Below, piece after piece: positions 1 to 64,000 of a stretch of 64,000 bases of DNA; within the stretch, counting starts at the first letter, position 1; every line of letters begins with the position of its first letter. Position numbers and translations under genes: made by a program. Below the pieces are notes generated by a model, which worked only from the letters and a program-made list of their open reading frames with translations, was not told the origin of the DNA and did no database searches. Source of the stretch: Tetradesmus obliquus (lineage: Eukaryota > Chlorophyta > Chlorophyceae > Sphaeropleales > Scenedesmaceae); the NCBI GenBank assembly GCA_030272155.1, contig CP126195.1, positions 3,145,001-3,209,000 on the forward strand. The letters are read 5' to 3'.

Positions 1-42
1 GCGCAGCAAAGGCGATCGGCGGTATCAAGAAAGCGGTGAAGG
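1..42 (+). other. possible 3' end of a plus-strand exon at the left edge
   Basis: The first 42 bases read open in one frame as AAKAIGGIKKAVK and are followed at position 43 by a good donor, GTAAGC. This could be the end of an internal exon of a gene lying mostly to the left. No continuation exon was found, and the minus-strand hydrolase gene occupies the next kilobase, so the call is weak. Confidence 0.2.
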
Positions 43-341
43 TAAGCAGCATTGTAACTGGTGGAAGCACAAGAGCCAAAACTCAGTGCAGGGTGCTGTG
101 TTGTCAGCATCTTCAGGGCCTGTCTGGGCAGCGTGAGTACCCAACAAACAAACATGAGTGTATAGGCGCCGTCGCTGACAATGAGCACACACGGCAAGAG
201 CATCACACAGGCGCTGCTTTCAACACAGTGCCACGAACACAGAACACCTCAAAACCTGCACACACAGTGCGCAGTTGTGCATGTACCATGCCTTAAACTG
301 TCATTTTACACAGCAGTTTTCATGGCTGCGCACCAAGTGAC

Positions 342-461
342 CTTCCATGAGAGCACCAGGTCGCGCTTGAGCCAGCGGATGATCAGGTCACGGTTGCCGC
401 TGGGTGGCACGCTGGCCAGGAAAGCCACGCCCGCCAGGCGGGGGAAGGAGCCCGCAGCTGG

Positions 462-512
<51 letters not shown>

Positions 513-1457
513 TGCTGGCGCTGAGTCGAGGATGTACCTGGGTATGTGTGGCAGATGCAACAGCAGTATGGTCTGACAGGTGCGTGTTTAGATGCAGCAC
601 ACTGTCAGGCACGACTCATGTATGCACTGGCAAGCTGCATGTGCCCATGCGAACCATGCACCAAGCACATGCTCCTGGTGCTTGCCCTCAAGCATGGTGT
701 CTCAGACCCATTGCCATTACCACAACTGCATGCAAACTCATCCGCTGCTGCATTCAGTCAACTGAACCCCCCTAACCACCGCACCCGCTCACTTTTGTGC
801 AATCAAGCCCCCAAATGAGTGCGGCACCATCACTGGCGCAGCACCCAGCTGCTGCACCACTTCTGCCAGGTCAGCTGCGTGGCTATCCAGTGTGCCTGCC
901 ACTTTCACGCCTTGCTGGCGCTCACTGCCGCCTTGGCTGCGCAGGCTGACTGCCCAGCTGTCATATCCAGCCTCTGCAAAGTACGGCTGGAAACGCTCCT
1001 GCGGTGTTTTGTTGTGTTTGGTGGCGGCGGTTTTGTGGTTTTGAGTACGCAGGGTTTGACAGGACAGATGCAGCAGGCATGAGGTGGAGGCTGCAGGGAT
1101 GCAGACAGATGTGCGCTTGGTGTGCAGCTGTCGGATTGAGTGCTGCAAGCGTGTATGCACGGCTGATGCTTTGGGTTGCAGTTGGAGTGACTGACCAGCG
1201 TTGGCAAGGGCTATGACAGGCTAGAGTGTTGCACAATTGAAGCCAAATGGGTCCAAACTGTGGATTACCAGCAACACTGCTTGCTCACTCCATTCTGGTC
1301 GTGTTTGTCGGTGCCTCTTCCCTGCCTGTCCCAGGCAGTAGCAGCAGGAACTGCTGCAGTTGCTGCCGCTGCTACTGCTGCTGCTGCTCACCTGCCAGCA
1401 CCATGCTCCGTGGTATGAGCCATGGACAAGCAGAAGCGGTGGCTTGGTTGTGGGCTT
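342..1457 (-). CDS. alpha/beta-hydrolase fold protein, partial (internal exons)
   Basis: Three exons fit together in phase on the minus strand: 1457-1392, 998-793 and 462-342. The first gives KPTTKPPLLLVHGSYHGAW, with the HGSYHGAW oxyanion-hole strand typical of alpha/beta-hydrolases. The second gives ERFQPYFAEAGYDSWAVSLR and ends with the nucleophile elbow VMVPHSFGGLIAQK, where Ser sits in PHSFGG (the first Gly of the usual GxSxG is Pro). The third gives PRLAGVAFLASVPPSGN, a strand common in plant and algal members. Introns are phase 0 and 2. The last donor (AAG then GTCACT) is weak; the exons with the catalytic Asp and His should lie left of the window. The 5' exons upstream of 1457 were not resolved. 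The acceptor of exon 462-342 directly follows a CAG array. Substrate unknown. Confidence 0.75.
464..510. repeat. (CTG)n microsatellite abutting a splice acceptor
   Basis: About sixteen CTG units. On the minus (coding) strand this is a CAG array ending exactly at the acceptor of the hydrolase exon starting at 462, so every third base offers another NAG acceptor. All are 3 nt apart and would add Gln, Ala or Ser residues without a frameshift. Confidence 0.9.
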
Positions 1458-2563
1458 CTGCGTTCACAGCCATTGGTTGGCATTTGAGATCAAGCTAATC
1501 AGATCAACGTGCCGAGTGACACTGCGGTGTCGTGCTCGCAGCACCTTTGCCGTGCTCTTCAACACTTCTAGCTTTAGCCCATTGCTAAGCTTTATTGATT
1601 GTGAGGATGTGGCAAGCATTATCTCAAGCAACCAGTGCTGCTGCCTATGTTCCTGCAGTGCTTGAAGCAGCTTCAAGAGGCTCAGTCGACGGTTCACAGT
1701 CGACAGGATGACAGTGGAAATGCTTCTTGATGTTTCTCGGTATGTTCGCGCAGGTTGCTTGGACAGCAGCACCCTTGGGGTGTTGGCCAGGCTGTCCTGA
1801 CAAATGACTGACACATGGCATTTTGCTGAAACTGCCCCCACACATCCCTTGTCTGCACCATGTTTTGGTGCTGCGCCACACGGGACAGATGAAGAAATAC
1901 GTCCGTTACAAATACCAACAGGCAGAACCACAGGACGCCTGCTACCCCAGGGGACAACTGGCAGCAGCAGAACAGCCAAAGCAACACCTTTACCAGGCCC
2001 TGCGCCAGTGCCAGGGCGGGTTATCAGTCAACGCAACAGGCTGAAAATATCGCGCCAGCACTGAAGATATTAGGTTCCAACGCCACCTCCAAGTACAGAA
2101 CACTGCACAGCTGCTCAAACACATGCCCTGCCACCAACCAATGGCACGCAAGCGCAGAACCACCTTTCCTGCAGCTGCAGGCCAGCATACACCCTGCTGA
2201 ACCGCTGCTGGCCTCAGCGTGCCTTACACACCACAACACAAACAGCCACAGCAGCCATGCAGCTGCAGAGCCAGCACAACGTACAAACACACTGGCTGCT
2301 GATCAAAGGTGTGACGCAAGCGGGCACAGAAGGTACAATAACCGCTACATCACGACCTGAAATTACTGCAAAGATACAGACAGCACAGAAACTAGTGAAC
2401 ATGCCCTGTGGCCTGTTGTTGCACAGGCTTTCATTGCTGACAAACGGTCCTCCCTGTTTGCAGACGGCACTTGCGCCTCCGTGCTCACTGCATCACTGCT
2501 GCCCAGCTGACAAGCTGGCAGTGCGTGCTGCTGGTGCACTTGCGCAAGCCCAGCTGTAACAGC
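1458..2563. other. interval between hydrolase exons and CP12; no supported exon
   Basis: This should hold the 5' exons and promoter of the minus-strand hydrolase and the 3' UTR of CP12. Open frames exist on the minus strand (for example 1464-1979), but none shows a recognisable domain or a phase-compatible splice to the hydrolase exon at 1457. Confidence 0.5.
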
Positions 2564-4121
2564 TTAGTCCTCGTACACCCTGTTTGCACAAGCGGCACAG
2601 TAGCAGGCAGGAAAGGGGCACCGGCAGGCGCGTGAGGAACCTGATACAATGCAAAAGTGTGTGAAGCCTGCATTCATGATCTAAAGAACATTGTGCAGCA
2701 CTCTATCAGGCAGCAGCATCAAACATGCAGGGCGCAGCGCCACAGCAAAGAACGCCAGTGAAGCTGTGCCATACCGGCAAAAACTATTTTAAAGGAGGCA
2801 CCTGCAGCTGTTTCAAGCTCTGTTCTGCATGCATACGATGCTTGTGTAATGCATGCGCATTCCTGTGTCACCGGTGCTGCCAGCGCACCTGCACTCGTCG
2901 GCGTCTGGGTTGTCGTCGCAGAACTGCTCCAGGGGGTCGGTGGAGATTGGGTCGTTCTGCACAGCCACCTTCTTGTGTGCGGCAGCGGCTGACAGCTCCT
3001 CAACGTTGTCCCAACTGCAGGAAAGACACAGCAGACACACGAGCAGATGTCAAAGCTGGTGATTTCGTATGAAACAACCAAAAAATTGGTTGAAAGGAGC
3101 AGAGCTGGGGTGCTGCACGCCAGTATGACCGCAACAGCGTAGCTGCCTGCACAATAAGAGCTGGTATGACACGGCTGCTGCAAGGATTGCTGCTGCAAAC
3201 AAAACCATTCCCATCATGCATTCCCGTCAAGCAAAGAGTCGCTCTTGCACTCACGCTGCTGCGCAGTGTGCTGCATCAGACTCCTTGCAGGTGGTGTCTG
3301 CGTCCTTGATGGCCTGCTCCACCTTCTTCTCGATCTGGTTTGAGCAGAGCAGAGTACAACACAGCAGGAGTGGCCAACACAGTGCACTGGAGCCAGGCTG
3401 GAGCAGTAGTGTAGCTGCTGCAGGTGCTGCTATGTTTTTGTGAGCAGGCATGTCGTGTGCGAAACAAGCAAAATGCTGAGAACTCATCAAACGTCGCATT
3501 AAAGGCAGGATGGCAAGAACAGGCTGCAGGAGCTCCAGCACCGAAACGTTCAGATCGAGGAGCTACTACGCAATGGCAGCCAGCGACCCTGTCTGCCAGC
3601 ACACACGCCTCGACACAAAAGCAGAACATGTGCGCATTCTGACACAAGCTTGGCCGCCCATGCGCGCTGTCTGCTGTTTTGAGAACCCAGCAGACAGCGT
3701 TCTGCCCGTAGCACAGGGTGCATGGATCAGCTGGCAGCTGCTCACATGAACTGACAAGATACTACACGAAACATGGTGCTGGTCAAGCTATCAGCAAACC
3801 ACTGCACAGCTGCGTGGCAGACGTTGCTCCCGCGCTGGTCTCCCGACCTCCGTGCAGCTTCATACCAACACCGTCATACCAAACAACACGCAAGCGGACC
3901 CGTACATTGCGTTTGAACGTCCTCTGCCAGTGCGGTGCCATGCACAAGCCACGAGACAACACATGCTTGCATTGCCTCACAGGCACACTCACCTCCTCGA
4001 CGTCCTTCATTGATGGGTGTCCTGAGCTGCGCATCGCGATGAAGCGAGCTGGCGTAGGCTGCACCCGGCCTGCAGTTGGCCGGGAGACGCACACTGCCTT
4101 GCGAGAGAGGCACAGCTGCAT
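2564..4121 (-). CDS. CP12: chloroplast CP12, redox linker of GAPDH and PRK
   Basis: CP12 is a small, largely disordered chloroplast protein that, when oxidised, ties glyceraldehyde-3-phosphate dehydrogenase and phosphoribulokinase into an inactive complex in the dark. Four exons join in phase: 4121-3993, 3334-3255, 3014-2889 and 2579-2564 (116 aa). The first encodes a basic, Ser/Ala-rich transit peptide starting MQLCLSRKAVCVSRPTAGR. The mature part contains KKVEQAIKDADTTCKESDAAHC, the N-terminal Cys pair with seven residues between, then WDNVEELSAAAAHKK (core AWD_VEEL motif), then FCDDNPDADECRVYED, the C-terminal Cys pair with eight residues between. All four cysteines and the conserved C-terminal tail that enters GAPDH are present. 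The last exon encodes only the end of Arg, VYED and the stop. An in-frame ATG at 4166 could add 15 residues; 4121 gives the more typical transit peptide. Confidence 0.95.
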
Positions 4122-4512
4122 TTTTGTTTTCGGTATGCGTAGAGCAGGACTGAAAGTGAATAACACAGGTGTACGCTGTAGATCAGGTGGTTGAGCTGGG
4201 GCCGCTGCTGCTTATTTGCACGGTTCGCACATTCTGCAACTGACACTGTTCCGTAACAAACCCTAAACCTGAGCTTGCACCTCAACATGAACCTGCTGTC
4301 GGCTGCAATGCGTTACGCAACGCAGACCACACCATATGTTGCTCCGTGTAGCCTCTGACTGCGCAGCCTCGTGCCAACCCAACTGCAGCCACGAGATCAG
4401 CACAAAGCAACAGCCAGTGCCTGTGCCACTGCCAGTGCCTTTCCGGCACACCAAAACAATGCGCAGGGTGAACACGCTGCTACTGCAGCTGCCACCTGGC
4501 GTGTGCGTCAGG
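4122..4512. other. intergenic region upstream of CP12
   Basis: Holds the CP12 promoter and the 3' UTR of the RWDD2-like gene. No further gene or clear regulatory motif was recognised. Confidence 0.5.
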
Positions 4513-7500
4513 TCAGGGGCCTTTGCCTCGCCCGAGCAACGCAAGCAGCTCTGCGCGCGTGTAGTGTGGATGTGTCGGCGCCAGCAGCTGCACCACGTCT
4601 TCCAAGTCAGCCACCTCCACCACCCTGCAGGACAGGCAGTACACCAGCCAGGCAGGACGGCAGCCATGCACTCACAATTGTGGGCATTCAACTCGAGGTG
4701 CAAGCCAGTTCTACATGTACTGGGGTTTATGACCATGCATTGCCCGATGGTTGAGCGAACCGCCATGTCGTCCTATGTAGCCGCATGGATACTCTTCTTG
4801 CATAGCGCAGTCAGGATCGGTCGCGCCATCACAGCCCAACCAGGCGCGCACAATCACGCATGCCGGTATGCGATGAGGCGCGCACAATCATGCATGTCTA
4901 TTTGCAGTACAGAGGCGCTGCTCCCAGCATAGCCAAGCATACATGCTATGTAGCCAGCTGCAGCGCTGCTCACCTAAAAATTGCATGTGCTCGGCCACAT
5001 GTTTGGCCCATGAGGTTGCTGTTCGCCGTTATATGCTCCCCTCCTGCTAGACTTGTGCTGGGTTGCACAGTGCCTCGTACTTTATCACCGCCTGCATGTG
5101 CTGCTTCTGATAAACAGCCTGCTGCGCTGCTGCCAGTGCCAGCGCCGGCCCTGCTGCTGCTGCTGTCCTCCAGCACAGTCATCATCCGTTCACGGCACTG
5201 CACCAATTAGCGACAGCAAGGGCAGGCACGCAAAAGCTAGCAGCTGAAAAGCAGGCGTTGCGGCGTTGCTAGCATGGTGCTGGCATTCCTGCTTACGCAA
5301 ACCATGTATGCCAAGAATCAGCACGAGCAGCAAACTGGTCACCCATGCAATTATCCCGATGTCAAATGGCCGCAGTGCTGAGCCAAGGCACACGGTTTTT
5401 CAACGGTCACTTCAGCACTTTGCTTAGGTGTCGCAGCGCTACAGCACATGCACGTGAGCAGTCCAACACACACCATCATCAGCCCAACCCAGTCCCAATG
5501 ACGAGCCAGTCGGTGCACCAACCTTGCGCCCCGATGCATCCACATCCACGCACACTGTCCGCGCAAGGTACAGGTATTGTGCCAGGTCAGCAGGGCAGCC
5601 CTCTAGCAGGATGAGTATCAGGCTCTGCCAGAACAGTAGCAAGCCTGCGGGTGCACAGCACAGCAGAGCAACAAGGCTGGCAGTGCAGCTGTATATGTTG
5701 AACAGCAGGCAGGAGGTGAGGCGATGGGTTATGAAACAGCAACGCCCGGCAAGATTTCAGTCATTCACTGTTCAGACCAGGGAGGACCATGGCGAGGGTG
5801 GCATTATGTGAAATGGGCTCAGGCACTGCCAGTGCTCAGGTGAAGCACTCTTCCATCACTGGCTCCCGAGCTCTGGTTCAATCCAATGCAGCTTACACAT
5901 ACTGCTGGGCAGCAACAGTACCAGTCGCATAGCGCAATTGGACCGCTGTCCTTTGTTTGTATTGCAAGCATGCGCCAAGCATGCAGCCACACCTGTATTG
6001 CAAGCATGCAGCCACACCTGTATTGCAAGCATGCGCCAAGCATGCAGCCACACCTGTATTGCAAGCATGCAGCCACACCTGTATTGCAAGCATGCAGCCA
6101 CACCTGTATTGCAAGCATGCGCCAAGCATGCAGCCACACCTGTCAGGCTGAGCTCTGTAGCCCACTGCTTGATGGTGCGGCTGTAGCTGGCCTTGGAGCG
6201 CATGTGATCAAGCCGCAGCAGCAGACGCGCCACTGGCACCTCAGCGCTTCTGCTACTGCGGCTGCTGCCGCCATTGCCTGAGCTTCGTGATGGTGCTCCG
6301 CACTGCTGCGGCTGGCTGCTTGGCGCAGGCTGGGCTTGTTGGTGCTGCTCCAGCTGCTGCAGCTGCTGCTGCAGTGCGTCTGCAAGCTCATGTAGGCATT
6401 CAGCACCCTGCAGCAGCAGAATCAGTGGTCAAGGACACGCCGCATGGTGTGCAACCAGGTGGATATAGACTTGGGACCCTCAACAGGTTGCAGGCGTGCT
6501 TGATGGCGTGAAAGCCGGCAGGCACCCGCAATGTAATATGACAGAATCAGGCATGGTGAATGCACAACCGTTGACCAGCAAGCAATGCTGGTCCAGAAGC
6601 CCCCCTGCCCGAAGGCTCCTGGCGCTCCAAGTGGGCTGTCCACGCAGGCACGTCTGTCCAGCATCATGGCAGCATCATGCGAAGTTCTCACCTGTAGGCG
6701 CAAAGAAGGCAATGTCCTACGGCGGAGGGGCATTCCTGCAAAGCTCACCTGCCAGCACAGTCTTTCAGCAGTGCTGCCAACACACGCTGCAAGGAACAAT
6801 GATTGTGATTGTCACCCAGCGAGCCAGTAGGATTCCGTCCCCCTGGTATCCAAAAAATTTGTCACCCAGCAGCGCTGACAGTACTGAAGATGCTGATGCT
6901 TGTGCTGTGGCAAGGCTTGACATCAAGCTCAACCTGCTGCACCCTTGGCATTCCCGCCTTGTGCCCCACCTGCAGCGCCTCTGCCTGCTGCTGCAGCTGC
7001 TGGCTGAGCGTGTCAGTAGCGTCACGCGACAGCTGTGGCGATGTCACATGGCAGCGCATGGCTGCTGCTGCTGGGTAGCCAGGAGGCATGTCAAACACAA
7101 GATTGGCCTGCAGGCTGCAGCACAACGTGGTGAGGGTGCACGCAAGCGCAAACAGTTGCAGATGGTTGATTATTTGTCTGATTGGCTGCAATTGCCGTGT
7201 TTGCATAGCACTGGAAGCACGTCTGCAACACGCAGCTGCAGCTGCCAGTTTGTAATGCTACCCAAGTGGAGGACAACTGCGTTCCAGCACGTGCTTGCAG
7301 GAGTCCCACAGCATTTACTGCAATGACTTACTGCTGGTGATGTCTCTTTGTGATGCTGTTTGGTCATGATCCGAGCGCACCTGCTGCCTTCACACAGGAG
7401 CGCCCCGCTGCAGCTGCAGCCAGCAAGCTGCTGAGCAGCACTGCCAGCTTCCTGCCAGTCAGCAGGCATGGCAGCATTTCATCAATTACTTGGTGCTACA

Positions 7501-7805
7501 ATTACTACGTATGGCAGTAAACTGTGCAGGCAAGCGACTACTGCGAGGTGATGCACTGCCAGGCACTGCCTCCCACCTGGCAAGCATCATCAGGCTGTAG
7601 TGCTGCTTCTGCTGCACTGCGGTAGCCTGGTGTGACCTGTCAGCATGGGGAAGCTCCAGCAGCGTGAGAGCAATGCTTTACCTCAAGCCTATTTATCGCT
7701 TGAAGGAATGGGCTGTGCACCTACATCTGTCAGCCTTTCTCCAAACACCGCGAAAGCAGCCACAAGCTCATCGATACGTCGATCGCTCAACTGCAGCGAA
7801 ACCAT
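4513..7805 (-). CDS. RWDD2-like protein (RWD domain plus C-terminal DUF1115-type domain)
   Basis: Ten exons join with consistent phases: 7805-7721, 7616-7577, 7451-7381, 7276-7221, 7107-6970, 6842-6816, 6407-6140, 5644-5556, 5197-4974 and 4624-4513 (about 369 aa). The RWD domain starts MVSLQLSDRRIDELVAAF and contains NLVFDMPPGYPAAAAM, the FxMPPGYP turn diagnostic of RWD folds, ending in GDGILLARW. A Gln/Ser-rich linker follows. Then comes LLLRLDHMRSKASYSRTIKQ and WATELSLTG, which corresponds to the start of the conserved C-terminal domain of RWDD2A/B, followed by LILILLEGCPADLAQYLYL and RERMMTVLED. The family has no established biochemical role; RWD domains usually mediate protein contacts, often around ubiquitin-conjugating enzymes. 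Exons 1-3 rest mainly on phase and length and are less sure than exons 4-10. The intron after 6140 begins with a minisatellite copied from its own donor. Confidence 0.75.
5960..6140 (-). repeat. minisatellite built from a splice donor
   Basis: Six copies of ACAG/GTGTGGCTGCATGCTTG stand head to tail on the coding strand, in units of about 24 or 36 bp. The rightmost copy contains the authentic exon 7 donor of the RWDD2-like gene at 6140/6139. Each copy repeats both the exon end ACAG and the donor GTGTGG, and TGCAATACAG can equally act as an acceptor. Confidence 0.9.
6532..6652. repeat. dispersed repeat, copy 1 (two parts)
   Basis: Lies in intron 6 of the RWDD2-like gene. Its left part (about 6532-6576, TGACAGAATCAGGCATGGT...) recurs at about 28022-28058, and its right part (about 6580-6651, AGCAATGCTG...GTGGGCTG) recurs at about 43533-43601. 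It is therefore a fragment of an interspersed repeat of unknown type. Confidence 0.6.
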
Positions 7806-8413
7806 ATTGACAGAGGACGGTGAAAAAGTCGGAAAAACAGCACATTGGGTGTAAATGTTGCTACCTGGGCATTGTATGCGAATTACTTGTAACAACAGGG
7901 TCCAGGTCACTGTTCACAAGGTGCAGGTCACCCTGTGACAGTCTACTGTACCCGGCTTCCACGCCCTCAAAACAATTCACTTGCAGCTGCTCTCTTCTTG
8001 TGTTGTTGGTGGAGAGTCGCAGTAACCAGGCGGGACACACTGTTGCTCTGCCATTGAAGCAGTGCGTACTGTCTGGTGCGTGCCAGCGCATTGCTTTGCT
8101 TTGACAGTGCGGATAGCCTCAGTGGACATGCACCATGAATATCAAACGGCGGCCGCTGGTCTGATAGCTTGCAGTGGCACACCAGCCGTTACATCATGGC
8201 ATGAGCGAGCCAGTCACTGCCAGGTAGTTGGGTTCTTTGACCAGCACTGCTGTCTTGATGCCATGACTACCACGGTAGTGCCACCCTTGCCTTTGCTTCC
8301 GATCACACTGTCCATCACGGGATTTTGTCTCCGAACTCCAGCATTTGCTTGACTCCGCTAAAATCGGCCACAAAGGAACGGAATGTGGCTACCTCGCTGA
8401 TGACAGCTGTGAG
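7806..8413. other. interval with unresolved minus-strand exons
   Basis: Minus-strand stretches such as VATFRSFVADFSGVKQMLEF (near 8380-8320) and CFEGVEAGYSRLSQGDLHLV (near 7990-7930) look protein-like. I could not join them with consistent splice phases to the exon at 8608 or recognise a family. Confidence 0.3.
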
Positions 8414-8608
8414 TCAAAGTGCTCGATGGAGGCGCATGACGTTGGCTTCCGCCGCTGAAAAAGGTGAATCTTTTAGAAAATGTTTACAAAACATCATAGG
8501 CTGGTAGTTGAGCAAGTGATCCCTCATCACCCTTTGGTCCGGCAGCACCACCTTCTCGCAGTTACGAAGATCCCGTGGCACGCAGGACGGTCTGACTGGC
8601 TGCGCCAT
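8414..8608 (-). CDS. unassigned open exon, possible gene start
   Basis: The frame from ATG at 8608 reads MAQPVRPSCVPRDLRNCEKV, then VLPDQRVMRDHLLNYQPMMF, and stays open to 8414. Composition looks protein-like, and it diverges from the expansin-like gene. Alternative acceptors inside it (for example after the CTTTTTCAG near 8462) would give a different frame. The family is not recognised. Confidence 0.35.
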   Translation of the reverse strand: MAQPVRPSCVPRDLRNCEKVVLPDQRVMRDHLLNYQPMMFCKHFLKDSPFSAAEANVMRLHRAL

Positions 8609-8789
8609 GGTCACATTGGTGACGCTCCTACACAAAGGGTGATACAATTTGCCCGAACATTGATCTGCGCCACCCGAGCCCAAAACAGCTGTCACTTGTA
8701 GTGCTTGAACCTTCCAAAACAGCCCAAGTCCGCTGGTGAGAAGCTAGACCCGGCGAGCAGCTCCATCGATGGCAGGTGCATGTCTATGG

Positions 8790-8800
8790 TATATATATAG
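8790..8800 (+). promoter_or_regulatory. possible TATA element
   Basis: TATATATATAG lies about 190 bp before the expansin-like ATG and about 180 bp upstream of the minus-strand frame starting at 8608. It could serve either divergent gene. The only support is sequence and position. Confidence 0.3.
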
Positions 8801-8981
8801 TAGTCAGTGATTTTGAACTGACAGCAGACTACCCATGCACATCGATCACAAGCGCAGTGACTGCTGCTTTTAGTGCGACACACGCCACTGATCGCTCTGC
8901 TTACCCTGTCCTCTTGACTTCCTTGCGCGCATACTTAATTGCAACAGCGTCTTTACATCGCTACGAAGATCAACCAAAGAG

Positions 8982-11295
8982 ATGAAGTCGGTTGTCGCAG
9001 CATGTGTCCTGGTGTGCCTGGCGCTCGGTGCCTCAGCCCAGGCACCCGGCCAGTGGATCAGCGGAACGGCATCGCACACAAATGGCCCTGAGGTGAGCGA
9101 ACTGCGCCTCGCAAGTCGCTTGGCAATTGACCGGGGCTGCAGCAGTGGGACACACTTCGAAGCTGGCATCCTGGCAGCAGCTTTGGGTCCTAGAAAAGCG
9201 TCGTTCCTAAGTTCACATCCATTGTTCGCTAAGACAGTCTGCTAACTAAGGCAGCTGCCTACCAGCTCGCAGCTACTGCTCAGTAGTCCCGCCCTCTGCA
9301 CAGCAGCAAGCGCTTGTCAACTCTCTCACCCACGCTTCTATGCACCAGCCTTGCAGCTGCCTGAGACCCTCTGCTGCTTTTTCAACGGCAGCTGCCAGTA
9401 CTGGCCAGATCCATGAGTCCAACCACTAACCCTTGTGTCCCACGCGTGTGATCTGATCAACAAACCAACAGTTACACTGTAACATGTGTTGAGTCAACAC
9501 ATGTGTGTCACCGCTGCAGCCGCAACTGCTGTTGCAGGGCAACAACCTCAAGCTGGGCTTCCCCAGCAGCTTGCCCCCTCCCATCCGATCACCTCGTGTC
9601 CCAAATGCAATCTGATCAACCAATCACCGACTATTGTAACTTACGTGTGTCGCCTCAACTGCTGCAGGGCAACAACTTGAAGCTGGGCTTCCCCAGCAGC
9701 CTGCCTGATGCCTCCTGCGGCTATGGCAGCCTTACTGCAGCAGAGTTCCCCGGCTTCAAGCTGGCGGGTGTTGCCCCCAACAGCATCCTCAAGGACAAGT
9801 CCATGGGCGGCTGCGGCACATGCCTGGAGGTCAAGTGCACCGACAAGACTGTGAGTATATATCTTCTCCAGATGAATGAGATGCTCAGCCATGAGTCGTG
9901 TTGCTGCATCGTGTGTCATGTGTGCACTAGTACGCTCTTGCGGTGCCCTACGCAGCTGATGCATGGCACCCAACTCGCGCAATTCCACAGCATGCATATG
10001 CCTCCTTGACTCACATCTGCTGCTGTTGCTGCTGCTGCTGCTGTTCCTGCAGTACTGCGCCAACAGCCCCACCGAAACCGTGATGGTGTACGACACCTGC
10101 AAGGACTGCACCACCAACCAGCTGAACCTGAACGCCCAGGTGTTTGACAAGCTGGCCTTCCTGGAGCTGGGCAACATGCCCATCATGTACCGCCAGGTGC
10201 GCGCAGCAGCTTGGTCACGCGTAAACACGATGTGATGAAGTTGAATAACATCCACTGATATCCAGTTATGGAGCTTATTGTTGTAAGCCATGCCATAAGT
10301 CGCTACGTCGCGCATGCGCTGATGTGTGTTATGTGTGGTTTTACGAAAGACATGCTTGACAGCTGGCACCTACCAACCTCGGCAAGCGCGCGGATGTTCT
10401 GACCTGTATGCTCATGTTCTGTCATGTGTGCTGCCTGCAGGTGCCCTGCCCCTTCGCCGGCAACATCGTGGTGCGCGTGAACAACTACCGCGCCACCGCC
10501 GGCGGCTGGCTGCGTCTGGCACTGCGCAACGTGGCTGGCAACGCTGACATCAGCAGCGTGGAGGTGGCACGGGTGAGCACATACACACACATGCAGCCTG
10601 ACATAACACACCTGTGGCCAACTCAGCAGGGTTTTTGCTCTCACATCTGCTGTCCTCCATCCCATTGTCTCTTAAATCTTGGCAAGAGCTGTTGGCTGGC
10701 ATGACACCAGCAGGTTGCAGATCGCATAACAAGGGTGCGGTTTTCATACTGCTTCCATGCACACATGTTGCCCACCCTGGCAGCCTCCTACAAATACCGT
10801 GCAGTCACTGCCTGCCTGCTTCTGCTGCTGATACTGGTGCTGTTAACATCTGCTGCTGCTGCTGCAACAGGCTGGCACTGCAAACTGGATTCCCATGAAG
10901 AACTCCTTTGGCGCCAACTGGGAGCTGAGCAAGCTGCCTGCAGCGCCCCTGGACCTGCGTGTGACCACCAAGTCCGGCCAGAAGGCCGTTCTCAGGTAAG
11001 GAAGAGAACAAGTGCCGACAATAGGACTTCCTGTTGTGTCCCTCCCGAGCAGCAAGGTGCAAATTACAGCTACTGCTGGTCGGGCTGGTCGCGCAGATGG
11101 CAGCCGTGCGTTGATAAATGGCTGCATTTGGGATTGATGTGTCACCGTTGATACAGCTCTGCAGTTGCTGACCTACCGCTGTCCTGCCATGCTTGCTGCT
11201 GCTGCTGCTGCTGCGTCTGCAGTGGTGTGATTACGGAGGCAGTCGCTGGCAAGGAGGGTGTCAACATCCCCACCACTGCCCAGTTCAAGGCATAA
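8982..11295 (+). CDS. secreted expansin-like protein
   Basis: Expansins loosen wall polysaccharide contacts without hydrolysis; algal members are divergent. Six exons join in phase: 8982-9092, 9668-9850, 10053-10196, 10441-10572, 10871-10995 and 11223-11295 (255 aa). A signal peptide opens the protein (MKSVVAACVLVCLALGASAQ). The double-psi barrel follows with ASCGYGSL, GGCGTCLEVKC and YDTCKDC, and then PIMYRQVPCPF, matching the expansin PVxYRRVxC strand. The C-terminal Ig-like domain carries NWIPMKNSFGANWEL, the usual Trp-containing stretch of family-63 CBM domains. The HFD motif of plant alpha- and beta-expansins reads QLN here, so the conserved Asp is missing; expansin-like is safer than expansin. 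Intron 1 contains a tandem copy of the start of exon 2. Intron 2, 4 and 5 acceptors follow sense CTG runs. Confidence 0.92.
9431..9710 (+). repeat. tandem duplication of intron end plus exon 2 start
   Basis: Two units (9431-9591 and 9592 to about 9710) share CGTGTCC..ATCTGATCAAC and GCAGGGCAACAAC followed by AAGCTGGGCTTCCCCAGCAG. The second contains the real exon 2 acceptor (exon from 9668). The first contains a good acceptor as well (exon would start at 9538) but runs into TGA at 9613 and has lost the rest of the exon. Confidence 0.9.
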
Positions 11296-13446
11296 GCGCT
11301 GACTCGCTGAATTCCGCTTGATTGATGAGGATTTTCCATCAATTCTGAAGCACACTGCTGTCTAGCAGCTTGAGCGTTGGAATATTAAGCAGGCAGCTCG
11401 TGATACACAGCAGCTGTCCCAGCAGTTAGTGATCCACAAGTACTCAGCCCCCTCAGTCAGAGCTGCCAGTATTGCCCTGCACACCTCCACATGGAGGCAC
11501 ATGGTGTGTGTTGGTCAATACGGTTGACAACTGTTGGCAAGTACTGTGCAGGATCTTTGCATGATTGGAAGTGAGAGTTCATGCAATGGCTGCCAGGTGT
11601 GCCGTCATGTTTGTACCCGGTATAATAGCAGAGTCTGCTATTATTGCTGGCAGTAGTTGCTGCTGTGGGAGAAGCCACGCTGAGACAGGCGAGCGCTCCC
11701 AGCAGTTGCGGCTGTAATGATTGATTCGAATAGGCAGCATTTCAGCAACACATGCATGTGCATATGATGCATGCAGCAACCGACGTTGCAGGCTGCGTCC
11801 TTGCTGATTAGGGTTGAGTACTACTAGGTGTCAGTGGAAAGCGCAGCCTGCTCTGAGAGCCCCGTTGATGTGGTGCTAGCTTGCACAGCTGATGCTGTGC
11901 ATGTAGTAGTATGGTGAAGGCAGTACGGGCACTGTGTGGATCTGCGTGGTGAAGCCCATGCGATGAAGGTGATTACATGTAACAACATCAAAAAGGCATG
12001 AAGTAGAGTCTCCGGTCAGGCGGGCCTTAACGGTTGGCCCGTCTTCGCGCAATTCACCAACAAGCTGCTGCACGGCGCATGTGGCACAGCCATGCACACT
12101 AGTGTGCCAGGTACTTGGCTGAGAGCAACCGCACGTACTGCTGTTCCTTCACAACCAAACTTGAACCACGGCGTGAAACCCAGCCACACAACGCATACGC
12201 TGCAAATGCACGGCCAGACACAACATGCACACTCAGAACAACCTTGCAAAGCGCTCTGCAACGCGAGCAGCCACTATCACTGATGTCAACGCATGCAATA
12301 GTAACTCCTCCACTTAAAACACCAGCCTGCTGCCCCACCAACTAGCGGATGCATGCACGGACCACGGACAGCAGCAGATGCAGCAGATTACATCTTGCAA
12401 CGACAACAAACATGGTGTGGTAGGGCAACATGAGACGCAAGTTGCGTACCAGTGCTTATGGCTGCAGCAAATCAGGGACACTGCACATGCGGCAACCACT
12501 TTACGCGCCTATCATCATCATCATGTTACTATGTTACTTTACGCGCCTATGCCACTGCATGCTGACTGCACTGCTCGCGCTTAGGATGCAAGTCTGTAAC
12601 AGGCATGCATCAACACGTGCACCCTGCAGAGGTGTGCAGGCCACTGCAGGGAGCAGCAATTACATGCTGCCAACACCTGCAGGCTTGCACAGAGGAGTTG
12701 GCAACATCGCTGATGTTGCAACCACACGCGCTCAATAGATGGCACCTACCACCAGCGCTACAGCTGCAGGTCGGTCACCTATGCCACCATAGCAACTGCC
12801 TTATGCAGCCGGCCACAACTATCTGCCACACTAGCCATCAACACATGGCTCTAGCAGCGGCACAGCAAGTCGCCTTGCGTGGCCGCCAAACCAAAAATCA
12901 ATCAGCTACGCTCTCTTGCAAACATACATGCAAAATGCCGTTGTTGTTGCAGCACATCAAACACAGTGCACTGAAGCACAGACAGCAGCATTCTCAGCTG
13001 CTGTACAACCGCACTCAACCTGCTGGCGCCACAGCCAAAGCTGCACAGCTTCAAGCTGCTGCACACTCGTGTGGCTGGTACTGCTAAGCACTCATTGTGG
13101 CAACCCGTAGCAGCAGAAATAGGGACTGCTGCTGCTTGTTGCCGGCAATCAACCCACATCACAGCAGCCAGCAGAAGGTTGTACCACCACACACATGGCT
13201 CACACTTGTGCGCATGCTGCTGCTGCTACACACACAAGAACTGCTGGTGATGCTGCAGCAGGGCAGACACCCAGCATACTTGCTGGTGCAGCTGCGCTGG
13301 TGCGTTGGCCCATGCAGTGGTGCTGGTGGTGGCTGCGACACTGGCTGCAGACAAGCTGCGCTCAGCAGGCTTGGCGCTGGTCCTGAGGACAGCTACAGCT
13401 GCTCCAGTTCGTCTGCTCCTGCTGCTTGAACGAAGCAGCAGGGCAG
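11296..13446. other. intergenic, no confident gene
   Basis: Over 2 kb with one protein-like minus-strand stretch, QLVGELREDGPTVKARLTGD (about 12070-12000), and no partner exons. A TGTAA at 11713 could be a poly(A) signal for the expansin-like gene but is about 420 bp after its stop. Otherwise nothing recognisable. Confidence 0.4.
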
Positions 13447-13501
13447 CTACTTCTGTTCTGGTGGACTGCCTCCTTCAGCAGCAAGCTTCTGCATGGGCAG
13501 T

Positions 13502-13535
<34 letters not shown>

Positions 13536-13764
13536 AACAATTGCAGCAAATTTCGTTCCTGGAGCTGACAGCAATGATATGGAGGTATAACAGAGTGCAT
13601 GAAGTGCTCAGGTGGCGTACCTTCTGCTCATACTTGTGCTTCTGGATGGCCATGGTTGCCCTGACAGCCTCAAAGCCGAAGTACACTGTGCTGACTACCA
13701 GCACTCCGACTGTGGCATGGTGCAGCTTGTCTATAATCTTACTTGTTGCACGTGCACCAACCAT
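13447..13764 (-). CDS. 61-aa single-pass membrane protein, possibly COX14-like
   Basis: Two exons, 13764-13621 and 13488-13447, join in phase 0. The product has a short N-terminus with basic residues, one membrane segment (TVGVLVVSTVYFGFEAV), then a charged tail QKHKYEQKKLAAEGGSPPEQ. Size, one central helix and a basic tail resemble the mitochondrial cytochrome-oxidase assembly factor COX14/C12orf62, but the similarity is topological and weak. The intron's 3' end is a CTG array on the coding strand. The gene is divergent from the PfkB kinase with 455 bp between the ATGs. The open frame and clean splice make a real small gene likely; the name is only a guess. Confidence 0.6.
13499..13532. repeat. 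(CAG)n array next to a splice acceptor
   Basis: Reads CTG on the coding (minus) strand and ends about 10 bases before the acceptor of the 61-aa protein's exon 2, taking the place of a polypyrimidine tract. Confidence 0.85.
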
Positions 13765-14219
13765 ATTTGCTTTGTGAAACGCTAGATCGTTCGGTCTTTG
13801 TTCTCTGGTGACGAGCAGCACTGGATGCCACAAGGCGGGTTTGCAGAGGATCGTTGGCTGGAGTTACGTCTGTAATCTTCCGATATACCGAGGTAACAGT
13901 ACATGTCACCTTTCGGCAAGAACCCCAGTGCGAGTAACAGATGACGGTGACGGTGTGCCAGGCAACGTGCTCCGTGTGTGCCGCAACCTGTGCGCAGACC
14001 GGCTCACCTCATTGCTTCAAGACAACTTGAAAGCTGTTTTCATCCCGCTACTACACTTTTGTTCTTTTGCGTTTCTGTCCGCTGGCGCTTGTCCTATTCA
14101 AACTGGTAGCAGGACCAAGCTGTGTGCTGCTGCTACTGCTGCTCCCGAGGGCCTGATTTCGACTGTCGCACTGCGTTTCCGCACTTCTTATCGTGTAACT
14201 AGTCAAAGTACACGGCAGG
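13765..14219. other. shared divergent promoter region
   Basis: A 455-bp interval between the ATG of the small minus-strand membrane protein and the ATG of the plus-strand kinase. It must hold both 5' ends. No TATA-like or other motif stands out. Confidence 0.5.
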
Positions 14220-16545
14220 ATGGTGACGCAGAGCCGTGAGCTATCCGTCATTGGCCTAGGTGACCCAGTGATGGACGTACTGTTCCAAGTAGACCACAAG
14301 TTCCTAGCCAGCATTGCAAACAAGGCAGGCGGCTGCACTAACATAACAGATGAGGAGCTAAAGCGTCTCACATGCATGGCTGCTGAGCACTGCGACCCTG
14401 TCAGGTGAGCGCTAATCCCCAGGACATGCCTGCAGCAGTGGCTGCCATGTTTGCAGCGGGTGATCCCAATGAGCTACCAAGCGGAGCAACTACTTTTTAA
14501 CGAGTTGGAAGCCAAGCAGTAGCTGTATCTTGTAGCACTGGCTCATTGGCTTGTTCCCAGCTCATTGGATTGTTGCATGGAGCAAGTGCTGGCGGGCAGC
14601 TGTGGCAGCCAACCACTTCCCTGATGGCGTGCTGATATCACCCTCAGCAAAGCCTTACCTTTCACATGCACTGCACTGCATATCATGCCTGCTGGACTAC
14701 GCAACTATCGTTGATACTGCGTGTGTCGCGCTCCTGTATGCAGGGTGCCAGGCGGCAGTGCTGCCAACGTCATGAAGGGCCTTGCCAACATCTCAGCAGG
14801 CAGCTTGCACTGCAAGTTCATGGGTATGGTGGGCACAGATGCAGTAGCCCGCGACTACATGCAGAAGCTGGAGCAGCAGAACGTGCAGCCAGTGCTGCTG
14901 GTGAGCCGTTGCTGCAGCTGCATGTTGCGTTGAACAGCAGCAGCAGCTGCTGCGCAGCTGTCTGTGACAGCAAGCTTATTGCTGCAGCAGGGTCATGCAA
15001 GCAAGCGCAATACCGCCGGATGGGGCTGCGCATCTGAGCACGCTGCATGTAGTGCATGGTCGACATATAGTCCATGGCACAATCATGCAGATGCTGACCC
15101 AGCAAGTTACGCAGTCGGTGCTGGTGCTGCGGAAGCCCACCACCATGGCTGGAGGTGTCTGTGTTTTGACTGCACTAAAATGACACGTGTGATGCTGGCG
15201 CATGCGCCGCTGCCCTTGCAGGAAAGCTGCGAGGGCCCCACTGCCAGCTGCCTGTGCTTCGTCACGCCTGATGGGCAGCGCACGATGCGCACGTGCCTGG
15301 GCGCCTCCGCACACCTGACCAGCAGCAGCATGCTGCCGCAAGGGTGGCCTGCAGGGGCAGCGCTGCTGCACTGCGAGGGCTACTGCCTGTACAGGTGGGG
15401 GTGCGGCTGGCTTAGGAGCGGTTGTGTGCTGCTGCAACGTCAGCTCCCAGCGTGCTACAATGCGAAGGCTGCTACTTGTGCGGGTGGGTGGCATGGGTAT
15501 GTTACATGTCGGTTACCCCGGTTGTGTCTGTGATAAAGGGCTAAACCTGTTTAAGCTGCTCTCCGTTAATCAATGTTAACCTGTGTGAACATGCACCTCA
15601 CAATGCAGACAACCTTATACTTTGCTGCTTGACGCGATGCAGCTTTTCACGCACGGCATGTCTGCAATGGCGTCTGACCATGCCTGCATATGTCACACGC
15701 TGCTGCACCATGCAGGCCGCAGCTAGCACGTGAGGCAATGAGGGAGGCCAAGCAGGCTGGCGCACTGGTGTCCATTGACCTGGCCAGCTTTGAGTGCGTT
15801 GCCAACTGCAAGCAGCCGCTGCTGGAGCTGCTGCAGGAGGGCTTGATTGACCTGGTGTTTGCAAACGAAGAGGAGGCAGTTGCGCTGCTCGAGGTGGTGG
15901 CAGGGCAGCAGGGGGCATCTGCAGGCGCAGCAGCAGGTGTGTTGCAAGGCCCTGTGGACTGTGTCATATGTGATGCCCAGGTCAGACACTGCATTGCTTT
16001 CCATGTGCGGGTTGTTCGACACGTAGCTTCATTACGGTGCGCATGTCCTGCAGCAGTACAGCTCTGGCTGGCAGCACACTGCTGGTGTCAACCATGCACC
16101 AGCGCTGAACACAACAGCGTCTACGGTTTGCTGAATTCCAACTGCCTGCCGTGTTCTGCAGCTTCAGGTGATGCTGCAGCGCAGGTACAGGCAGCGCAGG
16201 AGTATGTGCTGCAGTACGCGCAAGTGTGCGTGGTCAGCTTGGGGCCTCGTGGCTGTGTAGCTCGCGCGCGTGGAGGGCTTGTGGGCACCTCTCCTGCAGG
16301 GGGTGTCAAAGTAGTTGACACAATTGGAGCAGGGGACTACTTCACTTCAGGGTTCCTGTATGCGTACCTTCTTGGCTGCAGCTTGCAGCAGTGTGCAGCA
16401 GTTGGCTGCCAGGCAGGCAGTGAGGCAGTGCAGACTAAGGGTGCCATCCTCAGTGATGCTGCATGGCAGCGGCTACGCAGCACCATTGGAACTATTGTAG
16501 GCGGTCAGAAGGCTGCCGCCGGCGGAGTCAGTAGTGGTGCTGCAT

Positions 16546-16585
<40 letters not shown>

Positions 16586-16628
16586 TGCTGCCAGCAGCAA
16601 GGAACGGGTGTTGGTTACCGCAGCATGA
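14220..16628 (+). CDS. PfkB-family carbohydrate/nucleoside kinase
   Basis: PfkB/ribokinase-type enzymes phosphorylate sugars or nucleosides with ATP. Five exons join in phase: 14220-14404, 14744-14900, 15222-15394, 15716-15980 and 16185-16628 (407 aa). Motifs in order: IGLGDPVMDVLFQVD near the N-terminus; PGGSAANVMKGLANI (the GG substrate motif); CFVTPDGQRTMRTCLGAS, very like cyanobacterial slr0537-type kinases; LVFANEEEA, the NxxE phosphate/Mg motif; and DTIGAGDYFTSGFLYAYL, with the catalytic base in GAGD. Resemblance to slr0537-like kinases and plant relatives suggests a sugar or nucleoside substrate, but specificity cannot be read. There is no obvious transit peptide. The C-terminus adds an Ala-rich run encoded by a GCA/CAG array at 16548-16584. 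Intron 4 is 204 nt and stop-free in frame, so its retention would insert 68 residues. Confidence 0.88.
16548..16584 (+). repeat. (AGC)n array coding poly-Ala in the kinase
   Basis: Trinucleotide array in the last exon of the PfkB-type kinase, read in the Ala (GCA) frame close to the C-terminus, where variation would be tolerated. Confidence 0.85.
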
Positions 16629-16688
16629 AGGCAAAGCCGAGACGGTGCTAGGGCAGCTGATTTGATTGTTCTATGTGTTGAACTCGGT

Positions 16689-16693
16689 GTAAG
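16689..16693 (+). terminator. TGTAA poly(A) signal
   Basis: TGTAA, the usual poly(A) signal of chlorophycean algae, 61 bases after the stop of the PfkB-type kinase. Confidence 0.5.
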
Positions 16694-17078
16694 ACTTGGC
16701 TGCTTGTTCCAACGTGCTGGAGCAATCATGTTCAGGCTGCAACCGTGCTGCCTGGGCTGCCTGTCACAGGCACAGTGTGCAAAGTTCAACTTCGCAAGTT
16801 GCTGTCACATTCATTGCCGCATCTGCCAGGATAGTCGTACACGAGCTGGAACGAAGGCAAATTAAAGCTTGCAGCGGTCTATTAGGTAGCCTGGTGAGAC
16901 CAAAGCTTGCACCGAGAACATCAGGCTTGGTCAACACACGTGGGGTGCATGGTCAACAGAAACCCGAGTGACACGCACCGGCGGACTGATGGCATTATTT
17001 TAAAACTTGCATGTACACGAGCTATTGATGCTATGATGATGGCCGGCCAGAGCAGTACGCTCACAGACAGAGTTCAAG
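16694..17078. other. intergenic between kinase and CFAP91
   Basis: Should hold the kinase 3' end and the CFAP91 promoter; no motif or open frame of note. Confidence 0.5.
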
Positions 17079-20000
17079 ATGGCTTCATCGATGCCAAACC
17101 GACCTTACGATGCTCTGTATGGTGCGCCACCAGCGTTAACCAAGCAGTATAGTGTCTTTTCAGGCTATTGAAGCGGTTAGTGGCGGTACACGCCAGGTAC
17201 AGGCATGCTGTTCTTGTTGCTGATGCCCTTCTCTGGCTTGTTGCAGACCCTACATACACAGTGTCAGGTGCAAGGGACCACTACAGGCAGCAGAGCTCTG
17301 GTGGCTTCCTCATTGAAAAGGTTCCAGAGCACGCAAACTTGTTCTCAGAGCTACAGCAATACCCCGCAACAAGCTTCAGGTGTGACACAGGGGAGAGCTG
17401 GCAGCTGATCCACCAGCAGCACTATGTCTGCACCAACAGCTGCAAGGCACAGTTCAAGCGCACAACAAGAGATGTCGATTGCAGCCACACATAGCAGCTG
17501 GTCTGTCGGTGAGCAGGCTGGGCATGCTGCCTTGTAGCCTCCGCTTGCTTACACCCTTCTCGCATTGAACATGCAGGCTTGCAGCAAATGACAAGGTGCC
17601 AGCATTTGTAGACAGGTCATTCCACCCACTGCAGCGGCAGCCAGGACAGTTGAGGCAGCAGAGCCTAGCGCAGCAGGTCAATGGCAGGCAGCAGTACAAG
17701 TACTTCAGGCGGCCGCAGCTGCCACCTGGTGCGCGGTTGTCAGCACCTCTGCATCTCACGCAGCAGCAGCAGCCTGTGCCGGAGCCACCAGCACAGCCAG
17801 AGCCTGCCATCAAAGATGCATACACACAGTCAGATTACCGAGAGAGCGAGGCGCAGACGTTGCCGTGGTCCCCAGACTGGGTGCTGCCGAGGGATCCTGC
17901 TGTGCTTGCAAAGCAGGCAGTGCTGTCAGCCAAGTTCAACTGCCAGGGGCCCGAAGTGCTGCAGCTTGCGGACCTGAAGTTTGGAGATGGCCTGCCAGGT
18001 GAGCTGCGCTTGCAGGCAGTCTCGTGCGATACAGTTTATGAAGCGCTAGATTCAGCAAGGCTGAGCCATGCAACGCTGGCATCGCAGCAGCAGGAACACA
18101 TGCCACTCCTTTATGTTTCAGCACCCACCACTTGCTGAGACTGGAGGCCCCATATGCAGCAGATGACTGGCTTGCAGTGGGTAAGGCAATGCAACTCACT
18201 CGTTGCGCTGCCAGTTGCACAGGCCAGCTGTGCATCTGCTGCTTGTGTGCGCTTGTCGCAAACGACAACGCCGCTGACTTGTAAATCCTTGCTGCATGCA
18301 GGCGGCTTGCAGGAAGTGCAGCGGCTGGAGAAGCTGCGGCAGAAGCGTGCCTTTGAAGCATCGCTGCCGCCCATTGATGATGCTGCACGCCTGCCAGAGC
18401 GCCAGGCACTGATTGAGGCCTGGGAGGCAGCAGAGTGGGCAGAGCGTGAGGGCGAGATCCAAGGGGTGCAAGATGAGAGGCTGGCGCTCCTGCAAGCAGC
18501 ACTCAAGGTGCGGGCGTGTGCTGATCTTAGCAGTGTTTCAGCAAGGGCATAGGAAGCCTAGGCTGTGAGGCCGTTCTATCACCAGGCGTGCAGCAGTTGT
18601 GTTTTGAAGTTCAGCTGCTTGCCTACACAACCTTGAAGGCAGCAATGCTGGGTTGCACGCCCACATGCCTATCGAGGATGGTGGCTGCTGTTGTTGCTCC
18701 TGCTGCAGGTGCGAGAGGAGGAGATAGAGGAGGCACACCGTGCGCAGGTGGAGCAGCGCAGTGCAGCGCTGCTGGCAGCAAAGGCTCAGAAGTTTGCAGC
18801 CATTCACTCCAGCCGTATCAAGACCATCCGCCAGCTGGCAGCACGCCGCAAGGCGGTCGATGCTGCTGCATGCGGCAGCAGTGGCAATGGCGGCAGCATC
18901 ATAGATAAGTATGCAGACTTCGGCTCACCAGTGTATGCGCCTCTGCAACGTGAGGGCCGCTTCCCAGATGCCATCAAGCCTTCTGCAGCAGTCAGTCCTG
19001 CTGCAACAGCAGCAGGCGCGGGTGCACGTCAGCTGCCAGATGTTCAGTCACTCGCGCCCAGCAGCCTTGCAGGGTTGCAGGAACTGCAAGCAAGCCTGCC
19101 TTCACGGGCCCTGCAGCCCAAGCTGCACAGGCCCAAGCCACCAGCAAAGCTCAACTATAGTCAGCGTGCAGAGGCAGCAGTGCAGCAAGATGTGGAGACC
19201 ATCAGCAACCTGTTGCAGAGCGCAAAAGCCATGCAAGGTCGCGGCGTGGGCCAGGTTTGGCCGTACCCTATTGATCAGGCAGCACTGCATGGCAGCTGCG
19301 GCAGCGGCGTTGGTGGTAAGCTGGGCGGCAGCAGGCGCAACGTTGGCGTGGCAGCAGCGCTAGGTTCGCAAGGCGACAGCGCAGCTCAGCAGCAGCAGGT
19401 AATCGCTGGCTGCAAGGGTGGAGCAGATAGCAGCAAGGCCCAAACCACCAGGACAGGTGAGGCCACACCTTTGAGCGTGCGTACCATATATGCAACTTTC
19501 ATGTCAGCGTTTTAATTATGAAGAAGCAGTGGTTACATTGCTTGCTCACGTGGCAATCCGACTGCGCAACTTGGTTGCAATCCCACCCATCATGCACGAC
19601 GTCGCAACCTGTGGATGCTCATAACTGATGCAACTTGCGCGCGACGTGCCTGCAGGCGAGCGGCCGCCGACACCTGGTGCACCACCCCTGCCAGATGCAG
19701 ATGGGCAGCACGCAGCGCTGGTGCTGCTGCAGCGACTGCTGCGCGGCCGTGCTGTGCAGAACGAAATGTACGCAGGCAAGACATCACGGCTGCAGCTGAT
19801 CCGCGAGCTCCGTCTGGGGCTGGAGGGCACTGCAGGTGGGTGCCAAGGCCCCTTTCAAGCCAGCCTTGTTTTTGCGACATGCTGTTCAAGCAGGCAAACT
19901 CGCTGTGCTGGCATGCAGAAGTCACAGGTTTAAGCTCAACATCGATGGCAGCGTGCACATCTTGTGAATTCCCAACACGTTGTGTGGGGTGGTTATGTCC

Positions 20001-21508
20001 TGTCGCGATGGCCTTCTCTGCTTGCAGGCCACCAACAACGGCCAGAGATGCGCGATGCAGCGACACAGGAGTTGGACGCAGCCATTGGAGCAGCGCTGTG
20101 CAGCGTGTGCTGCTTGCTGGCGTCAGATGATGAAGCGGCCATCACTCAGCTGCTGCTGGGTGTGGCAGGCAGGCAGCAGCAGCGGCAGGAGGTGCAGCTA
20201 GACCAGGAGTGGCTGGAGCCAGTGGAGGAGCCTCAGCAGTCGCAGCAGCAGTTGCAGCAGCAACAGCAGGTGCAGGCTGGTTGTGTTGAGCTTGTGCCAG
20301 GCAGTGATGAGCAGCTGCTGCAGCGGCAGGAGAACGTCCAGCAACAGCAGCAGCAGCAGCCCCAGGACTCAAGTGTGAATCAAAAGGCGGAGCAGGTGCC
20401 TGTGCCTGAACAGGGGTATGTAGAGGAGGCTGGCGTCGCGGCAGCCCACCAGCATGCGAGCCAGGAGGAGCAGCAGAGCTCGCTGGGGGGTAGCAAGGAG
20501 GAGGGGAAGCAGCAGCAGCAGCAGCAGGAACCAGGACTGCAGCAATGCGACCAACAGCAGCAGGTGCTGCACCCTGCTGGCAAGCCTGATCCTGGGCTGG
20601 GGCTGAGTGAGCTGGCTGAGCAGCAGCAGCACACCGATGATGTGGCTGGTGGGCCTGCTGCTGAGAGCAGCACAGGGGAAACCGCTGAGGGCATGGTGCA
20701 GCAGGGCAGCAGCAGCCAGCAGGGCACTAGATCCGATGGGTCCGCCAGTGAAGATGCTGTTGACACTGCGGCTGTGCCACTAGGCAGCCATGCAGCAGAC
20801 TCCTCTGCTGAGCGCCACCAGAACAGCAGCATCAGCACAGGCGCTGAGGAAGCACAGCAGCGGCAGCAGCAGCCGCAGGAGTACATGGGTGTTGAAGAAG
20901 ACCGTGCAACTGAGGTACCGGTGTCTTCAGCAGAGCACGAGTCTGCTAACAAGGCCCTTGATGCCGACAGTGCCATAGATGAACTCCCACCTGATGCACA
21001 GCACAGTGCTCAGTCACCTGCAGCTGCAGGCAGCTGGACAGCAGGCGAGCAGGTCCTGGCAGGAGGCAGCTCGGACTCGGTTGCTGTGGCTGGCAGAGCA
21101 GCTGAGGCTTCACTTGCAGGTGGTGAGCTGCTGTCAGGTGGCGTGCTGGGGGTGCTGGCAGATGCCAGCTGCAGCGGCAGCAGTGGTCACGGCAGTGGAG
21201 CAGTGTCAGGAGTGGGGTCGCAGTTCTCTCTTGGGGCAGGTGTGCATGGCGAGGAGCCGGAGAGTGAAGATGCAGTGCGCACGCCCAGCATGCTCAAGCC
21301 ACGCGGGCTGCACGCCATGATTGGAGCGGAGGAGGATGCCGAGCAGGAGGTCACCTCCTGCTCGTCATCCTCGGTGGACAGGCAGCAGCAGCAGGAGCAG
21401 CAGCAGGAGCAGCAGCAGGATGCCGGAATGCAGCTGGAAGCAAGCAGCAACAGCTCCAGCAGTAGATCCAGCAGCAGTAGCAGCGCCTCAGAGGAGGAGG
21501 AGCAATGA
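17079..21508 (+). CDS. CFAP91: CFAP91/FAP91 (MAATS1, AAT-1), radial-spoke-base protein
   Basis: CFAP91 is a subunit of the calmodulin- and spoke-associated complex at the base of axonemal radial spokes. Seven exons join in phase: 17079-17121, 17247-17379, 17577-17998, 18302-18507, 18709-19456, 19656-19835 and 20028-21508 (about 1070 aa). Landmarks recalled from animal CFAP91 appear in order: NRPYDALYD; LFSELQQYP; QQYKYFRRPQLP; YTQSDYRESEAQT; LKFGDGLPGGLQEV; LEKLRQKRAFEASLPPIDD; IDKYADFGSPVYAPLQREG; LLRGRAVQNEMYAGK with LQLIRELR. The exon 1/2 joint is supported by RAYDFLYDP in the human protein. After that point the animal protein continues with a long helical region. Here the last exon instead encodes about 490 residues very rich in Gln, Ser, Glu and Ala. 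Either the C-terminal half has been replaced or it is unrecognisable. If the organism is a coccoid alga, this still argues for a flagellated stage or recent loss. Confidence 0.93.
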
Positions 21509-21806
21509 CCCCTGTCAGGGGTTTGTACTGCAGGGTTGCTGGTTGTGGAATGGCGGGAGTCGCATCGCACATACTAGGGCGTTCTAACGCGAGAGCGGGA
21601 GGTACTGCCCATAATCACTCCGCGCCTGAACTCAATTTTGCTGTGCCAACATCAAGGCTGTGTGCGCAACGACCAAGCGAGTGTTGTACTGTCCTCAGCT
21701 GCCCCGCGCGTCTATCTTCGTACATTCTGCGGCAATCCAAAAATTAGTACATGTTTGACCATATAGATCATCGTCGCTGGGCTGGCAAAGTAGCACGAGC
21801 TCCTCG

Positions 21807-23316
21807 ATGGTGTACAACAACAGCAGCAGCAGCAGACCCAAAACGACGCTGCAGCAGCGCAAGAGCCGCTCCACAAAGCTCTGGCAGCTGGCCATTGGAT
21901 GTATTATCGCAGCTGCACTGTCTGGGACGTGGCTAGGAGCAAGCATAAGCCACCATATGCCAATGTTAACACATGCAAGCAACCGCAGAGCACCTACGCC
22001 TGGCGCAGTGGCATCTGCTGCCACCTGGGTCCCAGGCAGAGTGCATGATGGACTGCTGCATCAAATCATACAAAACTGTATGCAGCAGCAAGATACTGTG
22101 ATCACCTTTACCCCGGACAGTATAGAGGCTGTAGCTGCCTTCCACGCTAGTGCAGGCTCCGCAGGCTCTGCTCACACAACCACAGCATCATCAGCTGCAC
22201 CAGGTGCCCGTTGTCCCGTCGCAATGATCCCACTTGCAGCAGCAGACAGAAGCATCGGCTTGTGCACAGACGCAGCGCTGTACATGCAGCTGCTGGGTGC
22301 ATGGGTCGTGCCAGGTGACCCTCAAGCAGCACACAGCATCTTGCAGGACATTACAAAGTGCCTTGCAGGACAGCAGCAGCACAAGCAGGAGGCAGCAGCC
22401 ATGTCTCAGCAAGTGGCAGCCAAAAACCAAGCACCATCAGCAGCTAGAGTAGCAGGGCATGCCAATACAGCTTCAACAGGTCCCACAGCAGCACCAGCAG
22501 CAGCAGCAGCGGGTGCTGCTGTGCTGTTTCTGGAGCCGCTGTATGAGCCCTGGCTGCAGTGGCTGCAGGCACGCCCTGCTGCTGTGGCAGTGTACGCACC
22601 CAACTTTGAGCAGGTAAGACCAGAGGATGCAGGGTAGGATAGTGGGCAGTGGGCATGCGACCTGGTGCAGTGGTGATGTGTGTTGTGTTGGTGTGCTGTG
22701 TAGTTCAAGGCATTTGTGTCACAAATGCCAGCCTCGGCAGCACCGCTCATGTGTCACGCCAATAACACAAGAACGTGATATTTCTAACCTTGTCATTGTG
22801 AGAAGGCTGCGCGTGCAGCACCTCAGTTTGCACATTGCGTTCGCGCTAGCAACAAAATTGTAACCCTCGCTGTGCTTGGGACGCGGACTGCTCGCAGGTG
22901 TTTGGCTATGACAGGGAGGCCCACATGCGCATGCAGCTGGTGCTGTGCAAGGTGCAGCGCTGCCAGCAGCTCATGCAGCAGTACCTAAATGACATCGGCA
23001 GCAGCGCGCAGCTACTCTACACAGGTAGCAGGGAACTACTCGTTGCGCGTGGATGTGCAAGTAGCCGGCAGAGATTGCCTTGTTGTGGTGCAGTCAACAG
23101 TTACAACGACGGAATCTTGCAGTGGCTGCTAGTTGCTGGCTTGGTGATGTGTTTGTCATCTGCAGGAACCAGGCAGGTACCTTTCAACACGATTGCTGGT
23201 GTTGCCTCTGCCGCTGCTGCTGCATGTGCGCAGGCCACACCTCCCTGGACCCCCTCGCTTTCTCCCCACAACACCAGCAGCTGAGAACAGCATCAAGAGC
23301 TGCAGGACTACAGCAA

Positions 23317-23347
<31 letters not shown>

Positions 23348-25073
23348 ATGACGGCGCAGCCAGTATGCCGCTTGCTGCAGCTGCAGAGCCGCTTGCGGCG
23401 CTGCACGTGAGGGGCAAGTCAAGCTTGAAGCACACAAAGCAGCTGCTGGACTGCTGGCTGAGTCACCCTGAATGGCCTAGGCTCACTGTTGTGGGGCCGT
23501 TTCCAAATGAGCAGGTCAGCTTGCAGATGACAAAGGAGGCGTTGGCTGCTGGCAACATAGCTATGCCACGGCCGGGCAAAGCAGCAGGTGCGCATTGCTG
23601 TGTTGAAGGTTGCTACGCGCAGCCTGCCGCTTCTTGTTGAATGTTTGCTGGCAGTGCGTCAGGGCTGCTAGAGGGGTGGAACCCCCCTGCCACTCTGTAT
23701 TGCTGACACCGGCTGGAAGAGCTGTGTCCGCTTGTGTACTGCTGACACTATTCTGGGTTGCTGGCCTGCTGGCTTGCTTCCTTTTGCGTTGCTCCTGGGT
23801 CACTCCAGTCACAGTTGCCACCTGTCACAGGCATCTCAGTGCCCCTGCTCTCATATGCATACACCCTCATGCCTCCAGAGTGCGCAACACCCAACAAGTC
23901 AATGTCTTGGCCACTAACATCCCACACATGTCCCACCTGACCTTGCCTGCAGGCCCCGGCTGGCCTCAGTTTGACCCGCTGCCCCAAGGCGACATGTCAG
24001 CGCTGCTGCTGTCCCATGCGCTGCACATCATACCCTCAGAGCGGGAGGGCTTTGGTCACAGCATTAATGAGGGCCGTGCCGCGGGTGCAGTGCTGCTGGT
24101 GCCGGACCACCCACCCATGAATGAGCTTGTGCGGCAGTCTGCTGGACTGCTGATGCGGCCGGCTGCTGTGTTTAGTCATGCAGATGATCCTGTGCCGGTG
24201 CTGGGCAAGTATGGCAACATCAGTGCCAGCATGTCACCACAGGTGAGCAGCTGGGCCTTGGCTATGTGTCACTATGCACTGACAGTTTGACACGCCACCT
24301 CAAATGCACGCACCAAACCACTGTACAAAAATGTACACATCAGCACAGTGCAGCGCCAATACCTCACCTCACCTCCAGCAGTGATGACAGTGTCCCTGTG
24401 GTGTGTGTGTGCAGTATGGCAACATCAGTGCCAGCATGTAGCCACAGGTGAGCCAGCAGCTGCAACTGGGTGGCAGCTTTGAAATTAGCATAATGGCCAG
24501 TGTGACATGCACAGATGTGTGAGGAAGTTGGTGCAAGCTGAGGCAGCTCGTGGCTGGAGCTTTTGCGCTGTAAAGGACGGCGGAGTGTTGGAAACACACT
24601 GTCGCTGCAGCTAGCAGCTGTGTTGGTAGACGCACTGCTGCTGTGCAAGTGCTTTGAATTTGTCATGTGGCTTGGCGAGATCGTGAACGCTGACACCCTG
24701 CAGTAGCCCCTAATCCCGCACATGCAGCCCCAGAACCCCACCTCCAGAATGTATTGACAGCATCCCTTTATGCACACCCTGCATGACATAATCGACGCTG
24801 TGACCGGGCGCTACAGCTGAGCCAACCACCTCAAGCTGATAAATAACATAACATAACAACATTGCTGCGTTCTGTGTGCAGGACATCTGTGGTGCTGTGA
24901 GCCGGGCGCTGCAGCTGAGCCAGCAGGAGCGGCTGGCAATGGGCCGCAGGGCCAGGCAGCTCTTTGAAGCAGACCGGCGGCCCTTTGAGCAGCAGATGGC
25001 ACAGCTGCCGGCGCTGCTGCGCAGGCTTGCAGGCGCTGCTGCTGCAGATGGGCAGCGGGTGCCGCAGCAGTAG
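21807..25073 (+). CDS. type II membrane glycosyltransferase, GT-B (family 1/4-like)
   Basis: Five exons join in phase: 21807-22613, 22898-23024, 23234-23587, 23953-24242 and 24882-25073 (589 aa). A short cytosolic tail is followed by one membrane anchor (LWQLAIGCIIAAALSGTWLG), the plan of a Golgi glycosyltransferase. The C-terminal Rossmann half shows LHVRGKSSLKHTKQLL, RLTVVGPFPNEQ and then HALHIIPSEREGFGHSINEG followed by RAAGAVLLVPDHPPMNELV. That is the S-x-x-E-G-F-G...N-E-x-x-A-x-G nucleotide-sugar signature of GT-B families 1 and 4. The N-terminal half has low-complexity Ala/Ser/Gln stretches. The donor and acceptor sugars cannot be told. The last intron holds copies of both flanking exon ends. 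Confidence 0.82.
24210..24447 (+). repeat. duplicated end of glycosyltransferase exon 4 (decoy mini-exon)
   Basis: TATGGCAACATCAGTGCCAG at 24210 recurs at 24415. The second copy is flanked by an acceptor (GTGTGCAG before 24415) and a donor (CACAG then GTGAGC at 24448), so it is a complete 33-nt mini-exon. Where exon 4 has TCA it has TAG, so inclusion in the transcript would end translation. Confidence 0.9.
24784..24823 (+). repeat. degenerate copy of glycosyltransferase exon 5 start
   Basis: GACATAATCGACGCTGTGAC followed by CGGGCGCTACAGCTGAGCC repeats the first 40 bases of exon 5 (from 24882) with a few changes. Its acceptor AG has been lost. Confidence 0.85.
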
Positions 25074-25786
25074 CAGGCCTGCTGGGGTGGGATTTGGCGT
25101 GAGAGCAGTGGCAGTGCGCAGGCTTGCAGGCGCAGAGTGCAGTAGCAGCTGCTACAAGCCTGCAGGCTTGCACTGCTTGGCACTGCCTGGCTTGCAATTG
25201 ACGAGACAAGGACGAGGCCCAGGTGGCAGGCAGTTGTTGACAGCGAGATACATTCTTGGTTGTTGGGTGTCCTTTAACCTTCACGCATATCGCAGCAACT
25301 GCAGTGCAGTGCTACATGATGTAGCAGTGACTATTGATCAGCTCATGAGCCACCAGCGGGCCGCGCAAAAGTAACATGTTTCAGAACAAACAGCAGTGTA
25401 CGTGGCTCTGGTCACATGTAACTGTTGTCAGCAGCGTGGGGTGCACTGCGTCCGGACCTCAGCACCGCAACATACTATCCTTCCATTCTGTCATCGCCGT
25501 GCACTCCATGCACATGCAGCGGAGTACAGTGCAATCATGCTTGCAGCAACGCATGCACACTGCGTCAATGCACCGCTTACTTGCATCTAAATGCAACGTG
25601 CCTGCACAGGCCCACACTCCATGCTGATGACAGCACAGCCTGTCCTGGTTGACCAGCTGCATGCGGCATGCGCACTATTGCTTGCTACCTGCAACTGCGC
25701 CCATACGTATGTGTACACGGCAGGGGCATATGAATAGAATCCTGCGCAACACGCACCCATGCATGCATGTGGAGCGGACGCACCAG

Positions 25787-25836
25787 CCCCCCCCCCCCCC
25801 CCCCCCCCCCCCGCCACACACACACACACACACACG
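25787..25836. repeat. 26-base poly-C run followed by (CA)n
   Basis: Cytosines at 25787-25812, then CCACACACA... to about 25834. The homopolymer length should be treated with care because such runs are prone to sequencing error. Confidence 0.9.
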
Positions 25837-27395
25837 TGGGGTGCACCCAGCCTTCGTCTGCACCAAAACTAGCACCTTTTGGTGCAACACTGCAGCCTAG
25901 CAGCCATGCCATGTCTACTTACCAAGCCTGACAATGCCCTCGATTTGTGGGGGAGCAACTGCCAAGGAAAGCGCGCAGGCTTTGCACCGTTTACTGCTCT
26001 AAGCACTCAATGCTTGCAGCCACAGAAACCAAGCATGCTAGCCAGGAATCTGCAGACTCACACACCGTTCTTCAACCTGACTGATGCAGCGGCGCAGTCA
26101 CAGCGACACAAAGCAGCACGACTTGTGCTGCTTGAACAGACCTAGAGCCAAAACACCTGCATGCGGCAGGGCCGACACACCGCACGCACATAGTCTGCAT
26201 GCATGTGTGTGCATGGAGGCACTGCGAGGTGCGCCGGCAGTTGATGGGCAGCTGCTGCAGCTAGGCTCCCAGCTCCAGCTGCAAAACTGCAACCAGTAGC
26301 TGATTTATGCATGAACCAGCAACTTTCCCACACACTGCATCGTGATCACACGAGCTGATGGATGAATATTGGAATATTCTTCACAACCGACCCGGCCAAG
26401 CCAAGGCATGCAACTTACATGTGGTGCACGATTGCCGGAAGAATCAGATGAGGCTTGCAGGGGAACCCACAAGAACAGGGCTGACACACCTAGGCCCTAT
26501 AATTTTTCTGGTCCGAAGCCATGCACCAAGAATGTATCCGGGTGCGTAGAATTGTGTGCAATGCAGGTGCAGCATAGTTTGCCGCTTCCTGCTCTACACG
26601 CGAGATGCAACAACAAAAGGTGAAGCAGCACACCACCGCAACTTTCGCTGGCATTTGCAGGGATGCCTGAGCTTCGTAACTCAAGTCACTCCACCAAAGG
26701 ATCCTCTAACATCCACCTGACAGCTGCTGGCTGTGCTACGCCTGTGCTCACTTTGGCAATGATGGCCACACCTTTTCCAAAGAGACACACGCAACTTGCT
26801 GCTGGTTGCCATGCCATGCAGCAGAGGGGCACTGCAAACAGCCCGCTCCAGCAAGAATGCACACATGTGTACACATAGGTAAGGGTGCCACAGCCGCAAC
26901 TGCACAAACTGGGCGACTGTGCAAGCAAGTGCCGCCAGCCAGCACACATGCAACGCAGACCCACACCACAGAGTTGGGTCTGCTGCACCAGGCTGCGTAG
27001 GCAAGGTAGTGCAAACAAGTCTGAAACAGCTGAGTTGCCAGCCTTGTGCGCACGCGATGCGAGTCAAGCAAACAATTGCATGCCGTGCATTGCGCACGTC
27101 AAAACAGCCTAGGCAGGCCGTTGATGATGCATCACAACAGTGATTCTCTGCTTGGTGCAGCGCAGCAAACAACACACATGCACGCTGCATGCCACATCAT
27201 GTGGCCTTTGCACCTCTTGCATCCACAAGGCGAGCAGCAGCTGCAGCCTTGCCGGCCAACCCAGATTGAGTGACCAGAAGACATGACATGTGCCACAGTT
27301 GCTTGACTGCATTCCTTGCCTGTCATTGTGCCAGGTAGGCAGCAGTGGTGATGCAAGTGCAATGCACCATGCAATTTTCTGCAGGTCGAACATGA

Positions 27396-27452
27396 CCTGT
27401 ACTGTACTGTACTGTACTGTACTGTCTGTACTGTACTCTGTACTGTACTGCC
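27396..27452. repeat. CTGTA pentanucleotide microsatellite
   Basis: CTGTA units repeated about ten times with two interruptions. Confidence 0.9.
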
Positions 27453-28021
27453 GGTAGAGCCATGCTGTTGGCTGGTGTACCAAGTGCATGCTGTACATGT
27501 GCTTCCTGTGACGTTATGAAGCTGCTTGGTCCAACCCTGGTGCACAACGGCACACACGTGTGCATACTCCTTTCTTGTCACATGTGGCTATCCTCTGTCA
27601 TATGCACTGTCCTCTCAGTAGGCAAACTGATGCCTTCATGGCTGCACAGCAGCAGTCTACACGCTAGTGCAAGCCAACACATTTTACTGGCCGAGGCACT
27701 GCCCCTCAAACCCTTAAACATCCATGCACACCTTCTGCTATTCGCGCGAACCCCCGCTACCAAACAGCGTATTGCTGCTCCTATCCAACATATTTGTTGG
27801 CTCTGCACAAAGAACTCTGGTCATGCTTCAAAGAACACCATCAACACACACACATATGATCTTTTGCACCTACATGTACTGCTGCGGCAATTCAGCCGCA
27901 AGGCTGTTTGCTGGACGCCAATCTTGGCGCTGTTCCACCTCTGTGCCAAAGTTGAATCACAATTGCCACAACTTTCAACAGCCAGTTTGCCTGCCGCACA
28001 CACATGTAACTGTCTATGTGA

Positions 28022-28058
28022 TATGACAGAATTAGGCATGGTATGCACAACCGTTCAC
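28022..28058. repeat. dispersed repeat, copy of the left part
   Basis: TGACAGAATTAGGCATGGT..GCACAACCGTT matches the left part of the repeat at 6532. It stands alone in the gene-poor interval. Confidence 0.55.
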
Positions 28059-28599
28059 CTGTGTGCTGTGCAGCATCAACCCCTGTGCAATCTAGCACCA
28101 TGCAGCACCTGGCACATCAGCGCTGCGCTGAAAGCATCATGCGTCCCGCATCCATGCCGACACAAGACTGCCGAACACAATTGCCAACCCAAGTATCTGC
28201 CTGGTGCTGTTCTGCTCCAAGCACTTTGTAACCGTATAGGTGGGGTGACCTGCTCCTGTGCTGTCATGCAGCGGCAGCCAAGAAGCAGACACTGCGTGTG
28301 CGCCCCGGCGGCAAAACAACCATGCATATGCTCCAAGCACTCCCTGCAAGGGGAGTTCTGAGAGCTTGATTTGGATTGCGTCTTTGACTGTAGATCAAAC
28401 ATGCCTGCCAACGCTGAGCACTGCATGCCCACCCAAGAGCTAGCCCTACATTGTGAGGCAAGTGGGCTGCACACTTGAAACTGGCCCCATGTGGTGGGCT
28501 GTGTCAGGTTCTTGGCCAACACAACCACAGCCAATGCCTTGCAAAAAAAGCCACAAAGAACCGCAGTACCCTAGGTGCCGGCCTTGCCCCCATGCGCCC

Positions 28600-28978
28600 T
28601 GACAGTGTCTGAACACTGCCAAAGCTGCTTGAGGACCTACCGGCATTTACAGCGGCCTGACAGCAGCTGCAGCTGCAGCAGCCGTCGCTATAAAATCGTC
28701 CGGGTCTGCACAGCACCTGGAAACGTCCGTGGCACCCCGTAGCAGCAGCAGCAGTGATCACTACAATGCCCTACTGGGCTGCAGAGCACCCTGAAAGGCC
28801 CGCAGCAGCAGCAGCAGGCATCACCATGGTGCATCAACATGGTACACTCCTGGGCCCCCATGCGTCCTGACAGTGTCTGAACACTGCCAAAGCTGCTTGA
28901 GGACCTACCAGCATTTACAGCAGCAGGCGTCACCATGGTACACTGCTGGGCTGCAGAGCACCTGGGAAGGTCCGCATG
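28600..28978. repeat. minisatellite overlapping the last exon of hydrolase A
   Basis: A 60-bp stretch (CCTGACAGTGTCTGAACACT, continuing to GCATTTACAG) at 28607 recurs at 28866. GCAGGCATCACCATGGT and CTGGGCTGCAGAGCACC recur between 28770 and 28965. The right end runs into the coding sequence of hydrolase A and supplies its final residues. Confidence 0.8.
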
Positions 28979-31753
28979 TACACGTCGATTGATGACTTCT
29001 CAATGACAGCCAGTGGCTTCTGCTTTGTAAAAGGCACAACTGCAATCCCGGTGAGGTAGAAGTCCTGGCCAGTTTGGTTAGGGGCACTTCCCAAGATTGT
29101 CACGGCCACAACGCACTGCGGGTGCGGCGTCACCTGCGACACAAGCACACGCGCATGCATGCTGTCAATGTATGCCGGCGGTTGCTCACAAATGCGGTGG
29201 GACCATTCAATCTGCAGCGTTTTGTATGGCTGCCTGAAAGCCAATGTCAGTTTTGCATGCAGATGTTGCGGTTTGAGTGCTGGTGTGCTGGCAGTCGCAG
29301 GACAGCTTGAACACACACCACAATTAGGTTACAGCTGTCAGCGATCAACTGGAGAACAAACAAAGCATCTCTGGCTGTGATGATGCCTGCCAATACGCCA
29401 CAACACATAAAATCCGCATTTTTTAAAGGGATGTAGAGACACATCGAGTCCTGAGGACTGCGTTGAATGCGTAACTGCGCATGTCAAGCAAAGCTGGGCC
29501 CAAAGACTGCTCGTTTTAAGTCTCCAAGCGCTCTATGTAGGCTGCAGCGGGCATGCAGGCACAGCACTCGTCAGCCAGGCCCGCATGCAACTGACTTAGC
29601 GTAGATAGATATATCCAAGCGCGCCCGCACCTCTGTACCAGCCAGCACCAGCTGACCCCCGTTAGCAGCAGGCACAGGCCTGCTGAGCATGACCGGCTGG
29701 CAGCTGCAGCCGCTGACACAGGTCATGACAGCGACGCCAACCTTGCCCGCCCACTTCGCCATTTTCGAGTTGATGTAGATCGCCGTAAGCCTCACGCGGT
29801 CTAGAGCAGCCCCGTTCGTGGATGTTGCTGCGCTCTGGGTGTCAACGGTGAGCTGCAGAGTTTGGCCAGCACCTGAGCTGGAAAATGCGTATGTGTTGCA
29901 GTTAGGGTGTGGGCATGGGAGGATCTCGAGGTTGGTCCAGTTCCAGCCGTTGCTGTTGGTGGCGTATTGCTGCAGGGCAGATGACTCAGCGCAGAAGGGG
30001 TTGCCGTCTGCCTCAGCTGCTGCAAGCGGGCTGATGGGAGGCGGCAGCGGCTGCTGCTGCTGCTGCCGCCGCAATATTGGGGTGCCAGGGGTGGTGCCCA
30101 ACACACTTGCCAATGCAGTGCGCACAGTGTACCTGTGGTGTGCAAAAACGGCAATCGGGCATCTGGGGTGAGCGCACAGGCATACTGCACAGCACAGCAC
30201 AGCACAGCAGCATACAGCACAGCACAGCGGTAGCCAGCACAGCACAGCACAGCAGCATACAGCACAGCAGCCCCCAAGAACAGCTTGAGGTGCAGCTCCC
30301 TGTAGAACCGGCATTGCATGCATTTACAGGAGTCCTTGCAAGGCACTTGGGTTTGAAGAAACATGGCTAACCAACAGGTGTGGAGCTCTTCCACCTTCCA
30401 GCTGCAGACGCCACGCACTGAAGGGGCAATCGCAACCCAAGTGATTGCTGCTGAGCAGTTGTGGCTGTGGCTCTGGCCGGATCTGTAGCTGTGGCAGTGG
30501 CTGCAGCTGTAGCTGCATACCGGCATATGGCACTCACACAATGATCTTTCTATAAATCAATTCACATACAATCAAACTTGTGATTTTGTTCAATAGCACT
30601 CACACAATGATCTTTGCGTACAGCACATGGCCTGCTGTGGTGGGGTGTACCACCGCGGCCGGTGACAGCAGGTCATCTCTCCTCATGCCGGTTGCTGCCA
30701 GCAGCAGTGCGTCATCGAACATGACGTCGTACAGTGCGTCTCGTATGGATACCACAGGAACGCCATAGCGGTGTGCAATCCTGGTGTGGAAGTTTTCTCC
30801 TGCAAGCGATAAGAGGAGCAGGAGCAGGCATGGTGAGGTCAGTGTGAGAGGCGGGATGCGATGCTACTGGAAACGTCCCAAGCTGCTTGTGCCTAGGCCT
30901 GACGACAAAAAGAGTCGTAGGACGACAGTGCATTCCGCAACAGCTGCATGCAACATAATGCTCACTCGCTTTGCTGATGAGGTGAATGCGACAGGTGTGA
31001 CGGCGGGCACCTGGACACGGCGATTCCCGTGTAGGTGTGTGCCCAACCGATGACTCCACATGCTACAAGAAGGTTCAACAATAGTTTGCACATGCAGGCA
31101 TGCACACCATAGCCTTGCTGCAGGGCCATGTCCTCCGCCATGTGACATGCATCTTCAGACGCACACTGCACGCACCTGAGCCGTAGTAGGAGTTTGGCAG
31201 TGTGACCATCTCCCCAGGATAGCCAGGGTCCTCTGGGTTCATCGCCTGACGAGGCACGCTTGTGGTCAAGAAATTGAAGGCGGCCACACTCAAAAAGGCA
31301 GCGCCCGGCGCCCTCAGCATCATGCGGCGCACCAGCAGCTCATATGAGGCAGTCTGCAGCGCATGCAGCAGCAAGTGTGAGACCTAACACCAGTCAGAAA
31401 CCTACTGTTGTGTTGAAATTCAGCGACTCGCAGGAGGCAGTCTGCAGTGTGTGCAGCAGGGGTGTGGTGAATTCAGCTCCTCTGAAGTGATGTGGCGTGT
31501 GTTACAATGTGGTGTGGTGTGGTGTGGTGTGGTGTGGTGTGGCAGCAGGTGCTGGGGTGCTGTTACGTGGTGTGGTGTGGTGTGGGGTGCTGTTACGTGG
31601 TGTGGTGTGGTGTGGGGTGCTGTTACGTGGTGTGGTGTGGTGTGGCAGCAGGTGCTGGGGAGGGAGCTGCATCCGCATGTAGGTCGAGCAGTGCAGCGTT
31701 TTAAACTGCTGACACATGATGAAATGCATGCCACCTGCCACCCCCACGCTGCT

Positions 31754-31786
<33 letters not shown>

Positions 31787-33748
31787 ACCCTTGGTGACGC
31801 GAAGCTGTGGCAGATGTGGTTGTTGCTGCAGCCATTCACGCTGTACTCAATCATGACCAGGTCCGTGTCCTGTGTAGCATGTGTGGGTAGGCAGCAGGTG
31901 GCAGTGCAGCAGGCAGCAGACCTGAGCAGCCAGCAGTGCAGCAACTGCAGTGCAACAGACGCTGTACAAGAGACGCAGTGCGGCAGATGCAGTGCAACAG
32001 ACGCTGTACAAGAGACGCAGTGCGGCAGATGCAGTGCAACAGACGCTGTGCAGCAGATGGGGTGCCACAGACGCTATGCAACAGACGCAGTGCGGCAGAT
32101 GGGGTGCCACAGACGCTATGCAACAGACGCAGTGCGGCAGATGCAGTGCAACAGACGCTGTGCAACAGATGGGATGCAGCAGACACAGTGCAACAGACGC
32201 GGTGCGGCAGATGCAGTGCCACAGACACAGTGCAACAGACGAAGTGCAACAGACGGAGTGCAGTGGACACAGTGCAACAGACGCTGCAGAGCACCAGACA
32301 CAGGAGAGCAACCGATGCGGTGCAGCAAACGCTACGCAGTGCAGCAGGCTCGACTCAGCAGGCAAGGCTGAGGGGCAGCAGGCTACGTGCAGACCACTGT
32401 CAAGCAGGCAGCGCAAGCAACACAAGCACTGCAGAAGGCAGTTGTGCTGCTGCCTCATCAACCTTGGCCACTGCGCGCTGCAGTTCTTTGTTGCCAATCC
32501 CCCGCAGCGTGCGTACGCACAGCTAGTAGCTAGCGCGCTAGCGAGCGAGCGCGCTGCTGTAGCAGCCAGTTGCTGGCTGTGCAGGGCTGCTGCCGCTGGT
32601 GCCTGTCTCAACAAGCTCACAAGCAACACCCCTCGCCAGGCGGCAGCATCGTGCTGCTGCTGGCGCACCGCTGCCTCTACAACTTGTACTTGTACAAATA
32701 TTACAACTTGTGTAGTTGAACTACAATCCATGCTCACCTGAGGGGCGAGTTGGTACCAGCAGGTTGCTGCTGGCATCACATCAATGCCGCTGCGCGCCAA
32801 GTTGACCACTGTGAAGTTGACTGCTGCATAGGTGCCCTGCATTACAACAATAAGCAACACAAGAGTGAATAGACGATACCATTAAACCTTGATCAAGTTG
32901 TGTGGCACGGCAGGTTCTGGATGGAAACAAGAGCATGGCAGGCTATGGCAAGTGCTCACTACAATGATGCCATGCCTCGCATGCATTCACTGCTGAGTGT
33001 GCTGGTTGTGCTGCTGCTGAACCTCTTGAGGTGCGTACTGCACACGTGTTTTAGGTGTTTGTCAGGTCACCTGGAACCACGCCTTGACTGTATCGACCCA
33101 CGAGCTGCCTGGAGAATCGTCAATATAGCCAACTGCAGGTGGCGACACAACAGGCGCGCAGCAGCAGCAGCAGCAGCAGTAAATCCCTGCAAGACCTGTT
33201 GGCGAGCTTGCAAACATTCAACTGCCATTGGGCTGATGCCATCTCCAACACGCAGCATCGCTGCAGCAGCTGCCAGCTTCATTGCAGTGCCAATACACCT
33301 GCAGCTCCATGCTGCCCTTGGTGATGCGGCACAAGCTGGTGCGCGCCGCCCACAACTCACCCGTGATCGAGCCTCCAAATGTAACAATTGTTACGTTTGA
33401 GCCTGGCGTGTTGAGCTTGTCAGCCAGGCGCCGCCAGTTGCGCATCACTGCAGGGGCCAGGCCTTTGTAGCCGAGGGCCAGCAAGAATTCAGGCAGTGAG
33501 GGCTGCTGCACATCCTGGCGGGGCCTGGCTGCTGCTGCCTGCAGGATGCGGGCTTTGGAGGCGCTGTTGCCATGTTTAGGGTTTGCTGTTGTCAGCCGCG
33601 CTTGTGTGCTAGCTGCTGCTGCGCTGGGTGTACTGTGCTGCTGGAGGTGCTGCGTTGCGGCGCTGCCTGACACCAGCAGGAACAGCAGCCACCACCGCTG
33701 CGTAGCATATCTAAGTTGCGGTCTCCATGGTTTCGTAAAGGCAGTCAT
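28930..33748 (-). CDS. secreted SGNH/GDSL-like hydrolase, copy A
   Basis: Eight exons join in phase: 33748-33361, 33132-33071, 32836-32738, 31869-31789, 31353-31176, 30799-30604, 30132-29631 and 29133-28930 (569 aa). A hydrophobic N-terminal segment (WWLLFLLVSGSAATQ) suggests secretion. SGNH blocks: VTIVTFGGSIT (Ser nucleophile) followed after the intron by YIDDSPGSSWVD; VVNLARSGID (block II); VMIEYSVNGC (block III Asn); VVHPTTAGHVLYA (block V His; the Asp usually three residues earlier is Ala). A second domain of about 230 residues (NWTNLEILPCPHPNCNTYAF, CVSGCSC, VTPHPQCVVAVTIL) is shared by all four copies and is not a fold I recognise. The C-terminus differs from B and C: it ends in residues encoded by the adjoining minisatellite. 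Several introns carry large minisatellites. Confidence 0.85.
30178..30262. repeat. CAGCA-type minisatellite in intron 6 of hydrolase A
   Basis: Runs of ACAGCACAGC broken by AGCATACAGC units; intronic. Confidence 0.85.
30531..30620 (-). repeat. duplicated exon 6 donor region of hydrolase A
   Basis: GCACTCACACAATGATCTTT occurs at 30532 and 30597. The second copy is the true exon 6 end and donor (exon ends at 30604); the first is a displaced copy 65 bp into the intron. Confidence 0.8.
31502..31655. repeat. GTGGT minisatellite with three 30-bp units
   Basis: TGTGGTGTGG runs plus three copies of GTGCTGTTACGTGGTGTGG. Lies in intron 4 of hydrolase A. Confidence 0.9.
31935..32300. repeat. 14-15-bp minisatellite in intron 3 of hydrolase A
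   Basis: About 24 units of the type GCAGTGCAACAGACG or GTGCGGCAGATG, grouped into higher-order blocks (for example the unit with ACGCTGTACAAGAGAC repeats in tandem). It is stop-free in several frames, which creates long spurious frames on both strands. Confidence 0.9.
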
Positions 33749-35398
33749 GTCAGGCAGCGTGCGGTTGTGGGTGGAGGCTTCAGCTCTAGAGCTGCTTCCC
33801 TTCAGCAGCACACCAGCAGCAGCAGCAGCTGACCGTGTGACAAGACATCCGCAGCTTTATTTTTATGCTGATCGGTGCTGCACGTAAGGGTATCGTTTCT
33901 GACATGGCAGACGGCTGCTGCAAGCTGCTACGGACCAAATATCAGCATCCAAGCGAAGTTATCCTACTGCGGAGTTCAGCTGGATCAGACACTTGATTCT
34001 AGTTTGAACGCCTGGAGACAGCTAGGTGAAAGAGTTGATTCTACCTCTGAGCGTGGCACGTGGCTGTAGTAACCAGACAATTCACCAATGGTTTACGCCC
34101 TCGACGAGTATCTTCACAAGAACCCCGAGCTCACCACGCACATCTGACAAGAATAAAGTATGTTCTTCTACTTTTTTCAAAAACCAAAAACGCATGTACG
34201 CAACCCGCAGCCGGTGACACCCTTAAGCCGGTGACACCATTGGTCAGGCTCCTACACCTGCTGGGGTGACACCAGCAGTACCCCAGCTGAGTGCCACCCC
34301 ATCCAACCCACCAGCGTAGCAATAGTAACAACCACCCTCTCAAAAACAATTCGTACGATGCGATGCACAACCCAAGAATGCGTCGAATGCTACGATAGCT
34401 CCAACAAAGCACACCGGCCATAAGCCGCATGCCCTGCAGGCCTCAGCTGGACACGGCAAACAAGTTGGCTTGCGCATCAAGCTTCACGTCCATATGCAAG
34501 CCGGGCCCTCACTGAAGGTGACAAGTGTGCGTCTGCACGCACTATTATTGACGTGGTAAACATGCAATGTTTGTAACAGCAACCACCCGGCTGCTGCTGC
34601 GCCCCTCGCTGTCACAGCGTTGCATGGCGAAACAGCAACAAGCATGCACTCAGTACACAGTGACTGCGCAGCTCCACAGTGCCAGTTTCGGGCCAGCGTT
34701 CCACTGCAATGAGGCACCACTGCGGGCAGCGCTGGGCCGCTAGAGGCTTGTTTGATGCAAACAGCTCAGACATCAATCAAAGATGCAGCACAACGAGTGC
34801 TGCGTAAAACAAGTCTGACCAGTACTACAAGCTTGCAGCCGCAACCCACGTGGGCTCTGCATCCAAATGCAGATGGTGTGGGAGTGCGTGGCAGCACTCA
34901 TTCAAGTGCGAACACTTTGCTGCGGCTAGTGTGCTATTTGGGCCTTTCTGATGACCCTGCCTACACCACACAATCTGCAAACAGCGCGTGTTAGGCATCT
35001 GGCATGCACCGCTGTACGTATGCTCTGCAACAAGTCCCTCTGTGCAATCACGTGGCTGCCAGCAGCAGCAACAGCATATGGTGTCACGCGTGGGTGACGT
35101 TCAGCTATCACTTCACATAACCATTATCATGGGAAAATGATCAGCAACACAAGGTGATCGCATGCACGTGCGAACTTTTGCAAACCAACTGTAGTACGAC
35201 TCGGACTCAACTGCACAAGAATGCACTCGCTGCAGCACAGGCGTGCTGCGGCATTTTGTGCGTGCACAGCATTCGACGTCGAGCCTGCAAACATTACTGA
35301 GCGAGATTGAATGCATGCCGATGGCTGTGGTGGTGGCTGCCGGTGCTGCACAATCGGAACAACAGAGCAACGCAAACCAATGCAGCTGAACCTAGCAG
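33749..35398. other. spacer between hydrolases A and B, duplicated unit 1
   Basis: Upstream region of copy A. Long stretches match 38760-40556 (for example GGTTTACGCCCTCGACGAGT at 34090 and 38995, and ACCGGCCATAAGCCGCATGC at 34411 and 39302). No gene inside. The two spacers are copies from one tandem duplication. Confidence 0.85.
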
Positions 35399-38300
35399 CT
35401 ATGAAAACCTGAAAGCATACTTGGCGCGCTGGTCGATTGGAAGCAGATCTGGCTTTGCCAGCGGCACAACTGCAAGCCCGTTGAAGAAAAAGAAGTCTTG
35501 GCCTGTAGCGCTTCCCAAGATTGTCACGGCCACAACACACTGCGGGTGCGGCGTCACCTGCGCCATGGGTGGGAGCAAGCACGGAAACATGCGTTGCTTA
35601 AGCCGCGCAACCATTTATTTACTGCACACATTCGTCCTGTCACACGCACGACAGCGGAGCATCTTGACAAGTGTGACAAAGTGTGTTGGCAAAGATGTTG
35701 ATTCCCAGCAGGTAAAGAGTTCCAGCACGAGTGCTGGCAGGATGGGGTGAGAGACAGCTATGCGCATGTGATGCTGTGTGTCATCATGTGATGCTTTTGT
35801 CATCCTGTGATGCTGTACATCATCATGTGATGCTGTGTTTCATCATGTGATGCTGTGTGTCTTCATGTGATGCTGTGTTCTGCAGAGCTCAAAGCCGCAC
35901 CTCTGTACTAGCCACTCCTAGGTTTCCCCAGTTGTTCTTGCCCATAGAACGCAGCACCGACGAATCGAATGTCATCTGCACCGGGCGGCAGCTGCAACCG
36001 CTCACACATGACAGCTGCGCGGGACCCAGCTTGCTTACCCAGTCTGCTAAAATCGACCTCTGAAAGATACCCAGGAGGCTCCTACGCTGCAACGCTGAAC
36101 CGCTTGTGCTGTTTTGTGTGTCAATGGTGAATTCTAGGGTTTTGCCAGCGCCAGTGGCACTAAAACCCCATGCAATGCAGTTGGGGTGGGGGCAGGGAAG
36201 CCCGCGGGGCCCTTCACCCCAGCTCCAGCCGCTGCTGTTGGTTGCGTACTGCTCCAGGTGTGCTGCCTCGGCACAAAAGGGGTCGATCCCAGCCTCTGCT
36301 GCTGCTGTGGGGCTGATGGGAGGCGGCACGGGCAGCTGCTGCTGCTGGGGTGACCCGGGAGCACCACGGGTTGCTGCCATTACATTGCTCAGCGTCAACT
36401 GCAGCGTGTACCTACAGAAGGCAGCCAGACAGGCAGCATCTGTTGTCATGTCTTGTACAGCCGTACGGACCGAAGCAGTCCATTCTGGCAGTGGGCGTGG
36501 GCACGCAGCTGCTGCGGGTGACACAAAAGGCACGGCTGTGAACTCTGCATGTGGCTGATTAGAGGGGTATTATAACATGTTATAACACCAGCCAGCTGCA
36601 CCCACTCACCAGATGACCTTGGCAAACAGTACATGGCCTGCAGCACTGGGGTGTATCATGGCGGCCGGCGACAGCAGCTGCTCCTTTGTCATGCCAGTCA
36701 CTGCCAGCAGCAACTGATCGTCATAGAAGATGTCATACAGAGCATCTCTGATGGAGGCCATAGGTATGCCGTAGCGGTGTGCAATCCAGGTGTGGAAGTT
36801 CTCGCCTGAAGTCAAGGTGACAATGCACAGCATGCTCCATCAGCAGGCATCTTATTAACATAGCGCAGCTATGCATTGCCACGGTCCTTCGGGATCCTGG
36901 AGCAATGTAAATTTGTCCTTTTCCATAGATATGGCGCCAAGCCAGTACTGATGTGGCACCATGATAACACCGATGTGGACGTGGCATTGCTAAGGACGGC
37001 AAATTTGCAGGGAGCATGCACAGGGTTCTATGCATGTTACAATCCCAGCCACCTAAAGTGCTGCTAGCTACAAGCTCGCGAAATCACGCTGACGATATCT
37101 GAGACAAACGAGCAAGGGTGGACGCTACCAAGGCCCGGCAAACATCTAATTGCTTGAAGACCCCACCTGAGCTGTAATGCGGTCTGAGCCGTGTCGTATT
37201 GCCGGCGATGCGGTGGTTAAAGCTGTCTCGCAGAGAAACCCCCATTGAAGTGAAGTCAAATGCAGCCACGGCCAGCAACGCCGCCCATGGCGCTCTGCGG
37301 ATCATACGCCGCATAAAGATCTCGTAGGCAGCAATCTGTAACAGCCAAGCAAATACAAGGGCAGGGTGGTACCGCACGGCTGGTGGCCGTTGCGCAAACT
37401 GCATCACACACAAATGCTGCTGCTGCTGCTGCTGCGGCTGCTGCAGCTGCTGAACTACTGTACACAAAGCGTTCCCGCAATCTTTTAGACTGCTTGCACC
37501 TTCTGCCGATGCTCTGCTGCATTTGGATGCATTGCATCATGGCTTGTCCTGCTGCACTGGGCCTGCAACATGCACACAGCAGTGAGTGCTGCGTGTATCA
37601 GCTCACCTTGGGAGCCATGAAGCTGTGGCACCACATGTTTCCGTTGCAGCCATTCACGCTGTACTCAACAAGGATGAGGTCCGCGTCCTGTGCAAGCAAG
37701 CGTGCAGGCAAACACAACAACGTGTATCAATGCAAGTGTGCAGCAGGTAGTGTGCTGTAGCAGGCCATTCCAAGACCAGGCAGGGAGCAGCACGGGAGCA
37801 GCACGTGAGCTGCATGGCTGCCCTGCAGAGCTCCAGCACCCCCTGTGGCACTCAGAGGAGAGAGAGCAGGTGGTGCGCTGTAGCAGGCCGTTGCAAGACC
37901 AGAGAGAGAGAGGTTTGGGCCGTTTTTTTAACAGACAAGCACACTGCTGCTGCCGCTGCTGCTGCTGCTGCTGCCGCCGTTGTGCTATGCGCTGAATGCT
38001 CGGTATGCGGTCGGCAGCATGCGGTGTGGCAGCGTGCAGGCGCGCCCCACCTGAGGTGCCAGCTGGTACCAACAAGTCGCAGCTGCCTGCACGTCGTGGC
38101 CGCCCCGGGCCAGGTTGACCAGTGAGAAGCTCACCGCCGGGTACCTGGCCTGCAGCACAACAGGCAATGTTGTGGAGCTGTATTTTATTTGTATTTTATT
38201 ATGTATTATATATATTCATTATCTTCTATTTGTTGTCGTCAATTCGACACCAGGTCTGCAGGCTGCTGCTGCTGCTGCGCGGCATGACAAGTGATTGCTG

Positions 38301-38759
38301 GGTGAGCATGGCACAGCTTACCCTCAAAGATGCCATCAGCGGGTCCACCCAGGAGCTGTTGGGTGCAGCATCAATGAAGCCGGCCGTGATTGAGCCTCCA
38401 AAAGCCACAACTGTTACATTTGAGCCTGGCGTGTTGAGCTTGTCAGCCAGGCGCCGCCAGTTGCGCATTACTGCAGGGGCCAGGCCTTTGTAGCCGCGGG
38501 CCAGCAGGCTCTCAGGCAGTGTGGGCTGCTGCACATCCTGGCGGGGCCTGGCTGCTGCTGCCTGCAGGATGCGGGCTTTGAAGGCGGCTTTGCCACCTGT
38601 GGTGCTTGCTGTTGTCAGCCGCGCTTGCGTGCTAGCTGCTGCTGCGCTGGGTGCACTGTGCTGCGTTGCGGCGCTGCTTGATACCAGCAGGAACAGCAGC
38701 CACCACCGCTGCGTAGCAAATCTGAGTTGCGATCTCCATGGTTTTGTAAAGGCAGTCAT
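35399..38759 (-). CDS. secreted SGNH/GDSL-like hydrolase, copy B
   Basis: Seven exons join in phase: 38759-38322, 38149-38051, 37687-37607, 37335-37167, 36805-36610, 36411-35901 and 35557-35399 (550 aa). Exon 1 is nearly the same as in copy A (MTAFTKPWRSQLRFATQRW), but the intron that splits FGGSIT from the next segment in A and C is absent: the codons read straight through ATC ACG GCC GGC. Motifs: VTVVAFGGSITAGFID, VNLARGGHDV, LILVEYSVNGC, MIHPSAAGHVLFAK; Ser, Asn and His are kept and the Asp before His is Ala. The C-terminal domain has PCPHPNCIAWGFSATGAG, CVSGCSC and VTPHPQCVVAVTILGSA. Exon 6 is almost identical to exon 7 of copy C. The C-terminus IDQRAKYAFRFS is shared with C and is probably the ancestral end. 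Confidence 0.88.
35757..35880. repeat. 17-18-bp minisatellite in the last intron of hydrolase B
   Basis: Seven units of CATCATGTGATGCTGTGT with small changes, close to the donor of exon 6 (minus strand). Confidence 0.9.
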
Positions 38760-40556
38760 GTCAGGCAGCGTGAGGTTTTAAGTGGAGCTGTCAGCTCTAG
38801 AGCTGCTTCCCATCAGCAGCACACCAGCAGCAGCAGCAGCAGCTGGCCGTATGACAAGACATCCGCAGCTTTGTTCTTCTGCTGATTGGTGCTACACGTC
38901 AGGTCGTATAGTTTCTGATATTGCAGACGGCTGCTGCAAGCTGCTACGGACCAGATATCAGCATCCAAGCGAAGTTATCACCAATTCACCAATGGTTTAC
39001 GCCCTCGACGAGTATTTCCAGAAGAACCCCGAGCTCACCACGCACTTTAAAAATGAAATAATATGTTCGTTTTCGTCTTTTAACCAAAACCAAACAACGT
39101 ATGCACGCAACCCGCAGCCGGTGACACCATCGGTCAGGCTCCCACACCTGCTGGGGTGACACCAGCAGTACCCCCAGCTGAGTGCCACCCCATCCAACCC
39201 ACCAGCGCAGCAACAGTAACAACCACCCTCTCAAATCAAGTCGGACGATGCGATGCACAACCCAAGAATGCGTTGATTGCTACGATAGCACCAACAAAGC
39301 ACACCGGCCATAAGCCGCATGCCCTGCAGGCCTTGGCTGGGCACGGCAAACAAGTTGGCTTGCGCAGCAAGCTGCATGCCCATATGGAAGCCTGGCCCTC
39401 ACTGAAGGTGACAAGTGCGCGTCTGCACGCACATATATTGACCGCAATGCTTGACTAACAGCAACCGCGCAGCTGCTGCTGCGCCCCGCGCTGTCACAGC
39501 GTTGCATGGCGAAACAGCAACAGGCATGCACTAAAGTTGCAGTTTGGGGCCGGCGCCCTACTGCAATGAGCCACCGCTGCAGGCAGCGCTGATCCGCTAG
39601 GGGCTTGTTTGATGACAGACATCAAAGATGCAGCACAATGAGTGCCGTGTAAAACAAGAAAGCGTATGACTGGCCTGCACCTGCTGCTTCCAACGCTGCA
39701 AACGGGGCAGAACTCAGCTGGACACCGTTCATGTACTACATAGTACGTAGTACGTATGCCACATACTCTGTGTGTATATACTCTGTGTGCCAACATGCAC
39801 AACATAATGTGCGCTTACAGGCTTTTGATTGGTATGCACAGGTACCAATACACACAACCTGGTCAGATAAATCATTTGCCGACCACTTTGCTCGAACGCT
39901 TGTATGCACACAACAGCCTTTCTGTCGACAACCCTGGGCAGTGCTATAATTTTGGGCGGCAGCAACCGCTGCTCACTCTTTGAAACATGATCAGACCAAT
40001 GACTGCAGCAGCACTCAATCAAGTCATGCTGACACTTTGCTGCGGCTAGTGTGCTTTTTGGGTCCTGTCTGATGACCCTGCTTGCACCACACATTCTGCA
40101 CACAGCACGTGTCCGGCGTCTGGCGTGCACCGCTGTACTCATGCTCTGCAACAAGTTCTCTGTGCAATCATGTGGCTGCCAGCAGCAGCAACAAATAACA
40201 TCATGCGGCTGCCAGCAGCAGCAACAACAAATGGTGTCACGCGTGGGTGACGTTCTGCTATCACATCACCTAACCATGATCATGGGAGAACAATCAGCAA
40301 CACAAGGTGATCGCATGCACGTGCTGACGTTTGCAAATGAACTGCTTTGTAGTCAGACTCACACACAACTGCAAAAGAATGCAATTGCAGCAGCACAGGC
40401 GTGCTGTGGCATTTTGTGTGTGCACAGCACACGACGCCGAGCCTGCAAACATTGCTGAGCGAGATTCAATGCATGTTGATTGCTGTGGTGTTGGCTGCCG
40501 ATACTGCACAGCTGGAACAACAGAGCAACGCAAACCAAAGCAGCTGATTCTAGCAG
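38760..40556. other. spacer between hydrolases B and C, duplicated unit 2
   Basis: Copy of 33749-35398 with small insertions, including a tandem duplication at about 40170-40230 (TGTGGCTGCCAGCAGCAGCA / TGCGGCTGCCAGCAGCAGCA). No gene seen; must hold the promoter of copy B. Confidence 0.85.
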
Positions 40557-42811
40557 CTATGAAAACCCGAAAGCATACTTGGCGCGCTGGTCGATTGGAA
40601 GCAGATTTGGCTTTGCCAGCGGCACAAATGCAAGCCCGTTGAAGAAAAAGAAGTCCTGACCAGTAGAGTTGGTGGCGCTTCCCAAGATTGTCACGGCCAC
40701 CACACACTGCGGGTGCGGCGTCACCTGCGACACAAGCACACGCGCATGCATGCTGTCAATGTATGCCGGCAGGTGCTCAGTGGTGTGGTGGGGCCAGGGC
40801 CTGGCACGCACATGCAGCATACATCAGACAAGCCTCATCTGCCGGCACACAACAAACATGGCAGGCGCACGCTGCAGAGCTCACAGCCGCACCTCTGTAC
40901 TAGCCACTCCTAGGTTGCCCCAGGAGTTCTCGCCAATCGAACGCGACGCCGACGATTCAAATGTCATCTGCGCGGGACGGCAGCTGCAACCGCTCACACA
41001 TGACAGCTGCGCGGATCCCGTTTTGCTTTGCCAGTCTGCAGTCCTCGACGTCTGAAAGATACCCAGGAGGCTTCTGCGCTGCAGCGCTGCGCCGCTCGTG
41101 CTGTTTTGTGTGTCTATGGTGAATTCTAGGGTTTTGCCAGCGCCAGTGGCACTAAAACCCCACGCAATGCAGTTGGGGTGGGGGCAGGGAAGCCCGCGGG
41201 GCCCTTCACCCCAGCTCCAGCCGCTGCTGTTGGTTGCGTACTGCTCCAGGTGTGCTGCCTCGGCACAAAAGGGGTCGATCCCAGCCTCTGCTGCTGCTGT
41301 GGGGCTGATGGGAGGCGGCACGGGCAGCTGCTGCTGCTGGGGTGACCCGGGAGCACCACGGGTTGCTGCCATTACATTGCTCAGCGTCAACTGCAGCGTG
41401 TACCTGCAGCAGGCAGCCAGACAAGCAGCATCTGTGATGTCATGTATATGTTACATATACATATGCGTTTGATTTCTATTTGAACTATTTCAATTTTATT
41501 CCAGACTATTTTAAATTTGATACAAAATACTTTAAATCAAAGATTTATTTAGTTTACTTTTAAATTGATTTGATTTAATCTATGGATCAAAAGCAGTCCA
41601 ATTTGACAGTGGGCGTGCATGCGGCAGGTGACACAGGAACCATGGCCCTGAACTCTGCATGTGGCTGGCTGCACACTAAACAACCCAAATACTACTTATG
41701 GAACATATACATTCGGATTAACCAAGCTCAAGTCTGTAAATAACTTTGCAGTGGGGCCTTGGTTGACCCCAGGGCCAGTTCTGGTGTAGCACTGCTCTAA
41801 TTAGAGGGACAGTGTTATAACATGTTATAACACCACTCACCGGGCCGACCCCACTCACCAGATGACCTTGGCAAACAGTACATGGCCTGCAGCACTCGGG
41901 TGTATCATGGCGGCCGGCGATAGCAGCTGTTCCTTTGTTATGCCAGTTACTGCCAGCAGCAGCTGGTCGTCGTAGAAGACGTCGTACAGAGCATCGCGTA
42001 TGGAGGCCACAGGTATGCCGTAGCGGTGTGCAATCCTAGTGTGGAAGACTTCTCCTGCAAAAGAATTGAGGGCGGTGACAGCAGGTCAGCTCTCGTCATG
42101 CCAGTTACTGCCAGCAGCAGCAGGTCATCGTAGAAGATGTCTTACAGAGTGATAAGTATGGAGGCCACAGGTATGCCGCAGCAATGTGCAATCCGGGTGT
42201 GAAAGTTCGTGCCTGGACCTGATTCGGTCTTGCAAGGTGACAATGCACAGCATGCTCCATCAGCAGGCATCTTGATAACATGGATATGGCGCCAAGACAG
42301 TGCTGATGTGGCATCGTAATAACACCAAAGTGTATGTGGCATTGCTAAAGACGGCGTACCTTGCAGGGAGCATGCAAAGGGTTCTATGCAAGTACAATTC
42401 AAATGTCCCTGTACAACGCCAGCCACCTGCAGTCAGGTGCTGCTAGCTACAAGCTCGCGGCATCACGCTGATGATTCCTGTGACAAACCTGCAAGGGTGC
42501 ATGCTCTCAAGGCTTGTGAAACATTGAATTTGTTGATAAACTCACCTGAGTTGTAATACGGTCTGAGCCGTGTCATATTGCTGGCTGTTGGGGGGCCCCA
42601 GCTGTCTCGCAGAGACAACCCCATAGATGTAAAGTCAAATGCAGCCACTGCCAGCAGCGCCGCCCCTGGCGCTCTGCGGATCATACGCCGCAGAAAGGTC
42701 TCGTAGGCAGCGATCTGCAACAGTCAAACATATATATATTCAGCACAAGTAAGGGCAGGGTGGTACAGCGCGGCTGGTGGCCGTTGCACTAAATGTGCAT
42801 CACACACAACA

Positions 42812-42848
<37 letters not shown>

Positions 42849-44468
42849 CTGGACTACTGCGCATCGAACGTCTCAGCAAGCTTCATAGGCTGCTTGCACC
42901 TTCCGCCAGTTCTCTGCTGCATCAGATGCGTTGCATATGGCTTGTCCTGTTGTAATGGACCTGAATCAGCACACAGCGTGTATCAGCCCACCTTAGGAGC
43001 CATGAAGCTGTGGCACCACATGTTTCCATTGCAGCCATTTACACTGTACTCAACCAGGATCAGGTCCGCGTCCTGTGCAAGCCAGGGTGCAGGCAAACAC
43101 GACAACTTGTATCAATGCATGTGTGCAGCAGGTAGTGTGCTGTGGCAGGCCGTTTCAAGACAAGGCAGGGAGCAGCACCGGAGCTGCACGACTGCCCGGC
43201 AGAGCTCCAACAGCTCCTGTGACACTCATTTCTTGGCGAATTCGGACAGACAAGCACACTGCCGCCGCTGCTGCTGCTGCTGCTGTTGTGCTACGCGCTG
43301 AATGTTTTGTAAAGCGCTCTGCAGCATGCGGTGTGGCAGCATGCAGCGTGCAGGCGCGCCCCACCTGAGGTGCCAGCTGGTACCAACAAGTTGCAGCTGC
43401 CTGCACGTCGTGGCCGCCCCGGGCCAGGTTGACCAGGGAGAAGCTCGCAGCCGGGTTCCTGGCCTGCAGCACAACAGGCAACAGTTGTAAAAGGACGAAG
43501 TCAGACCGTAAATACACGCTTAAGCACCTAATAGCAATGCTGACCAGGAGACCCTTGCCCAAAATCTCCTGATGCTCCGAGTGGGCTGTTCATGCAGGCA
43601 CAGTTGAGAGGTGTGTGACAAGCAAACAGGCCGTGCTGCAGGCTGCTGCCAAACCAGCAATTGTAGCAGCAATGATGTTGCGAGCGTGTGCTGCAGCAAT
43701 GATGCTGCGAGCGTGTGCTGCAGCAGGCAGACTGCTGGATGGATCAGGGATGATACTGCTCTGCTAGGCAGGCTCCTGCAGGCATTGACCATGGCAATTG
43801 TACTGACACTGTCGGCTCTGTCTGGCTGTCAACAGGAAGAGAATATTGATGGGTAACATGATGATGAGGAAGAGAATATTCCAAGTAGACGGCAGCGCTG
43901 TGCAGCCATGTTGGTCACATAATAGCCAGAGAAGTGACATATATTCCTGTTTGAGCATGGCCCTGCTTACCCTCAAAGATGCCATCAGCGGGTCCACCCA
44001 GGAGCTGTTGGGTGCGGCATCAATGTAGCCGGCTGCAGGCAGCGGCAAATGCGGCAAGCAATGTCTTGTTGTTCGCAGCATAACATCCACAGACAATCAT
44101 TGGAAAGCAGCCTGGTGAGTGATTTCTACAACACAAGTACATGCAAGGTGCGTGCGCAGCCGCAGCAACACGCAGCAACACGCATGACTTGCAGCTGACA
44201 GTGCTCTGCTGACATCTGCTGTGACTGCGACACAGCCGCAGCACAACTGTATTGCCCTCAAGCAACACACGCAGCACGGGCCTCACCCGTGATCGAGCCT
44301 CCGAAGGCCACGACTGTTACGTTTGAGCCTGGCGTGTTGAGCTTGTCAGCCAGGCGCCGCCAGTTCCTCAGCACAGCAGGGGCCAGGCCTTTGTAACCGC
44401 GGGCCAGTAAGACATCAGGCATTGAGGGCTGCTGCCGTTGTTGCTGGTTGGCAGCTTGCAGTGCGCGC

Positions 44469-44511
<43 letters not shown>

Positions 44512-44818
44512 AGTCACTGCGGCTGTAGACACCACCTGCTGTCGCTGACTTTAGGGTTGGCATCAGCAGTTGCCGCTTGGTTGTCATGGGTTTGTCCTGC
44601 AAGGTATGCTGTGGGTGCTGTGCTGTCATGGACAGCTGCGCTGCAAGCTTGTGTCCCGCAGGGCGTGCAGCAGCGGCTACTTGGTCTATCGCCACACATA
44701 CGAGCAGCAGCAGCACACATCGCAGGACGTGCGGAGGCCCAGTGTGTAGTTTGCTAGAAACCTGCTGCAGTGCTGCTTTTCTGTGCAGCACCATGAGTGG
44801 TGCTGCAGGTGTGGACAT
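40557..44818 (-). CDS. secreted SGNH/GDSL-like hydrolase, copy C
   Basis: Eight exons join in phase: 44818-44287, 44032-43971, 43463-43365, 43072-42992, 42714-42546, 42054-41859, 41403-40893 and 40724-40557 (605 aa). The N-terminus is unlike A and B: signal-like VLRCVLLLLVCVAIDQVAAA followed by a poly-Ser run from a CTG array, then the shared LLARGYKGLAPAVLRNWRRL. SGNH motifs as in B: VTVVAFGGSIT, VNLARGGHDV, LILVEYSVNGC and MIHPSAAGHVLFAK. Exons 7 and 8 are nearly the same as exons 6 and 7 of copy B. The intron between exons 5 and 6 contains a degenerate duplicate of exon 6, and that between exons 6 and 7 has two insertions absent from B. Start at 44818 or 44791. Confidence 0.86.
41446..41589. 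other. AT-rich insertion in an intron of hydrolase C
   Basis: 144 bp of strongly AT-rich DNA (TTTATTCCAGACTATTTTAA and similar) stands between CATGT and AAGCAGTCC, which are almost adjacent in the same intron of copy B. No terminal inverted repeats or clear target-site duplication were found. A second insertion of about 125 bp follows at about 41672-41798. Origin unknown (organellar fragment or non-autonomous element possible). Confidence 0.7.
42075..42218 (-). pseudogene. degenerate duplicate of hydrolase C exon 6
   Basis: Starts after a plausible acceptor at 42219 with the frame TNFHTRIAHCCGIPVASI and then TAA, while the intact exon 6 (42054-41859) has HTRIAHRYGIPVASIRDALYD. The remainder matches exon 6 to about LLSPA and then stops abruptly. 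It precedes the intact exon in the transcript. Confidence 0.85.
42811..42847. repeat. (CTG)n array in an intron of hydrolase C
   Basis: About twelve CTG units between exons 4 and 5; the same intron of copy B carries a shorter version at about 37414-37450. Confidence 0.85.
43533..43601. repeat. dispersed repeat, copy of the right part
   Basis: AGCAATGCTGACCAGGAGAC..TGCTCCGAGTGGGCTG..CATGCAGGCAC matches 6580-6651. Lies in the intron between exons 2 and 3 of hydrolase C. Confidence 0.6.
43665..43732. repeat. 24-bp tandem repeat in an intron of hydrolase C
   Basis: GCAGCAATGATGTTGCGAGC then GTGT, repeated twice with a third partial unit. Confidence 0.85.
44470..44512 (-). repeat. trinucleotide array coding poly-Ser in hydrolase C
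   Basis: CTG array on the plus strand read as AGC on the coding strand. It gives about 13 serines in the region between the signal-like N-terminus and the catalytic domain. Confidence 0.85.
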
Positions 44819-47800
44819 GAATGGTGCTGCCGCTGCTGTGATCCAGGCAGCACACTCCGCACGTACAACAATAAGGTCTTATATTATTGAACAACGTTAG
44901 CGTCAGATCGTCTGGATTGTAGGGCCGCAGCGGGCTTCACAACATAGCGTGGCGTGCACAGTGCCTAAGCAACTTGCTAGGGTATCGTGCTACCTTTAAG
45001 ACTGACAAGAGCAAAACATTGATTGGTATTATTGCACGACGCGTCTCAGGTAGCGTGCCGCCAAAGTTTATTCTGCTTTGCAAACCCTTGTGGGGACTAT
45101 TACCAATAGCCGTTCAGCGGTCAAGTACAACCACTAAATATCGCGTGCTGCGGCAGACATATATGCGGTATTTAGCTGTAAGGCGACGCTTAAGTAGACG
45201 AGCACCCAGCTAAAGCAGTAGTAGGGTTGCACATGTGCAGCCCGCGCCCAAGCAGGCGAATCAACGTGACCGTTGCATGCTTCTTAGGTGGCTGAGAACC
45301 ACAACTATAGTTCGGTGAACTGACAGTCGGTACGAAATGAGTTCCTGCAGCCCTAGCAGCCCAGGGCTCCTGGCATGATGTCACATGTGCCCCTTGAGGA
45401 GTCAGTCATGGGTAAGCCTGCGCTGCACGGTGTACATAGTTGCAGGAACCTCACTCTGCAGACCTAAATATCGGCCAAAAAGTGCAACAGCTAAAAGCTT
45501 GCATCACTTGGTGCAAGCATGTTATTATCAACGGCAGTTGACAGAGAAGTAGCTGCCAGTGCGTGCAAGCCAGCATCAAACAGGCGCATAACTTGCGCAT
45601 GCCCAACCAGCTGCGCCTGTGTCAACACAGTGAACTGATTACCCCAAAACCTGGCCTCTGCGGCATTGTCTGTTGTCAGTGCAGCACTGAATCCATATCA
45701 GGTTGAAAGAAGGGTTGCAGGTTCGATTCTGAGCCAAAGCAGTATTTCCCTGGATTCAGGGAAACGGTCGGTGAAAACCGAAGGAAGGATACTGCTATGT
45801 CCTCGCGGCTCTCCGCAGGATTCCGTCGATTGCTGGCTACATACATACCAGCCCTGCCAGGCACGCAGCCAACCGTATGGGTAACCCCCACCTGCTGCCT
45901 GGTGAAGGCGGTGAGGGGGTCTGGGTGGTCTACCCCTCCAACCCCTCACCAATAGAGAGGCAATAATAGTCGTAGTTCCCGCTCCGTACGGGGCGCGGTT
46001 GCCGATGCCGATGACAAGGTATGGCTTACAAGAAGACTATTATTATTATTATCAGGTTAAAAGAATGCCCCGCAGGAATCGTGCAAGCCGGCCAGAACTC
46101 CGTGTAGAGTAACCACCAGCTGCACACTGCCGACACCCACGCCTGACACACTTTGTGCTTAGAAGCCCATAGATGCCTTTGGAACGCGGAAAGCCAGTAC
46201 TGCACTTGTCACTCTTGTTGCAGCTGCAGCCATCCATTGCATGCTGCCAGCTGCCGCTGCTGTCAACCTCGCAGCTCAGCTGCGGTTAGGCCGCTTAACC
46301 GGTACTGGCAGGCTACCAGCAAGCACAGCGACTTCGAGCAAGCACAACTCCCTGCCATGTCAACAGCTGGCAGCACTGCCCAGACAGCATCACTGGGATA
46401 CAACACAGCCCGCCTACTGTCAGCACAGCGTGGCACACATCAGATGCTGACAGCTAGTCAGGCGCAGTTGCATGCATGCTGAGGGCTGTGCCGCACGCAT
46501 GAATCTGAGTCAATAACTGTAATCGCAGTGGCACAAGTTGGCCTGCTAAGCCACGGAATATGGATGCAGCATACAACTATTTGCACCATTGATGGTGCAG
46601 CTGACGCTGCTGCACAGCTTACAACACATGTCAGCAGTGATTTGCACACCGGCTGCTAACAGCTTGTCTGGTCTGCTCTGCTTTGAGAGCCACCAAAAGA
46701 ACAGTGAAAACCCATGCTGCATACCTTCTAAACAATTGCGTCTACCCAACAAATCATTTGAACTCATCCTAGCAGATGGCTGTCTGGCCATTCTTCCTCC
46801 TGCACAGCGTGCAGCAGCTAACAGCTAAGCGCGGAGCCACAACCACCCTGCCAACCATTTGCTTGGACAGAAAGAAATGCCGGCCATGCAGTTCTGGGCA
46901 TTGCATCCGATGGCAAGGTACGATGCCGGCAGGGCAGCCAAACAGGCAGTGCTGGACGTGCCATGGCGGCCATGCTCGCACCCACATGCATACTTCGATT
47001 TCCAAACCCGCACAAACAAGAATGTGTGTTAACAATTTGAGTGCCGGCACAGCTGCTGTGGCTTGCTTGCAAAGACAAGACATAAGAGCCTGCAGACACT
47101 GTCTGCTGCATGTCACACAGCAACCGCGGCAGCCACGCAACTGGCAGCAGCACACCAAGCGTGCTGCATGCGCAGCCGTATCGCATCTGCGGCCTATCGT
47201 AGTCGCTGCTGTCACACTGCCTGCTCTGATACTGGACACTGATTCGTGCCAATTGTGTGTCTGTCAACATCTTGACCAGCAACATGCCTGGCTGAAGCTG
47301 CAGCAGCTGCTGCTGGGAATCAGGCATTCTGCAGCATATTTTGCCACAGCAAGCGCAAGCAATGCACCAGTGCAACCCTCTCATCCTCCTACTTCTCACT
47401 TGCCTCATTTAAAGGAACTTTGCCCACACCACATGCTCACGTGCCCTGAGAGCTGCTGGTGACAGAGTGGCACTGCATGTCTCTCGTTATGCACCAAGTA
47501 CTTGGAAATGTTGCCACAATCAGCGCATTGCTGCAGCATAGCACAACATGCCAGTTCGTGCAGCAGCTGAGGCAAGTTTGACGCATGCAGGGCAATTGCG
47601 CACATTGGGGCTTTTGAACGATGTCACGTTACGGCATGGCATAGCGACGTGCGCATGTCAAGCGCATGTCAATCCCCTGTTAATTAAAGTGAGATTTATG
47701 CTGTGCTGTGCACCGGCTGCCATTAGCAGAACGAGCTAGGCACATGCCGCCACCCACCAGAAACACAGCAACCTGCACTGCACAGAGTTATGCGACACTG

Positions 47801-48083
47801 CAGTGCAACACCTCCACCTATTGGAGATGCAGGCTGCTGTGCACACAGCTTGATCATGACATGTGCACCACAGCAGATGCGTGCGCCGCAGCCATGCTTG
47901 GTGCAGACATATACATCTGAACAACCATCGCTGTGCTGTGCATTGTGCATAATCTGTGACAACATGCCCTCGCACCAAGAAAACCATCACAAAACCGATG
48001 CTGGCCTGGCATGTGCAGCTCCGCGGCTCAGGAGCAGCAGCAGCGGCAGCAGCAGCAGCAGCAGCAGCAGCGCCACATCCTCT
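44819..48083. other. 3.3-kb intergenic region between hydrolases C and D
   Basis: Contains the SINE-like element at 45712-46050. The plus-strand frame 46776-47462 (228 codons) has no recognisable domain and no supporting splice pattern. Otherwise nothing seen. Confidence 0.5.
45712..46050 (+). mobile_element. SINE-like retroposon with (ATT)n tail
   Basis: The element is bounded by a 15-bp target-site duplication, ATCAGGTTGAAAGAA at 45697-45711 and ATCAGGTTAAAAGAA at 46051-46065, with one difference. It ends in ACTATTATTATTATT. Near its left end is AGGTTCGATTCTG, close to the RNA polymerase III B-box. No A-box was found to its left, so it may be 5'-truncated or the box match may be chance. 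There is no open reading frame of note. Size (339 bp), tail and duplication fit a SINE mobilised by a LINE of the kind known in Chlamydomonas. Confidence 0.75.
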
Positions 48084-48254
48084 TCAGGTCATTCTGGCCT
48101 GGAACATGAATGCAAGGTCATCAACATTCGTGCGCGGCATCTTGCCATAGGGCACAACCGCCACTCCATTCAAATTGAACTCATCCTCGGTTGCGCCTTC
48201 AGGCACGTCAATTGTTACGCTGACGCTGCAGTTGGGGTGCTGGGACACCTGCGG

Positions 48255-48299
<45 letters not shown>

Positions 48300-49186
48300 G
48301 CAATAGCCTGAGAGCGGGGTGTTACAATCAGCTGGCCTGGGTTTCGTACTTGGTGACAGAGGCAACGTCTCATGAGCCTTTGCAAGCAGAAGGGCCGCAT
48401 ATGTGATGTGATCCGGCATCCCGCTCAAACTTGACGTGCAATGCAACAACTGGCACCTCGGGTGGCAAGACTTGGGAGGTCCCATTGTAAACCTAATCCA
48501 TTTTGTCACTGCACACCCGCAGGGCAACCTGATACCTTTTGTCCCTCTATGAGCCTCTGGTTGGCTCCTGATCGGGGTTCCCACTCCTTTGCTGAGTGCA
48601 CTAAGCATGTAATCGTACCGCAAGGCTTGCATTTGCTGCAAAGGCTTGCCACGAACCTGGGTCATAGCATAGCCAAGGTTGATCCCTGCCTGGGTGGCAC
48701 GGGCAGCTTTGTTTCCCAGCTGCATTCCTGTGCACTCGCAGCCACTGATGCAGTTGACTCTTGCGGTGCCCATTTTGCGCTGCCATCCAGGGGTCTGCGA
48801 TCCTTGCGTGAAGAACACAACCAGCGACCTGAGGTTCAGGCTGCTATCTGCTGCTGTCACGTTTGCTGTGTCAAGCATCATGTTCAGGACGCGGCCGCGA
48901 CCCTTGGCCCTGTAGGCAGTACACAACAGGACGTGGACACAAGCGGTACAAGTGCGTAGGCAAAGTCACAGTACGCCGCACGTGCAGGCTGTGGTGTGAC
49001 ACGACTTACACAACGCACTCTCAGACGACTGCAGGTGAACATGCGCAGAAGACTCTCTTGTGGTGAGAGGCAGCCGGCGGTTGCAGCATCATGAGGCATG
49101 TCAATGCAATACAGCAGCACCGTCATAACCAGCACAGCACAGCCCACTGCTGCCAGCAGCTGCCACCAATACACTGCTGCCAGCAA

Positions 49187-49223
<37 letters not shown>

Positions 49224-51586
49224 AGCTCGCTGCTGCTCCACAAAAGCACACCTGTATCCCCACACCCGGCAGTGGTCATGAGGGCACCCAGCGAAGCTTC
49301 CATCCGTGCCCCACGTCCACCACACGCTTTCAGCTGCATTCACAACGCTCTTAAAAGCTTGGTCCATAGCACAAGTCGGGTCTCCGTCGGCTTCCTCGGC
49401 CGCAAGCGGACCGACCGGCGGCGGCAGCTGCTGCAGCATCTCCTGCACCTGCTGGATCTGCACTGCACGCTCCTGGGTGATAGAGGCAGCACCAACCGCA
49501 CCGGCAGCAATCTGTCGCAGCTCCTCTGCCAGCGTCTGCTGCATCGTGTAAGCAATGATGTCTGCGTAGAGCCTGTGGCCTGCACTTGTGGGAGCGACGC
49601 CTGAGCCCACCAGCAGCTCAGAGCGAGAGCGGCCCACACCACGCAGCATGTCTGTGCTGCCTCCCTGCATGAGGTCGTACAGTGCATCGCGTGTGGAGGC
49701 ACTGGGAATGCCGTACCGCCTGGCCAGTACCTCGTGGTGGTCTTCACCTGCAGTACAACAGCAGTACAGCGGCAGTGCAGCAGCGATGCAGCAGCAGCAC
49801 ATGTGTTAGTAGCAGCCGTCTGCTTGTGAGGGTGCTGGTGCTGGTGCTGCTGCTGCTACTGCTGCTGCAACCTTCAGTGTGCCTGTGCCTGTCGTGGCCA
49901 AGTTCGAAGCATCTGACTGCGGCAAGCCCGAATGGCTCACCCGAACCATACAGTGGGTTTGGCACGTCGCTTGAGGAGGGTGACGTGCCTTGCGCGCCTG
50001 CCGAAAGCGGGAAGCGCTGATAGTTGAAGGTGCCGACAGCCAGCAGCGCTGCGTTTGGCGCTCTGCGGATCAGCCGGCGCAGCAGCTGCTCGTATGCCGC
50101 TACCTGTGAGTGCGCAACAACAGGGTGCATCGTTGGCAGCAGGCGGTCAGCATAAGTGTGAGTTTTGACCTGAAGTTCACGTGCTTGGAGGCAGGGACAA
50201 CCAGCTGTGTGTGCGCAACAGCGCTGCATATGCATGTGGGTTTCCTGCAAGCATGGTTTCACTTGGTTCTCCAGCCGCTGCTCAGTAACATCTAGCTGTG
50301 CGTGTGCAACAGCGCTGCATGCGGGTGGTGTCCTGCGAGCATGTTACTCCAGCCGCTCACCCGAGGCGCAGCAAAGGTGTGGCACTGCAGGTTGCCGTAG
50401 CAGCCGATTGCGCTCTCCTCAATCAGCACAAGGTCGACAGTGGCAGGCACGTACTGGTACCAGCAGGTTGCAGCCGGCACCACATCTGTTGCACTGCGCG
50501 CCAGGTTAATCACAGTGGTAGTTGTGCCAGGGAAGGCCCTCTGCAAGCCAAAAGAATGCATTGCAAAGCAGTTTGTGGTTGGTCACAGCCGCAGGAAAAG
50601 AAAGACAGGTGATGACAGAGGACGTTGTGCCAGGGAAGACTCTCTGCAAGCTGAAAGAATGCATTGCAAAGCGGTTGGAGGTTAGCGAAAGGGGCAGAAA
50701 CAGAAAGAAGACAGTTGATGCCATGATGCTAGGCGGCTGGCAGTATGCCGGTTGCACTCCTGGGTGAGGCGCGTTCAGGATTGCAAGCATCTTGCAGATG
50801 CCCAGACAGCACAACTCGCCACAACTACTTGGTGCTGCTGCTGCCACTGCTGCCGCTGCAGTAGCAGCTACTGCTACTACTTTGCGATGGACCAGCAGCA
50901 GTGTGATGTACGGTGCGGCGGCACCATAGCCACCACAGCTGTCTTAGGCAGCCCACAGTGCTGCCAACCAAACAACAAAATCAACAGACCACAGATGCAC
51001 ACAGCACTAAGCAACAGCACCAGAACAGTGCTCACTGCCACAGCAGCAAGGTTCATTTTGGTCTCACCTCAAGCCAGCTCTGCAGCTCTTCAACCCAGCT
51101 GCCTTTGGGGGAGTCTCCCTGGTGCCCCATGGTTATCTGGGAGCCAAATGCAGCGATCGTAATGTTGGTTCCGCGAGCGCTCAGCCTGCGTGCTAGGCGG
51201 CGCCAGTTGCGCAGTGCTAGAGATGCCAGGGGCTTGAAGCCCAGCGCAAGGATGTCCTCTGGTGTTGACAGTTGCGCTTGCAGGAGGTTCTGCAGTGACA
51301 AGGTAGGGTCTGCAGGAGCCTGAGCAGCAGCAGCCTCCGGCATCCCTGCTGCTGCTGCTCCTGCTGCTGTTGTTGAGGTGACATCTGCCTGCGGCTGTTG
51401 TGCTGCTGCACTTGTTGCAGGCTGTGCCAAGGGCTGCTCAAGCCCTGCTGTTGACTGCTGTTCTGCTGTGTCTTGCTGCAGCTGCCTTGAGTGTGGGCTA
51501 CAGCCGCTGCATGGCTGGACCCAGGCACTGCTGCTGCAACTGTGCGCTAGCAGCAGCACAAGCAGTACCACTTGTGTCAAAGCCAT
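48084..51586 (-). CDS. divergent SGNH-fold paralogue, copy D (catalytic residues missing)
   Basis: Six exons join in phase: 51586-51068, 50540-50361, 50103-49941, 49747-49252, 48909-48657 and 48248-48084 (591 aa). A clear signal peptide opens it (MALTQVVLLVLLLAHSCSSS). Compared with A-C: FGGSIT is FGSQIT, so the Ser position holds Gln; EYSVNG is EESAIG, so the block III Asn is Ile; IHPSAAGH is VAPTSAGH, so the catalytic His is Ala. The surrounding framework (NWRRLARRL, VINLARSATDVVPAATCWYQ, LLRRLIRRAPNAALLAV, GCPHDHC, CISGCEC) is well kept, and no stop or frameshift is seen. It has fewer introns than A and C: segments on A exons 1+2, 3+4 and 6+7 are continuous here, while the C-terminal domain has an intron A-C lack. 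It is probably a non-enzymatic binding protein, by inference only. Confidence 0.82.
48255..48300. repeat. (CAG)n array before the last exon of hydrolase D
   Basis: About fifteen units; CTG on the coding strand, ending a few bases before the acceptor at 48249. A second array at 48036-48069 lies just beyond the stop codon. Confidence 0.85.
50521..50675 (-). repeat. duplicated acceptor and exon 2 start of hydrolase D
   Basis: GTTGTGCCAGGGAAG, then CTCTGCAAG and GAATGCATTGCAAAGC, occurs at 50521-50573 and again at 50623-50675. The first contains the real acceptor (exon 2 from 50540). The second is a decoy 5' of it on the coding strand, with an intact CTTGCAG acceptor. Confidence 0.85.
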
Positions 51587-52392
51587 CCTACAGCAGTATG
51601 CTGTTGATCCTTATGCCGTGGAGCGGCGGTGCAGCGATGCTGCTTTGGGTGATGTTGCAGCAGCAGCAACAATAGCTATAGCCCGGGCCGACGCACGCGG
51701 GTTGCAAACTGGCTGCCGTGTTTGCAGTAATCTACCGATTACAAGCCTATCGTGTGAAACGTTGATGGTCGTTGCAGGTGCATCGGTGAGTACGGTGACC
51801 CAAGGCCTGCTGCGGAGAAGGACCAATGGCACAGGAACAGTGATGGGCACGCGCCTTCGTACGCTTAGACACGATATTATCACTAGATGATACGGCTGCA
51901 GCGACTGCTGTGGTGATTTGCTGCTGCGTCTCACAGGGTCTCACCCTGACAGGGCTCTGTGAGAGCCTGGTCCGGAGCAGTGGACTCGGCAGAGTACTGA
52001 CCACCAGAGGGCGTAAGAAACTGAAACATTCGCACGCAAGACATAAGCATTAGATGCTTATGCTTGGCATTTCTTCGTTTGAAGTTTGATTCGCGGCATG
52101 CAGGCGTGGCAGAATCAACAGCAGGTGTCACTCCTGCAGGCGCCAGCAGCACTACAGGAAGCTGTCAGCACCCATGTCCAATCGAAGCCAGGACGCACGT
52201 ATGCAGGCAAGAATTAATACAGTAGGAAGACCCGTTTCAGCTCTCTCTACCAGCACGCCCTTGTCTAAAGCAACCTTCAAATTGTAACCTGCCAGCTGGC
52301 GCTTCCACTGGGTCAAGTGGGTGTCACTGCAACACACGCGAGTCCACACAAAACAGAGTGCCCAGCAGACCTAGCATCCCGCCAGATCTGCC
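51587..52392. other. intergenic between hydrolase D and the TPR gene
   Basis: Promoter of copy D and 3' UTR of the TPR gene; no open frame or motif of note. Confidence 0.5.
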
Positions 52393-52806
52393 TCACAAAC
52401 CATGTACTTTCAGCCCATGTGGCCTCACGCGCACGCCCTTCTGCCTGCTGCTGCTGCTCCTGCTGCTGGTGCCCGGGCCGCCAGGCACCTCCGCCTGATC
52501 TCTGTCTGCTGCTGCCTGCTCTCCCCTGCCGCCCGGTTGCTGCCTGCTAGGTCCTGCCGGCGCATCTGCTGCTGCTGCTGCCGGTCCCCCAAACTCTGCC
52601 TTGTGTCCATTGTTTGGATCCGGTTTGCCCTCCATCAGCGCTGATGAGTCATCCTCATCTCCATATTCGCCGTGGCTGTTGAAGCCCTGCCAGTCCGTGT
52701 CATTGTGCGCTGCTGATTTCCTGGCCTCTGCCGCTGTCACTGCAATTGGTGTGATGCCCAGGCCCTTGCAGAACTCAGCAATCTGGTAGAAGATGGGGAA
52801 CATCCT

Positions 52807-52837
<31 letters not shown>

Positions 52838-54553
52838 GCTCATCTCAGCTGCACTCATGCAGCACGTACAAGCAAGGTACCACTGGCAGATCCCTGCACA
52901 ATACAGCAGCTAGAGCTTGCCACACACTAGCACAGGACGTGCAGCACCCTGCTAAGCTACATCTGGAACATTTGCTGCGCAGCTTGCGCTGCGGTATGAC
53001 ACGCGTTTGCTAACTGCTTTGTGTTGCAGCCACGCCAAGATGCTACGGCAGTACAATCCAGCGACCAGAATCCTCCAGCAGCCTACCTGTGTGCCACAAA
53101 CACGGCTGAGGGCCGCTCCTGCGGGCCCGTGCCTGGGCTGGTCATGGCTGACAGCAGCAGCCGCCGCACTGCTGTCATGCCTGGCGTGCCTAGGCACATG
53201 CGGGTGACCAGGATCTGGCCAGAGTGCTGCGAGGCGAGTGTCATCACGTGCCTGCACCAACATTTATTAACAACTAGTTAAAATCAGTCATCAACAGCAG
53301 CAGCATTGAGAGCTGTATGCATCCGCATTACAAGATTGGCACAGAGAGCGTGCAAGGTTGTGCCGTGGCTGCCGTCCATTCCACTCGGTTGTCCCGCAGC
53401 TGGGGTGACAAGTAGCTGTATCATACTGGCATGAGCGGTGTGGTACCAGCAGAAATGCAGGCTGTGTCACAAGCAGCAGCAACCACGCCACGCCACCTTG
53501 GAATCAAATTATAAGTAAGCTGGTACGCAATGTTGACCCGTGGAGCATCCTTGCTCAGTTTCCATGCAGCCTGCTTGCCAGCATCAGCTGTCAGCTGTGC
53601 TGCTGCACACTATGTGACAGACACACATATTGATGTGCTGTTGTGCAGCAGCAGCAGCAGCAACAAGACCACAGCAAGGCCGATTTGCAGCGCTCCGCGC
53701 GCAGCGACCGCACCTGATCAGCCCAGTCTGCTTGTGCCGCATCGGTGTGTCAGTCCAGCTGATGGTCCAGGAGTCCAGCCCTTGAGGCTGATCCTGCACT
53801 CGCTTCAGCTGGCTGCAGCTGGGCGGAAGCGAGGCAGCAGACACCACGCCAGCAGCAACAGCCAGCGCCCGCGCATCGTCCAGGTCCTCCTTCAGGTGCA
53901 TGCACGCCACGACACGGCTGTGGCCCTCACGGCTGCGGTGCAGTGCAGTGACACATAAAGCACAGCAGTGCAGCAGTACGCCAGTGTCACACGGCTGAGG
54001 CGCTCGCGGCTGCAGCGCAGTGCAATGACACCGGCAATGCAGCAGTGCAGGTCAAGTGCATGCAGTACACCGCTGTGAGAAGGCAGGGGCCCTGGCAAGT
54101 GCGAGTACAAAGATGTGATGTGAGATTATATTTGCAGCCTCATCCACCAGCAATCTGCTGACCACCACGTTCGGTCAGGCACGCGCAGCACACAGTTCTC
54201 ATCATCGTGCATGCAGTGCAATGCGGAATAATGCAATGCGGCAATGATTACAACACACACGCAAGGCAGTACCGTGCTACAGCAGATAAAGACAGAACCT
54301 CATGATCAAACCTTCAGCGCAGGCGGCAGCACAGCATAGACCGCACCTCACACCAGCTGGATAGCAGTCAACAAGAGCCTCATCTACGGCAGTAGGAAAA
54401 CAAACGCGTTGAATATGATACGATCGCCAGTGGCGGCTGCAGCCTCACCTGATGAGAATGCCCTCCAAGAAATCGCTGCAGTCCCCGCCAGCGCTGCGCA
54501 TTGCGGCCACCGCCTCCGCCTCGGTTACGCCCAACCAGCGGAACATAGCGCCT

Positions 54554-54600
<47 letters not shown>

Positions 54601-55563
54601 TGAAAAGGAGGACGTGGAACCCAACGCTGTGTTCAACATGGTGAATTACTCAAATTCAGCTGCAGCAGCAGCCACATCACAGCCAGCCAGCCAGCCAACA
54701 CTGTGTTCAACATGCTGAAGCACTCAAATGCTGCTGCTGCAGCAGCAGCAGCAGCCACATCACAACCAGCCAGTCACTACGTTGCAAATCGCTCCGCTAT
54801 CGTGTGCAGTGCCAGGGTTCCACATGCTGCTGCACGCACCGCTCATCATGTCTCTTGTCGGGTGCGGGATGTCCTCCACTGCCCACACGTATCCAGATGG
54901 CTGGCTGCATCAGCCTTGCGCGCCTGCAGGTTAGGGTCTTTTGGAGCCAGCTCGCGTGCTGCTGTATACGCGAGGTGAGCCAGCTGCCAGCGGCCTAGGG
55001 CCCTGTAGGCGTCTCCGAGCCTGCACCAGGCCTTGGCCAGGGTGGGGTCTGCCTTCACTGCTTCCTCAGCAGCATGCAGCGCCTGTGCATGATGTGCAGC
55101 GCATGAGCAGCGCAGAGCAGAGCGGCACAAAAAGCACGGTGAGGCGCATGCTACAAAACAGAGCATGTTGCGGTTGTAACAAGCATTGGCAAATGCATGA
55201 GGATGTGGGGAGAAGCGGCACAGGAGATGCGACACGGTAGAGAAGAGGACGTGTCCTGCATGTCATCACAGATTCAGGGGCCCCTGTCAGCTGCCGCTGC
55301 AGCCGCCCGCACGCACAGCAGCACCTCACCTGACACAGGTCGCCCTGCTTCAAGCAAGCCAGGCTGATGTTGTTCAGCAGCGCAGCATCACCTGGGTTGA
55401 TTGCCGCTGCCTGCCAGTACCACGCAAGCGCCTGGTGCAGCTCGCCCTGCTTGAAGGCTGCATTGCCTTGCTGGCGCAGCTCCAGGGCACGCGCTGCATC
55501 CTCTGCTTGCAGGAAAGCGGCATAGTTGGCAGGAGACGTGATAGCTGCATTGAGCTTGGACAT
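52393..55563 (-). CDS. TPR protein with unrecognised C-terminal domain
   Basis: Six exons join with every phase consistent: 55563-55330, 55082-54887, 54551-54449, 53932-53714, 53251-53087 and 52804-52393 (442 aa). Residues about 27-128 form three TPRs: ELRQQGNAAFKQGELHQALA, LLNNISLACLKQGDLCQAL and KAWCRLGDAYRALGRWQLAH. The spacing is like co-chaperone TPR domains such as STI1/SGT. After FRWLGVTEAEAVAAM and a stretch rich in charged residues comes a conserved-looking domain: GQILVTRMCLGTPGMTAVRR, ERPSAVFVAHRMFPIFYQIA and EFCKGLGITPIAVTAAEA. I do not recognise it. The tail is acidic and then Gly/Pro/Arg-rich. Exon 2 could instead read through to a stop at 54846, giving a 156-aa TPR-only protein. 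The exon 3 acceptor follows a long CTG array. Confidence 0.75.
52805..52836. repeat. (CAG)n array before the last exon of the TPR gene
   Basis: CTG on the coding strand, abutting the acceptor of exon 6 at 52804. Confidence 0.85.
54553..54600. repeat. (CAG)n array before exon 3 of the TPR gene
   Basis: About sixteen units, CTG on the coding strand, directly in front of the acceptor for the exon starting at 54551. Confidence 0.9.
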
Positions 55564-55714
55564 TGATCTGTGCCAAACGGTGCACACGTGAGGCTGTGCA
55601 TTGCCGCACAGCAGCAGCATCTGCACTGGCTGCCCAAGACAGTAGCATGCCACCCTGCTCTGCAGCGCAGCTGAAGACCTTTAGGCACCCAAGCGTGCTC
55701 CGTCTAGCAGCTTG

Positions 55715-57577
55715 CTAAGTGACATTGCTGATGACGATGTGCAGGTGCCAGCCTGCGCATGTGCTGGCAAACAGCACTTGAACACAGCAGGTGCAGCGCC
55801 TTGCTGTCGCATACAACCCAGCACTCAACCCCAGAAACACAGCAAACGTGCATCCTCTTGCAGGAGGACCAGCCGCTGCTTGCAGGAAACCCAGCCCGCC
55901 AGCACGCCGCAGCCCACCTTGCATGCGCTTGCTCGACTGCTTGCTCAGCTCGTGAGCCTTGTTTGTCCACGCACTTGTCAGCATAGCGATGGTTGGCCCA
56001 AGCGTGCTCATCATCATAAATGACATGTTGGCCCCGGGCGAGTGCTGCGGCTGCAGACCCCGCAGCTTACTGAGGAGCCCACCCTCATGCACCAACACCA
56101 GCAGCTGCTCCTGGCTGCACACCTGCAGCAGCAGTAGCAGCAGCAACACCAGCAGCGGCAGGTTTAAGGCTCGGAGGTTGCAGAACTGCGTTGACTGCTG
56201 ATGGTCATCATCACCTCACTCTTAACATGCACTGACAGCAGCAGTTTCTCCTTCTAGCGTCGTGCAGGCACAACTGCCTGTTGATTTGGAGCAACAGGAC
56301 ACAAGCCAGTCAATTCAACTATGCACACAGCAGCTCATGCATCTGTACGCCTTGCAGCGCCCACACATCCGTTAGGTACAACCAATGTATGAAAAAGATG
56401 CCTTTACCAAATCCTGCAAAGCACCAACTGCATGCCTTGCTAGACAGCAGCAGCCTCACCTGCACCAGTGCATAGCAGAACCTGCAGAAGTAGTAGTTGA
56501 GGCCCCCACTGGCAGCATTCATAAATTGCTTGTCATACTCTGCATCCTCCCAGTCGTGCTGCTTGTCCTTCAGTGCCCGGGCCTCATCCTCACAGCGGTC
56601 CTCATCCCAGCCTTGCTGCTTGCCCTTGACCCGCACATCTTCACGTGCTGCTGCTGCCTTCTCGATCTGTTGATGCAGTGTGTTGCACATACTTGTTGGC
56701 TGCAGAGATGCTGTTGTTTGCAGGACAGGGATGCTTGCAGGATACTTGCCAGGCCAGCACAGTACCATGCAAATCAGGCACAGCACAGCGTGGTGCAACG
56801 CAGCACAAGACAGCACAGCCCAGAACTACGCAGCGCAGCATGGTGCAGCACAGCATAGGCCAATGCAGTGCATACTCACCCAGAGTGTGTAGGGGTCTTT
56901 GAACAGCTGGCACACTTTCAAGCCAGTCTGATCCGCCATGTGTGCTGCCAGCTGCCTGCTGTTTAGGGAGTTGCCTGCGATGTTAAGCAGCCGCACTACT
57001 GCAGCTTGGCTCTGCTCCTTTGCTGCCTCAAAACGCTCTGGGTCCTTGGTGTGCATCGGGCAGCTGCAAGCAGTGAAACAGGCAAACGTTTTTGCGTTGC
57101 TACACGAGGAATGTCTTGTACACAGATGTCCAGGCTACAAAGCACAAATGCTGCGCGGGTTCACATTATGAACGTTCTCTGCAGCAGAAAGTTCTCTGCA
57201 GCAGCTGGTGCCAGCACACTGCAGGTTGCCGTTCACACGCGGGCCTAATGTTACTCTGCAACCATGAGCAGCTTTTAAATAATCATCAACTGACGACGTG
57301 CATGTATCCTGCAAGACACTGCAGCAGCTGCTGCAACAAGCAGCATGCTGCAGCAGGCACAGTAGCAGCAGCTGCCAGCTCACTCGATGTGAGCCATGCT
57401 TTGCTCCAGCATGCGTGGCAGGGCAAGCGGCTCAAACAAGCCAGCCCGCTCCATCTGCAGCACATAGGGCCTACAAATAGCAGCATCGACAGCAGCAGCG
57501 GCAACGGCCTCGCACAAAGCCACATAAAAAAGCAGTTTGTCATGGTGACAATGATACACCTCGCTACACAGAGACAT
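55715..57577 (-). CDS. uncharacterised protein, four exons
   Basis: Exons 57577-57384, 57063-56880, 56666-56460 and 56122-55715 join in phase (about 330 aa). Segments include RPYVLQMERAGLFEPLALPR, ERFEAAKEQSQAAVVRLLNI, LKVCQLFKDPYTLW, a highly charged helix (QGWDEDRCEDEARALKDKQH) and GGLNYYFCRFCYALVQ, then TLGPTIAMLTSAWTNKAHEL. The last exon is read through to a stop after a hydrophobic stretch; a donor at 55917 (CAAG/GTGGGC) would end it earlier and lead to an unknown exon. The start at 57577 is the first ATG of an open frame and may be an internal exon. The family is not recognised. The neighbouring TPR gene starts 150 bp downstream in the same orientation, so one longer gene cannot be excluded. 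Confidence 0.55.
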
Positions 57578-57941
57578 TAAAGTTTCTCCTCAGGAGTGCA
57601 ATGCAATGCCAGGCCGCCAGCAAGGTCCATAACAGTACTAGCATGCGCTGTCCTTGCACGCTATGTTGCGCCATCATGCTGCACGAGTATGTGTGCTGCA
57701 GCCCTGCTGCTGTTAAGCTGCTGCCTCAGGCTAGCTTAGCTAGTAGTGCTCAACACGTGTAGTCTAGTCTGTGCTGTTGCGGCCAACACCACGCGATCCT
57801 GCCCAAGGGCGGCCGCACAGCATCAGCATATAAACAGCTGCGGCTCAGTCAACTTAGCAGGAGCCGTAATTGTACTGGCAGGACTCACATCTAGTTGCTC
57901 ATGTCAGCTACGCAGTCGAGTGCAATCCTCCTGGGGGACCC

Positions 57942-58574
57942 CTACTGCTCTTCTCCTGGCTCCGGCTCGATGCCTGGCAGGGTGCAGGGGCCGTCCCCAC
58001 AATCCACAACAGCATCATAGGGGTGTGATGATGTGTCCAGGTTGCCATCAGCAGGCCAGCCTGTCACAGCAACGCGCACAAGAGCCTCCAGACCTCCCGC
58101 AGCTATGCAGGGTTGTATCTCTTCGCCAAAGCCTGCTTCCCTGTGCAGCACCGCCAGCTGCCGAATCACCTCTCCTGCAAGCAGTAGATTTGGCAAGCAG
58201 CTATGGCGAATACAGATATGCTTGCCACAGCAAAGAGGGGTAGACGTGTAGTCCCCGGCATGTGCTGGGACCGGTATAGCTGTGACAGTCAGCATGCACA
58301 GCACACACAGCGTTCTGCTGCGCCTGCTGTTTGTTGCATAGGCAGATGACCTGCTCAACCTGCAAACACACTAGTCACACAATACTAAAAAGAGAAGCCA
58401 GGCACTTATACAAGCATCATGCAAGATCAGGCTGTGGTGCCCATCTCAGCTGTTGTTGCTGCTGTTATGTGCTGCTTGGAAAGCAGGCACCCTAGACTCA
58501 CTAGGAGGCAGGTCATCTTTCTGCAGCTTCTCAACGCATTCCCTAAACATCGAAAGTGTTTGATTGCGCGGCAT
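57942..58574 (-). CDS. uncharacterised small protein, three exons
   Basis: Exons 58574-58491, 58359-58272 and 58174-57942 join in phase (134 aa). The sequence begins MPRNQTLSMFRECVEKLQKD and continues with VEQVICLCNKQQAQQNAVCA, GEVIRQLAVLHREAGFGEEI, CIAAGGLEALVRVAVTGWP and an acidic tail ending EPEPGEEQ. The helical AGGLEALVR pattern is reminiscent of armadillo-type repeats but too short to assign. The frame and splice sites are clean; function unknown. An upstream exon is possible. Confidence 0.5.
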
Positions 58575-58825
58575 CTGCCCTGCTTTTCGCGAATTGCCTG
58601 GGCTGCTGAAGCAATGATCACCCGATCGCCAACATGCACGCCACGTATAGCGATGGTAAGCACAATTTACCGCATTCGGTATAACTCCATACATCTGGAC
58701 GAACTCACGAGAATCCCTCTGTGGGACAAGTACTCTGCACCTGCAAACCTTGGCACTGGCAGTGCACTGAACCACCAGTACAACAAGCTTTGCACACTGG
58801 CGGGGGACGGCCGGGTTGCGCGCTG

Positions 58826-58947
58826 CTAACGAACGCGGATGAGGGCGAAGGCCCTGGCACACTCGTCAACCGTGTGCAGGTTCATCATTGTCACCTGCCA
58901 TGCCTGACGCATGGGGTACTTCAGGTTCAGCACAACCAGGATCAATC
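58826..58947 (-). CDS. 3' terminal exon of an unidentified gene
   Basis: After an acceptor (GATCTCAG) the frame reads LILVVLNLKYPMRQAWQVTM, then MNLHTVDECARAFALIRVR and a stop. Composition is convincingly protein-like. Candidate upstream exons between 59050 and 59440 do not give a consistent phase, so the gene is left open. Confidence 0.45.
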
Positions 58948-59565
58948 CTGAGATCGTATCACACCAACGTTACACGCTCCTGCACCGCAATCACCGTTTC
59001 ATGATGACAAGATTGACATATTACCTCACCAATTTAGCCTCACTGATGTCCTGCAAACCTGATGCACACTCAGGGAACACATGACATCACATCAGTCTGT
59101 CACATTTGCAGACAATCAAACTCCAGCACTGTAAATGTATGTACGCAAGAAGCTGCAGTGCAGCATGATTACTTTTTTGGCGTCATTCCAATCACCTGGA
59201 GGCCCTCCATGCATGGTGCATACAGCCGTGGCACGCAGCGTCCGTGGTTTGGGGCGCCTGAGCATGTTGCTTTGCTCCAATACACATGCTAAAGGGTTGC
59301 TTTGTTTGGAGTGTTGCGCAGTGTTGCGCAATGGGCTGCTGGATAGCTTAGCCTGAATAGGTGGCATTGAGAATCTGTGCCAGATCCGCACACAAGCCAG
59401 TGCTTCCGTGCGGCACGGCTGTTCAGCTGTCATGGAAAGTGTACCATTGTCCTCGGCCAGCAGCGCTGCTCAGCAGGCTAGCATCCACGACCAGCGGTAT
59501 TTAGATCGCTGGGGCTGTGCAGGCATCAGGGACGGCCGTAGGTGAGCTTGAGTCCAGGATTTTGT
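58948..59565. other. interval with possible upstream exons of the 58826 gene
   Basis: A minus-strand frame from ATG 59433 (MTAEQPCRTEALACVRIW...) is open to 59116 but cannot be tied to the terminal exon. Nothing else recognised. Confidence 0.3.
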
Positions 59566-61311
59566 TCAGCCTGACTTAGCATCCTGCAAGTCAGCAGAAA
59601 TGTCGTCACTCTTAAGGGCCACTCCTGTATGGTGTAAGACATGCAAGTTACTGTGCTGGTTCCGATGCTGAAGAGCACTGCTGCTTCTGCAAGCCACGCA
59701 GCATGAGCATCCACCAATGGTGTGCAGATGTTGGCAGCACACCACACCGGTAAGTTCTACGCATTCTTGCAAGCTGCCACCATTGGTTGCTGTAACTCTG
59801 CCCACCTTTGCCTCCACCAGGCAGCATCCTGCCATGGGGGCGGCCAGAGGCAGCATCTTCAGGTGTTGCTGCTGCACCACCCAGCAGCCCACGCTTGAGG
59901 CCTGCAGAGCAGCGGCGTACAGCACCATGTGGTGCAACCTGGACAACTGGTGGTTTACAAACTATTCTCTGACTGCCAGCTGCATATTGCCTGCATCACT
60001 GCTCTGCATGTAAGCTGCAGCACCAGCTGCTGTTCAATGCATGCAGCTGTGCCAGCTAGCAGACATGTGCGCTTGTGCATGTTGGTGTCACAAGCAATTG
60101 CTGTGAAAGCAACCTGCTTCCCCTGCAGTGCCTCGCGAGGCGACGGCGATCGCCGTCGTAGCCCCAGCAAAGCACAACGGGCATTTCTGACTGACTGCTT
60201 TCCAGCCTGTCTTTGTTGCTGCGCTGCAGTTTCGTTGCAAGCCAACACATGTGCTGCACAAATCGGCTCAAACACAGCAAGTTCCTGCATAACACGCGCT
60301 TGAAAAGTGCAAGCTGCTCACCGCGGCCTCCGCCAGGCAGCATCCTGCCATGTGGGCGGCCAGATGCATCAGCATTGCCGTCAGCTGCTGCTGCTGCAGC
60401 CAGCAGGCCACGTGCAGGGACATCATCAGGCACCAGCCTACTGCCACCTGCAGGAGCCAAGCATGCAGGAGGTAAACACTTTGATCAAAAAAATGCACTT
60501 ACATACTACGCATGTGTGCAGGATGTTTGAGCAGTGGATGCACGTGGCATGCACATGCAATCCCTCTCGCAGCCCTTGGTAGCTAGCCTTCTAGCTTGTA
60601 GGAATACGGCATGAATAGTGACAGAGCGATGCACCTGCATGCCTCATGCCCCTGCTGCTGCGTGCAGCTGGTCACCCTGCCTAGCGCTGCTCACCGCGGC
60701 CCCCGCCAGGCAGCATGCGGCCATGAGGGCGGCCAGAAGCAGCACCAGCTGCTGCTGCTGTGCTCATCATGTGGCGCCCTGCGGCAGTTGCGGCAGCGCA
60801 CATGCGTTCACCTCGCTAACACGGCTCCGCTAGCACGGCAAGCTGTGTGTGGGTCGCTGACAACCACTTGGTTGTTTAGAAGAGCTGTGCCCTAGCTATG
60901 CATCACAGGCGCATGACCAGGGGGTGTACAAGGATCGTCCTTGTAGGAAGCTGTGCTCGTAACAGCAGAGTCTGCTGTTATGAGCACAGCTTCAGGCTGC
61001 GCATTTATGCAGGCAGGCAGTGACTCCAGCTCAGGAGTGAGCTTGGTGCCTTGATTGCAGCTGCACACTGCTGTTGTGCTGCTCTGGTTAGCTGGGAGAC
61101 TCAGGCACATTGCAACAGCTGTGCTGCTCTGGTTAGCTGGGAGACTCAGGCACATTGCAGGCTTCTCCTGCTGCAACGTTTCAACCCTACATTCGAAATC
61201 ATGTTAATCCGTGAGGACAGCACCTGCATGACGCGAAGCTAAGCCCACGGCCAACGAGGCCAGGAGCAGGCTCAGCAGGAGCCACGCCGAGTTGGGTTTG
61301 CAGCACGCCAT
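59566..61311 (-). CDS. small secreted protein with three exon-encoded SGRPHGRMLPGGG repeats
   Basis: Five exons, all separated by phase 1 introns: 61311-61224, 60778-60695, 60447-60322, 59901-59806 and 59624-59566 (150 aa). Exon 1 is a textbook signal peptide (ACCKPNSAWLLLSLLLASLA, then VGLASRHA). Exons 2, 3 and 4 each end in ASGRPHGRMLPGGG followed by R, R and K and a Gly split by the intron. The parts before the repeat vary and are Ala-rich, with basic sites VPARG and LKRG. Exon 5 is short and acidic (VALKSDDISADLQDAKSG). The repeats with single or paired basic residues and a C-terminal Gly-Gly-Gly-Arg/Lys look like a secreted peptide precursor. Green algae are known to have prohormone-type processing and peptide amidation. 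A short structural wall or matrix protein is the alternative. No known family is recognised. Confidence 0.72.
61077..61160. repeat. two-copy 42-bp tandem repeat in intron 1 of the repeat-protein gene
   Basis: GCTGCTCTGGTTAGCTGGGA followed by GACTCAGGCACATTGCA occurs twice. On the coding strand it reads CLSLPANQSST twice in an open frame, but the frame does not match exon phases and ends in stops. Confidence 0.8.
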
Positions 61312-62598
61312 GGACTATCGCCTGCGCCGGCAACAACGCGGAAATCAGTTTGGCTTTTCAGAGCGTGCAAAAACGCGGAACGCGGAAATCAGTTTGGCTT
61401 TTCAGAGTGTGGTATCTCTGCTCTGCAGCCCTAGAGGGTAGAGGGTGTGGAGCCCAGGGGCGCCGCCCCTGGCCACACACACCCTCTTAGCCTTAACTTA
61501 CCCAGGAGCTGCAGAGCTGCCTGGGTAGTCACTCACTCACTCACTCACTCTGCAGCCCTGATCGTACTTGAGATCGCTCCAACGCCAATATATAAGTGAC
61601 GAGCTGCACAAGCGCACATTCAAGCCCAGGGTTTGAGATAAACAGCACAAAACTGAAACTGAACATCATCGACAAAGCTGGGTGGCAATGCGCGATGCCG
61701 AGGTTAAGGGCCGCAAACCCTACCTCTGAGATTTCGTTAAGTACAGCACAGGCGTCTGACCTGCTTCTCAACATAAGACAAGCTTGTTATATTGGTGTCA
61801 AAACATTGTTCGACACTGCCTGCTGCTGCCCACCACTCATGTTCAGATAGGTAGCCCAACAGCAAACTGACCATGCCATACAGCTGTAGGTACTGCCTGT
61901 GCGTGTTGCAACCTGCAGGTAGAGCTGGTGGCACCTTGTGTAAGGTGCACATACGATTCCCAAAGATATCAGTGACAAATGCCCATATGATACCACGCCT
62001 TGCGCTGTAGTACAAGGTGTACAAATGCTGCAGCACAAGCACCAACAAATGCTGCAGTACAAGCGCCAACAAATGCTGCAGTACTACTGCTTGTGACAAG
62101 CGCGTCAACAATCCACTGGCTCACGCCACATGCGCAGCACTGCAAAGTGCTGCTTGCTTTGTGACACCAGCTGCAGTATTGCACACAACTCCACTTTGAA
62201 CTTGCACTGCATACTGCTCACACTTTCAGCCAAAGTGGTACATGCACCGGCAGTGACTATGCGCATGAACCTGGCAACCGCAGCAACCCAACCTATAGAA
62301 CCACAGGTATTGCTAGCTGGCAACTTGGACAGCTCTTGCGCGCCCATCCACCGCTGTAACAGCGCATGTATGTGATTTGAAACAAGAAACTCACGAATGC
62401 TGGGAGCCCATGAGAACGCAAGCTGCGCAATTTCAGCGCATTGCTAGGCCAGCAGAGGCCCTCCCGGCCTCCCCTGGTGTTGCGACTGATCAGCTCGTGA
62501 GCTGCCATGCAGGATATGCTGCCGTAGCAGCGCCCGCGAGCTGTGTGTCGTTGACTCTGCTGGCAGCAGCACACATTGTCATGGCTTGGTTGGTGACA
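61312..62598. other. intergenic with short direct and inverted repeats
   Basis: CGGAAATCAGTTTGGCTTTT then CAGAG occurs at 61339 and 61384. A cluster of inverted repeats spans 61437-61535 (GAGGGTGTG..CACACACCCTC; CCAGGGGCGCCGCCCCTGG; CCCAGGAGC..GCCTGGG) and ends in (CACT)n. It lies upstream of the repeat-protein gene. GCTGCAGTACAAGCGCCAACAAAT-type units repeat around 62020-62090. No gene seen. Confidence 0.6.
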
Positions 62599-62722
62599 TT
62601 ATGATGGCTTTGATGGTGGCTGTGGGAAGCCGTGCTGCACGAGCTGCGCCAGGGGCCTGAAGATGGTCATGCCTTGCCAGGTGGAGGGGTCTGCACCCAC
62701 CCAGCGCCAGCCTACAGCAGCA

Positions 62723-62780
<58 letters not shown>

Positions 62781-63811
62781 CGTGGTGATAGATTGTTACT
62801 GAATGTCCAACTGTTGGTGTATCCACTCTAAATTGAGCTGTGAAGGCGAAGCTGGGCTGTTACTCCAACCAGCAGCCCTGCTGGACTTGACCTGAATAAT
62901 GATGTTCTGCACCTTGAGCTGCTGTCACACCTCAAGTGTGTGCATGAAGTCCCATGTGCGCATCACGTCACCACTGCCAATAAGTGTTTGCGCTTACCTT
63001 TGCACTTCTCAGGCTCCACCACCACTGCCTCAGCCTCCTGCACAGCACAAGGTGCAGTATTCCATGAGGATGGGGTAACACGCATGAGAACTGACCTCTT
63101 GCCAGCTTGTAGCATGTTGCCACTGCCAGTGCCGCTGCATCCTCAAACCCACAGCAGCTGTCGATTATGTAGGTTCCTGATAATGCACCTGTCATGAATC
63201 CAATGATGCACGGATGTGAAGAGACAGGTTGTCTGCTGTATCGGCCCGTGAACTGGCAGCTGCTGCCACCAAGCCGGGGCAGCTCAAGATGCTGCCTGTG
63301 GCATTGCAACATCATTAAATGTACGAAGTGACATGTTACATTTGACGCGTAACACGCAGCGCATCCACGCACCTCTGCTGCCTGGCCCTGCATGAAGATG
63401 ACAACGTAGTGCTGCCCTGTGGGGAACACCACGTTCTCTGCTGCTGCAAATCGCACGTTGCTGATGGTGATACCAGTCTCCTCTAGAACCTGCATAGCAT
63501 ACGCACATGCAAGTCAACGAGGATGCAAACATGCGCCTACAAACGTGCATGGGCGCAGAATTGCTGCAACTGCAAGTGCAGCGGCAAGAGCAACACAATA
63601 GTGCTGCGCTGATGACATGTGAGTGATGCCGCCCAGCACTTGCAGTGGCGCTGTACTGACTACGGGTTGCTCCATAATAGATATTGCAGTCACTCATACT
63701 TGTGCAGAGGCCTGGCCCTATGTCGTCCCTGATCAACAACAGCACTGCTGCTGCGCCGCACCTCGCGTGCCGCACACTGCTGAAAGCTTTCTCCATGCTC
63801 CAAGTGGCCAC
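62599..63811 (-). CDS. NUDT15/MTH2-like Nudix hydrolase, 3' part
   Basis: Nudix enzymes hydrolyse nucleoside diphosphates linked to another moiety; NUDT15-type members clean nucleotide pools. Four exons join in phase: 63811-63762, 63489-63373, 63037-62998 and 62711-62599. Together the first two give GHLEHGESFQQCAAREVLEE followed by TGI, a complete Nudix box (G x5 E x7 RE-U-x-EE-x-G-U). Then follow NVRFAAAENVVFPTGQHYVV with IFMQGQAAE, VVVEPEKCKGWRWV and FRPLAQLVQHGF, matching NUDT15 strand by strand (VEPEKC_xWxWV). The N-terminal strands (GxFxLP) should be on an exon right of the window. The last acceptor follows a CAG/CTG array at 62712-62776. Confidence 0.88.
62712..62776. repeat. CAG/CAACAG array before the last Nudix exon
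   Basis: About twenty trinucleotide units; CTG on the coding strand, ending in GCTGTAG at the acceptor of the exon starting at 62711. Confidence 0.9.
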
Positions 63812-64000
63812 CTGCAAAGTGAGGCCAGGTCACGTGAATCACGCAACAGAGCAGCAGCAGCAACAGCACGAGCAAATCAAGCACAGCACTGCATGCGCAC
63901 TACCATGATTGCAGGCGCTGAATTGCAGGCGCTGCATTGCACCAAATGCTGGCAGCGAACAGAGTCCCTGCTCTGCTGCTGTGCACTGCATGCCACGCGC

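Follow-up and report, generated by a model that had tools for sequence, protein, structure and literature searches.

A putative repeat-peptide gene of Tetradesmus obliquus with one constrained core per predicted exon

On the minus strand of a 64,000-nt stretch of the Tetradesmus obliquus genome (hereafter the window, meaning the whole stretch analysed), one short peptide is encoded three times, and an earlier note had read this locus as a candidate gene for a secreted precursor in which each repeat occupies its own exon. The question is whether the repeats belong to such a gene, or whether they reflect another kind of protein or no protein at all. Coding and constraint of the core peptide can be asserted with far more safety than every functional reading considered below, and a peptide repeated once per exon is probably real and useful. 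The explanation that we tentatively favour, giving it somewhat less than an even chance, is that an orphan gene encodes a secreted repeat-peptide precursor, whose transcription, splicing, secretion, cleavage, amidation and signalling we infer.

The repeats are three minus-strand blocks of 48 nt (repeat family D1), each of which encodes ASGRPHGRMLPGGG(R/K)G (Table 1). Pairwise, the blocks differ at 5, 6 and 9 nucleotides, spread over nine variable columns, which corresponds to identities of 81-90%. These differences are distributed in a manner that spares the peptide. Firstly, only one of the 16 residues varies (K/R) in the coding frame, versus 5-8 in the other five frames, and when the same numbers of substitutions were placed at random, at most one variable residue was obtained in 5 of 100,000 trials. 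Secondly, the Nei-Gojobori proportions for the three pairs of cores are 0.25-0.39 for pS versus 0.03-0.10 for pN. Thirdly, the sole variable codon (AAA/CGC) differs at all three bases and still specifies a basic residue, which is the site of the proposed cut. Beyond the block, identity in ungapped comparison falls to 0.50-0.67 in the next 12 nt (+48 to +59) and to 0.20-0.33 from +60 to +119, and it ranges from 0.23 to 0.50 in the 90 nt upstream, the background mean being 0.25. Because of the synonymous bias and the lower identity outside the block, the core appears to be kept by protein-level selection, beyond what recent copying alone would give. The selection on the core that had been proposed from the letters is thus supported, as is its near-invariance; its length of 13 residues needs correction, since the block consists of 14 invariant residues followed by R/K and G.

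The same data bear on the view that the repeats encode no protein and are either an element acting at the level of DNA or RNA or the decayed remains of a duplication. The DNA of the locus is CAG-rich and contains many chance open frames, as that view would have it, but amino-acid change is avoided in one frame only, one plus-strand frame over the blocks has a stop in one of the copies, and Rfam gave no match at gathering scores over 56000-64000; we regard a non-protein feature as very improbable. Readings of the plus strand and of other frames, including hydrophobic out-of-frame stretches over the cores, were ruled out by the residue counts.

Table 1. Minus-strand features of the putative repeat-peptide gene (window coordinates)
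Feature	Position	Strand	Description
Core copy C	60740-60693	minus	ASGRPHGRMLPGGGRG; final 2 nt are the donor GT
Core copy B	60367-60320	minus	ASGRPHGRMLPGGGRG; final 2 nt are the donor GT
Core copy A	59851-59804	minus	ASGRPHGRMLPGGGKG; final 2 nt are the donor GT
Predicted exon 1	61311-61224	minus	ATG and signal-peptide-like MACCKPNSAWLLLSLLLASLAVGLASRHA; phase-1 end at CAG|GTGCTG
Predicted exon 2	60778-60695	minus	holds core copy C; alternative 5' end 60811
Predicted exon 3	60447-60322	minus	holds core copy B
Predicted exon 4	59901-59806	minus	holds core copy A
Predicted exon 5	59624-59566	minus	tail VALKSDDISADLQDAKSG and stop

The five predicted exons add up to 453 nt and encode a product of 150 residues. 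Exons 2-4 are each divisible by three and every junction is in phase 1, so that the sequence is compatible with the earlier claim of one repeat per phase 1-1 exon. Under the favoured explanation, this small nuclear gene would encode a basic, low-complexity precursor that carries one peptide in triplicate, with a symmetrical exon for each copy, and the repeat units would have arisen by duplication of a single exon. The introns and the Ala-rich spacers would since have been scrambled by mutation and repeat slippage, with the core being kept at the amino-acid level. The spacers are indeed variable, as had been noted, but they do not vary wholly freely: those of exons 3 and 4 have R-G-L-L and an Ala tract in common, a likeness that at the DNA level amounts to 85% along 27 nt (family D6). 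The GCA/GCT repeats that build this tract are likely to be unstable anyway. The reading frame is kept when any of exons 2-4 is skipped, and therefore copy number could be set by splicing.

The predicted introns have sizes of 445, 247, 420 and 181 nt. Five of the six introns of the D1-protease gene that we tried in the same genome could be resolved; they measure 203-448 nt and have acceptors ending in CAG, and the introns proposed for the repeat gene, being in or near this range, are consistent with them. One exon of this D1-protease gene agrees with PDB 1fc7 at 88 of 88 residues, and another stretch matches chain residues 186-322 with no substitution, apart from one residue inserted by the junction chosen; these PDB entries come from Scenedesmus obliquus, which points to T. 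obliquus or a close relative as the host, and not to Chlamydomonas. Putative intron 1 also contains a near-perfect palindrome (60947-60993; 23-nt arms, 1-nt gap, 96% complementary) and two identical 40-bp copies (61075-61114 and 61120-61159; 45 bp from start to start). A point against the model is that the motif TGTAA is absent from the proposed stop to 58974, whereas according to the part of PMC1868727 cited here, 66.4% of Scenedesmus sequences have UGUAA at most 50 nt from where cleavage occurs; the D1-protease gene, however, likewise lacks it within 1500 nt.

The ends of the model are less secure than its centre. The window contains 201 copies of CTGCAG, versus about 16 expected with equal base use, and acceptor-like sites as well as runs of Ala, Leu, Gln and Cys are therefore cheap there. 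An open phase-1 CAG acceptor lies 8-40 codons upstream in 41% of 20,000 open frames drawn at random from the minus strand, and exon 2 itself has two acceptor options, 60778 and 60811. It is possible that the core exons are coding and that exon 1, exon 5 or both are wrong, in which case the protein would have another N-terminus, starting for example at the ATG at 60803-60801 within exon 2, or another tail, and might not be secreted. This ATG directly follows an in-frame stop, and a start there would give a product without secretion. At the other end, the donor after exon 4 is GTGGGC and not GTGAGC, and if it is unused the exon-4 frame continues to a stop ending at 59648. However, the intron that follows exon 4 begins much like the introns that follow exons 2 and 3 (GTGGGCAG versus GTGAGCAG), in keeping with the identity that extends just beyond the core blocks, which suggests that this donor is in use.

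The signal-peptide-like exon 1 was evaluated with a home-made hydropathy rule, not SignalP, in two scorings. With one of them, 83 ATG frames with a signal-peptide-like start and a phase-1 donor were found on the two strands of the window (128 kb in all), of which 11 equal or exceed the score of exon 1 (counting exon 1 itself and nested starts); the 1.82 kb upstream would thus contain a signal-peptide exon of this quality by chance with P ~0.14. With the looser cut-off of 2.3, there are 76 signal-peptide-like starts on both strands, of which 31 have a phase-1 donor (0.24 per kb), and the chance in 1.82 kb becomes ~0.36; exon 1 is nevertheless the sole such start between 60700 and 62700. The secretion proposed earlier depends on one predicted exon, which chance would supply about once in seven cases, and more often at the looser cut-off. 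The three copies are confirmed, and a five-exon model with the phases given above reproduces the end coordinates of the earlier note; its signal-peptide exon, its exon 5, its exon-2 acceptor and its splicing as a whole are predictions. Taking both ends together, we consider a coding core with a wrong first or last exon to be improbable. A 33-bp direct repeat (97%) lies at 61335-61411, just 5' of the proposed start.

If the precursor of the favoured explanation enters the secretory pathway, its signal peptide would be removed, and an endoprotease would then cut R-MLPGGG-(R/K)|G on the C-terminal side of its conserved basic residue. The R/K might then be trimmed by a carboxypeptidase, releasing three near-identical peptides that end in ...PHGRMLPGGG, and amidation of the released peptides by PAM would be possible. 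R-X6-(R/K) is present in all three cores, and n = 6 is a convertase spacing. The convertase criteria in the cited part of PMC6313938 take n as 0 or 2, and hence the R-X6 spacing falls outside them. The whole product has one dibasic site, one R-X2-K site and no furin site, and neither of the Chlamydomonas amidation motifs, G(K/R)(K/R) and (K/R)XG(K/R), whose criteria were taken from the same part of PMC6313938, occurs in its 150 residues. The C-terminal residue of the predicted precursor is Gly, which that source also counts as possible amidation.

With respect to the enzymes, profile searches of the genome gave five matches over the cut-off for PF03712, and three for PF01082, two of them over the cut-off. 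On one strand of C4:3115445-3117338, PF01082 (the PHM N-domain, at 3115445), PF03712 (the PHM C-domain, at 3116606) and a PAL-like frame (3117009-3117338) follow each other in this order. All 13 PDB matches of the PHM piece are to the amidating enzyme (best E 7.3e-7). The matches of the PAL piece are weak (3fvz, E 0.0059; an unrelated nucleoside hydrolase, E 0.0074; 5wm0, E 0.026), and we assign it to PAL because of its place and order after the PHM pieces. The alga thus appears to possess a PHM-PAL enzyme, judging from pieces of which the PAL one is weak by itself. M14 carboxypeptidase gave six matches at four places in the genome, and a search of the genome for the convertase P domain, which was blind to introns, gave none. 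The amidation suggested in the earlier note is therefore a weak point: PHM and PAL pieces exist, but the product has neither motif and no P-domain convertase was matched in the intron-blind search. PF03712 has four other matches besides the one in this C4 array.

The composition and the spacing of the product are relevant to two other explanations. The main rival of the favoured explanation is that the protein is never cleaved, and that its cores are stickers for binding, strung along a basic and disordered chain that holds multiple molecules of one partner, as the pyrenoid linkers EPYC1 and CsLinker do; such a chain could be secreted, cytosolic or plastid. The first residues of the cores are 43, 85 and 117, which gives spacings of 42 and 32 residues, and the pI of the product is 10.8; the product resembles these linkers in being a basic repeat chain. 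In the cited part of PMC11570498, the FLIPPer linker screen uses a repeat spacing of 20-120 residues, a range that includes both spacings, and the start without a signal peptide within exon 2 would also suit a chain of this kind. Unlike the linkers, however, the product has three repeats only, and inspection by eye shows neither structured repeat elements nor a transit peptide. FLIPPer looks for repeating structured elements, whereas a helix seems improbable in a core so rich in Gly and Pro, and the predicted N-terminus looks to us like a signal peptide and not like a transit peptide. We consider a multivalent protein of this type fairly unlikely, though more probable than any other rival. Alternatively, the product may be a small Gly/Ala-rich matrix or wall protein, in which the repeats serve cross-linking or charge and no signal is released. 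The 28 Gly and 29 Ala among the 150 residues and the signal-peptide-like start fit this possibility. However, it seems that wall repeats would not need a core that varies so little over 16 residues, the product contains no Tyr (nor Phe), and its two Cys are both within the putative signal peptide; we attribute a low probability to a structural protein.

Among known precursors, yeast alpha-factor and the multi-copy neuropeptide precursors of animals consist of a signal peptide and several near-identical units between variable spacers, and their cleavage sites are mostly dibasic, whereas the Tetradesmus product has single basic residues in R-X6-(R/K) and one predicted exon per unit. In plants, there are CLE precursors with several motifs, and the plant elicitor peptide AtPep1 contains a Ser-Gly-Arg-Pro stretch; Pep peptides are present in one copy at the C-terminus of a precursor without a signal peptide. 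As in these plant systems, the precursor predicted for Tetradesmus is variable around a peptide that is short and conserved. The Tetradesmus sequence shares SGRP with AtPep1, a four-residue likeness that is a lead only, and inspection by eye showed no CLE residue pattern. The amidated algal peptides described in the cited parts of PMC6313938 and PMC6919629 come from Chlamydomonas, which is also a green alga with an amidating enzyme. Its PAM-dependent amidated peptides include GATI-amide (Cre03.g204500) and GELNPAGGQLPG-amide (Cre17.g722300), according to the part of PMC6919629 cited here. The latter shows that ends of the LPG type can be amidated in a green alga, and the possible MLPGG end of the Tetradesmus core is close in kind to its LPG-amide. 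In contrast to the Tetradesmus product, the GATI precursor is a 94-kDa protein belonging to an extended gene family, and an exon-per-repeat organisation is not mentioned in that part of PMC6919629. The precursors of the Chlamydomonas screen also differ from the Tetradesmus product in that the latter has neither amidation motif.

We found no relatives of the repeat gene in the searches made. The core was not found elsewhere in the 104.7-Mb genome, outside stretches that read N: the exact pattern gave the three known copies only, as did a pattern with three mismatches allowed (a reversed-pattern control gave none) and a protein search of the genome with E up to 10, in which all three matches were the known copies. 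A query of two joined units gave three scored candidates in the genome, none of which passed E 0.001. There is also no degenerate fourth copy in the window, where the best other 48-mer has 27 of 48 identities on the minus strand and 28 of 48 on the plus strand, versus 42-46 for the cores. The DNA search of the genome gave four matches, namely the locus itself, its palindrome and two short dispersed elements (C7 and C17). The element concerned lies at 60841-60901 and has CAAGTGGTTGTCAGCGACCC in common with C7:3194671 and C17:2497617. Profiles of Pfam and NCBIfam gave no family for the predicted product at E up to 1. Outside this genome, none of 61 stretches was confirmed in the viral contigs of IMG/VR, where the peptide patterns excluded the core, and a separate core pattern gave none there either; the core pattern was not found in the prokaryote genomes of GTDB, PDB gave one chance match (E 0.82) to a query of exons 3-4 only, and the core string had no match in paper text. 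Among the papers listed on algal peptide precursors and on exon-repeat precursors, none showed such a gene in its title or at the start of its abstract. These searches outside the genome are weak tests, because nuclear genomes of algae are not, as such, part of the viral, prokaryote, protein and paper collections.

If a clean repeat-peptide gene is present in an alga with PHM and PAL sequences, it would offer a candidate ligand from another order of algae that is specific and can be synthesized, and it would be a simple test of whether exon duplication also builds peptide precursors outside animals and land plants. A wider version of the favoured explanation, in which the locus represents an unrecognised sphaeroplealean family of peptide signals, each copy occupies a symmetrical exon of its own, alternative splicing sets the copy number without frameshift, and a cut at the R/K after Gly-Gly-Gly gives a Gly-amide end, seems to us rather doubtful.

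As for the surroundings of the gene, exon-like pieces downstream of it, when joined by hand, matched no family, and the possibility that the repeat gene is only the beginning of the gene that follows on the minus strand is unsupported. On its other side, near the right end of the window, a gene for a NUDIX hydrolase is located at 63899-62600 on the minus strand, with PF00293 matching at E 2e-5 in one frame and at E 1.2e-13 when pieces were joined by hand.
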